NCBI RefSeq assembly: GCF_022201045.2
Contig: NC_068557.1
Location: forward strand, 6,200,001 to 6,264,000
Source: Citrus sinensis
Taxonomy: Eukaryota > Streptophyta > Magnoliopsida > Sapindales > Rutaceae
Length of the DNA stretch: 64,000 bases
Direction of reading: 5' to 3'
Shown here piece after piece: positions 1 through 64,000 of the stretch. The notes under the pieces are model-generated. The model saw nothing but the letters and a program-made list of their open reading frames with translations, was not told the origin of the DNA and searched no databases. A program made the translations under genes and the position numbers. How positions within the stretch are numbered: position 1 is the stretch's first letter; each line of letters starts with the position of its first letter.

Positions 1-1712
1 CCGCGGATTTAAAGCCCAGTCTGCATTAATTAGGCTTGAATATGAGTGAAAAAATACAAAACCCGTATAAACTCGACCTGCATAAGGGCTTAATATTTTT
101 TTATATTAATATTTTCTATTTATTATATTGTCTTACTAATATTTTATATATTATTCTATTATGAACTATTATTCTATTATACACTGGATAATTATCTTTA
201 GTTTAATTTTTTTTACTTAAAAATTTATTTCAAAATAAATGAAAAGCCCTTTTAAATTTGTATGGATTTTTAAAAGACTTAAGCATATTCTCGATCACTT
301 AGTCCCGGGCTTGAAAAAATTCGACCCATGCCTTAATTTGCCAAACCCTATATGTATCTCTCTCTATATGTCAAGGTAAAGAATGCTGCTATTTACTTTA
401 AATTCTGGCTTTGAAAGTCAAAACACACTGTTTGATTTAATTTCATTTGATTTTCATTTTTTCTTACCAAACTAAACGGTGCGTTTTAACTTCTGGGGAA
501 TAAATTTAGGACCAGAATTCGGGGTAAATAACTTTTCCCCAAGGTAAAAGCCTCATCTTTAATTCACGTAAATTTTTAAATTATACTGTGCAGACCTCTA
601 TAAATTTAACTGTACACGCGGCTTAACTATTTGTGTCCTTTGGTTTCTAAAATTGTCTATCGAATTCTTTCTGAAAAGAATGAAAATAATAATAATAATA
701 ATCGTCCTGTCATTATTATTTTTTGTTTTAAGAAAAAGGTCCACGCGTCGTAGAAGAGAAGAAGATGTTTCGAGAAATATTTAATTTGTCAATTTAGTAC
801 ATAGTGTGTATTAAGAGGATAATAAGAAGACATGGGACTCAAAAAACCAAGTCAATTTGTCAATCTTTAGACGGTGACCACGCACGAACTTGTCAACCAT
901 ATAACCGCCTATCAGCCCCGCCCAGCCATGTACTTTTGCCAATTAATAACTTGCAAATTTAATCGCTGGGAAGGCTGATAACTAAACATTCAACGAATCG
1001 TATTACATATGGCTTCGCATGGTTTTAAAATTTTTTTTTAATCTGTTTTAAAGGCCAGGAGACTAGTGTAGCATACAATCATGTTGATTGGTTCAAAATA
1101 AGCACTTTTACAGGAGACTCTCTCATCAGAATTTTGCCTTTATGGTCAGGTTGTTGAAGCTGAAAGGAAGTGAAAAGAAAAAGAGAAACAAAAAAAAAAA
1201 AAAAAAAACAAGTACCGAGTCCAAGCGAATAGGAATAAATTGCACCGATTTTGCTATTGATTAGCATTATCTAGTCTCACTTTTTTGGTAATTTTGCCGG
1301 TAAAAAGGTTCCAGTAAATATAAAGTAGCTGTGTAGGTTGCGAAGAATATTAATTAGAATACAAAGGTTCTGTAAGTTCAACTAACATAAAGCCAACTTA
1401 GAAAGATTAATAGGTTTGTGTATTTGGCCATTCATGTTGTGACAAAACATATTAAAAAAGTCGGTTGTTCGGAGGGTTTATTTAAAAAGTTTAGCTTTTG
1501 GGTCGAGTTGATTCTTTTTAAAACAATACAATTATACTTACTTATGTCAGTGTTTGATTAATATACTAAATTATGTTGTGTAACTTAAAGAAATGTTAAA
1601 GAATCATGTCACTAGGTAAGTGGCAACCCATTAAAATATTCACGAAATTTGTTTCTAAGTTTTAATAGAGGTAGATATCTTTTCGTATATGTGTAAGAGT
1701 AAGATATCTTTT

Positions 1713-1743
<31 letters not shown>

Positions 1744-2370
1744 TGATGCATAAAAAAGTATATAATGTCAATATCAGGTCTCTTTTAAGCAAAAACCAAC
1801 AACTTACATTTACATTTACCTTATGTTTGGGTAGAAATGAAGTTGAATACTTTGTTGTATACTAAGGTAAATTTTGTCATCTAGGCAGAAAGAAAGTCTA
1901 AAATGCTCCTGGTGTATATATATCTGCTTATTAGATTTTTACCACCACATACTCTTTCAGTGATTGGGAGGTAAAATCTTTTGGAAGGGCTTATTGAGAA
2001 ATTTGGGTGAAGCTGGCCCTCCGAAGAGAGAAATTCTGGACAAAGAATCAAGAAGCATATGAAGTTAGGGTTTCAGCCAGCTAAATTGAGTTGGCATTTC
2101 TAGACACTGCTTTAGATTCTGGAATCACAATGTCAAATCGTTCAACTACTTACTTGTCAATCTGAGTAGGCTTGCCTTGAGGGTTACATTTGAACTTGAT
2201 TCATTCTATAATGCCACTTCTTTTAGTGTCAAAAACTGCTGCCAAAAAATTTATAAAAAAAATGCTTCCATTGGTTCCACGGGCACCTCAGAAAATTGAA
2301 CAGTAACATGAAAATAAAAATATTGGAAGAGCTGTGGCATATACAACATGACTCGGATTCCATTTTGCTC
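1..2370. other. AT-rich intergenic DNA, no gene supported
   Basis: No reading frame with coding character is seen here. The first 350 bases hold repeat-like text with two inverted relatives of a 'gggctt' motif (near 85-95 and 305-315), which looks like an old transposon remnant. There is a long A run at about 1191-1209 and a TA microsatellite at about 1717-1743. G-box-like and TATA-like words occur, but nothing ties them to a gene. Confidence 0.5.
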
Positions 2371-2380
2371 ATTTAGACAG

Positions 2381-2559
2381 CAGGACCACTAAATTTGACA
2401 AATACAAGGCCAAGATTTGCAGCAATAAAAGGCCAAGCAGCACGTGTCGACAGCTTCTCTGATGATAAATTTCATACGAAAGATGGTGACAGCAAAAAAT
2501 TGACTCCCACTGAAGCAGCTGCAGCACCAGGCAACACAACGCAACAATGGACAGTTTAA
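2381..2559 (+). pseudogene. possible terminal exon or gene relic, unidentified
   Basis: A frame open from a splice-acceptor-like site (pyrimidine-containing tract, AG at 2379-2380) to a TAA at 2557-2559 reads like a protein C-terminus: a basic start, a Ser/Asp-rich middle (VDSFSDDKFHTKDGDSKK) and an Ala-rich end followed by NTTQQWTV. No matching upstream exons were found in the 2 kb before it, so it may be a relic or the last exon of a gene I could not assemble. I do not recognise the family. The 70-codon frame on the opposite strand over the same bases looks like its shadow. Confidence 0.25.
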
Positions 2560-3411
2560 AAGAAGATAAGAACAAATTCAATCGTTTTGATACTTTAAAC
2601 TTATTAGGTGGATGGTGGGCAAATGTTATAAATCCTCAACATCAAAGTTGGATACAACAAAAGGAAATTGTGTGATCCACTCTGAGGAGAATCCATGAAT
2701 CTGTTAATTTGATTTTTTTTACAAAAAAAAAAATTGCACCATCCTTGTTCTGAGAATAGAAGTAAACAAATATTCACTCAATCATTAAGGATTTAGACAG
2801 AAAGAAGACAGGGAGAGAGACCTAAAAAACTCGATTTTAAAAAGTTGAATAATGCTAATTACAGTATCTGCAATCGGGTGGAGAAAGAATAAATCAACAC
2901 TATTGAGTAAGAAAGAATAAATCAACACTATTGATTAAGACTCGGAAGAATGTACAAATGGATGACAAGTTTAGGCAACACAAATTGTAAGAAGACTAGA
3001 TGATTAAAATTAGTCTAAGCATGCAAAATTCCCGTCGTACAAAAGGCCGCTGGGAATGTCGTTCTGCACTTTATCATTTGGGGATGGATTATGCCATATT
3101 GACAAGATGTTGTATATGTAAAAGCTTGCCAAAATCATGAAAGCTGCTTTCATCATCACAACAAGCTCTCTCTCCACTTGCAAGATCTGATATACCTCCC
3201 TAAAAGAAAATAAAAATATACACAGAATTCCCGCTCAAAATCCAAGTTTCCATCAACGCTCTGTAAAGAATGACATAGATTTTGTTGGCTATAAGGTATA
3301 CCTGTATCAAAACCACAACCATCACCATCAATTATCCGATAAAGCCCATTCAGGTGTAGAACACAATCAGCATCTACAACATTTACAATCACAGCACCTA
3401 TCCTCATAACG

Positions 3412-5262
3412 TCAGCCACCTTCTCTCTTGCAGTTGCCAGGCAAGAGATACTTGTACTTCTCGGAGTTGTTCAACAAATATGCAGGAAGATGAACTGCTG
3501 AATAAGAATGAGGTACAGGACCCATCTTTCCAATGATCTCCTTAAATGTGTATTCCTCAGGCAGCATGTCAAATAGGTCAGCTCCTTTGCATATTACATC
3601 CTGAATTCTTTTGGGGTTCAAGTAATGAGAGAACCTCACCCGGTCATAGTGGCTGTAAGCCTTCATCTTGAATATGAAATCCCTTATATGGCGGAAGCAA
3701 AAGCTACAATGCCATCCCGCATCCGAGAAAAGAAGATCAGTTTGACGATAGTGAGCATATCTAGTCTTACCCCTCTTATACTGGTGAACTGAAGCTCTCC
3801 AACTGTTATTATCAACAAAATACTCAAACGAGTACAAGTAGTTCCTCAGCTGAAGATGGAGGATAGACGGAATGTCATCACACCACCTCAACAGATTAAT
3901 TGTGTGGGCACTAGGTATCTCATCAACATCAGACATTATCAACAAGTCATCATCTTCTATACCCGCTATTCTAAGAAGCTGATCCAGTGCAACTCTCTGA
4001 TATGCCTCCTCAACAAATGGATTTTCACCTTTCTTAAATCTTCCCCCAATCATCCCATAAGTCAGACGAGGCTCCACAAATTTAAATTTATGCCGATTGC
4101 TGGCAAAGAACAATGGCTTGGGTAAGCCAGTAAATGTCGAGTTCGACTCAAGAAGTACAAACTGTGTTATGAAAGGATACAACTCCTTCCATCGAATTGT
4201 GAGAATGTCTTCTTCAGTACTGAACAACACAGCATCAAAGACTCGTCTGGGGGACTCCCGAATTCCCCACCCGTGAAGCTTGCAAAGTCTTTCCATTGTC
4301 ACATTCTCATGGTAATAATGAGGGATCTTGATGAAGGGCTTTGGAGGAGATTCCCATAACGGTCTGAGGAAATAGCTAATCTTCTGACCATGCAAATAGA
4401 TTCCAAAGATGAATACTGGGATAAACACAAACACGAAAAACAAGGTCTTCAAATCAAACCCACGCAACATACACCGAAGCCTCGACATTGTCAGCCCCAC
4501 ACGAGATGCCTGCTGCAAAAAATCACAAACTTCATAACATACCCGATTACACACATGTAAACTCATGCCAAAAACGCGCACACACATGCACAACTTCCAA
4601 TAAAGCTATTAAAATGTTAAAAGAAAACAATGATATAACAACAATCATGCATAATCAACAAAGTTTAAGGTCAAAAAGTCTAATGCAAGTTGAATTTCAC
4701 AAAATCAATTCCACCAGCCAAAATGATACACATGCTCAATATATATGCTAATTATTGCATTTACATCAAAACTGAGAATACTACATTCCCTTTCTTAAAA
4801 TTAGCCACAAAAAGAAAAACTGAAAAAAGGGGGGGACAACTTTTCTATGGTCAAATTAATTCCTAATGCAATATCAATTGAACCTAGAAACTTAAATTAT
4901 CAACAATTGGGTATGCAGAACCTACAACTCCAAATTCAAAATCTCAAAAACCTTGACTTTTCAATCAAATAGAAACCAAACACAGAACACAAATTTTTAT
5001 TTCCTCTCCAATTCTGTTCGTTCATTCACACAATTTCATACAAAAATTTAGCAGAGAACCACACCAAAAAAAAATAAAAATTAAATTAGATTAAATCAAT
5101 TTTTTCCATAATCTACAAAACAATAAATCAAAACCAAAAGGACCCCACAAGGAAAACTTTCAAAAAAAATAAATAAATAGATAAAAAAATAAAAAGTACC
5201 TGACCACAAACATCTTCACAAATATCATCAGTCTTCTTAGAACTATAGTACCCATCAGTCAT
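3412..5262 (-). CDS. glycosyltransferase family 17 protein (beta-1,4-mannosyl-glycoprotein N-acetylglucosaminyltransferase-like)
   Basis: Two coding exons: 5262-5200 (21 codons) and 4512-3412, giving 387 residues, close to plant relatives of about 390. The short first exon encodes the conserved plant N-terminus ([21 protein letters not shown] without its last residue), which supports the start at 5262; the second continues in phase after a CAGCAG acceptor. Residues 44-61 ([18 protein letters not shown]) form a single membrane anchor, so a type II Golgi protein is expected. The lumenal part carries the GT17 core, including the acidic [12 protein letters not shown] motif that fits metal and nucleotide-sugar binding. 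GT17 includes animal GnT-III, which adds bisecting GlcNAc; plants are not known for bisected glycans, so the acceptor is unknown. The 3' UTR lies below 3412 and the intron is 687 bp. Confidence 0.93.
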
Positions 5263-5441
5263 GATTAGAAAAACAAAAAAAAAGTTAATTAATTAATCCA
5301 AATCAATAATTAATCTCCGAGATCGTTTCGTTCATCGCCCAGATCAGCATCAGCCCGCGCCAAAAGCTTAATGACCAAATTTTCTCTCTCAAAAATCTGG
5401 CAAAGAAACCCTTCCCTCGCTCGCACCAACGATCTTAAAAT

Positions 5442-5530
5442 GCACTCTCTCTCTCTCTCTCTCTCCCCCCTTCCAACGCTGCTCCTAATTATAGCCGTTT
5501 GGTAGTTTTTTTTTTTTTTTTTCCCCGAAC
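5442..5530. repeat. CT microsatellite and poly-T tract in the GT17 5' leader/promoter
   Basis: A CT run at about 5442-5464 is followed by C-rich sequence and a T run of roughly 18 bases near 5505-5522. It lies 180-270 bp upstream of the GT17 start codon at 5262, so on the gene strand it is a GA/AG-rich leader or core promoter, a common arrangement in plant genes. The reading frames it creates on the minus strand are low-complexity. Confidence 0.6.
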
Positions 5531-8500
5531 TTATTTTTCTTCTTTTTCTTTTTTTTAATCTCTTCAAAAGTTTCAATTCTTATTAAACTTTTCCCCTCTC
5601 TCTCTGTTACACGGCTTGAGTTTTTTTGTTTTAGATTGTCACGCACTTTATTATTTTTTTATCTCCGCCTTTGATTTTGTCGTGCTAGATCCGACGGCCG
5701 AAATCGGTAACACGTGGACCTAGGGAATTTTTGCGGAGACAAATCGTATACAAATGGGAGCCGTCTCGCGTGTGGATTTTTGGATTTTTTTTTTTCACTA
5801 GAATTGCGTTAAAATTTTTAAACATGGTAAATATCCTTTCAGAATCTATCTGGATATTACCAGAAGGGGGTTGACATGTTGACCCTTTGAGGGGAGATTC
5901 AAAAGGGTGTTTTGGACTTTGCTTGTGTCATCGAATTAGCGTACATGGTTTTTTCCGGAGTTAATTGTTTCGTATCTCCCCATGTTTGACCTGGTCAACC
6001 CTTTCACTGTTTTTATTAGCTCAGTAAAACAATAAAACCTAATTAATTAAATTAATTAATTGAAAAGGAATATATATATGTATAGGATATATATATTCTC
6101 AAACTTTACCTTAATGTATATGCAGATTCCAATACATAAAAGAATAAGCAAATTGATTTTAATTTAAACTGTCACGGTTAACATTTTGTGTGGGACTCTT
6201 TTGATATTCTTTTCTGCAAAATAGATTTCACAATCTCATAAATTTCGAAAAATTGAGTTAGAAGTATGTTCAATATTTCTGAACAAACTAAAAATACTAA
6301 CAAAGGTATTTTTATGTCCATTTTTAAAATATTAATTGTTTTTTGTGTTTGTGAAGCAAAAAGCAATTAGCTTAACAATAAAGCCCTTTTTGTTAAGACG
6401 GTTTTAAATTGGTAAGAATTTGGGAATACTTTTGTTGGAAAGTTTCCGCGTATAAAAGGAGATAATCTTTTTATTGAAGGGTATGATATAGAGACAATTA
6501 AAAGAGAGAATAAAGATAATATAAATTAGAACACATTACATTAGGAAAAAGACAATGTTACAAATTCAATTTCCACCGAAGGAATTACATATCTCTCTAC
6601 CTAAGTTAGGTTATACCAATCCAAAATCAATAGTTTAGTATATGTCACATTTGCTGCTTGTTAAACAACTAGAAAGTCATAGAAAACTACTTTTAAATTA
6701 ATTGTAAGTTATATGTAATATAGTATAATAGTTTCAAAACCAGTTGATTTTACTTTATCTATACTCTGTCTTTGAAGCACATCAACAGGCCTTACAGTTA
6801 GAGAAACAATTTAATCGGCGTACTAGTTACTCAAACTTTTTAGGATCTCGAAATGTTGTTTGTAATAATTCAAACCCGACTTGCTAATTCTACAATTTCA
6901 CTCCTCCAAATGAAGCTAGTAAAACTAGTGAAAGTGGTCAAAGCAGCAAGAGCCAGTCCCCGAGTTCGGGATTATGCTATTTTAGTTGCAGGGAAAATGA
7001 ACACTAGATGCCAAAGCGTGAAAAAGTAGGAAAGTATGGTAAAAGCTTATTCGTAGGCACAAAAGAAAGTGAAGAGCACCATGAGGAAGAAACCGACGAC
7101 TCTACTAGTGCCAGTGCACAATCAATCCATTAAAGATTTTTGTGATAGCGGCCTAATGTTGATAGTAAATTGAATATTCTTCATTTCTAGACAAGTAATC
7201 GCGTTAAAATAATTTTCAGGTTACTTATACAATTAGGGAAAAAATATGACGGTGGTTGGAAATCATGAAATGATAACTTTGCAAGTGTCTTATCTTAAGC
7301 CTTCCTCATTAAATGCTAATCATTTGGAATATGATAACTTTGCAGATGCCTTATCTTTAAACATTCCTCGTTAGATGCTAATAATTTGAAATATCACTCA
7401 TAATGCTCTTAGTTTTCTTTGTTCTTCTATTGATTTCAAACATGTAATATTGTAATCCAGTTGAAGTGTAGTGTTTGGTCAAAATTAAGCGATGTGATAA
7501 TAACATGTTTATTGATCGTGTCAATACCGTGTAACAAACCTAGACCCATTTATAATTTGTCACTCGCTTAACACATGTTAATAATTTTAAAAAATAAGTA
7601 TTTGACATATTCTTACTATATGTTCTCTAACATTATCTGCAATACCTTAATTGATTTTAGACCCAACGTAATGATTTTTATTTTTTTTGAAGTGTGGAAA
7701 ATTTACCATAATTTTAATTGTGTAAAAAATGAGTTCGTGAATCAGCGTTCAAAATCGAACGAAATACAAATTACAAATTAATGGGCGATACAGATGTAAA
7801 TCGTTCAATAATTATATCCTTTTAGCCCCATTCAGCATCAATCATGTCTAATTGGCAGGTCATTTCAAAAATTGGTATCCGTAAGTCCAATTTATTCTTA
7901 TTATTTTATTTGTTATTTGGTTAATTTGGATTTACGCCAGTCTTCTTCATAGAGATAATCGCGTCTTTCAATTGTAATATAATTCTTGTAGCTATATTAA
8001 TCCCAATTATTAGCTCATTTTATTGGCTCATCGCACGTGGATAAAACACCAAAATGTTTTAGCCTCATAAGAATGAAAGTCTTTGTTATTCACATTTCAA
8101 CACTTTGATAAATTTTACATTCATTGAATAATTGTGTCGTCACTTTCAATAGACAATTAGTGCCTTCGGTAAGGTTACTTTACACAAAAAAAAAGGGGGG
8201 GCATAGAGATAATAATAAAAAAAATTATTTGTAGCGATTTCTAATTTTTAAATAAAACAGACAGCATTTTTATAAGAAATATATAAGCATTTTCAAAATA
8301 CACACACGTTCTATACAAATTGAATGCACAAAAACCGAGTGATTGTCTCATAAATGATATAAATTATAAATCATAAGTGGTAAGTGATGAACAACATTTA
8401 AATTTTTGAATCAAGGTATTATTATATATCTCTCAAATAATTAATGTCACGCAGCATGCGTTGAGTCCATTTCAGTATCGAATATAATTATTCTTTTTTC

Positions 8501-9179
8501 TTTCTTTTACGTGATCTTATTAGACAACAAATAAAAATAAGATTAATGGGATTGGTTACTAGTTTATTTTATCATCTTAATATGATGCGGTGATTATATG
8601 ATGATAGCCACGTGTATAAAAAAAAAAAAAACCCAATATTTGTTGACTTTGTTGTGAAAAGAAAGACACGGCTTCAATTTATTGTAAAAATAAAGTGATG
8701 GGTAAGATGAAGGGATTTTTTCTAAGACTCAAAATTGGAGATGCCTAAGAAAAGTCAGAAATGTTCTCTTGTAAAACCAGCACATAACCAGGCCACGTGT
8801 CTCATAAATAAACACTCTCCATTGGTTTAGAGAGAGTGATTGTTGACTCTCATTCGGAACACGAGTCGTGTCTCTGTCTCTCTGTCTTTTCGTCTTTCTT
8901 TTTTCTTTTAATGCTCCGAAAGTCTCGCCACTTTCTCCATATTTTGTTTGTACCACTTAACGCCACCCTATACTTGATGTAGATTCTTTAGTTCTTTGTA
9001 GTTATCTAAACCCATTTGATATATTTTTAGATGTAGATCTTCTTAGTTTGTAACGCATTCTCTATTATAGTGTTTGTGTTTTTCTAGTGAATTGAAAATT
9101 TATTTGTGTATTGATGAAATCTTTATGTATAGGTGCATTTATTATGCTCTAAAAATAAGAAAAGAAGAGGGTGTTAACT

Positions 9180-9710
9180 CGTACCATCATATCATGTCTT
9201 ATTTATGTTGTGTCAAATTTGAACAAACACGGATACTACTCATTTATTAATGGCGTCAAAGCATAAAAAATATAAGTGCGTCTCATTCGTTAATCGTGTT
9301 GACTCGTTTAACATATTTAACACAAAAAATAAAAATTAATTTAAAAATAATAAAGTGTTAATATGATTCTTAAAAATAGGTCATGTGTAAGTTAATTCGA
9401 CATAAATATGACATTAATACGTTCATAACGCAATCTGAATATGACACGAATAATTAATTTAGTGTTTAGTATATATACATTAGTTAAATATTTTAATAAT
9501 ATTACCACGCGTTAATTGATATTCATCTCATAAGCATGTAATCATGTTGAGGTAGGTCGACACGGATACAATACAGTTATTTATCGTGTCATATCATGTC
9601 AATTCATTTATTAATTGTGTCAACATTTGTCAACAAGAATATGAAAAAATTATGTCGTATCTGCATCATGTAATCGTGTCATATCACATTTTATTTATCA
9701 GCTACGAAAA
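9180..9710. repeat. degraded dispersed repeat with recurring 'cgtgtcatatcatgtc'-like words
   Basis: Variants of a 'tcgtgtcatatcatgtc' word recur several times on both strands (for example near 9187, 9590 and 9675). This word-level repetitiveness in non-coding DNA suggests a decayed transposon or LTR remnant. No termini or target duplication could be defined. Confidence 0.3.
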
Positions 9711-12219
9711 GATATCATATTTATTGGCTACAGTTTTTTTGTTTGTATAGCATACAGAGTAATGAAACTTCTATTCATGCCATAAAATGAGTTATCATAT
9801 GGGAAACACTAAATCTAAATCCGATATGAATAGTAAAATAGATTACATAAACCCAACCTATTTTATAATTATGCATATCAATACCGATTCAAATCTCTTA
9901 GATTGTACCACCTAGGTATAGTGGTAACCGCTTAAGATTAATTTAGCATAGTCACATACTTAAAAAAGTATAATGGAATCTCAACGGATTATCAAACAAT
10001 AATTAATGATAGAAATTTCAAAAAATAAAATTTTGAAAACGGAAAAAAAAAAAAAGATTTTAAAAGCACAAGCACGAGGTACGGGAATATAGAATTAAAC
10101 TAGAATAGGATAGGATACGACGGTTGGATACATATAATTGTCGCAGTAAAGAATAACGCAACACTATCTATGGATTATCGATAGGCACCAAACAAAAAAA
10201 ATGCATTAAAAAAAATGCAAAAAAAAAAAAAAAAAAAAACAGAAGCAATTTCCTAGAAGTTTCAATTAATTAACTAATGATGGTGAGAAACTTCCTTGTT
10301 TTATCTTTTTCTTTGTTTTTATCATTGCCGGAAATGGAATTCACTGAAAAGCATATTCTTTTTTTTTTTTTTTTTAGGGTAAGATAAATGCTGCATTACA
10401 TGTGTGTTGTTTATTTTGCCAACCCCACCTTTCTACTTTTTCATTTTATAGAAGATTTTTTCCTACCTTTTTTTTTTTATTAAGTACTTCGAATTTTTTT
10501 TTTAAAAAAATTATTGATTGTGCATAGATGATGATCTGGTTAACCATTTTAATATTATGATACAACGTAATTGTGCTTTTTTCTTGTAAGTTTGATGCTT
10601 TTTTTCTTGTTACATACCTACATTATCTGCCATGTTTAGCCAACTATGTAAGCCTAGCATGGCCGGATAAAGAATACACAAATCTTACAAAATTTAAAAT
10701 TATATATATAGATATTTTAAATTTTATTAAAAAAATCATCGATTTATAACATTTTATTTTATAGACGGAGCTTTATTCTAAAATCCAAAAAAAAAAAAAG
10801 TAAAAATTTTTAAAAAAATTATTTTAATTACTTCCTAAAAGGCATCTTTATTTTTGTAAGGGTACATACGTTGCTCGTAATTTAGCCGCGCCCATCTTTT
10901 AAAAGAATGTATGCACAATGACTTACATGTCAAATTGTATGGACCTTTTCAATTAGTTTACCTAAAATCTGGCAAAATTGGAAGTTAGGGTCCAAAGGTT
11001 CTCTGTCCTCAATCCTATAAAATTTTTATTATTTACACGCACCTCTATTAATTGTTTGCCACTCATGGGTAGGCATAGCAAATAAGCACTAGTCCAATTA
11101 TTGACTTCGGTTAGGCAGTCCAATGGGCAATGGGACTTTAATTGCCCATTAAATTAGTAATGATTAACATGTTTGATAAAGTCACAAACGAATTAGTTTG
11201 TTTTGTCGACATGTTTTTTTTTTTGTAGTTAGATTGATACTTTCACCTAAGTTTTAAGTTCCAAAATTGAAAAAATTTCTCATGGACCACAATTGCATTA
11301 ATGGCGTGTTTGTGTTAATTGGAGTTGATTAGAATCGAAATAAAGAACGGGACTTTGAAAAATTGTTTACTTTAGTTGTAAGAATCATAATCGAATGAGT
11401 TGTATTGCAATTAACATGTTTGCTTTGTTTTGAAATCGATATAAATTGTTACAAGTTGTTAAAACGACCTTAATTGATCATTATCTTTATTTATTATAAT
11501 AATTGTGATAATTATTGTTATTATTATTATTTACAATAATAATAACAATAATCTTTATTTATTTTTAATTTTCACCGAGGGTGTAATTGTCAATTCCCTT
11601 CTCAATTCTCATTCCCACCTCCCTGGGATCTCTCTTCCTCTTTTCAAAATTGGTAGGTTGGTTCCCATTCTCTTTCCTTATTTTAGAAGTAAATAATTTA
11701 GTGAATCTCGTACCCTCATTTTCATTCGCATTTCTAATTAATAAACAGAGTATAATGTATTCAAACATGATGTCCACAAATCAATTACCTCCCTCACGTA
11801 CGTGCTCAGTTTGAAGACCACAAATTAATTAGAAATAATCTTGTAAGTAGGTGTGAGAGAATGATTCTTAAAATATCTCCCAAAAAACCTAATTAGTAGT
11901 TACTGGTGGGTTGACCTTGACCTTTTGAAATAACAAAAATAATGAATCTTAAACGTTGTCATTACATATAAAAGCACATAATTATCCTATTAATTTAAAG
12001 ACCTAGCTTTAGATGACACAATCACTGGTTGTTTGTTTATTATTATTATTGTGCATCTTTATTCGTGAGGGGTATATTTTTCAAAGAGATTGGACCACAC
12101 TACATGCATTTTTCCAAACTACAAATTGGCTTTTGTTTCAATTTCTTTTAAAGAATGCTTTATATCTATTAATACAATAAAAAGGAGATAATGGCCAATC
12201 AACAAATCACAAGTTCTCA

Positions 12220-12480
12220 AAGGTTATTGGTAAGAGCTTTAGATGGGAAGTGACCTGCCCTAGACTAGTAAGTGGCTTTTTGGGTGGATTTGGGCCCATT
12301 CACAACCCGAAGTGTTAAAGATGGTCATCACCAATGAGGATATTAGACCTTAAAAGAGGGTAGATTGTGATACCCCATGACGCTTGTGAAGGACGTTGGC
12401 TATTAGCTTATAAGGAGTGACTAATAAAAGACCTTTTGGGTGGATTGGACCTCTATCAAGAACAAAAATGCAATAGAGAA
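12220..12480 (+). mobile_element. possible degraded TRIM/LTR fragment
   Basis: Two diverged stretches resemble each other (12,270-12,300 and 12,425-12,452, both containing a 'ttttgggtggatt' core followed by GG and CC). Between them is 'tgtgataccccatgacgc', similar in style to plant TRIM LTR starts. This fits two decayed LTR pieces, but no primer-binding site, polypurine tract or target duplication was found. Confidence 0.3.
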
Positions 12481-14167
12481 TGACACATGCGTGAGGATCA
12501 AAGCAAACAAAATCTTGCTAGCGAGAAGTCGTTCTAGGCGACAAATGGGTCAGTCAATGAAGGTTAGATTGATAGTGTCCATCATCGTTACTCGCTATCA
12601 TCAATAAGAAACAATGATAATATGAGATGATATTGTAAATAAGACAATAATTGATCGTGCTCTTGAAAATTTTATTGATAATGCGTGGTGAGAGATGAAC
12701 TATTGTGTTTCCACGAGGATGATAGAGATGAGAGGGGAAAAAATTATTTCTTTTTTTTTTTATTTATCAATTTAAGGGTATTTTTGTCTTCTTGTTGATA
12801 TTAACGTGTTACGGTGATTTATATGTTGTGGATGTAAACAAAAAATTGTTTCCATAATTTTATAAAATAGTAAATAAGAAAGAGTGTAAGACGATAAATT
12901 GAATTTTACGATGCATGTGAGCAGCAAATGCATGTATTATGAATATCTTGCACATAATAAAAAGCACGAGACTCTCAGTGAAACCTAACAATCGCAATAG
13001 ACAAAAGCAAGGGTAGGGAAATGTAATTTTAGTGTTAATAATAATAATACTTTTATCTTTGTTGTCACGTTGAATGGGCCAATGGGGGAATATACAATTT
13101 GCATAATAAGGTTGTAATGTGTAGAATATATGTGAGAGTGTCATAATGTTGAAGCTAGTGAAGTGTCATACTGATACACATGTACTCAATGTTGAAGCTA
13201 GTGAAGTTTAGTCAAATATTGATATTATTTCAAGTTTGAAAATTGGATTGAAAATGGAAACGTTGCAATCAATAACCACGATTTTTATTGTCCATTAGTT
13301 ATGACGCTTGGATTTACATTGATGTTTAGGATTTTATGTTTTTATATTGGGTTGGGCCGGTTGCCCCAAATTTTGTGAGATAATTGTGAGTGCACGTGCG
13401 ATTGGCACCCCTCAATCTTCACTCTTTAAAACTCTTTACTTCTGTTTCACAGTTTAAACCTTAACGAAATTATACATTAAAAGATTTGTATGATTCTAAT
13501 TCTAATTAAACTTTTTAAGACACATGAAGTATACAACACTCCAAAAGGAAAAAAAAATGTAGTTTGTGTGTGTATTTTTTAAAACAATGGGTTCATATAT
13601 AAATATAATTTTGGGCATACTTTTATATATTTTTATTCGAATCCAAAGAGAAAAATATAATTTTGATTGAAATTAAGATACGATTTTATGGAAATAATAT
13701 AGTTAGTGGAGGCAAACCACCCATACTACTTTCCATGTAGCTCCCTCCATCGTAATAAGTGCTTGACAGAAAAGTGTTTTTGGGTTTTTGATATACTAAA
13801 TTTCAAAATAATTTATTAATTTACTTATAGTCATTTTATTTATTTTTTTTTTTAAGAAAAAAATTAAATTAGAGTCTTTAATGGGCCGAGTAAAAAAGCC
13901 CATGAGATTTGGACTTTAAAAACGTTCACCCAGCCCAAAATGCCAGCTCCGTTCCGTTGAGTGACGTAAGCCAGACCAAAAAGTTACGTGTATTCTTCAC
14001 ACATCTCGCCGCTGACAGCAAACGGAACCCTTGAGCTCTATTTCTACTCTGTCAAAGTGCGCGTAACACTAATAAGAATTTTTTTTTTCCCTTGAATATA
14101 TATTAAAAAAATAGATAATTATCGTGATATCGATATTTCCGTCGAGCTTGGATTCAATTTCAGATCG

Positions 14168-14299
14168 GTATGTGATCAACTTCTCTTTCGTTTCGTTCTG
14201 TTTTAGGTTTTATATTAGTTTTCTTGCTCTTAAAGCTTTGATTTTTAAGCATTATAGTTGTTTTTAACTGTTCGTAAGATTGTCAATTTGTTGGTTCAG
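14168..14299 (+). other. intron in the 5' leader of GC6
   Basis: A GT donor (CG|GTATGTG) at 14168 and an AG acceptor after a T-rich tract at 14298-14299 bracket 132 bp upstream of the start codon at 14308. This predicts a leader intron ending only 8 bases before the ATG. It is inferred from splice-site words only. Confidence 0.5.
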
Positions 14300-14307
14300 G
14301 TTTCGGT

Positions 14308-17300
14308 ATGAAGAAGATGGATTTGGTTTCTGGTTACAAGGTCAGTATATTATTTTGGTCAATGTAATTGAATTAATTTTTTCTTGTAGGAGTTGAACGT
14401 GATATTAGGAATTGATATAATTTTTTTTTTTTTTTTACTTCAAGAATATATTATCACCCTTTCAGTAACTGAATAGCGGCTAGTAAGTGTCTTTACTGGC
14501 TTCTCTGCTTTGTGATTATGTAACGATTTCCTGTGCAGGGGGTTGTTGGGCTTGTTTTTGGCAATGAAAATTCTGCTTCAAGTGAAGATAGGTAAACTAT
14601 TGTTTTATGTTTGTTACCAATCTCTTTATGCATAAAAGTTTTGTCTTTGGATTATGTAATGGACATAATGATGCAATGCAGTTCTAGTTTTACAGATATT
14701 TGGGTGCATTTTGTTTTGAGTTATAGGAAACAGTGATTACTAGTTCCGTGTGGCTACTACATAGTTTTTCTTGCATTCTTTTGTTTAGTAAAGCATACAT
14801 TTGTCTTTATCTGAAACTTGGTTAAAAAGATTAATGTACTCAATGTGTGCTGGTTGATAATAGGTATTTAAGTTTTCAAATTTATCAGGCTTCTATTTAC
14901 CATTTTTATTATGTAGAAAATACCTTAGTTATTCATTCTGATAATTTGCTTGATCAACAAATGTGATCTCATATCCACTTTTGTCTATACCATGCAATTA
15001 ATTTCTCTCCTCGGTTATGAATTGTGTTATCTAACTAACATATGCTACGGTATCAATAGCTACGTTGAGCGCTTGCTCGAACGTATCAGCAATGGTGTCC
15101 TAGCCGAGGACAGGAGAAGTGCTATGACTGAGCTTCAGGCTGTTGTCGCAGAAAGTAAAGGTGCCCAGCTAGCATTTGGAGCAATGGGTCAGTGTTTTGT
15201 TCTTCTTTAATGAAATTAGATTAGTTTCCATTTTTCTTTGTGACGCATAATGTGATTCTCTTACTTTCATTTCAGGCTTCCCTGTAATAATGGTTGTCTT
15301 AAAGGAAGAACGAGATGATGTTGAAATGGTGGGGAATTTCCTCTTCCCTGCTATTTTCTTTCTAATTTTTTATTTTATTTTTTACTCTGGTCCATAGAAA
15401 TTGTTAGTAGAAATCTTTTTTTTTTTTTTTTTGGAAGGAAACAAAGCAAGGACTGAATGGGAATTCCAGGCCTTGAGGGTCGTTTCTTCTTGTCTAAATT
15501 TGGATGTTATGAATCATTCCTTTTCAATGATTATTATATATTTTAATCTCAGAATCTGATTATCTATTCTATCATGTAACAAAGATGGATCTGACATCAA
15601 AATCATCTAATCCTCATGTGCAGGTTCGAGGGGCATTAGAAACACTTGTTAGTGCTTTGACTCCTCTTGATCATGTTAAAGGGCCTAAGAATGAGGTGCA
15701 GCCAGCTTTAATGAACACCGATTTACTTTCCCGAGAAGCCGAAAGCATTTCTCTTCTTCTAAGTTTGTTGGTGAGTTCTATTTATGTTGATTTTAACAGC
15801 TTTAGTATGTTGCTGGTTGTGCACTTTTGTTCTGTAGCTGGCGGACTTATTTATTTTCTTTACCTTTTCTTCTGTTTTTGCAGTCAGAGGAGGATTTCTA
15901 CATAAGATATTACACTCTTCAAGTTTTGACAGTTCTTCTCACAAATTCTCTCAATAGGTATGATTTATGTAGTAAATGCCATTCATCTGTTTATATTTTG
16001 GACTTTTCACGTTATGCTGGAAATGCTGGAAATGCTGGAAAGACTTGTTCTGAGTTCTTCTTCAGGTTACAGGAAGCCATTCTGACCATTCCGCGTGGTA
16101 TCACTCGGCTGATGGATATGCTCATGGATCGTGAGGTATAAAGCTTTTAATACAGGTTTTCTTCTGACAATATAATCCTCAAGGGTCTTTTATCCTATTC
16201 TCTAATTGCAAACTGCATGTTTGCCTTTCTTATCATATTTACATTATTGCCTAGCTTTAACCTACAATATATTTGGTGGGTGGGACTTCCTAAGGGTAAC
16301 ATCAAAATGTTTTGATTGTTTATGCAGTTTGTTGTTTGTTGTGCTCACTCTTCTGTCTTTTATGTATGATTGTGGTTTACCCTGTAGGTCATACGAAATG
16401 AGGCATTACTTCTTCTTACATACTTGACTCGTGAAGCTGAGGTGAGTTTTTTCTTCCTGTAATAATAATAATAATTTCTTTTCATATTTTTCTAAAAACT
16501 TGTGACTATGATTGTTGTTCACCTTTTATGATCCTGATTTACAGAGTGCTCTTAGGGCATCTCCAATGTAGCACTAAACCTAACACCAAATCACCTTTTA
16601 CATCATTTTTGGTGTAAAATGCTTCTCCAATGTAACACCAAAATGGTGTTATGAATAGTATTGCACCAAATATGGTGCAACACTATTCATTTGGTGCTAG
16701 GAAAAAAAAGTCCCAAATATCGTTATTACTTTTTCTTATTTACATATATGTCCTATTTTAAATAATATTTTAAGTTATTATTATTATTTTTGTTATTATT
16801 TTAATTTCATTTTTAATTTTTGAATATTATACTAATATTTTAAATAAAAAATATTCAACACAAAAATTAATAATAAAAGTAAAATGCCAATAAATTAATT
16901 ACTAGATTACATATTACAAAATAAAAAATACAAAATTAAATTAACACAAATTAAAAAAGCTACTACTACTAGCATAAATTAGAACAATTATGTAGTAATC
17001 TGGGAGATCATTATCAGATCCTCTAATTTAGTACTAATTTTCATAATGTACTAATTTAGTTAATTAAATGCAAATTTAATAATTTTCTATATTTTTTTGT
17101 TAATCGATATAAAATTACTTATTACTTAATTATCTATATTAATAGTAATATTTACTGTGTTAATTGAATTAATTCTTGAGAATTAAAAGAATAAAAAGAA
17201 GAATATTATTTTTGGTGTAAAATTAGGTGTAAATGGGTTGGAGATGAAATAGTAATTTAGTGTGAAAAAGGTACATTTTTTGTGTTGGTGTTACACCAAA

Positions 17301-20300
17301 ATGGTGTTAAGCATTGGAGATGGCCCTAGTTTCTATCTAACACATAAAGTTTCATGGCCACAGGAAATTCAAAAAATTGTTGTCTTTGAAGGTGCCTTCG
17401 AGAAAATTTTTAGCATAATTAAAGAGGAAGGAGGTTCAGATGGAGGTGTTGTTGTGCAGGTATACCTTGCAAGTTTTCACTTTCTATCTAGTGCAGTGAA
17501 CCCTGCTCTAATGTCTTTCTAACACAATATCACTGCTCAGGACTGTCTTGAATTATTGAATAATCTTCTACGCAACAATGAATCTAATCAGGTATGTGGC
17601 CTCTGCTGTTAACGTTTTATGCAGTTTTTTTTTCCTGCTATTAAATTCGAGGTTCATGTGATTTAGATACTACTGAGGGAGACTATGGGCTTTGACCCCT
17701 TGATATCAATTTTGAAGCTACGAGGAAGTGCATACAGTTTTACCCAGCAGAAGGTTAGATACTCAGATGTTTGTAGCTGTATGTGGTTGTTGCTATCTTA
17801 GTTGCTGCATATTTTTTGGACTTGCTGTCACAATCCTTACCAGTGATTTCTTGTTGTTTTTTGAACAAACACTATGCCAGTAGACAATTAATCTTCTCAG
17901 TGCATTGGAAACCATCAATTTGCTGATAGTGCGAGGTTCAGAGGCTGATCCTGGGAAAGATGCACACAAGCTAACCAATAAGACGGTTCTAGTTCAGGTT
18001 CTTACAAACTCATTTATGCTGAAATTAATGTCTAAAATGTCGATTAATTTGTGATCTATTATGCTTTACATATGCCTTTTTTGGTCAATGATCGTAGAAA
18101 AAAGCATTGGACAATCTGCTAATGTTGGCCGTTGAGAGTCAGTGGGCTCCTGTAGCTGTCCGTTGTGCGGTACGAGAGCTGTTTTGGATCTTTGTATTTT
18201 TTGTATTCTTCTTTCTTCTGTGAAGCACATTTGTAGAAGTCATTCTTCCTTTTTGATCCCTTGTTTCTCTAAGTATATCTGCAAACAAAAAATTGAGGAA
18301 CTCATGAAGATGCCTAGTTCTATCTCTATTAATCTTTCTTTCGTTACAGTCAATAACTGGAATGAAGAACAGAGAGGAAATCATGAGGCCTTGACATGCC
18401 TTAAGACTTCTGATAACCTAAAACCTCATCCTCACATAATTTAGTTTGTTGATATATCAAGTTCTATCTGTATTAATCTTTCTTTCTTTACAATCAATTA
18501 CTGGAATGAAGAATAGAAAGGAAATCATAAGGCTTTGATTTAAGAGGAAAGCTTTAAGACTCCATTAAAGCCTTCAACCTTGTTGATTGCATGGTTTCAT
18601 TAGAAGCTGAGAACAGAATGTTGCTTATCATTTGGATTTTATGCAAATGGGTAATCTTGCAATTAATTTGTGTAGTTAATAATCCTGATCTTATTGGATT
18701 AGACCCATCCTGAAATTTATACATATGTCTTGCTTTTAGCTTCCCCCCACTATCCTTGTGCAGTGGCAGCTTCAGCACTGATATGTGCTAATGAGTGGTT
18801 ATTTATTCACTTTGTCAGGCATTGCGGTGCATTAGTGATATAATTGCTGCACATCCCAAAAACCGTGATGTCCTTGCAAGCAAAGTTCTTGGTGAGGAAC
18901 CACAAGTTGAAGCTGCTCTGAATTCTATTCTGCGAATCATTTTGAGGACATCTAGTATGCAAGAGTTTCTTGCAGCCGACCGTATCTTTAACAGCTTTTG
19001 TGAGGTTGCTACTCTTTAGTAATTTTGTAAATTTCATTGTTCTATGTTGTTTATTCATATTTACAAGTTAAAATTTTTTGCTTACATACATATATATTAT
19101 TCTTATTCTAATTTTTTGAATTGTTTCTCAGAAAAATCCAGATGGCCAAGCAATGTTAACTTCCACTTTAATTCCTCAACCACAATCAATGAGTCATGCT
19201 CCCCTCGAGGAGGATGTGAACATGTCATTTGGAAGGTCTGTTTGTTTCATATATGACAATTGCTTTTCTTTTTCTGGTCTGTCTAATACTTTATCTTGAA
19301 TTTGAACTTGAACTTGGATGATGTGAATCGTCTAATGAGATCTACTTGCATGGCAGCATGCTGATACGTGGTCTTACTTTGGGTGAAAGTGATGGTGATC
19401 TTGAGGTAAGATGATTCCTTTAGTATCTTTGATCACAACTTCTGGAGAAGAATGAGGCATTTTTCTCCCCACTAGAATGCGCAATGATTAAGAGATACTG
19501 ATCCGTGCTGCAGAGAGCATAAGATAAATTTCTTGGTGCTTTCTACATGAGATCAATCTAGCTAATACTGTGAAGTGCAGGTTTGTTGCAGAGCTGCTAG
19601 CGTACTCTCTCACATACTGATGGACAATTTGCAATGCAAAGAACGGGTATGTGATGCCAATTTATTCAGTTTACTCTTAATCTGCATCTATTACTTCAAT
19701 TAAGATATATTTGAATTGTTTCTTTCAAAAGTTATCAAAAGTTTTCTTGCTAACTTATGTTTCAGACTCTAAAGTGTCAAAAGCTTCTGTCCCTTTGTTG
19801 ATGAATTTCATATCCTCTTATTTTATTTTATTTTTTTATAAAGAAGATTGGAAAGTACCCATCTGTTTTTATAATCTTGGTGAAATAGCGGTATATTCTA
19901 ATTGGTTCATGTTTGTTTTTAGCTATTTATTACCGTATGCCAACTCATTTGCATCATTAAATTATAATTTAAAATTATTTTCTCAGCTGAGGGCTGCAGC
20001 TTGCGTACAAACAACCGACAATTTATATCAGAGAATGGGTTGCGTTTGGCAGTCTAATTATGCAATAATTGGAAAATAATTTTGTGGCGTGCACGAAATA
20101 ATTCTAATTGTGGTGTAATATAATGGATTATACGGCAGAAATAATCATTTGCTCGTGTAATGATATCAGAGTACTCTGATGTAATCCTTAACTTGTCATA
20201 ATTTACAGATGGTACGGCAGTGTTAATAATTTAAATCTACTTTCAGAGTACATAATATCAGAGTAATCTAACATAAGTTTTGCAAGTTAAGGATTATACA

Positions 20301-22815
20301 GCAGTGTAATTACAATTAGAATTATTTCTGAGCACTCTGATGTAAGTTGTCATAATTTAAACAATTGCAGTAACTTGTCAAGTTACAAGTTACATCAGGG
20401 TGGTTACCGAGAAAATAATTCTAATTGTAATTACACTGTCGTATAATCCTTATCGCCATTTTTTTGCTTGCAGATGGGTTTCGTTTGGCAGTATTTTGTT
20501 TTATCTAAAAAATGTTTTGAAGGACGAAAAAACACAACACTTTTCTAATATTTTTGACTGGTACATAATTTAGGACAATTAATTGGAAAATAATTTTTGC
20601 ATTCAGAAACTAGGACTTATGATTTTCATTCCCGTAACTGCACTTTCATTTTCAATACAAGAATTCAAGTGTGTTTTGTTAACAGGTTTATGAAAACATT
20701 GATCAATGCAACTAGCTAAACAAATTTGTAGTCAAAAGATTGCAGATATATATATATTTTTTTTGTGTTTTGGGGAAACAGGATTTCAACCTTTCTCTCA
20801 ACTCCCTTTGGTTTATACTGATTGTGTTCTTGCTTCTCTTTTCTCCATTATTATCTGATTCAGAGAGAATTTGCAGGTTCTACGAATTGAGCTTGAGGCA
20901 CCTATGCCATCTTTGGGAGCTGCAGAGCCACTGATGCACCGTATGGTGAGATACTTGGCTCTTGCTTCGTCGATGAAAACTAAAGATGGCACAGGTAAAG
21001 CAGGGTACATTCAACTGATAATATTGAAACTGCTGGTGACCTGGCTAGCCGATTGTCCTAATGCTGTGCACTGCTTCTTGGATTCACGTCCACACCTAAC
21101 CTATCTGCTTGAGCTGGTGTCAAATCCATCTGCGACTGTGTGCACAAGGGGGCTAGCAGCGGTTCTGTTGGGGGAGTGTGTAATTTATAACAAGTCCAGT
21201 GATACTGGAAGGGATGCTTTTTCTATAGTTGATTCAATAAGCCAGAAAGTTGGGCTTACGTCATATTTTCTGAAGTTTGATGAGATGCAGAAAAGCTTCC
21301 TTTTCTCTTCTGCAAAGCCAACCCAAGCCCTCAAACCATTGACAAGATCAACTGCTGCCAGTATGGCAGAGATTGAAGATATTGATGACAGTGATTTGTC
21401 TGATAAGAAAAATGAGGACCATCCACTTCTCTCATCAATGTTTGATGAACATTTTGTTGACATCATTAAGAGCCTGGAGTCAAGTATCCGAGAAAATATT
21501 GTAGATGTCTACAGTCGTCCAAAGAGTGAGGTGGCAGTTGTGCCTGCTGAACTGGAACAGAGGAATGGAGAAAGTGATAAGGACTATGTCAAGCGGCTAA
21601 AAGCATTTGTGGAGAAGCAGTGCTCTGAGATACAGGTATTTTAGTTTTTCCTAGCTTTGTGCATGTAATCACATTTGATTTGGAAATGACTGGTTTTGGT
21701 GAGGGGAGCCTTAATGGACCCTAAGAAGGCTTCTTAGGTTTTGAAATATTGTTAAGTTGGATACAAAACAATCAGTCCTTTAAGACTTCTTTGGATGAAT
21801 GAAGATTCTCAACCTGTTCAATTTCAACCATTCTTTTGACTAGCAACAGCTGTAAGGTGCTCTGTAAAATAAAAAGACAAAAAGTATCAATGCCCTGGAG
21901 CCACTTAAACTCGCCCTCAAAAGTAAAAAAGGAAAAATGGGCCGACTTGAAAGTGGGACTGTATGTAAATCGACTGAACAAGGTCATCTGATTCTATAGA
22001 TGTGTGACTTCGATGCTACTACGCACGTCCTCAGTCGGTCTGCTAACTTGCTACTTCTGATGTAACTTGTCATTATATCAGAGTCCTTTGTTCCGGTCAT
22101 AATTATTCTTTGTTCCAGAAATCATGATTGTGTTTTTCATCATTTTTAGATTTCTGTTTAGATAGGGCAGGCTTATCGTTAATCATTTTTTGGTCATGTA
22201 AGGTTTTATATATTTTAATGTGGAATAAAGTGGTAACATTTTTCCCCCCTTATTTTATAGAAACTTCTTGGTCGGAATGCAACTTTGGCTGAGGAGCTGG
22301 CAAAGATAGGTGGGGGTGGTGCTTCCCAATCTGAGCAAAGGGCAAGTGGAGCCTTGGATAGAGTCCAGGTCGAGACACTCCGTAAAGACCTTCATGAAGC
22401 ATCACAACGGTTAGAGATCCTGAAGGAGGAGAAGGCCCAGATTGAATCCGACTCATCAATGTATCGAAATTTAGCTGCTAAGATGGAATCTGATTTAAAG
22501 AGTCTATCTGATGCTTATAATTCCCTTGAACAGACCAACTTCCATCTAGAAAAGGAGGTGAAAGCTTTGAAGAGTGGAGGGAGTTCAGTCTCTTCTCCTG
22601 ATGTTGAGGCCATAAAAGCTGAAGCTCGTGAAGAAGCCCAGAAGGAGAGTGAGGCAGAACTGAATGATTTGCTCGTGTGTCTCGGACAGGAGCAAAGTAA
22701 GGTGGAAAAGTTGAGTGCAAGACTGTTGGAGTTAGGGGAGGATGTTGAAAAACTGCTGGAAGGTATTGGAGATGATATGGGACTGCCCGAAGACGATGAA
22801 GAAGAGGAAGACTGA
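14308..22815 (+). CDS. GC6: golgin candidate 6 / p115 (Uso1) vesicle-tethering factor
   Basis: Nineteen coding exons join in phase into 916 residues, close to the Arabidopsis protein (about 914): 14308-14340, 14539-14591, 15060-15187, 15276-15328, 15624-15770, 15884-15957, 16066-16135, 16388-16441, 17364-17459, 17541-17591, 17667-17753, 17884-17997, 18098-18169, 18819-19004, 19132-19235, 19357-19405, 19581-19646, 20877-21635, 22261-22815. The N-terminal part is an armadillo-like head (HPKNRDVLASKVLGE, LLVTWLADCPNAVHCFLDSR), residues about 733-890 are coiled coil, and the tail is acidic (GLPEDDEEEED). The family tethers ER-derived vesicles to the cis-Golgi. An in-frame ATG at 14317 gives the family-typical MDLVSGYKG start and may be used instead. 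Intron 8 holds a MITE and intron 17 holds foldback repeats. Exon 12 follows CAGTAG, where use of the first AG would insert a stop. Confidence 0.95.
16555..17326. mobile_element. MITE in GC6 intron 8 (Tourist/Harbinger- or mariner-like)
   Basis: A 772-bp AT-rich insert begins GGGCATCTCCAATG and ends with the inverted form CATTGGAGATGGCCC (one extra base). It has no coding capacity. TA lies on both flanks (left TTA, right TAG), fitting a TA or degenerate TWA target duplication. Inside each end sit further palindromic 'acaccaaaatggtgtta' words and 'ggtgtaaaat' motifs. It occupies most of the 922-bp intron, and the exons on both sides splice in phase. Confidence 0.75.
18318..18540 (+). repeat. 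diverged tandem duplication in GC6 intron 13
   Basis: A block of about 80 bp from 18318 (agttctatctctattaatc) recurs from about 18458 with scattered substitutions, a period near 140 bp. Both copies contain 'actggaatgaagaa' followed by a GA-rich stretch. It is intronic and non-coding. Confidence 0.6.
20030..20490. mobile_element. foldback/MITE-like repeats in GC6 intron 17
   Basis: Three copies of 'aataattctaattg...ttacac...gtataatcctta' are present: direct at about 20098, inverted at about 20285-20325 and direct at about 20415-20455. Adjacent copies could form long hairpins. Two direct copies of 'gggttkcgtttggcag' sit at about 20037 and 20475, a terminal word seen in plant hAT-type MITEs. 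Exact ends and target duplication are not resolved; nesting of two elements is likely. Confidence 0.5.
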
Positions 22816-23150
22816 TGTTGCTCGTATTGCTTGCTGCTGCATCTTCTTACCCCCCATCCCCAGGTATGGTCGGTTGTGCTGACTCTCACCTTGTACATTT
22901 CGTAACGAACTGTACAGTTCTTCTGTTGTCTATGATATTAACACTTTGGATCAAACTGATCTTTCTTCAGCTGGATTTAAATTATTGTTCCTATAAACCT
23001 TGCTGACTGTCTAATATTGCCATTGATCTAAGTGGTAAGTCATTTGTATCAAATTGACCATTTTCATAATGAATGAGAGTCGGGGAAATTTATTTATTTA
23101 TTTTTTAAATAGAGGTATATTGTAACAAAGGTCTCTATTATATTTGCAGT

Positions 23151-23181
<31 letters not shown>

Positions 23182-24270
23182 TAATCATCATTAATAAAAT
23201 GGGAGCAGGTTTCGTAGCTTTATAGCCAAGTTTGTTCCCAGATTCAATTTTAATTTTGCTGTACGGATGGGTGGATTATGGAAATGTTTCTTTCGTGATT
23301 GAGAAAGGATAAGGGAAACTTTTTGGCTGAACTGTGTATTTGCTCTAGAAGGTTGCTTGTTAATTATTATCAATTATTTATTTATTTATTGGAGTATTAA
23401 TAAAACTAATTTTTAATGTACTTTTGGGTTCAGAAGTCTTAACAAATCCCTGGTTGACAATTGTAAAATAGTATTATATATGTTGTGGCCAATTATTTTA
23501 AATAGTAAAAAAATTGTACTAAAAAGTTAATCTATAAATATTTTATTATTGATATTGTATTTGTATTTATTATATAATTGTAAGGATAATTATTATTTTT
23601 TTTTTTGGCATTGCTTCCATCAAAGAAGGTTATAATTGTTTAGCTGTATATTTGAGCTGAACTTTTATTTTATAATTATTTTAATTTATTTTTAAAAGAT
23701 ATGAGCCCCCAAAGCTGAAATTAATTAAAATATATCTAAACATGGCATAATTAATGTTGTATTCTTAATGAATCATAAATAAGGCTCTATGAAATAATAA
23801 TAATAATAATAAATGATACAATGAAATATTCTGTATATATGGGATAAACTCTAAATTCGAAAGAATAAGAAATAAAATAAACACGCGCTACAAAACAAAA
23901 ATGTCAAAATCGCCCCGCCAAATTTAATAAAGAAAGGGAGCAAACGTTTGAATTTACAAAAGAGGACGATGATGAGTCGATGACACGACAGGAACGGAAA
24001 GCCAGATAAGAAGAACTATTTGGCATTTTGATATGGGTGCCAGTTTTATAGCTTCGGATATACGTAGAGTTGCTGACTCGTATCCACCTCCCTGAGACAA
24101 TGCCGCACCAGCCGTCTACTTGGGCCCCACGTCCTCGGCCCGTGCAGTGCGTCTCAATTAGCAATTATAAAAAGAAAACAAAAAACAAGAAAGAACAATA
24201 CGCAATGCAATTCCCGTTTGGCCTTCTCTTTTCTCAGAGCTTCGAGGCAAACGAGGTTGGGGAAGAAAAA
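22816..24270. other. GC6 3' UTR and intergenic spacer
   Basis: The first 250 bases after the GC6 stop are probably its 3' UTR. A TA microsatellite lies at about 23152-23176, then AT-rich sequence without coding character. The last 200 bases are the glucuronokinase leader and promoter; the frame stays open upstream of its chosen start with another ATG near 24205. Confidence 0.55.
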
Positions 24271-26590
24271 ATGGATCAACTGAATTCTGGTGGTGTTCGG
24301 GTGGGGGTCATAGAGCACAAAGCGTACGCGAGAGTTGGACTGTTGGGTAATCCCAGTGACGTGTACTACGGCCGTACGATCTCATTCAGTCTCGCCAACT
24401 TCTGGGCCTCCGTCAAATTGGAGCCGTCTGATGATCTCGTCATCAAGCCTCACCCTGTTCATGATCTTGTCCAGTTTCAGTCCCTCCACCACTTGGTACC
24501 CTTTTTTCCCCCCCAAAATATCTTGATCTTTTATTAGATAATACATTAATGTTGCCGCTGTTGTTGTTGTTGATGTTGTGATGATGATTACAGATGAATA
24601 GATTGCAAAATGAAGGATATTATGGAGGCGTGCGATTGGTTATGGCTATTTGTAAAGTGTTCTTTAAGTATTGTAAAGATAACAAGATTGATCTTCATAA
24701 GGGAAACTTCACTCTGTCATACGACACCAACATTCCTCGCCAGGTACAATCTTTTTTTTTTTTAAAGAAAAAAAAGAAAAAGATATTGGTGTTCTTCTTG
24801 CATTGTATCCGAAATTTGTTTCTAATAATTGATCGCATTTCCCCAAAAAGGGTTGTACGTTGGATTTTCTTATTATAAAAATGACTTATTGGAGGCGGAA
24901 TCAGTAGATTGATAAATTATTCCCACAATAGTCATTCGATTGGACTTTCTTGTCAGTGCCTGACAGCTGATAATGCTTTTCTTTAATATCCAATACAAGA
25001 TTACTAGTTCATTTTTGGATTAACATAGTCTTTCCATTAGAAGACAAGAAACCCGTGTGAGATAATTTTTGTATTATATACTTTTCATGGCAATGCATGG
25101 CTCAAGTTATAATTTTGACATTTCAGACAGGACTTTCAGGTTCTAGTGCTATCGTTTGTGCCGCCCTGGACTGTCTTCTTGACTTTTACAAAGTCAGGCA
25201 TTTAGTCAAAGTAGAAATCAGGCCAAATCTTATTCTTAATGCGGAGAAAGAACTTGGTATTGTTGCTGGTCTTCAAGATCGTGTGGCACAAGTCTATGGA
25301 GGCCTTGTTCACATGGTATGTGATGTTGTTGATGTAGGTATCTTCAGAAGGTCATATTTGTAGTTGCTGATCATAACAATTTGTTTATCTGTAGGATTTT
25401 CGTAAGGAACACATGGATGAGTTAGGTCACGGTATTTATAAACCAATGGATATTGACCTCCTTCCTCCTCTCTATCTCATCTATGCAGAGAATCCCAGTG
25501 ATTCGGGAAAGGTACCAATAGCTCCCATCTTATCTTTCTTGTTTATGCCTGTTTCACATTTTGTTGACAGCAGATAGTATCTGTGTCTGGGGAAACTTTC
25601 TGTAATATGTGGGGTTCCATTTTCTGAAAGTACTGAAGTTATTAGTTTTTGTTTGTTGATATGTTTATCACCTTCTTTTTCCCAACTTCCTTTTCCAGGA
25701 TTTTTGAAACTTTCTTGTTAAGGCCTGTTAATTGAGGTTTTGCTAGATATCTACTTACTGCCTAAATTGAGGGCTTGTGAGGACTGTCTTTCAAGATGTG
25801 AACTCCTATAAATGGTAATCATACAAACAAATGACATGCTAGTCTCACACAGGTACATAGTACAGTTCGTCAAAGGTGGCTTGATGGTGATGAGTTTATC
25901 ATATCATCAATGAAGGAAGTTGCACAAATGGCTGCAGAAGGACAGGCAGCAATACTTGAAAAGAACTATTCAAAACTTGCAGAACTCATGAATCACAATT
26001 TTGACCTTAGAAGGTAAGGTGTTTGCCCCTAACAAATTTAGATCATATATATGCCAGAAATGAGAGATTAAAGTTACTCCCTACCGTAGATTTTATTTAG
26101 TAAAGCTAAGTTGCAGTGCTAACTAGAAATTAGTTATGTGTATGAAAGGTGCTGTAATGTGAAAATTTTATAGTTTTATGTATATCTCACCGGAAATGGT
26201 GAATCTAGAATTGATGGATTGCTGATACCCTTTGTGACAAAACTGCCATTTACTTCTTAAACTGAATTTTGGTATGTCAGCAAGCCGTATTCATCCATGT
26301 TAGGTTTATTGCTTTTGACTGAAGTTTGGCATGTGATTTATTATAGGCGCATGTTTGGAGATGATGTATTGGGTGCTTTAAACATAGAAATGGTGGAGGT
26401 TGCACGTAGGGTTGGCGCTGCTTCAAAATTTACAGGCAGTGGCGGCGCGGTGATTGCATTCTGTCCCAATGGGCCTTCACAAGTAGAGCTTCTGGAAGAT
26501 GCATGTCGGAAAGCTGGATTTAGTATCGAACCAGTGAAAATTGGCCCCTCTCGTTTAACCGACATTGATGCCAAGACTATGTCACGTTAA
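24271..26590 (+). CDS. GLCAK: glucuronokinase (GHMP kinase family)
   Basis: Six exons join in phase to 361 residues (Arabidopsis GLCAK1 is 362): 24271-24495, 24594-24743, 25127-25315, 25395-25511, 25853-26013, 26347-26590. The enzyme phosphorylates D-glucuronate to glucuronate-1-phosphate in the cytosol, the salvage branch of the inositol-oxygenation route to UDP-glucuronate for cell-wall polymers. Signatures: GHMP motif 2 at residues 127-133 (GLSGSSA, the ATP phosphate loop), the conserved [19 protein letters not shown] stretch, and GHMP motif 3 ([11 protein letters not shown], about 309-319). The start at 24271 gives [20 protein letters not shown], matching the family; an in-frame upstream ATG near 24205 would add 22 residues. 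Which Arabidopsis paralogue (GLCAK1 or 2) it matches best cannot be said. Confidence 0.95.
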
Positions 26591-27498
26591 GAAATTAAGC
26601 AAGCGCTGTGGTTTCTCAAGGGGTAAAAACTAAAAGGGTAAAAATCTGAAGCACATAACTCACAAATCTCAGTATCTAACGCATTGAATTGGTGTAGTAG
26701 ATAAAACCAAATTCTCTTTATGTTTTAAATGCCTCTGCTTGTAAGATGATTTTTAATGTCGGTAAAGTTGAACTTTTCATTACATTACAAATATGATCCA
26801 TATGGAGTTTTGACATTTGAGTCTTCAGAGTGCCAAAATGGTGGTTAAAGTACCAGTTCACACAATGATGGAGGATATTTATAAACACTTTAAAGGGGAA
26901 CATCATAATTTTATTTAAATGGCAATCCAATTGCAAAGATATTTGAGTAATTACTGGTGATGGCTACTACTCAGGTTTAAATTTTTTGACTGTGATTACT
27001 GCTAGCAAAGTATAAAAGTTGAACAGTTCATAAAATGGCAAATCAAGAAACCAAAAGATTTTTTTTTAATTTAATTTATTTATATTTTAATAAGAAAAGA
27101 CCAGAATAGTGCAAGAGCAAGAAACTAGTCTGAAAGTAATCCTAGTCATCGCAGCTGTGTTAACATACTTTTGAACAATTAAAGCTGCTAAGTTCAGCTG
27201 AAAGTTTCCAATCACATTGCAAACACACATCTACCAGTTGCATAATCATGAAAAAAAAAAAAACATCGAATTAAACATTACAATATGATGATATGGGAAA
27301 TCGACAAACATGTATACATTCACTCAGGTTCCATAACACAATTTTCATACTCTCCTTGTGTCTCCCTCAGAACCTTCTCAAATTACAGCATCATCCAAAA
27401 AAATAAACTACAGATATCTACGCTACCATTCTGATACTTAACCATTACACGCATAACATTACAGTAACACATTAATAAAATAACAGTAAAGAAGCAAC
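26591..27498. other. convergent 3' region between GLCAK and the minus-strand 177-codon gene
   Basis: The two genes point toward each other across 0.9 kb. The interval holds both 3' UTRs and AT-rich sequence; no coding frame stands out. Confidence 0.5.
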
Positions 27499-28353
27499 CT
27501 ACTCATCACAAAGTGAAGCCATAAGCTCGCGTGGTGAAGACCAAACAGGAAGATCAATAAACGATTGCTTTAACTGTTCCTCTTGTGCACTGCACATTGC
27601 CTCTGCCACATCACACAAACTTGAAATATCGTGAATTATCGCTTCCTGTGCTTCAGCCTGCATTGCAATCCAGAACTAACAAGAATTACAACACTACTCA
27701 ACATTAATGAGTAACTGAACATCCCTTCCCTTTTCATAAGGTACGGGTTTTGGCAATTCAAATTTACCAATTTAAATTATGTGAAATTAGGTTTCAAGAA
27801 TTCTTCATCAGCAAAGTAAGCCCTAAAAATCAAGCTCATTAGCTAACAAAAATTCAAACTTTAAATGTTTTACGACAACCTAGTCTCTCAACAGACCCAG
27901 AATTCATACTTTAAGCAAGCAAAATTTCAAATTAAGCACATACAATTAAACATTAAAATAAGAAAAAGACTCAATTACCTGCAAAAGGAGCTGATCGACT
28001 AGCGACCCGCAACCAATTTCATCCTCCTGCACCATCTTCGAAGCCGAACCGAGTAACGCCGCCGTTTCCTCCAAGTCTAGCGGTCGCTGTTGCTGTCGTT
28101 GCTGTTGTTGGTGAGACTTCTCTTGCATTGCGCGTAAGGTGTTCGACAAAAATTCCCACTGGTCGATCTCTTTCTGGTACCGTTCTTTGAGCTTCAGTAA
28201 AACCTTTCTCCTGCGGTCTCTTCGCTGCCGCTCCTCAGCCTCGGGAACCGGGCCTTGAACTGGTGGCGGGTCGTCCAGCCTCCGCTTCTTCCGCTTGTGG
28301 ATGAAACCGTCATCGTTGCAGAGCTCCCACTCGTCCGCTGTTGAGGGGTCCAT
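27499..28353 (-). CDS. conserved plant protein of unknown function, probably nuclear
   Basis: Two exons, 28353-27979 and 27657-27499, joined in phase, give 177 residues. The N-terminus has an acidic DEWELCNDDGF motif followed directly by a basic cluster KRKKRR, a good nuclear-localisation candidate. Residues about 44-90 are highly charged and helical (RQRRDRRRKVLLKLKERYQ) and followed by a Gln-rich run. The C-terminal half is acidic and Leu-rich and ends VWSSPRELMASLCDE. The start at 28353 is the first true ATG in frame; a GTG lies five codons upstream. I recall similar plant proteins of this length without an assigned role, so no function is given. Confidence 0.85.
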
Positions 28354-29384
28354 GCGTCGTGTGCCCACTTCAGCGACACCCGAATATTTTTTATTTTTAA
28401 CCGGGGAGGAGATGCCAAAATGACGGATTCAATAGAAGGAGCGGGAGAGCAAGTGCGCAGCGCGTGTGGTTCACTTGTAATGTGCGTAGCGCGTTGACCA
28501 TTAGACCGGATAGCCTAATATATGTAAGTTTGGGCTAGTTACAATAATTATTAAATAAATGGATTATTTTTAAGGAGAGGAGTGGACAACCCACATTACA
28601 CGTGCGCTGCCCTTTTGTTTATTTATTTATTTATTTTCTCTTTTCTTTCACCCCTTCAATAATCACTGCACAGATGTAAGCAAATATCTTTCTGTAAGTG
28701 AGCGACCCATAAGCCGAGTCAATTAGGAGAATGGCGGGAACCAAGAATTAAGATAGAAAAAACCTCATTACCGTCACCGGCTTCATGATAATCCTATGAT
28801 CATCCTAATATTTACATTAGGATTATGAATATTCATCATCCATTTCATCACTTGTATCATCATCATTATCTAAACTACGTCATCATCATCATCTGAACTA
28901 CATGAGAAACTACATATTTTATTTTCTTATGAACTCATAAACTGATTTGAGTATTACAGGGTTAACACCGGAAAAAATTTCAAGACCTCTTAATGTCCCT
29001 TGTGATTTCAGATGTTCATAAGTTATCTATTAGTGGTCTCAGGGAATCCTTGACAATTGGCGAGCCACTTCTTTACCAAACAAATTTGATGCTGACCCAG
29101 GGCCTAATATCAAGCCGCTAACCAACTTGACTAAATTTCGGCGTCAACACTATTTAATGGTTTGCTTTATGTCAAATCTCGATTATTTTCAATTAGATTG
29201 AATTTTAATTTTGTTTAGTTCTTTGTATTTTATTAATCTTTTAATTATTTTCAAAAACAAATCCAGCTAGAAGTTTTTCAAATCTGTCATTTGGTATGAA
29301 ATATGTCCCTGTTGTATTCCTCATTGAATTTCAATGTGATTTTTTTTCCCAAAAAAGATATTAAAATTATGTTAAATGGGTGAT
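28354..29384. other. intergenic DNA
   Basis: The proximal 200 bases are the presumed promoter of the 177-codon minus-strand gene. Beyond is AT-rich sequence with a degenerate ATC/CAT-rich microsatellite around 28835-28895. No gene is supported. Confidence 0.5.
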
Positions 29385-30025
29385 GTCTAGTTAGGGTAAA
29401 ATCTCGTTTATTCTTTATATTTTGAGTTTAGTATATGTTCAGTCCCTATATTTTTAAAAATACCTTAAAACATCATCGACATTAAATTATTAGCACATTT
29501 CCTCTTACTTTTTGTTGCTTTTGGCTTAATTTTTACAATATTACCCTCTCACAATATGTTTTTTGGACATTAGTAAAAAGAAAAAAATAATTATCAATTT
29601 AATCTCAAAAAACAAAATAGAAACAAATTTAATATATGTTACTTTTTTGTAACACACGAATTAATATATTAATTTTTTTATTACTAATATCCAAAAAAAG
29701 GCAATTTAATTATTTTTACAATAAAATTTTTTTGGACACATGTAAGCTTTCACAAAAATTAATATATATTATTTTTGTTTTTATTTTATTTTTGGGGTTA
29801 AATTGATAATTTAATTTTTTTTGATTAATTTTATAAAAAGAATCATTATTGTAAGAGGGTAATATTGCAAAAGCAAGTTAAAAGAAACAAAAAGTAACAG
29901 TAGGGATGCCAATAATTTAATAATTTAAGGGTAGGGATGTTTTGAAGCATTTTTAAAAATATACGAACTAAATGGGCACTAATATTTAAATATAGAGATG
30001 AAACGAGTTTTTACCCGTCTAGTTA
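29385..30025. mobile_element. Mutator-type MITE with 9-bp target-site duplication
   Basis: The element runs 29394-30016 (623 bp) and is flanked by the perfect direct repeat GTCTAGTTA (29385-29393 and 30017-30025). Its ends are inverted: left GGGTAAAATCTCG, right complement GGGTAAAAACTCG. The inverted similarity continues inward for roughly 190 bp, through 'tatttttaaaaat' and 'caatattaccctc'. It has no coding capacity. Long terminal inverted repeats with a 9-bp duplication are the hallmark of Mutator-like elements. Confidence 0.88.
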
Positions 30026-30951
30026 ATATTTGAGATTTTTGAAGTAATTAATAAATGGAACGAATTCGAATTAGCTCAAATTTGAAAGAACTTACATAAA
30101 TTCACAATATACCAACTCAAATTACCACTTATAGATTTCTCATTTAAGATTACAGCTTGTGCTCTGGTGGCATTCTTAAATTTCACACTACACACATAAT
30201 TTGCTTCAGCTGAACTTCTAGTATATCCTATAGGAAAGTTCATGGCGGCTATTCTACCAAAATGAAGTCATCAAAATTCGAAAAAATAAACTGGGCATTC
30301 TCATTCAATTCAGAGCCCTTCGACCGGGGTTAAAAAAAAATAAAAAAATCAAAGAAAGCACAAATAGTGTTTATGCAGTAGACATTACAACAACCATACT
30401 GAAGGCGATAAAAATATGGGAAGAGAAATCATGCTCTTGCTTCGTTGTTGCTAACACGTACACTACACAGATGATATCTTTTATCTAACTTTGACGTAAA
30501 GACCTTTAAAAAATCATGGATGTTATAGTATGCTAGCTAGTACTTGAAATGCCTTTTCCCCATTTTAGTTGTTTCGAGTCAATAGAGTTGAATCATAGAA
30601 CGTTGAAACTTGGAAAAAGGAATGGTGCAGGATTTTCTTAACTTATATTTATAACAACTTGTAATTAGGGTTTTCGGTGTGGAAATAAGTAATAAAACTG
30701 TAGGGTCAGGTGGACTTATATTTTTGCCTACCTGTAAGATACATTAAATGTGATTTAAAGTCTATTAACTCAAAGAAGTTTTACGTCTGGACGTGTATGG
30801 GGCTCCACTGCTTATACTTCCACGAAAGTATCGTTGACGTTGACTCGTGTGCAAGCTCATTTTTGTGCTTATAAGACCCCATCACATGAACTTGAAAAGA
30901 TTATCATCAATTATATTCCACACATACAGCGTTATTACTCTTATGCTAAAA
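30026..30951. other. upstream region of the LRR receptor kinase
   Basis: AT-rich sequence without a gene. A TATA-like 'cttataaga' at about 30868-30876 lies 75-85 bp before the ATGs at 30943 and 30952 but only about 10 bp before the ATG at 30886. If used, it favours the downstream starts. Confidence 0.45.
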
Positions 30952-33900
30952 ATGCTTAATTCCATTTCCTTGAGCTGCCAGCTTGCCACTCTCGTATGGT
31001 GCTTCAGCTTGTTGCTTCAATCTCATCATAGCTTTTCTGTCCCTTCAAACGAGACAGATCGTCTCGCATTGCTTGCGATCGGGTCACAACTTGAGGATGA
31101 TCCACTTGGCGTTACAAGTTCGTGGAACAATTCTACCAACTTGTGCCAATGGACAGGCGTGACTTGTGGTCACCGGCATCAAAGAGTAACCAAGTTAGAT
31201 CTGAGTAACCGAACAATAGGGGGCACCTTGTCTCCGTATGTTGGGAATCTCAGCTTCCTCAGGTACCTTAACCTCGCAGACAATAACTTCCACGGTGAAA
31301 TTCCCCATCAAATTGGTCGTTTAGTCAGGCTTCAAGCTCTAGTGCTGGCCAACAATTCATTTTCAGGTAAAATTCCAACCAATCTGTCGCGTTGCTCCAA
31401 CCTCATCAGCTTCAACGCCCGTAGAAACAACCTGGTCGGAGAAATTCCGGCGGAACTCGGCTACAACTGGTTGAAGCTTGAGAACTTGACGATTGCTGAC
31501 AATCATCTGACCGGACACTTCCCAGCGTCCATTGGGAATCTTTCGACCCTCGAGAGAATCAATGTTCTCGGGAATGGATTGTGGGGAAGAATCCCAAACA
31601 ATCTTGGCAACCTGAGAAACTTGATTCTTCTCAACCTCGGTGAAAATCGATTCTCCGGTATAGTTCCTCCTTCAATTTTTAACATCTCTTCTCTTGAAAA
31701 TGTTTTTCTACCGACAAATAGGTTCAATGGAAGTTTACCACTTGACATAGGAGTAAGCCTTCCAAAGCTTCTAGGGTTTATTGTTGCTGAAAACAATTTT
31801 GCAGGGTCCATACCAGAGTCCTTGTCAAATGCTTCAAATCTTGTGGAGCTTACCCTTTTCGATAATCAATTCAGAGGCAAAGTGTCGATTTATTTTCGCA
31901 GCCTTAAGAATTTAGAGTGGCTAAATTTAGGGGCAAATAATCTAGGTACCGGTGAGGCCAATGATCTTGATTTTCTAACCCTTTTAACTAACTGTACCGA
32001 ACTGACAGCCATTGGTCTTGATGACAATAGATTTGGAGGAGTGCTGCCACATTCTATAGCCAACCTGTCGTCAACCATGACCGACATCGTCATCGCAGGA
32101 AACCAAATATCTGGAATCATACCTACAGGGATAAGAAATCTGGTCAATCTAGTTGAACTTTGTATGGACGATAACAAATTAACTGGCACTATTCCTCATG
32201 CAATTGGTGAGCTTAAAAACTTGCAATTACTGTACCTGGATTCTAACTTTCTAGCGGGAGGCATTCCCACATCTCTAGGTAATTTAACATTGTTGACCAA
32301 TCTTGCTCTCAGCTCCAATAACTTGCAAGGCAGTATACCCCCTTCCCTAGGAAATTGCAAGAATTTGATAGAATTGCACATGGCAGATATTGAGCTCACC
32401 GGTGCTTTGCCTCCGCAAATTCTCAGCATATCAACTCTTTCACTTTCCTTAGACCTGTCGTATAATCTTCTCAGCGGTACTCTTCCTCTAGAAGTTGGCA
32501 ATTTGAAGAATCTTGTTTATTTTAATATATCTGTAAATCGATTTTCCGGTGAGATTCCTGTTACTCTAAGTGCCTGCACAAGCTTGCAACAACTTTATCT
32601 ACAGGGCAATTCTTTTAGTGGAAGCATCCCCTCCTCTCTTAGTTCTTTGAAAAGCATTAAAGAGTTAGATATGTCAAGCAATAATTTGTCCGGTCAAATT
32701 CCAGAATATCTTGAGAATCTATCATTCTTAGAGTACTTGAATTTGTCTTACAATCACTTTGAGGGCGAGGTACCAACAAAAGGAGTTTTCAGCAATAAAA
32801 CAAGAATTTCACTCTCTGGAAATGGGAAGCTTTGTGGGGGTCTAGATGAATTGAATTTACCACCATGTCCCTCCAGAGAATTGAAAAAACGAACAGATTT
32901 TCTTCTCAAAGTGGTGGTTCCAGTAACAGTCTCAGGCGTGATCTTATCAGTGTGCCTGGTACTTTTCTTGGCTCGAAGGAGGAGGTCTGCCCATAAATTT
33001 TCTGTTTCACAGCTCATGGATCAGCAATTCCCAATGATTTCCTATGCAGAGTTGAGTAAGGCGACAAATGATTTTTCATCATCAAATATGATTGGTCAAG
33101 GAAGTTTTGGCTTTGTGTATAAAGGAATTTTGGGTGAAAATAGAATGATGGTTGCGGTGAAGGTGATTAATCTGAAGCAAAAAGGGGCTTCCAACGGTTT
33201 TGTTGCTGAATGTCAGGCATTAAGAAATATTCGCCATCGAAATCTGATCAAAATCATCACTATTTGCTCTAGCATAGATTTTAAAGGGGTTGATTTCCAG
33301 GCTATTGTTTATGAATACATGCAAAATGGAAGTTTAGAGGATTGGCTGCACCAGAGCGAAGATCAACAAGAAGCGCGCAGTTTAACTCTCATTCAAAGAA
33401 TAAACATAATCATTGATGTGGCTTCTGCAATCGAATATATTCACCACCACTGTCAACCACCCGTTGTTCATGGAGATCTAAAACCAAGCAATGTTCTGCT
33501 TGATCAAGACTTAGTAGCCCATTTGGGTGACTTTGGGTTGGCAAAATTTCTCTCTTCTAGCCCGCTTGATACTGCTGTGGAAACTCCATCATCCTCAAAG
33601 GGGATAAAAGGAACTGTTGGCTACATTGCTCCGGGTAATATTTACATACTTTAAATGCTTACTGATTCATCTACTAGATAGATTTTAACACACATATGAC
33701 AACTAACACAGTGAAATGACATGTTTAGAGTATGGCATGGGCGGCGAAGCATCGATGACAGGAGATGTTTACAGTTTTGGAATTTTGTTGCTGGAGATGT
33801 TTACAAGAAGGCGACCAACCGATGGCATGTTTAACCAAGGCCTGACTCTCCATGAATTCGCAAGAACGGCTTTGCCCGACAAAGTGATGGAGATTGTTGA

Positions 33901-34105
33901 CTCTTTGCTACTGTTGGAGGTACAAGCGAGCAACTCCAGGAGTTGCGGAGACGAAAGATTAAGAACTGAAGAGTGTTTGGTTGCTGTAGTTGAAACCGGA
34001 GTTGTCTGCTCCATGGAATCTCCAATTGAACGAATGGAGATGAGAGATGTTGTGGCAAAGTTATGTCGTGCAAGAGACACTTTTCTGGGCCGGATGAGGA
34101 TTTGA
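30952..34105 (+). CDS. LRR receptor-like Ser/Thr kinase, subfamily XII (At3g47570/EFR/Xa21 type), non-RD
   Basis: Two exons, 30952-33634 and 33729-34105, encode 1019 residues, the usual size. Order: signal peptide (1 to about 28), LRRNT cap ending in [15 protein letters not shown], about 20 extracellular LRRs, a Cys-pair cap (LCGG...PPCPS), a membrane segment at about 650-672 ([20 protein letters not shown]), then a kinase domain. Kinase signs: [11 protein letters not shown] near 714, VAVK lysine near 735, catalytic loop HGDLKPSN near 839 and DFGLAKF near 860. The intron splits the APE codon, as is typical of this subfamily. The loop reads HGD rather than HRD, so this is a non-RD kinase, a class enriched in pattern-recognition receptors; ligand unknown. 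Upstream in-frame ATGs at 30886 and 30943 exist, but 30952 puts the signal peptide at the start. Confidence 0.93.
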
Positions 34106-34914
34106 GTTCAGATTGAAAAGAAAAAGAAATTTTCTCTGAGAGTTAGTTAAGGAGAATGCTTTGAATTTCATATGTTACTTAGGTTAGTTAAATAAAGTGA
34201 TCAGTTATGTACATATATTACTAGCTAAACACATGCATAAGTTAAGAACAGAGACTTAATTTTTTTTTTTAATTTTATAAAAAAACATATCTCATGAAAT
34301 CATAAAAGCACTATCTACACATGCTGCATATGTAATAGAAATTAAAAACTGGGAACTTGTATAAATATAAATTTAAACCTTTGTTCCATCTCCAACGCCA
34401 ATGAATTATCCTCCTCTGTGATATCTCCATCTTAGCCTTTGGCATACACAAAATTGGTATTTGATAAAGAAAAAAAAATTATTTACTTTGTCACCATTTT
34501 TGTAGGTATGGATTTTTTTTTATCCATTAATTTCCTTTTTGGTAAATCCCACATTCTTTATGGCTAACAAATTATGCAGTGGCAGTACTAGTTCATCATT
34601 GTCGTTCATGAGTTTTCAGCTGTTTCGGCCTCTTCCTTACTGCAACTAGATAATAGAGGTGGTTTGAGATTCTAAATAATTTTAAAAAATTAAAATATCG
34701 CGGATATAAAGACATGACAACATTGATTGAATAGCTCTATTCTTATGAAAAATTATTTGTGTTGTGAATAATTATTAGGAGGTAGTAAGAGATATAAAAA
34801 GGTTCATATGTCAGCACTCTTAAATAAATTGCGGAAATATTACAACAGCTCCAATTGTATTTATCTTAATTAGAAATGGGCCTGGCCCATTTTGATAATC
34901 TAAAATGGATCAGT
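34106..34914. other. 3' UTR of the receptor kinase and spacer
   Basis: A short 3' UTR is expected in the first 150 bases. The rest is AT-rich with no frame of note. Confidence 0.5.
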
Positions 34915-35371
34915 TTTTAAGTAAGAGTGGGACTATTGGCAACCCTCTAAACACTTTTTAAAATTCCTTTAATTATTTTACAATTGTAACCTCTATTAAA
35001 ATTATATAAAAGGATAATTTCTAATTAAACCTAACTCAAAAGTTAAATTATTATTTTTTTATTTTATAAATAAAAAATATTATATTTTTTTCTAATTTTT
35101 GGATGATGAATTTATTATCGATGACTATAATAGAGAGAATGAAAACTAATTATTTTTTTTTTTAAATGGAAGAGATCTTATTGTTGAAATAAATTTTAAT
35201 AATGAAAAATAAAAAAATAGAGTTTATATAATAAATTTTACTTAAGGATATTTTTATTTTTGATGGAGGTGTTAAAAGAATTTTTTTTATAAATATTTTA
35301 ATGAAATTACCTAAGAAAAAGGATGTTAACGAGAAATTTAGAGGGTGCCACTAGTCCCACTCTTTTAGGTA
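34915..35371. mobile_element. MITE with imperfect 9-bp target duplication, upstream of the TruB gene
   Basis: Ends are inverted: 'agagtgggactattggcaa' from 34924 and its complement ending at about 35362 ('...cactagtcccactc'), with the similarity extending about 28 bp. Flanks are TTTTAAGTA (34915-34923) and TTTTAGGTA (35363-35371), 8 of 9 identical. The interior is very AT-rich. Mutator-like is the best fit by duplication length; the family is uncertain. Its right end lies about 230 bp from the TruB start codon. Confidence 0.7.
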
Positions 35372-35597
35372 AAATTCATCGAGGGCCGGGTCAGCGCGAA
35401 TCGACTTACACGACGTATCAAATATATCAAGCTAAAACAGATAACGGAAGAACCACAGGCGAGGCGCCGAAAACACAACTCCGAGTTTTAACTGTTCTTC
35501 TTCCGTTAACTTAAAAACAGAACTCGAATCATGTTAAAACCAAAACCCCAAACAATAACAACATAATCAAATACATAGATCACTCAATCTAAGCAAA

Positions 35598-38500
35598 ATG
35601 TCTCTGCTTTTGTTGCGTCCAAAACTCATCACATCTTCAAGAACACTCTCTCTGTTGCTACCTCCACCATTGAAGGACAATTTTATTAAAAAAAATGTAT
35701 ATTTGTTGTCAACCAAAGCCTTCTCCTCCTCCATAACTTCAACTCCGTACCCACTTCAATATGACATGATCATTAACCACCCAACTCAGCCCCAGCAATC
35801 CCAAACCCGTCGACGACCCGCCCGAGTCAACTCGACCAACTTGGATGAAAACCAAAACCCAGATGGAGAATTGGGTTTTGACAGCTGGGTCGATAAGAAA
35901 CTTGAGAAAGAAGCAAAAACGAGGCAGCCCGGTTCGGATAATGCCGAGATGACCAAGTCCATGAGGAAATATTATAACAAGAGAAGGAAGAGAATGTATG
36001 GAACGGATTCTGAGGATGAGTATGGGAAAAATGATGACGGTTTTGTTGAGTTGAAGCCTGAAGTTGTGGAGTTTAATCGGTTACATAAGAGGGAAGAGGA
36101 GTTGTATTTTTACGATACTTTTGCTTATCCTTGGGAGAAAGATAAGCATTACAAGATGGTGTATCAGTTAGAGAAGAAGTATTTTCCTGACCAGTGTCTT
36201 GATAAGGCGTTTTTGGACCCGAGTGCAGATCAAAATGTCAAGAAAATGAGGAAGAAGGCGGGTGGCAAGAGTGAGGAGAAGAAATATAATAAAGAGGATG
36301 ATAAAAGGTTGGTGTTTTTCGATGATCAGGAGAAGAAGAGTGAGAAAGATTCAATTTTGGGGGAAGATGTGAACGTGAAGAGGGAAGTTAGTGCGAAGAA
36401 AGTGGAGGAGTTCTTTAAGTGTTTGAAGAAAGTTCCCAATAAGGAAAATGAAGTTGGTAGCGGGGAGCCCTATATTGTGTCCAGAAGTACCGAGCTTCCT
36501 CCAACATGGGATGGTCCTTTTGGAGCAATGGTTTTGGTGAACAAGCCAAAAGGTGAGTCAATATCCAGGTTGGGGATTCTTGCTTACAATTGACATTGCA
36601 TGCATTGATGCATTTTAGTTGATATTTGCTTTTACATGATTTAACGCAATTGCACAGTTAGGTTTGATAACTAGATGTCAGAAACTGTAATGCAGTTAGT
36701 ATTTGTCTTTTTAGTGAGTTGAATGAAGAGATTATGGATTTCGAAGATGATTATAGCATCCTTAGTATCTTGAATGGAAAAATCTTTCAAGAGACAAATT
36801 GAGTAGTTGGTTATTGTATGTCAAACTATGATCTTGAGTTTATATGTTTGTACAGATTAGATCTTGCAGCATATACTTATGCATGTATTTTGGTTATTTT
36901 AGTTACAACAGTCTGGGTTCTACCTCAGTGTTCATGGGCAAAAGCTTGGAAATACAGCTTTGTAAATTGGAATTTATACTATGCTGGGAAGAAGGTATTT
37001 GTGTAGGTAATCATCAAACAGACAGAAGTTGATGCTTTTGTAATAGCATTCTTGTCTTAAAGAACGATAATTGAATATGATAGACTGTGATTTTAGTGAG
37101 GACAGAATTAAATCCAAAGTCATGAGACTGAGAGCATAGATTCTCTAGCTGTGTGTTAAAGAATATTAGTTTATTTGATATTCTCTAAATTGTTTAATTA
37201 TTTAATTTTTACAATTGATTGGAAACATTAGTTACGACTACTCCACATGGAGGTTTGTTAGCAACGCATGCTGCTTTCACACTTACAAAGACAATTTTCT
37301 TCTTTTGCATTTTTATGCATTTACAAATGATTGGAGTTAGAGAAATTAGTGATTACTAAAGTGATTCCACATTCAGGCATTCTGGTTATTGCAATACTAC
37401 TTGAAATTTGTATGTTTCATGGTAAGCAGAAAACTTGGATCCACATGGGCCAAAAAGGATAACTTCATAGGTAGCATAGGGCTTGTTACTTGGTTATGGA
37501 CATTATGAGCATTATTTTATCTAATTTCTAAGGCTGGTTCTTATCACCGATATTGACAGCTTGTTCAATGTTAAATTTAAAATTTTGAATTTTCATTTTA
37601 CATTTATTGGAAGATAACACTGTCATTTTATGAGTCAGGATGGACTTCATTTACAGTTTGTGGTAAGCTGCGACGTCTGGTCAAAGTGAAAAAGGTGTGT
37701 TTTTGTTATCACATCTGCATTGAAGGTTCAACTTCCCATGTAATTCTCTATTATTATTATTATTATTATTATTATCTCTCCACTTGATGATAGGTAGGAC
37801 ATGCTGGAACCCTTGATCCCATGGCTACCGGTTTATTAATTGTATGTGTTGGTAAAGCAACCAAGTTGGTAGATAGGTAAGTTTGAATGTGATCCATCTT
37901 ATTACAATTATATGGCTACTTATCCGCCTGTGAAATTTGTAACATACTCTCCACTTTTCTTTCTAACAATCATGGCCGAGACCCTTAAAAATGTCTTTCC
38001 TGGGCCTAGCTGCTTAAGTATAAAGTCATTCTTTCTTAAAAATGCATCAGGATTCAAAATAAGTTTTGTGGGTTTAGCTCAAGGCAAAGTTAGTACCAAA
38101 AAAGCGATTGAGAGAAAGTAACTGATGATTTCTGTCTGCTTCTTGGGTGTGATATGTCGAAAAAGTGAAGAGACCTCTGGTAACCTTTTCCTTCAACCTT
38201 GAACATGTCGGCTAGAGTCAAAGAAGCCAAGATTTATGGGCCATCCTAGGTTCTTGTGCTACCTACGTTCAGGGAATATTTTTGCCCTTGGTAATAGGAA
38301 GAAAACCAAAATACTTTGGGATGTGCAATTTCAGCACTTTTATGGTGAAATGGCCAGATATAAACAACTACATTTTGGGCGAGAATGAGGAGAAACAATC
38401 TGTAGTCTGTAACATATAGTTTGCCTTTTCGCATAAGCTTTACTTTTTGCTATTTCTCAATTGGAAAGGTTGATGTCTGTACATGTGAATTATTTTTATT

Positions 38501-41500
38501 ATAGATTTGTCACCCCTGCACTAGTGTATTTTTTTTTTTTTTTCATTTTCTTTTTGGCAGACACCTCTTCTATAGCTGCATATCCTTCCATCTTCTTTAT
38601 TTATATAATTTTCTTAATTTCTAAGTTTGGGGAAAAAAAAAATACATCGGACCTTTTCTGAGAGCTTTATATTCTATTGTAGATATCAAGGTATGATTAA
38701 GGGCTACAGTGGAGTTTTCCGTTTAGGGGAGGCTACTTCAACTTGGGATGCTGACTCACCGGTATGTACAATCAATTACAGACATTTAACCATGGACATA
38801 TTTTGAAGTTTTATACACTGCATCGTATTTGTCCTTCTACTGTCATTCAATTTTGTGTTAATGGATGAGAAGCATTGAAGAGATGGCTGACTGTTCTTGA
38901 ATGTAACGGAATCAAGATAATTATCTCACCAAAGGTCTACCACCTAATAAATGGGCATCATAAAATCAGAGAGGGTGAAGCATAAATGAAATGAGTACTA
39001 AATTGTGAGTTCGTGACCATAAGATGGATTTCATTTCCTGAAAAATGCCCAATGCGGAACAAATGCTGAAATTGGAGTTTCTGTGGTGTATATTTCAAAT
39101 TCTAATGACTGAATTCTATGTGCATGCTTGGAGAAAGATGTCATGCTAAAACAAGATAATATAAGAATGTTGTCCAGTTATGAAGGTGGTAATTTTCCAT
39201 TGCTTTCTGTGTATAATCATATTCGAGATTTAATCTTCTCAGCATCATCCCATGGGATGAGCTTCTCATATTCAATTTAGAATATTAGACATGCTATTTT
39301 TTAATTTTCATCACACATACAGATGTATACCTTTTTTTATAGGTTATTCAACGTGAGCCTTGGGAGCACATCAAAGATGAGGATATAAGAAAAGCTGCTG
39401 CATCCTTCCGTGGGGAGATATGGCAAGTTCCTCCAATGTTTTCTGCCATCAAAGTAAGAGTCTGTTTCATTTTTCATGATTATTTTATCAAAGAGCTCGT
39501 ATAGCTATAGATTTGAAGATAAATTCTTTGATTAGGATATGTAAACATACATTTTTAGGTATTTTTCCCAAAACTTGAAATTTTGAATCTATCATGGTGC
39601 TAAATGTGTGGTTGAAAGGTAAGTGTAGTATGACAAATATAAATTTGAGTTGAAGAGATGGAAGAATTGTTCTATAAATCTTCTTCTCCAATGGATGATG
39701 TGCATTATTTTGTACTCAGGGATTCGACAATCTCGATGTTCTCCCCCCCCCCCCCCCACAATCCCACCTTTTTACATTTGTCATTTACTTCTAACTTCAT
39801 TATTTCATATGTGTTATTTGTCTAGGGTATACCAAAAACATCTGAAGATTAATAATATTAGTATGCGTAACTTATAGAGATGGAAAGAAATATTCCAGCT
39901 TGACAACAATGTCAAACAGTAGGCCATGAGGGTCCTTCCAGCTTAAATTTCCATGCACACTTTATCTTGTTGTCTAGTCCTTGCCTTAATTGTAATAAGA
40001 TTTGAGTTCCTATTTCTCTTTTAGTGCTGGATACTATGAAATTCATCAATTTGTTTGACGACTTCATCTTAAGATGGCGCTTTCAAACAGCTTCTGTTAA
40101 CTGCTAATGAATTTCCCTGAACTGTGATAGGTTGGAGGTGAAAAGATGTATGACAAAGCAAGAAGAGGAGAGAGCATCGAGCTTTCACCTAGACAAATTT
40201 CAATTTTCCAGTTTGACATTGAGCGTAGCTTAGAAGACAGGTTTTTCTTTTTCGTTTTCCCTCTGCCCCTAAAATTATTGGATGTAATACACCTAAGCAC
40301 ATGAACTTTTGCTCACATACTCCATCTGTTTTATCATTATGGATTTTGTTTAGTTTCTTTGTACAAGGTGTATGTGACACATAAAAATGTAATATGATTA
40401 TCTGTCTCCCAGTAGTGCATCTGTTTGACTGTAAATTAACTAAGACACTGTACGTTTTGTGTGCTGCACCTCAAAGTGTGGAAATGCTTCCTAGTATTGA
40501 TCTTGGACATCTTCTGTGACCGGAAAATGGAAAAAGCGGCACTCATTTGAGTTTACCCAACTTCATGATAAATTTAGAACAAGTTATTTAGTCTAAATAA
40601 CTTGAAAACTTGAAGTAACTTCTTGGCATTTTTCTCCTTTTTTTTTGTTGTTGTTGTGGGGGGGGGGGGGGGGTGTTATGGAAAAGCTGATCTTCTTGTG
40701 CTTTAAGAAAGAAAGTTAATGGTAGGCATAAGCATTGTACAATGATGAAAGCTGTATTTCTTTTTATATGATGTCAGGGAGATATTGGTTTCACTTGTTA
40801 CTAAGTTTCTGCTGTGTTTGCAGACAAAACTTAATTTTCAGGGTGACTTGCTCTAAAGGAACGTATATTCGGTCACTATGTGCAGATTTTGGAAAGGCTC
40901 TTGGGAGGTAATCACTATTGATAAACTCATTGATCCTTTGTGCCTTTCTTGTGCCTCGGAATAGTGCTGATCGTCCTTATTTTATCCTTTGACCAGTAGT
41001 TTTTGGGTTCTGGAATTGTTGATGAGTTGCTGCCTTTTTTCAGAAAGATTTTAGTCGAAGCTATGAGAATATGTGTAGAGTAAAAACTTGATTGCAACAA
41101 ATAAAACAGTAACCTGCACCTGAAATTTGTATTCCTAGCTAATGCATAAATTATTTGAATTTGTAATGGAGGTGTTCGTTTCTCCCTCTTCCGACTGAAC
41201 CTGAATTTTTTTTATGTAACAAGGAAAGGGAGAATATAAAAGAAAAATCTTATGAACATTTAAAATAATCAGAAACATACCAGCATGAAACTACTGTCAG
41301 TTTGCTTATGCATTGTTTTCATTGGAATATTCTAACTTCCTCTTTTGAATTACAGTTGTGCTCATTTAACTGCTCTTCGAAGAGATTCAATTGGTAAGGG
41401 CCCTTCTTCTTCATTCTGGAATGTTTAAAGCAAAATTTTCTTTATTTATTTCTGCCCTTTCTGCTATGTTGGCTTAAAAAACCTGTAAATAGTAGATAGC

Positions 41501-41711
41501 CCCTCTTGGCAACCCTAGGAGAACACCCACAGGGTAAAAAGGCAATTAATTTTAAGTGTTCGCTTATCCCCTCTCCTGCCTTTCAGGGTAAAAAGGCAAA
41601 TAATTTTAAGCTTTCACTTATTCCTTCTCCTGCCTTTCAGGGCAATATTCAGCGGATGATGCATGGGAGTTCAAAGAGCTGGAAGAGGCAATTACTAAAA
41701 ACTACTTCTAA
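35598..41711 (+). CDS. TruB-family tRNA pseudouridine synthase, organelle-targeted
   Basis: Nine exons join in phase to 528 residues: 35598-36552, 37639-37694, 37794-37876, 38683-38761, 39343-39453, 40131-40240, 40824-40907, 41356-41393, 41641-41711. The first 45 or so residues are Ser/Arg/Leu-rich without acids, as in a mitochondrial or plastid transit peptide. A charged extension follows to about residue 310. The TruB domain starts at MVLVNKPKGWTSF and carries VGHAGTLDPMATGLL, with the catalytic Asp at about 345; later motifs are VPPMFSAIKVGG, KGTYIRSLCADFG and AHLTALRRDSIG. TruB enzymes make pseudouridine 55 in tRNA. No separate PUA domain is seen. The last exon and its acceptor are each part of tandem duplications. 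Confidence 0.93.
41533..41640 (+). repeat. 54-bp tandem duplication carrying the last 3' splice site of the TruB gene
   Basis: Units 41533-41586 and 41587-41640 both start GGTAAAAAGGCAA and both end in CTCCTGCCTTTCAG. The intron therefore ends with two equivalent polypyrimidine-AG acceptors 54 nt apart, plus a weaker 'cccacag' just before unit 1. Only the last acceptor (exon from 41641) keeps the reading frame open; either upstream one would place TAA directly after the junction codon. Confidence 0.85.
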
Positions 41712-42236
41712 TTTATGCTCCTTACAAAGGTAGTTTAGGTTATATTCACTTTGTCAGGAAAACGAGTTGCAGCAGTTTCTTGTATAAGAAATCTACAATA
41801 TTCATTCTTTAGTAAACTGTTTTAAGAAATTTATGTGTATAGAGAAAAATTTAAGCTCATTCTTGGGTCTTATCCTTGAAATGGTAATTCCACAAATAAT
41901 ATACTTGGAATTTACTAGAAATTGAACTCATATCTCATGTGCAAAACTAAACATCAAAGAGCTGGAAGAGGCAATTACTAAAAACTGCTTCTAATTTATG
42001 CTCCTTACAAAGGTAGTTTCGGTTATATTCACTTTGTCAGGAAAACGAGTTGCAGCAGTTTCTTGTATAAGAAATCTACAATATTCATTCTTTAGTAAAC
42101 TGTTTTAAGAAATTTATGTGTATAGAGAAAAATTTAAGCTCATTCTTGGGTCTTATCCTTGAAACGGTAATTCCACAAATAATATACTTGGAATTTACTA
42201 GAAATTGAACTCATATCTCATGTGCAAAACTAAACA
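41671..42236 (+). repeat. 283-bp tandem duplication of the TruB terminal exon end and 3' UTR
   Basis: Copy 1 (41671-41953) contains the last 13 codons, the stop and the 3' UTR. Copy 2 (41954-42236) repeats it almost exactly; visible differences include tactt/tgctt in the coding part, ttaggtt/ttcggtt and aatgg/aacgg. Copy 2 has no acceptor of its own and is probably extra 3' UTR or spacer. The near identity points to a recent event. Confidence 0.88.
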
Positions 42237-42428
42237 TCATTGATTTTGGGTGCAAGAACTATTTGCTACAAAATCCCTTTTTTTTTTTACTAAAAATATA
42301 AAAAGTTCAATTCTTAACTAGTAAACAAAATAAAAAGCTAAGACTAATGAGTATAATATTATGGGGAGGATGAATAAATTAAATAAAGTCGGATGTGAAA
42401 CTGCAAAGTAGGAATTTGGAGACTTTGA

Positions 42429-44765
42429 TCAGTCCATAACTTTGCTTTGGTTTTCATCCTTTTTGAGAGTGGTTGAATCAACCCCCAACGCCTCGAGGTA
42501 TGCTTTCTCTGCACTTGTCATTCGATCTTTAAACATTTCCCATTCGTTTTTACATCTCTCCCTCACCTGCAGAGGTATCACAACTTTCATATTCACATTC
42601 ACAGTTCAATTCTTTTCTCATATTTTCAAGTGTCAATGCGAATTCAATAACATATATTCACTACATACCGCTTCCCATGGCGCCCTCCCATCATGAGGCT
42701 GGCCCTGCATGTGAAAAAGATGAAACCATCATCGACTAAAACGTCTTTACAAAGATTTGTTAAAAGACAAAAGAATATCTCATACTCTAATTCGAATGTT
42801 TGCACTAGATAAGGAACTGGTTACCTGGTTCCCAAGCGAGGGAACGCCTTGGTGAACAATCCATTGAGCATCTACAACTCCTATTTTCTCATGAGCAGGC
42901 TGTTGTTTCAGACCAAATTACATATTATAATCAGAAACAGGAGGAATTAATAAGTTGATTAAGACACAAGAAAGAATTTAAACTCACCTCAACACATTTT
43001 CTTAGAGCAAAATCTAGACCCCATCCATGAACCAAGTCATTCTGCATAAATGTTTCCAATTAGTGGTAGATCACAGATCATGATTACAACACAGATTATG
43101 TACTGATACACACCTGAATCATATACCAAACGCAACGCCATGCTTCCCTAGAAAACACAGTGGCCATAATCTCAACAAACCTGCAGGGAACAACGAAGAA
43201 GACAACGAATCATAAATCGTGTAGATAATTAGATACCATAAATTATTAGACATGACAACAAGTTCACTTACGCAGCACAAGGAGGCTCATGTGTTTCAGC
43301 ACACCATCCCTCCCTCTCTTCAGTCTGTCTGCAGGTAAATAATTAAAAATAAGTATGTTGAAGCAGCGAGTGAGTAAAATTAATTAAGGGTTTTTCCGTT
43401 CTTCCTTACGTGTGAACTTCAGTGTCGTTTCTTCTCTTTGTCATCTGCCATGTTAACCATCCATTTGGTTCTAAACCAGGCTGCGATATCTCTAAACCAT
43501 GTTTCCTCACCAATTTAATATATCTGTGATGAAAAAGAGAATGAACTGAGTTAATTGAAATAATTGCTTGAGCCTCAAGCTAACTCAACTCACTCAAAGC
43601 AGGATGCTGAATTTTGCAACGCTACTTACTCCTCTCCATTGAAATTCTCCACCCCAAGATCCTCATCCCAGATGAAAATATAGTCGTATGATGCCACAAT
43701 GTCAGGATGCAGAAACCGTTTAGCGTACCACCTTGGTTACATTTTACAAACAAGCTCATTGTGAATATTACAGCTTTTACATATAGATAATTTACAGAGG
43801 GAATAAGCTTCCGAATACAATTACCATTTAGTTTGCTTGCGGGCACTGACATGGATAGCTCGCTTTGACCACTCAAACTCTTCCCAATCACTTGTCCGGC
43901 CATCGTAATGAAACAACATAATGGTGAAGTTCTCTGAAAACTGTACATGTTGAAATAGTATGTAGGAAAAAAAATATATATTTAAATTAATACAGCAACA
44001 ATCAAATTCAAGAGTCATCAGACACAGACAGAGTGAGGTATGTAAGTGACCTTTTTAACTGCTGCATCTATATTATGTTTCAGGTCAAAACCAACAGTAA
44101 AAGTTACAAGATACTTTGGTCTGATGGGTAAGTCCTGCAAATGCAGAACAAACCTCCATTATAAAAAATATATAATGGAAGTTGGTAAAATTACTCAATG
44201 AAGATGATGATGATGATGATCGAGCTTACCTTATCAGGGGAACCCCATAAACGGCGAGGATACAAATCTGACTGGGATTCAATGATACCAGGGGCAAGTC
44301 TTTCAGCGCCTCGAGGATTTGTTGGAATCCAAATCTGCATTTTGCATTGCATTATAATGAAATTGATACCCAATTTTCTCAAACGAAGAACAAATAACCA
44401 CATAAGATCGATACACACAAGTATACCTTCGTATTGTTCTGAGAATAAAAGCCTCGGTTAGTCTGCAACGTAGACCAAGCATTCAACAGAGCTTGTGTTG
44501 AAATGCCAGTGTACTTGTCCTCCACATAATTGAGATCAGAGGTAGGAAAAAGGCTAGATGGAAGATTCATCTAACAAAAATTTGAACACAGTATATTGAC
44601 AAGCTTATTTTGCTACCCCATAAGTCTAAAAATGTAACTTATTCATGATAAACTAAGCTAATAGAGCTAGTTAGGGGGCACCTTCGAAATTGAGATTGCG
44701 GGGAAGCAAATGCCTAGAAAGAACCCAACGGCAACTCCAACGAAAGTTGTTATCATAAGCTTCAT
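42429..44765 (-). CDS. DUF707 family protein, predicted type II membrane protein
   Basis: Thirteen exons (minus strand, high to low) join in phase to 391 residues: 44765-44682, 44570-44427, 44334-44230, 44134-44051, 43940-43825, 43731-43630, 43523-43410, 43328-43272, 43180-43114, 43041-42988, 42899-42825, 42704-42669, 42566-42429. Residues 5-24 form a signal anchor (ITTFVGVAVGFFLGICFPAI). The lumenal part has the DUF707 landmarks: PKYLVTFTVGFD, MLFHYDGR, the acidic DYIFIWDEDLGVENF, HGWGLDFALRKC and GVVDAQWIVHQGVPSLG. The family is plant-wide and has no proven reaction; the old label 'lysine-ketoglutarate reductase trans-splicing related' is not supported by these motifs. The acidic pattern resembles glycosyltransferases, which is speculation. 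Upstream frames near 44800-44990 are leader sequence. Confidence 0.92.
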
Positions 44766-47660
44766 TGTCTCTGCAGGTTTTATGGTTGCACTGCACTTTA
44801 AGATGACAATGTGCCGCCACTCTTAATTTGCATTAGTAAAAAGATAAAACAAATAAAATAAGAGATTAACTTTGTCTTCGAAAAGACCATACCTTCGCAA
44901 TGGTGCTGCCATTGTTGATTACGACGACGACGACGATGATGATGATCAAATTCAAATCTACTAACTGTATAATCTGAACTGATGATCACAGAGGTGCAAG
45001 TTGAACTCCAAGAAGAAGTACATAGATATCGAAATGAACAACTTTATTATGGCAACACAATCTGCCCTGAAATGTCATTAATTCATCGTATCTATAAGAA
45101 TATTAAAAAGGCACAAACAGGGTATATATAGCAATTACAACAGGATCCACATAAAAATCTATCACCAATAAAATTATAACATTTCCATATAACATTTCTT
45201 CATCATCAAGGCAAGAACAATATCATATAACATTTCCATTAAGCGCAATATTATCAACTCAATCAAATAAAAAAAAAAACAAAAAATGAATCATGAATCT
45301 GAATAGAAACACAATGCTTATTCCATGCAAATGATGAGAACAAACAATGTTTCACATCAAACGCGACGTACCCTTTTTTTCGGCACAAAAGAGGAAACAA
45401 TCCCGACTAAATAATTAACGAGATCACGTACGTAAATAAATAAAAATAATAATAAATAATTTATTTGGACAAGAAGATGGCGTTTTAGCTTCTCATATGT
45501 TTATGTTTCAGCTTCGGCTTCTCCGAGGAATCTGTTTTCTAACTGAAACTAAAGAACAGAAGAAGAAGTGATCGAATGAAACTGATTTCTTTTTCTTGTA
45601 TTTTTCCATTTTTTTGGTCGTAAAATTTAGAAAGTAAATGAAAACGCCAAAATTAATAAAAAAAATATAAAAAAATGAATGCAACGGTTTCCATGTAAAA
45701 CTCTTTACCTTAATAGTTGGAACGGATCGCTATGACGTCATCAATATGTGTGCCACGTAATGTTTTTCAATTAATTTTGTTGATTTAATCATTGTTATTG
45801 CTATTATTATTATTTGAACTTTTTTGGTTCAACAAGTCTGCACGTTATGTCTTCTCAGAACCATTAAAAAATAAAAAAAATAAAAAAAAAAGGTCTGCAC
45901 GTTAAGTATTTGGAAGCTTGCCGAAGAAAACTGCATGCAGAAGAACACTACGTGCAGCGTGTTCGCGAAAACTTACAGTGTCCTATATATACATAATTTA
46001 TTTATATTATTATTCTTTTTAATTAAGGTTTTTATTAATTTTGCAGATATTTATTTCCTATTAAGAGTATATAAAATCAAATTATATTATATATATATAT
46101 AGAAAGGACAACTAATATGATTTTCTTGTTTAGTTATTGTATTTAATTGGAAAGATAATTAAAACTATATTATGCATTTACGAAGCAACTTTAGTCAACC
46201 AATTTTAAATGGGTCAGTTTTCTACGCAATTACGAATTTCAAACTCATCATGAGGTAACTCAAACGTTATTCAATCAATCAAGTAAATATATGAAGCAAA
46301 AGCAAGATGATGAATATAATCAATTGTAATAATCTCGATTAAATTCTCAAATATATAGATACTGCGTCTTCGGAAGTGTGTTTTGAACACAACACAATTC
46401 TAATTTATATTATTTTTTTATGATTTAATATAAGATTATTGCTGCAAATTGATTATTCTTAGAGCTAGCATATATATATATATATATATAGTAAGATGTG
46501 GGTAAAGTTAAACTCGAGTGGCTAGTCAAATAAAAAAATTAAAAATCAGTTGGTCATATTATTATTTATATTTTTTTTTCTGAATGAATGAAGATTATTA
46601 AAGTTAAAATTGTATAAAAGTACGAAAAACGTATAAATGATTGATAGGTGATTAGTTTAGCCGAATTAATATTTTTAAAACTTTTTGAATGAAACTTTAA
46701 TTTAGGTTAAGGTTATTGATATAGCTTATTATTTGGCACAAAGTGCGGCCACCTCAATGGAACTCATATAACCCAGGTGGGTACATGCCATGTATGAAAC
46801 TAAATATTTGATCCAAAACTTCCACCAAAGTTTAATTTTGCATAATAATATTGATAAACCTCTTTACAATTCAACCTGTCTTCCAGCTTTTAGTTGCAAA
46901 GGCGAGTGAGCGAGCATATAAAATTTGATTAAGAGACCGTCTTAAGCGAAAAAAGAAAAGAAAAAAAAAAACACATTTATATACTGAAAAAATAAATATT
47001 TAGAGGGTGAAGCCATTTGCACTTGGAATACTTTAATTTGCACTTGGAATACTTTTTAACTCTGCAAACATATTTAATAAAATTTAAGAATTATTTACGA
47101 TTTCTTCTAGTCTAGGCAGACAATTAGTTGAATAACATTGGGTAAATATTTATTTAGTCTTTTTTATTTTGGATTGAATGTTGGTAAAGACTATATAATT
47201 TAAAAAATATTTTAAGACACTCATACTATTAAAAATGTTACAATCAGTAAATCAGAATGAAGAAGATCAACGAATTGGTAATTTAAATGATGTTTTTTAG
47301 ATTTTTTTATTTTATTATTATTATTATTTTAAGAAATGTTGTATGAGAATGAGGTTTCTAATCCAATAGACATCAACTCTCGGAGACTCGGACCCCTATT
47401 ATTTACTTAAACACGACACATGGCTGACTGCAGGCATTAAAGTATATTTCCATCCAAGGACATCTTTTAAGTTTAAAACCTGAAAAAAAAAAACGAAAAA
47501 AACAATAGTTAATAAACATAAAAACCGAGCCAGCATTGTATACCTTCAATGCAAAATTCTATGCAATCCTAGTTAATTGATCATCACTGATTAATCAAAT
47601 GTACAGAATAATTTGTATGATGAAACATTTATAATTAATATCTTTCTTGTTTTTGTCAAG
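44766..47660. other. DUF707 leader/promoter and AT-rich spacer
   Basis: The DUF707 5' UTR, possibly with a leader intron, should lie between 44766 and about 45560. Beyond it the spacer has no coding frame. A TA run at about 46472-46490 and a 22-bp tandem repeat ('tttgcacttggaatacttt') at about 47018-47060 are the only structured parts noticed. Confidence 0.5.
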
Positions 47661-48513
47661 GTTTTTGTTGGGGGACTTAACATAAGATTTCTAGGTATCC
47701 AACTCAAAAGATTAGCCTTTTAGGTGGAGTGACCTACCACCTTATAAACCTAAGCATCTCCCCTTTACTAGCCAATGTGGGACACAACTCAACAATCCCC
47801 CCCTCGGACGAAACCACCGCCGGACTCTGGTTCTTTCGTCCGACACACCTGAGTTGTTCCACCACCACATTCCGGCTACTAGGGTCTAGCTCTGATACTA
47901 CTTGTTGGGGGAACTTAACATAAGATTTTTAGGTATCCAACCCAAAAGACTAGCCTTTTAAGTGGAGTGACCTACCACCTTATAAACCCAAGCATCTCCC
48001 CTTTACTAGCTAATGTGGGACACAACTCAACAATCCCCCCCTCGGACGAAACCACCGCCGGACTCCGGTTCTTTTGTCCGACACACCTGGGTTGTTCCAC
48101 CACCACATTTCGGCTACTAAGGTCTAGCTCTGATACTACTTGTTGGGGGGACTTAACATAAAATTTCTAGGTATCCAACCCAAAAGACTAGCCTTTTAAG
48201 TGGAGTGACCTACCACCTTATAAACCCAAGCATCTCCCCTTTACTAGCTAATGTGGGACACAACTCAACAATCCCCCCCTCGGACGAAACCACCGCCGGA
48301 CTCCGGTTCTTTTGTCCGACACACCTGAGTTGTTCCACCACCACATTCCGGCTACTAAGGTCTAGCTCTGATACTGCTTGTTGGGGGGACTTAACATAAG
48401 ATTTCTAGGTATCCAACCCAAAAGACTAGCCTTTTAAATGGAGTGACCTACCGCCTTATAAACCCAAGCATCTCCCCTTTACTAGCCAATGTGGGACACA
48501 ACTCAACAGTTTT
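47661..48513 (-). mobile_element. tandem TRIM retrotransposon array: four LTRs, three internal domains, one target duplication
   Basis: The 843-bp block 47666-48508 is flanked on both sides by GTTTT (47661-47665 and 48509-48513). Read on the minus strand, LTRs of about 130 bp run TGTTGAGTTGTGTCCCACAT to CCAACA at 48508-48379, 48270-48141, 48032-47903 and 47794-47666. After each of the first three comes a 108-bp internal part: TAGTATCAGAGC (CAGTATCAGAGC in one), close to the tRNA-iMet primer-binding site TGGTATCAGAGC, a non-coding stretch, and the polypurine tract GAGGGGGGGAT just before the next LTR. Each LTR holds a TATA-like TTTATAAGG. There is no gag or pol, so this is a terminal-repeat retrotransposon in miniature, dependent on other elements. 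Confidence 0.88.
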
Positions 48514-48595
48514 AATTGGAAAATCATATTTAACACACACACCATCAACTTTTATCGCTATATATATATTGCAATAAATATAATTTTTAAGTCAA

Positions 48596-49062
48596 TCCAG
48601 AGATCATTTCGATTCCATTAGTAATGAGGATTCGGAATATCACACATTGATCAATCAAAGAGAGATTCAACAACTAAAAGAAAGATCGATTCTTTGGGAT
48701 CCTTCTTTTCTTCAAGCGGAACGAAGAGAGATAGAATCAGACCGATTCCCTAAATGTCTTTCTGGATATTCCTCAATGTCCCGGCTATTCACGGAACGTG
48801 AAAGGCAGATGAATAAGCATCTGCTTCCGGAAGAAATCGAAGAATTTCTTGGGAATCCTACAAGATCCATTGGTTCTTTTTTCTCTGACAGATGGTCAGA
48901 ACTTTATATGGGTTCGAATCCTACTAAGAGGTCCACTAGAGATCAGAAATTATTAAAGAAAGAAGAGGATGTTTCTTTTGTCCCTTCCAGGCCATCATAA
49001 AATAAAGAAATAGTTAATATATTCAAGATAATTATGTATTTACAAAATACCTTCTCAATTCA
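48596..49062 (+). pseudogene. ycf2: nuclear insertion of chloroplast DNA: ycf2 fragment
   Basis: About 467 bp match an internal part of the plastid gene ycf2: [51 protein letters not shown] and [15 protein letters not shown] are Ycf2 protein segments. The frame is open to 48997, then a TAA replaces what I recall as a glutamate codon after PSRPS; plastid-like sequence continues past it (NKEIVNIFKIITYLQNT) to about 49062. It has no start or end of the gene and sits in AT-rich nuclear DNA about 80 bp from the TRIM array. The few substitutions suggest a fairly recent transfer. Confidence 0.92.
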
Positions 49063-50146
49063 GTACTCAATATTAAGCTAAAATTTTCAAGTTAAATAAC
49101 CTTTTTAATTAAGATAAAATTTCAAAGATAACAAGATAAGTTTTGTGGAAATTATTCCACTGTTGCAACAAAATCACCACAGAAGAAAGCGAAATTTACC
49201 AAAGCATCTGCAGCTGCTTGACTTGACTATTTTGATAAAAATAATTGTTAAATAATTCAAATAGCTCCATACAAATAATACTTGTCCATCATAACACTCA
49301 CTGAATAATACGAAATGGATCCAATTCAACAATTGACAGCATCAACATGATCGGAATAAGCACTAATATCAACAACCAATCCGGCGTGATTTCGCGCCGC
49401 CAGAACAGCCAAAACCACAAACCCCAGTTGAATAACTTAAAATGTAACTAAAAGTCAAGATTTGACCTTACGGTCTGGTAATATTATGTCAGGGAGGCCC
49501 ACGTTTAAAATGCGAGAGTTCGGCCTCCTTACACCAAGCAAGAGAAGCAAGAGGTGTCGGGTGTCACACGTGGCAGCGGAAGCAGCAGTTGGAAAAAGCG
49601 ATCACTGGTCAGTCATCATCCACGTGGCAGAATCAGACACAATCCCAAAAAAAAAAAACCCGCAAATTTTGAAACTTCTAATAAATCCAAACGAGGGATT
49701 AGCGGACAAATAACCAAGTTTAATGATCTTATCAGCCAATCAATATAACTCAAATCCTTTACTTATGCTAAACCCAAAACTGCTAATCATTCCCAAAAGG
49801 TTACCATAAACGGCATCACTTTCACTCGCCTTTAAATCCGATTTTCTTTTTCTTTTCTCTTTCCTTTTTTTATTTTTTTAATTTTGTAAAAATACAGCCT
49901 TTTTTATTATTTATTCTTCGCTCGTTGATTTTTCTCACCTGAAAAACTAAAAATATTATAAAAATGAAAAATAACTTCTAGGAAATTAATCATTTCGATT
50001 CTACTACAGAATGCAAAATATTGTCCGTACGAGATGATCGAACTTGAATTCAAGCTTAAATCGAGCTGAGATTGAAGTGAAAAGAAAGAAAATAATTTTT
50101 TTTTTAAAAAAAAGCTGCTAATTTTTTCGGCGAGGAGAAGACGGAA
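49063..50146. promoter_or_regulatory. spacer and SGF29 promoter with two G-box-like sites
   Basis: No gene is seen. CACGTGGCAG occurs twice, at about 49567 and 49621, about 54 bp apart and roughly 0.55 kb upstream of the SGF29 start. CACGTGGC is the core of plant G-box/ABRE elements bound by bZIP and bHLH factors; their use here is inference. Confidence 0.4.
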
Positions 50147-53100
50147 ATGATGTCGTCGGCGCCGGACATTGCTGATATCTTAGACAAATCGAGGGAGCTC
50201 GATCGGTTGAGAAAAGAACAAGAGGATGTGCTCCTTGAAATCAACAAAATGCACAAGAAGCTGCATAATAGTATGTCTTCTTAAACTTTAATTAATTAAT
50301 TAATTTTTTATTTTAATGTATGTATGTATGCATATGTTTATGTAATGTACGTTTATTTTTGCTTTGGGCAGCTGATGATGATTTGAAATATTGATGCTTG
50401 GTTACAGTGAGAATGATAGGCTTGTGTTAAATTGATTAATGCTCTTGTTCTTGAGGATACTTCATGGTTTTACTGGATTGTGTGTGTGTGTGTGTGGCTA
50501 CGTTCAAGAATTGTTGTTTAAAGTTCTATTCGCTGAGAATTAGCTAAAACTCTGAGGTTATGCTTGATGGGTTTGTGTTGTGTGACTAATGGGACTATTG
50601 TGTTTGAATTCACTTTATTATGATTGAGCTGAATTAGGTTGAGATTAGCATTTATATTGAGGTATGATTGTTGGGTTGTTTTCTGCGGATGCATATTTTG
50701 AAGATATTAAGTCTGTGAAAACTACTAGCTGGTTGTTTATGGTGGTCTAGATCGGTACTGTAGTTTAAGGGACCATCAGAAGGTGAGAATTTTGGAGTTC
50801 TAAATGGTTGATAAAGAAAAGGTGGAATAGTTTGAAGCATGGGTTATTTTGGGGAAAGTTGTGAACATTTTTTTGTGAAGAAGCTTAAGTGAGCTTATTA
50901 GGCCTAATCAGGGCTGATAAATAGATAAACCTGAAGTTAGTTGGTGTTCCAGGATGGTGTTTGTTTAGATACAATCATAAATGATTTCATGCATTTTGGT
51001 TGGACAAGCAGAAGTGCCTTGATTGAGTTCAAATAAGCATTTTAATGCTTTCTTATTGTAATTTGTTCTACTCTATTAGTTCAACGAGTTTCCTTTGATA
51101 GGAAGGACATTTTTAATAAATTCAGTGGTTTCACTCCTTCCCGCTCATAAGACAAATAAGTGGTTTTCCAGCTACTTTCTTTGATACTTACCTCAATTCA
51201 CTATAATATGGTTCTATATTTATGGTGGTTAATGTTGTGTTATATGCATCTTACGTCACATGTCAGTGTCCGCTGATCTCCTGCAATAAATTCCTTTATT
51301 TAGCTTTTTAGTAGTTAATGATTATAAGTATTTGGGATCCCTAACCTTGCTCTTGTATAATTAATTTTTGCTCTACAAAATTGTAATGTAGTTAATGATA
51401 ATGTGGGAATTGCTCCCAATGGATAATCAGGAGGTCAAAAATTAATGACACTTTTAAAAAATGATGGATGGATAGTTATATCAACATTGAAACATATATG
51501 AGCGACAGTTCAGCTTAACTGCATGCGGATTTAAGAAATTCTTGATGCAATATGGTAAGGGCGATCCATTTGGAAAATGATGGGTTACCTAATATTAATT
51601 GCACCTAATCGTTCTTTAATACTTACAATCATGCTTGGAACAAGGCCTTGTTCATAACCAAGTCAAAATGCAAGGTGGGACTCATTAAATACACACACGA
51701 CTGTGGGATGGTTTTTGTTTTCTTCTGGATGTTAACAGTTGTAATTGTTTCGCATCAAATCTAATCTTTTGTTTGTTTATACAGCTCCTGAGGTGATTGA
51801 GAAACCTGGTGATAATTCTTTAACGAAGCTGAAAAGTTTATATATTCAGGCGAAAGAACTTTCAGAAAATGAAGTCCAGTATGTTCGTTACCCATATCAT
51901 GAATCTGATGACATCTGCTGTATTGCTTTCCTTTTCCTGTTTCCCTTTTTTCATTCCCTTTTAATGTTAATGAAAATAATAGAACCAAATGTTGAGGTTA
52001 AGAGGATTGGGCAGTTTGTTGACTTTTGCAAACATGCAGTCTGCTTGTAGTTCTTATATGGTTCATTTTGCTAACATGCAGTCTACTTGTAGTTCTTATA
52101 TGGTTCATTTTATTGTTTGATGATTGTGTTTAACCTATTGTTTCTTGAATTTCATATAGTGTTTCCAACTTGTTGGTTGGTCAGCTAGATGCTCTTTTAC
52201 CATCTGGAGCTATGGGACAGCAACGGAGAAGAATAGGTGTGTACTACAGTCAATATATCTCATACAATACATATGTGTCTGCTGTAATTTTTTGGAACCT
52301 GTCTGCAAATCTTCAGCAATATATGCTGTACTTTAGTCAGTCTATATTTTAATTTTTCCAGTCCTTTCTGTTTTGACGATATATGTCTGGAATGTGTATT
52401 TTTGGTTGAGTGCCCGAGGGGTGATTATCCTGCTTTGTTGAGTATTCAAATCTGTTAGGCAGTGGTTTTTCTACACTACCTAGTGAAATTGTCAAATACG
52501 GATTAGGATCTAAACTTATTAATTTTGACATGGGAACATTGAATGCGTGGCATATACCGAAATTGTAAAATTTATTTCACTTCCACTGGAATACGAAATA
52601 GCGGCTTTTATGAAACTCTATTTACTTTGTTCCTTTAGCTAATTTTACATATGTTGCAGAAGGTGGTGATCAGAAAAGGAAACGAATGAAGAATGATTCT
52701 GATATCTCAAGACTTTCTCCTTCTATGCGAAATCAACTTGATACTTGTGCTAGTCTAAAGGGTGAACAGGTATGCATTTAGCTTCATGGAAGTTAAAAAT
52801 TTGTGATTGCTGCTTTATATTAAAAACAAATCTATTGAATGACTTTTTGGAACTTTTTCTCTTCTGCTTAATGATCAATTGAGCAATTCCATCTCATCCT
52901 TAAGTTGAGGAGGTAAGTTTTCTGTTTATTCAGGTGGCAGCTAGGGTGACAGCTGAGAATGCTGACAAGGACGAGTGGTTTGTTGTGAAAGTAATGCATT
53001 TTGATAGAGAAACCAAAGAGTAAGTACAATTCCCAGACATAATAAAAGACACTTGATCTTTTCAGCTTTCCCTAGATGGCAACACTGTTCACTATGGGAA

Positions 53101-54851
53101 TACATGATATCATCATTCACATTTTGTTAATAACATGATGTGTGTTTAGTATGTCTTCTCGAGGGAAATGGAGATCACAATCAGTTATATAATCCGGGGC
53201 AAGTAATTCTTCTGATGTAGATTGAGCCTATTCAACGGTTTAGATATGTATAGTACTTGGAAATAACACCTGGATATTGAGACTAGGCCTTCAATCATTT
53301 TCAATCCCTAATAAAGTATGGATTAAGACCAATTGGACCACATATATATATACACGAATTACTGGAAACTAAATTCCTTCCAACCCATGAAAATAGAGTT
53401 CGAAACTCACTCTTCTTGTGACACTCCAATAGATTTTACCATCTAAACTAACTAGCACCCATGATGTAATATTTTATGTTTTTTTTTATATATATTTTGG
53501 GGAGTCTTTTTTATTAGATTCATATTTGGTAAGAAATTTGAGTCTTCCTTTTCTTGCTTAGGTGAGATTCTCTTTCTATATCTAAGCGTACTCAGGCAGT
53601 AAGGTTTGCTCTGTATAAATCCAGTGTTTACCTTACATGTTTAATCATCCTTTTGAATAGAATTCTTATTTTCCATGGGGATTCCTTGAAACTTTGTGTT
53701 TCATTTGTCTTTACCATGTTTTCCACTTTGTTAACCCACATATTTAATAATAATTAGATCAAATTTGAATTTATGTATCTGAAGGTTCATGCATAATCTG
53801 GAATAAGGATTCCTTTTTTTTTATATATAATTTTTTACATATTGTTACTCTGTTTCTAGATTTGAAGTACTGGATGAGGAGCCAGGTGATGATGAAGAGG
53901 GTGGTGTGCAAAGGTAACTTCTGTACATTGATATCTTGTTTACATTTTGAACATTAAAATAATTTTACCTTGTTCATTTATGCTAGAAGATATATTGTAA
54001 TTTATTACTCATCTCATGCTGCATTAAAAACTACTTTGCTTCTGATTGATGATTTCTGGGTTAAACTTCTTTTCAAATTTTAATTATAAAAGAGAGACCC
54101 CCATGTGTACCACAAAGCCTGTGGTGAGAACTTGTATGGTTTTGATTCCAGCTAGAAATGTAGAAGGCAATCTTCGGTTCTTTTCTTTTATTAATTTGAT
54201 AAGTATGGGAAATTGCCTCAGCTGAACAAAGTTCATTGTGTCATTGTTACTTTCAGAAAGTACAAGCTGCATATGTCATTTATTATACCTTTCCCGAAGC
54301 GAAATGATTCTAGCATCCCGGAATTCCCCCCTGGACGACATGTTTTGGCTGTTTATCCAGGAACAACTGCACTCTACAAGGCAACTGTTGTTAGTACCCC
54401 TCGAAAGGTGACTATTCCATCTATCCACCATAACGAATTGATACCTATTCTTTAATTATTTTCCTGTTGGTGCAATGGCCTGAAACTGACTATTATTGTA
54501 TTGTGAATGCTGTGGGGGTGCCCTCAACAATTCTGAATACTTGCAGAGGAAAACAGATGAGTAAGTGATATCCTTCTTGTGTTTCATCTTATTTTGCAGA
54601 TTTTGGATTTGGTTCTTGAATATCATATAATTAATTAATTTGTCTTCGCTCTGTCTAATTTTGGAAGTTTTCTGGGGTCTTGCCTCAAGTTTCTCTAATT
54701 ATTTATTAACCTCAGTGTTGTATTCATAATCATGTTTTTATTGAGCAGTTATTTGCTGGAATTTGATGATGACGAGGAAGATGGAGCTTTGCCGCAGCGG
54801 ACAGTACCCTTCCACAATGTGGTTCCCTTGCCTGAGGGACATCGCCAATGA
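50147..54851 (+). CDS. SGF29: SGF29, SAGA complex subunit with tandem Tudor domain
   Basis: Nine exons join in phase to 270 residues, the length of Arabidopsis SGF29a: 50147-50270, 51785-51878, 52160-52236, 52660-52769, 52934-53019, 53860-53913, 54257-54407, 54547-54560, 54749-54851. Residues about 15-40 form an N-terminal helix (SRELDRLRKEQEDVLLEINK), KRKRMK at about 104-109 is a nuclear signal, and residues about 136-265 are the SGF29 tandem Tudor domain (VAARV...DEWFVVKV, HVLAVYPGTTALYKATVV, LLEFDDDEEDG). In yeast and animals this domain binds H3K4me2/3 and brings the SAGA histone acetyltransferase to active genes. Two ATGs lie side by side at 50147 and 50150. Exon 8 is only 14 nt. Intron 2 carries a 39-bp tandem duplication (about 52027-52107) just before exon 3. 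Confidence 0.94.
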
Positions 54852-56436
54852 ATTCTTACTGTTGATAAACATGTATAAATTTATAGGAGTTTATGTTGAC
54901 TTTGAAGACTTTGACATATCCTTATTATGTGTTTGGTAATGAAGAATTTGCATCCCGGACTTCTTATTATTTTGTGTTATATGGTGCTTTCATTGATCAG
55001 GAAAATCTTTCCCCTCTCTGACATATCAAATGACTGGTGTTTGCATTTGACCCTGTTACCAATGAAGCCGAACATTCTGGAGTGTAATTTTTAGTTCCAG
55101 AAATTTCATTGACTTGTTGCGGAGTTTGGTTTAAATATCGATACATCTCCTTGGTCCTATAGCATTGGTGTTCTTAGAATTTCTCCGTGAAGAGCTTCTT
55201 AATTCCCTGATTTGCATGCGTGTGAATCTCGGAGGACTTTTTATTGAGAAAGTTCTTGTGACACATTCACCGGAAGTTCATCGATTGATGCCAATTTGCA
55301 ACAACCCAGCAAACTTCCAGGATGTGCAGAATGCCGAATAGCTCTGGAAAAAATGGCCATATATGAAAACTGCCATTCCCAGAAATGCCAATCACTGTCG
55401 GATGCATCAGAGTATCGCCATCAACAGCAAAAAAGAAGTTGGTGACTTATAAGTGCCGCACGGGTTGCTGTGCAAAGTAATCACCCTGTGTCAGTGTGCG
55501 CAGCCGCACTTGGCTCGTTTAGTTATATGAGAGTATAGAAGCAAAGGCAGGAAAGGAAAGCTTTGCACTTGCCCTTAGAGCCTCAAACCCCAAAGACGGC
55601 TGGCCGAAGAAAGACTGCAGCTTAATTTATTATTATTCTTATTATTATTATTTTCAGAAGAAAGACGGGACAAATTATTAATCGTTTCCCTAGATTTACC
55701 TTACTATAAAAAAGTATTATAAAATTTAAATTTATTTTATTTTCCACACAATAAATGCCATTCCATTTCTATTAGCCATTTACTAAGAAGAATTATCCTT
55801 ACAAAATTGAAAAAAAAAAAGTAAACATAAATTATAGCAGGAATAATTTTATAAGGATAATTTTGTCATTTTGATAGACAATTACCACATATTGTAAATA
55901 ATATGTGAAAAATCGACCAAATTTAAATTTTTGCAATATTTTTCAAATAAAATAATTTTTGAGTAAATGGCTAATAATTTCTCTATAATATTGAGATTAA
56001 GAATTTCGTAAATTTTTTGGTTAGTTAATCTCGGGCTTCTTGATGCGGGCCTAGCCTAGTTGAGCTCAGGCTTACAAAATTAAAACTGGACCAAGCTGAT
56101 ATTGTTGGATCAGATTTTCGTTAAAACTCACTACTTTACTTAGATTAATAAAAAGGAGATTACCAATTTCTCATCTACAGTAATCAACATATATTATTTT
56201 CCCCTCTGTTGTTTTTATAATAGCCAAAAACCCCCCTATAGCATAAATCTTTAATATTACTCTTATTTTCAACTACTCTTTTATTTATATTTATTATAAA
56301 TTAAATAAATCACATGAATAGAAACTAAATAAAAAATTAAACATGAAAAACAAGAAATATATGTTTTGATATGAGAAAAAAATTAATAATATAATTTTTT
56401 TTATACTTATTTATTTTGTGAAAATTTTCTTATAGA
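54852..56436. other. SGF29 3' UTR and spacer
   Basis: The 3' UTR probably covers the first few hundred bases. Sequence to about 55620 has more balanced composition but no open frame; beyond it the spacer is AT-rich. No gene is supported. Confidence 0.5.
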
Positions 56437-58241
56437 CAGTAAGGCCATGTGTTTGCAATTACATTAACAAGTCCCTTTTACCTGTCATTGATAAATATCA
56501 TTAGCCTACCATCATCCAAGTAATTATGCAGGTGCTCCATAAATCAGCCTCATGTCTCTGTATTCTCAATCTCACAAACATATAATGCCAACGAAACAAT
56601 CCCATTCTTAATGCAGGTGCTCCATAAACCAGCCCCATGTCTCTGTATTCTCAATCTCACAAACACATAATGTCAACGAAACAATCCCATTGTTAGCATC
56701 CATACTAATGGCAGCTAACAGCACTCCACCATACTTACCCTTCAAGTGACATCTATCCACTCCAATAAAAGGCTTACAAACAATGAGAAAAGCATTTTTC
56801 TGTGTAGGAAAGGAAACAAAAAACTTTTGGAATAAAACCTTGTTAGGTATAGAGACAACATCATACAACACTTTGCAAATTGTACTTGGATCAGCTTTCT
56901 GAATAGCTACAACATACTGAAACAATTTTTGATATCCCTTGGAATGATCCCCAAATACCTCAAGTCTTGCCTTCACTCTAGCCCTATACAATGTCATCTT
57001 TCCAATTTTCAACCCAAAAGTATCTTGTATATAATTCTTTAAGATATCGATCTTCACATTGGGATCAACCGTAATTTGATTCTTTATTTTACTAGCAACC
57101 CACGTCAAAGTTACTTTTACTGTTTTATTAGTAAGTCTGCAGTTATGCTTTTTTATGTACTCTCACAATATAAAACCACTTATGCCATTCATTTTTGCAC
57201 CAACCACATACCATGGACAGCCAGCTTGTTTACAAGTAGCCACAAATCTTCTCGGCTCACTATATATTATTTTAATAGCGAACCTTTTCCTAACCCTCAC
57301 CTTATTTAATATCTCTTTAAAATGAACTACATCTTTCAACACATGCCCTACTTTTAGCTTATGTTTCCTATCAGCACCCACTTTGTACTCATGTTCCTCT
57401 AGATGATTAGTCAATTGGGTAGTGCCAAGCTCAATGTCATCATCAGAAGAGTTAATCACTTTTTTTTATCTCTTTATCAACATTAGATAAATTATCATCT
57501 GAATCAGCTTCCAAGTGGCTGCCTTTAAGTCTTTCACTACCCCCACTGCCCTCATTATCCTCACTATTTGCATAAACAATAGTAGGTTCCGCAGCTCCAT
57601 CAGTAACTCCATCAACAACTCTATCAAGATTAGCTTGCATAAAGTTCACATCAAGATCATCATCATTGCTAAGCCTTCTGTCTGAACAATCAGATAGCAA
57701 TGCATCCTCATCAGATTCATCATCCCCAACAAGAATATTTTTCTCAACAGCAGCATGTACCCCTACAACAGCATGCCCCCCAACACCAGCATTTTCCTCA
57801 ACAGAAGCATATCCCTCAATCGAGTCATTTAGTTGAGTAATAAGCCCATCAAATAATACAACTCCTAAGTTAGTCAACAAGGCCTGAAACAAAGGAGCAT
57901 CTTTGAACGGAGGGTAAAGAACTAGTACAACGTCAAACTTCAATTACACGAGCACCCAAACGCTTATGTAGTGCGACCAAACACTCCAACCTAAAGTTTG
58001 AATCTAGCACAATCTTAAGCTTATTCTCTGGGTTTGTAACATTTAACAGAATATGTGAGCTTGAGCCTAATCTGTATGCACTTATAATCGTCAATGCAAC
58101 ATCTTTTATTTTGGCAATAATACAATCAGGTCCAAGCGACCTAAAATTCTGTTTCTTATCTTTGAAGAATATCATTAACTCCAGTTGTGTCATCCTAAAC
58201 ATCGAAAACAATTTAGCAGATTCAGCGATTATAAAATACAT
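56437..58241 (-). pseudogene. broken MuDR/MULE transposase relic
   Basis: Read right to left, pieces of one transposase lie in order but in shifted frames: an N-terminal part (58241-57933), an acidic Ser/Asp/Gly-rich part (57943-57452), the MuDR DNA-binding region (57459-57163, CKQAGCPWYVVG), then the start of the catalytic core (57108-56608, FIGVDRCHLKGKYGGVLLAA). Breaks: a frameshift near 57940, a slip at an A run near 57460, a TGA at 57160-57162 in an otherwise continuous frame, and a stop at the junction of an 85-bp duplication. Beyond it FINDR, a stop and KGLVN mark the second catalytic Asp motif, and homology ends near 56437. The third acidic residue and SWIM finger are missing. It resembles, but is clearly diverged from, the intact transposase at 59669-62619. 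Confidence 0.82.
56526..56695 (-). repeat. 85-bp tandem duplication inside the MULE relic
   Basis: Units 56526-56610 and 56611-56695 both begin ATGCAGGTGCTCCATAAA and cover the region encoding NGIVSL...EIENTET...FMEHLH. They differ at several bases; the left unit has extra stop codons (TGA in place of Trp). The duplication breaks the transposase frame, giving TAA at its junction. Confidence 0.85.
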
Positions 58242-59039
58242 GCATTACAGTAAATGTTCTTTTGGTTTTGTGAAACTACGACCAGTAAACCCCAACATCC
58301 CTAAAATAACCTATCGCTCACCAATTTATCATTACCCTAAAAAATTATTGGCAAACCAACTTAATAAAAATTCTAAGGTTTCCAACAATAATGATTAACA
58401 ACAATCCCCGATTAACAATAATTAACAAAACATTGAGACTTAATAGCAAACAAATTCAACGAAACTCACTTGAAATTTGGCTGAAACCTCCTAATCGAAA
58501 TGTCCAACCTTCTAACACCTCTGAATATTTGAATGAACAAAATCCAAGCTTATTTCTTTGATGAAAATATATGGAAATTGGAGAGTAACTGGCTGGATTT
58601 AAGCTTTTTCAAGCAACGAGTCAAACACGAAGGTGGATGCCGGGAATGGCAGGAAAGTAATGTTTGTTACTTGCTGGACTTAGAAAATTCATATGTATCA
58701 ATTGAGTTAAATGACGTCAGTTTTTTTTTTCCATCGGGCTAAACGACATCATTTTACTCTTTAAGAAAATATAGCAATATGGTGTAGTTTTAAGTATTCA
58801 AACGAAATACCAATTTTGCCCCTTTAACGTCATCAATGTTTCAACGAAAACCAGATGGAAGTAGAAGAGTGAAGCAAAAGGGTAACTTCAGGTGGCACAC
58901 TGAAAAAAAAGTGTTTATGTATTTTTTATAAACGCAAAACAAACAGTTGTACAATGGTAAATTTCCCTTTTAAAAAATAAAAACAAAACAAATAACGAAA
59001 AGACAAAAATTAAAGTTTTGTCGATTGGGTGAAATAGAC

Positions 59040-59240
59040 TGGCTAATCGAGAAGCAGAAGCACAATCAACGACAGAGAATTTGAATTTGGAAGAGACAGC
59101 GGGTGATTGGGTGAATCAAGAAGCAGAGGCACAATCAGTGAGGGAGAAGTTGAGGAATTTGAATTTGGAAGAGGAAGTAGATAATGGGGTGGATCTGATG
59201 AATTTTGAAGAGGGAGCGTATGATTGGGTAAATGAAGGGT
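59040..59240 (+). pseudogene. coding-like repeat relic, acidic, unidentified
   Basis: One frame reads two repeated protein blocks: REAEAQS...ENLNLEETAGDWVN, then QEAEAQS...RNLNLEEEVD and a later GAYDWVNEG. At DNA level 'gattgggtgaa' and 'gaagcagargcacaatca' recur two or three times. Codon-level repetition with conserved Trp and acidic residues suggests a decayed coding exon. No start or splice context was found and the family is not recognised. It lies between the two divergent MULE genes. Confidence 0.4.
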
Positions 59241-59668
59241 TATTTTTACTTTCCTCCCTTGAGCTTTGGGTCTTTTGCACTTAAATGGCCAAGATTCATT
59301 TATTAGTAAAAACCCCCTTACGGAATGCAAACGGTAAATCTCATATGGTTAGTTATGGGCAATTTAGTAATTTAATTTGACAAGCTAACTTTTTCACATT
59401 TTAGTTGACATGAGCCCAGTGAATTGTCAAATCATTGTGAAAAAAATCGTGCCTTGTGATAATTGCTATAAATAAAAAATTGTAAAAAAATCAAAGCTTA
59501 AAAACTTTTTCTCTTTTCTCTGAAACTGCACGTTTCTCTTTCATGAAGCTGAGTTTCATGAAGCTCAGACGACGAAAGCTCTGTTGAGAAGGCAAATTTT
59601 TTTTTAATTTCTAGCAAAGCAGTATCTATTATTTGGGTGAAGTGAAGAAGAAATACTAAATCCGCATC

Positions 59669-62619
59669 ATGTCCCGCTCTGAATTTCACCGATGCTCGAA
59701 AGATTTGAATCGGTATGTTGAAATTAATTATAGGTTAGTTTTGAATCAAGCTTTTTTTTTTTGCTCCATTTAGAGCGTATTGATATTATGGTGAGTTGTT
59801 TGTAAATGTCAAGTTTATGCTTCATTATTTGTTCATTGACACATCTTTGATAATGTTTATGGAACTATGAAACATAAAACCGAGAATAAATTTTCCAACG
59901 CCATTTTGGGTATTTTGCAAGCATATGGTTTTAGCTTATGTTACGGTTGATTATGCATTTGCAAGCATATGGTAATATTCATGATGTAATTTTTAAAGTG
60001 AGTTTTAATAAGCTTGAAATAGATGATGTGCTGCATTTTTGTGCTACTACCAGTCAACTACACTTTGCATTTTCTATTTACTAAATTTTAGCTTTTTCTT
60101 TAACATTAATAGCATTTATTTATGTTGTTTTATTGCATTACAGTGTTGTGCATTATGATGTTGAAGCAGTAGTTGATGGCAAGGTGACTGAGATAACTCC
60201 TGAAAATCAGTTTTCTGTCAACCTCAATGCCGATCCTGAAATTAATTGGAATGAACTAGATGATGTTGAAGAAATTAACAACGAGAATAATATGACGCAA
60301 TTCAGTATTCGGAGTGGTTATTTACTCGAAGATGATATGACAGTACACTTTAGCTCTGAGAATTCTGGGAAAAATGGCAAAGGTTCAACTGACACAATTT
60401 ATACTTCTAAATCAGATGGTGAAGAAAGTGATGAAGAGAATGCAAGATCAGATGGTGAAGAAAGTGACTATGTTCTTGATGATTATCAGTCAGGTGATGA
60501 GACTGGTGATGAATTTGATTCGTCTGATGAGGAAATTGCTGCTTGTGTGAGATATGACACCAATTCAGGTGGATTTGAGTTCACACAAGATGGAGATAAC
60601 CTTGTTCTACGGCCTGGTCAGTTGTTTGTAGATGTTTATGAGTTTAGGAAGGTGTTGAGGGTATATGCCATCAGAAATGGCTTCAGATTGTATAGACTTA
60701 AAAATGAAAAAGCCAGAGTGACAGCTAGATGTGCTAAGTCAGGATGTACATGGAGAATTCATGCTAGTCCAAACTGGAACAGCAACTCATTTCAAATTAA
60801 GACCCTATGTGATGTTCATACATGTGGTGGGATTGATGATGATAACAGAGAAGCTACTTCAACCTGGATTGCAGCCACTTATCTTCATATCTTCAAGTCA
60901 ACTCCCGAAGTCAGTGTCAAGTTAATAGCAGCTGAGCTTTTGAAAAAGTATGGCATTGAGTGCAGTGTGCATAGGTTATACAGAGCAAAACAAAAAGCAC
61001 TTGAGTTACTTGGCCAAGATCACAAGAAAAGTTACAGCAAACTGAGTAGATACCAACAAGCTTTGATAAAGTATAACCCTGGATCCACAGTAGCTATTGA
61101 GAGGGAATTGAATGGAGATACAGCTCACCCAGTATTTAAAAGATTTTTCATGATGCTTGATGCAAGTAGGAGAGGTTTTTTTGAAGGCTGTAGACAGTTT
61201 GTAGGGGTTGATGGCTGCCATCTAAAAGGGCCATATAAAGGAGTTTTATTGACTGCAGTTGGGATTGATGCTAATTATGGTATATATCCACTAGCCTTAT
61301 GTGTAGTAGAGAGTGAAAACACTTACTCTTGGGAGTTTTTCATGGAAAAGCTATATGACCAGATTGGTTGTAATGGTGGACAAGGCCTATGTTTCATGAG
61401 TGATCGACAAAAAGGAGTGATCAATGCAATTGATAGAGTGTTTCCTAATGCAATCAAAAGATACTGTTGTAGGCATATTTATGCCAATTTCAAGCAAAAG
61501 TTTCCTGGCACTTTGTTGAAAAAGGTCTTTTGGAAGGCATGTAGAAGTCCAAACTACTCAGAATTCAGTGAAAGCATTGAGGAATTAAAGAAAATCAGCG
61601 ATGCAGCTCACCGGTGGCTCATGAACATTCCAACTGTATATTGGGCTAAACACACTTTTCCTAACCACACCAAGTGCAATCATGTGACCAATAACATGAC
61701 TGAATCATTCAATAACTGGATTAACAGTTTTAGAGGCATGCCTATTGTTAGGATGCTCGAAGAGATAAGGAGAAAGATTATGAAACTCATTCATAAAAGG
61801 AATGAGGATGCAAAGAAATGGAATGGACATCTACCACCTCTTGTTAGGAGAAAGATTGTGGAAGCAAGAGCTGCAGCGAGAGGTTTAACAGTGATATTTG
61901 GTCATGAAAACACCTTCGAAGTGATGGAAGATCTTTGTAAAGTATTCGTAGTAGATTTAGGTAAAAAAACTTGTAATTGTGGGGAATGGCAGATATCCGG
62001 CTTACCTTGTAAGCATAGTGTTTGTTCCATTGATGCAAAAAGGCTCAACATTAAAGATTATATCCATAATTATCTGAAATGTCCAGCTTTTATCAACACC
62101 TACAAGTATCAATACTTTCCTTTACCTGATGAGAAGATGTGGCCACTGGTTCTACATGATAATTTGCAGCCACCTATAATTATCAAGTCTGTTGGCCGGC
62201 CACAGATCAAGAGGAGGAAAGAAGCTGATGAACCAGCTACATTCAAGAGGAGTTCAAGTGTCAAATGTTCTAAGTGTGAGCATTGGGGTCATAACAAGAG
62301 AACCTGCAAAAGAACAAAAGTATCTAGCAAACAGGTTAATTATCATCTCTCTTTCATTTAGTAGTTAAATTTAATTAATTTAATTGCTTATGATGTAATG
62401 GGTGTGGCATAGGTTGTGAATGGTGAAGGCACTTCTAATTCTAATCAGCCTATAACTCAAAGGGTTGCTTGCAGTGCACTATCTCAGCCTACTGTCCATG
62501 ACAATGGTGAGTTTTATTCACGATTCTTTAAATAATTTTAGTAATCATCATCTACTTTTTTTAATTTTCATATGTAAGTGTTTGTTTTATTCATGCCAGG
62601 ACATGTTACTCAAGAATGA
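59669..62619 (+). CDS. intact MuDR-type (MULE) transposase with SWIM finger and zinc knuckle
   Basis: Four exons join in phase to 782 residues: 59669-59712, 60144-62334, 62413-62506, 62600-62619. The long exon lacks an ATG at its 5' end and follows an AG acceptor; the 44-nt exon MSRSEFHRCSKDLNR supplies the start and joins in frame. Order: acidic Ser/Asp/Glu-rich region to about 150; MuDR DNA-binding domain at about 171-240 (ARCAKSGCTWRIHA); catalytic domain with Asp371 (GVDGCHLKG), Asp435 (FMSDRQKG), CCRHIYANF and Glu535 (NMTESFN); SWIM finger C625-x-C627-x9-C637-x-H639; zinc knuckle C723-C726-H731-C736. Nothing in the frame is broken, so an active or recently active element is plausible, or a domesticated copy. 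Terminal inverted repeats were not identified, and one end probably lies beyond the window. Confidence 0.88.
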
Positions 62620-63336
62620 AACCATTAAAGTGATAGCATCCAGCATGAGAAGCAGATCAAGACTATTCCCACTAACTAATTTTTTGAAGGGATCAGATGA
62701 TACAACATCTTGTCATGGGCAGAAGAATGGAGCTGGTGTATCATCTTTTACTCAGACTGACTATAGGTTTAAGCCTTTTGTTATTTTGTTTTTTGTACAT
62801 GATATTATTGTGATGCCAAAGACAAGTAATATGATAAGCTTGCTTGGTTAATACCTGCAAATTATACATGAGTTTACCAGAAACTATTTATATTCAACTG
62901 CTTCATGCTTTGTGACAGCTACTTGAATGTAACTATGTATGATACTGCTTAAGAATTTTAATGCTGGAATGCAATTAATGGATTCTCTTCTCACTCGTTC
63001 TGGATTGGTTTGCTTGTTGCTGTTAAAGTTTAACTCACAAGTTAATTTTGCTACTGTTAATAGATATTATTATAACTAAAGTATTGTAATCCCTTTAATT
63101 TTTAGCTATATGTGCAGAATGCTTATGTTAAGTTATTACATAGGAAATGCAGTATTGAAGACTAGGCCATATGCTCAAATCAAACAGGATACTTCACATT
63201 ATATACACTTAGTTAGCAAAGATAAGCATTCTGAAAATAGAGCATTACAAGTTCATTAAATTTTCATCTTATCATTACTCATTCCAGTAGTTAGAGTACA
63301 ACTTATTACAAAATTCATGTTAGTAATTTAGGTTAA
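62620..63336. other. convergent 3' region between the MULE transposase and the GRF gene
   Basis: Contains the transposase 3' UTR on the plus strand and that of the GRF gene on the minus strand. A frame continuing past the transposase stop (DMLLKNETIKV...KNGAGVSSF) reads plausibly as protein in a shifted phase at 62601-62769. It could be an alternative C-terminus if the 62506/62600 junction shifts, but the phase-keeping join ends at 62619. Confidence 0.45.
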
Positions 63337-63864
63337 TCACTTCAGGAAAATAACCACAAGAACACTCAGTAAAAAAAAAAAGGCATTCAAACAGAGCACA
63401 GCCTTCAGTAGCCCACATATCACCCCACCTTGTTCGGTTTTCTTTGAAGTGAGTTTATGCACATCACTTAAGTCTTGGTCACAAACATTTTGAGTTTGAT
63501 AAGTTTTTTTCAGTATAATCTTCACTTCATTCAGGGCACTTAGTATTTCTTCAAGTTCTACCTGCACTTGTTGTTGTGCTACTGTAAAACTATTATGACC
63601 TTCAAAGAATGCACCATTGTCGAAATCACTTGGTTCTGGACACCACCACTGGAAAAAGTCACAGGCATCATAAGGACAGTTGTAGAATAGCTTGTTTGGA
63701 TTATCTTCAGTCTCTGAAATTCGAATAGCAGCACGTACTCTGCAATCGCATTTCAAGTTCCTTAACTTGATCAGATTTCCATTAACTTGACTCCTCCATT
63801 TCATACTGCCTTTATTATATCTATTCTTCTTGTTAGTTACTGCACTTGAGCCCTCTGAATTCAT
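63337..63864 (-). CDS. GRF-type zinc-finger protein with C-terminal membrane segment
   Basis: A single exon of 175 residues starting at MNSEGSSAV; the frame is open further upstream but without an in-frame ATG closer to the promoter. Residues about 33-72 form a GRF zinc finger: CDCRVRAAIRISETEDN, then LFYNCPYDACDFFQWW, with the typical Cys spacing and aromatic end. A helical, probably coiled-coil stretch (QQQVQVELEEILSALNEV) follows, and the last 25 residues are hydrophobic (AVLCLNAFFFLLSVLVVIFL), predicting a tail anchor. GRF fingers bind single-stranded nucleic acid in characterised proteins; small plant GRF proteins of this shape are numerous and unstudied. It converges on the MULE transposase and may belong to the same element. 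Confidence 0.82.
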   Translation of the reverse strand: MNSEGSSAVTNKKNRYNKGSMKWRSQVNGNLIKLRNLKCDCRVRAAIRISETEDNPNKLFYNCPYDACDFFQWWCPEPSDFDNGAFFEGHNSFTVAQQQVQVELEEILSALNEVKIILKKTYQTQNVCDQDLSDVHKLTSKKTEQGGVICGLLKAVLCLNAFFFLLSVLVVIFLK

Positions 63865-63944
63865 GTTGTTGAGATTGAAAGATTGAGAGAAATGTAGTTG
63901 AGTTTGCAAAGTGTTAAGAAGAGGTAGAGATGCTTGTGAACAAA

Positions 63945-63972
63945 GCTCTGTATTTAAGCCTTTAAATAGGCA
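63945..63972 (-). promoter_or_regulatory. TATA-like boxes of the GRF gene
   Basis: On the minus strand CCTATTTAAA (about 63961-63970) and a second TTAAATACA (about 63949-63957) lie 85-105 bp before the ATG at 63864. Either would fit a TATA box with a leader of about 60 bases. This is inferred from position and sequence only. Confidence 0.4.
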
Positions 63973-64000
63973 AATCTGTGGCAATGTGACCGTTGGGATC

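Follow-up and report, generated by a model that had tools for sequence, protein, structure and literature searches.

The window examined here is a 64,000-nucleotide stretch of the sweet orange (Citrus sinensis) genome, and all coordinates are counted from its first letter. At 47666-48508 it carries four LTRs alternating with three internal parts (LTR-int-LTR-int-LTR-int-LTR) in a single orientation, spanning 843 bp with a period of 238 bp. The LTRs measure 129, 130, 130 and 130 bp and each internal part 108 bp. The element lies on the minus strand, its GTTTT target-site duplication (TSD) reading AAAAC/AAAAC on the element strand, and units are numbered below in element order, with base states given by alignment column:

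47661..47665, no strand: target-site duplication, left copy GTTTT
47666..47794, minus: LTR 4 (element 3′ end), one C missing close to its end; columns 22 and 72 ancestral
47795..47902, minus: internal unit 3, primer site at the high-coordinate end and polypurine tract at the low-coordinate end; without derived 21T and 66A
47903..48032, minus: LTR 3, with derived 22A and 72T
48033..48140, minus: internal unit 2, with derived 21T and 66A
48141..48270, minus: LTR 2, with derived 22A and 72T
48271..48378, minus: internal unit 1, with derived 21T and 66A
48379..48508, minus: LTR 1 (element 5′ end), with derived 72T; ancestral at column 22
48509..48513, no strand: target-site duplication, right copy GTTTT

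GTTTT occurs only outside the array, and the inner LTR/internal joins are direct with no further duplication. Tandem Repeats Finder returned a period of 238, 3.6 copies, 96% matches and a score of 1562. The first-pass annotation had described four LTRs and three internals with a unit of about 238 bp and GTTTT on the outside only, which the coordinates, the repeat search and the flanks confirmed; its reading of the block as one insertion is supported by the single outer TSD. The units are not identical, the LTRs differing by 3 to 7 and the internals by 3 to 5, with 7 differences between the outer LTRs (6 substitutions and one gap). About 80 bases past the right target duplication, a fragment of plastid ycf2 (48584-49000; Pfam Ycf2, E 1e-77) represents a nuclear copy of plastid DNA adjoining the array. 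Elsewhere in the window lie a direct tandem duplication of 283 bp with 98% matches (41671-42239), a 758-aa open frame with MULE, MuDR and SWIM domains (60085-62361) and a shorter fragment (56608-57162) with a MULE match just under the Pfam cut-off.

The arrayed element is a TRIM, a non-coding miniature LTR retrotransposon, in tandem, a kind already known (PMC4717578, PMC4528315). Its LTRs are short (129-130 bp) and end in TGTTG..CAACA on the minus strand. A primer-binding site adjoins the end of LTRs 1, 2 and 3; at this place the young relative L081 reads TGGTATCAGAGC, and tRNA-Met genes of the same genome end in bases complementary to the L081 site (all three loci scanned hold a tRNA-Met gene). 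The CCA at the 3′ end of a tRNA is added after transcription of its gene. All three array internals (47795-48378) carry a change in the primer-binding site opposite this CCA end; 6 of 87 internals outside the array show the same base. A G-rich polypurine tract, GAGGGGGGGAT, closes each internal part ahead of the following LTR, and no stop-to-stop frame of at least 90 aa overlaps 47661-48513. The TSD is 5 bp long, the family is dispersed and multicopy (matches on nine contigs), and the array unites at least three LTRs and at least two internals, all oriented alike, inside a single TSD, as in tandemly arrayed TRIMs (TA-TRIMs). No Rfam family gave a match up to E 1 within 47400-48800, neither the 5S rRNA-like stretch that marks Cassandra nor the hammerhead ribozyme that marks retrozymes, and links to both were dropped on this ground; the Cassandra arrays described in PMC7215508 resemble the window array as short non-coding LTR elements in tandem but differ from it in the 5S RNA match.

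A DNA search of the genome with the element, in which 40 of 210 candidates were scored, gave at least 43 matches. A 27-base LTR-internal junction pattern was present at 100 places when up to 3 mismatches were allowed, and an LTR-body pattern at 95 places when up to 2 were. The unit analyses cover 80 loci from the junction-pattern set (all clusters but one, L104) together with the window array. Two-LTR elements make up 54 of these 81 loci and tandem arrays 8; the remainder are 2 inverted pairs and 17 partial copies. Twelve further loci, L104 among them, were used for solo LTRs only and yielded nine, so that both the two-LTR and the solo forms that the first-pass annotation proposed to look for are present; the nine solo LTRs indicate that LTR-LTR recombination occurs in the family. 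Five of five flanking bases are identical around the solo LTRs L096, L097, L098, L100 and L102 (the last in an AT repeat) and four of five in L095 and L099, with no match in the other two. A duplicated empty site was sought in the genome with the left flank only, which recurred at 15 other places in stretches no longer than 127 bp, all of which stop short of the insertion point.

The outer flanks of the tandem arrays agree at 5/5 bases in the window, L024, L027 and L030 and at 4/5 in L021 and L040, and lack a match in L062 (2/5) and L084 (0/5), both of which have irregular outer ends. As a control for chance agreement, 52 family elements whose outer ends read TG..CA, arrays among them, were compared: 39 had four or five of the five flank bases identical, a level reached in 36 of 1040 comparisons when the positions were shifted. 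A strict search for pairs of exact primer sites spaced by about 238 bp returned three places in the genome, namely the window array, L027 and L040. On the strength of the locus classes and of the outer-flank matches of the eight arrays, tandem copies are a regular minority form of the family, and each is a single insertion where its ends are intact.

To order events within the array, the states of the units were polarised with three young real family copies as outgroup; hits under 80% of unit length were dropped at first and those under 75% after realignment, and 80 of 91 internals and 129 of 157 LTRs were retained for comparing pairs between loci. The unit comparison proposed in the first-pass annotation was thus carried out through shared derived states and distances, not through a tree. 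All three internals carry 4A and 71A, which may be older than the insertion, and 21T and 66A are confined to internals 1 and 2; among the LTRs, 115T is common to all four, 72T to LTRs 1-3 and 22A to LTRs 2-3. Internals 1 and 2 therefore share 4 derived states, a number matched by 2 of 879 between-locus pairs of comparable divergence, while internals 1-3 and 2-3 share 2 each (reached by 21/799 and 24/841 between-locus pairs). LTRs 2 and 3 share 3 derived states (0/1046), LTRs 1-2 and 1-3 share 2 (10/885 and 19/1046), and LTR 4 shares 1 with each of the others (169/885, 169/885 and 224/1046). A first MAFFT alignment made LTR 4 appear too divergent, an end-gap effect that disappeared on realignment to a real young copy, where the LTR counts are even (6, 6, 7 and 6).

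Two observations of the first-pass annotation bear on this nesting. It had set 'agccaatgtgg' in the outer LTRs against 'agctaatgtgg' in the inner ones; the contrast is real and corresponds to LTR column 22, but the outer motif is ancestral and does not group the outer LTRs, so only the state shared by the inner LTRs is informative. The states that it saw in internals 2 and 3 (plus order), and that unit 1 lacks, are those at columns 21 and 66, and both are derived relative to the outgroup copies. A 21-base stretch with 66A and 71A has just two exact matches in the genome, each of them in a unit of the window array, and these two units are the only ones among the 91 internals examined that combine 66A with 71A. 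Elsewhere in the family the nested states have frequencies of 13-20% (21T 11/87, 66A 15/88, 22A 30/151, 72T 22/153). The pair 21T and 66A recurs in 5 internals of other loci (L016, L017, L030, L079 and L084), 22A and 72T are paired in 9 other LTRs, and a single further internal, L031, combines 4A with 71A. C>T or G>A changes account for 28 of the 31 derived states in the array and for all four nested sites. Such an excess is expected from the decay of methylated cytosine.

We favour, with moderate confidence only because the nested signal consists of four recurrent C>T/G>A sites, a history of one ordinary insertion and then unequal recombination between LTRs on at least two occasions. A two-LTR TRIM would have inserted once on the minus strand, duplicating GTTTT, and would then have lengthened in place by LTR mispairing between sister chromatids or homologues. 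The state 72T would have arisen in LTR 1 ahead of a first unequal crossover of LTR 4 with LTR 1, which would have produced a three-LTR array with two internals. Next, 22A would have appeared in the inner LTR and 21T and 66A in the 5′ internal, before a second crossover of the inner LTR with LTR 1 would have duplicated both this internal and the inner LTR and brought the array to four LTRs and three internals. This two-step history fits the nested states without recurrent mutation. The structure, the single TSD, the nested derived states and the solo LTRs of the family are what we observe; the crossover as process, its partners and the order of events are what we infer. The divergence ratio between the second duplication and the insertion comes to 0.47 (interval 0.13 to 1.63), a range because of which divergence alone is no proof of a late duplication. 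The later amplification of an inner unit put forward in the first-pass annotation is thus favoured by the nested derived states and by the star simulations described below, but it is unproven, resting on four recurrently mutating sites, with integration of a heterogeneous multimer as a less likely alternative.

If the units had been identical at integration and had mutated independently, the sharing would stem from recurrent deamination, in keeping with four nested sites that are all C>T or G>A and that recur family-wide, also in the same pairs. We simulated such a star history in 20000 runs, with units identical at the start and mutating independently at family-wide site frequencies (background 67 internals and 122 LTRs). 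The total observed sharing was reached in 0/20000 runs for the internals and 2/20000 for the LTRs, and even with the sites common to all units removed in just 277/20000 and 525/20000, respectively. For the largest pairwise sharing the counts were 79 (internals) and 451 (LTRs) of the 20000 runs, and column 72 taken alone is unremarkable (1743/20000). These simulations speak against independent mutation from identical starting units, which we regard as very improbable. Gene conversion, spreading mutations among units that were identical at integration while copy number stayed constant, would likewise yield shared derived states and a single TSD, but it requires both the formation of a multimer and conversion tracts in internal and LTR, which is less parsimonious and makes it a rather improbable account. 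The array is known from assembly sequence alone, and yet an assembly artefact is scarcely credible for an array of just 843 bp whose units differ from each other as stated above and which has seven counterparts at other sites, with outer flanks of 5/5 in three and 4/5 in two.

A further alternative, which we consider unlikely, is the integration of a ready-made heterogeneous multimer, whereby the long transcript of a tandem parent was reverse transcribed, the outer LTRs being regenerated alike and the inner units keeping parental differences. The G at column 22 in the outer LTRs and the A in the inner ones are what one would expect if a tandem template had been reverse transcribed, the TSD is single, the arrays L027 and L084 look star-like, and the route has been proposed in print (PMC11899658, PMC7215508). 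This signature of like outer and like inner LTRs fails, however, at column 72, where LTR 1 differs from LTR 4 and agrees with the inner LTRs, so that the multimer needs one recurrent mutation. No parent-like copy was found among the copies examined, the paired exact primer sites being limited to the three places named above, although a parent copy could have been lost or missed.

The same sharing test was applied to all eight arrays in 4000 runs each, and the observed sharing was reached, for internals/LTRs, in 0/1 runs for the window, 1/0 for L024, 164/3 for L021, 733/43 for L062, 3196/18 for L030, 197/4000 for L040, 1567/410 for L027 and 820/503 for L084. No significant excess of sharing is seen in either part of L027 and L084, in the internals of L030 and L062 or in the LTRs of L040. 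Ordinary two-LTR elements also exceed the expected LTR sharing (mean 1.81 versus 1.18 in 42 elements), so the LTR test is not trusted for the old arrays L021, L030 and L062, in which LTR sharing is inflated by subfamily states. Because these results are mixed, we claim no single mechanism for the family. We tentatively raise, with considerable doubt, the idea that arrays arise by two routes within one TRIM family and genome, growing stepwise in place by LTR recombination (the window array and probably L024) or arriving as a multimer or being made at once (L027 and L084); if so, comparing units with sister copies could sort arrays by origin.

TA-TRIMs are reported in 35 of 43 plant genomes by Gao et al. 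2016 (PMC4717578), where sweet orange is listed with 3 TRIM families. Like the window array, they have at least three LTRs alternating with internals and TSDs outside; the account given there offers structures and PCR proof without a unit-by-unit history, to which the window array adds polarised unit states. In maize, 15 of 89 intact copies of the TRIM Wukong, a different family, contain 3 to 7 LTRs, and recombination is favoured by the authors of that study (PMC4528315); in the family studied here 8 of the 62 tandem plus two-LTR loci are tandem, and solo LTRs are present in both. For rice tandem LTR retrotransposons, which resemble the window array in their single insertion, outer TSD and shared inner LTRs, both tandem insertion and illegitimate recombination are considered possible (PMC11899658). 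The rice elements are coding and several alleles are at hand, whereas the window array is non-coding and comes from one assembly. With tiny TRIM units and many sister copies in one genome, the order of events in an array can be read from shared derived states within a single assembly. The window array is ordinary in kind, and provides an ordered example, of modest statistical strength, of a process whose mechanism is left undecided in PMC11899658, as far as that account goes.

Inverted pairs of the same TRIM are found at L025, L077 and L104 (partial in L104), a form also described in maize (PMC4717578). L036 and L037 lie 7 kb apart, share the flank duplication ATAAG and have nearly equal counts, and are probably one insertion duplicated with its surroundings. 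Finally, L054, L061 and the positions 27446006 and 28057301 of contig C5 hold TRIM copies whose spacing is similar and whose orientation is opposite, suggesting an inverted segmental duplication on this contig.
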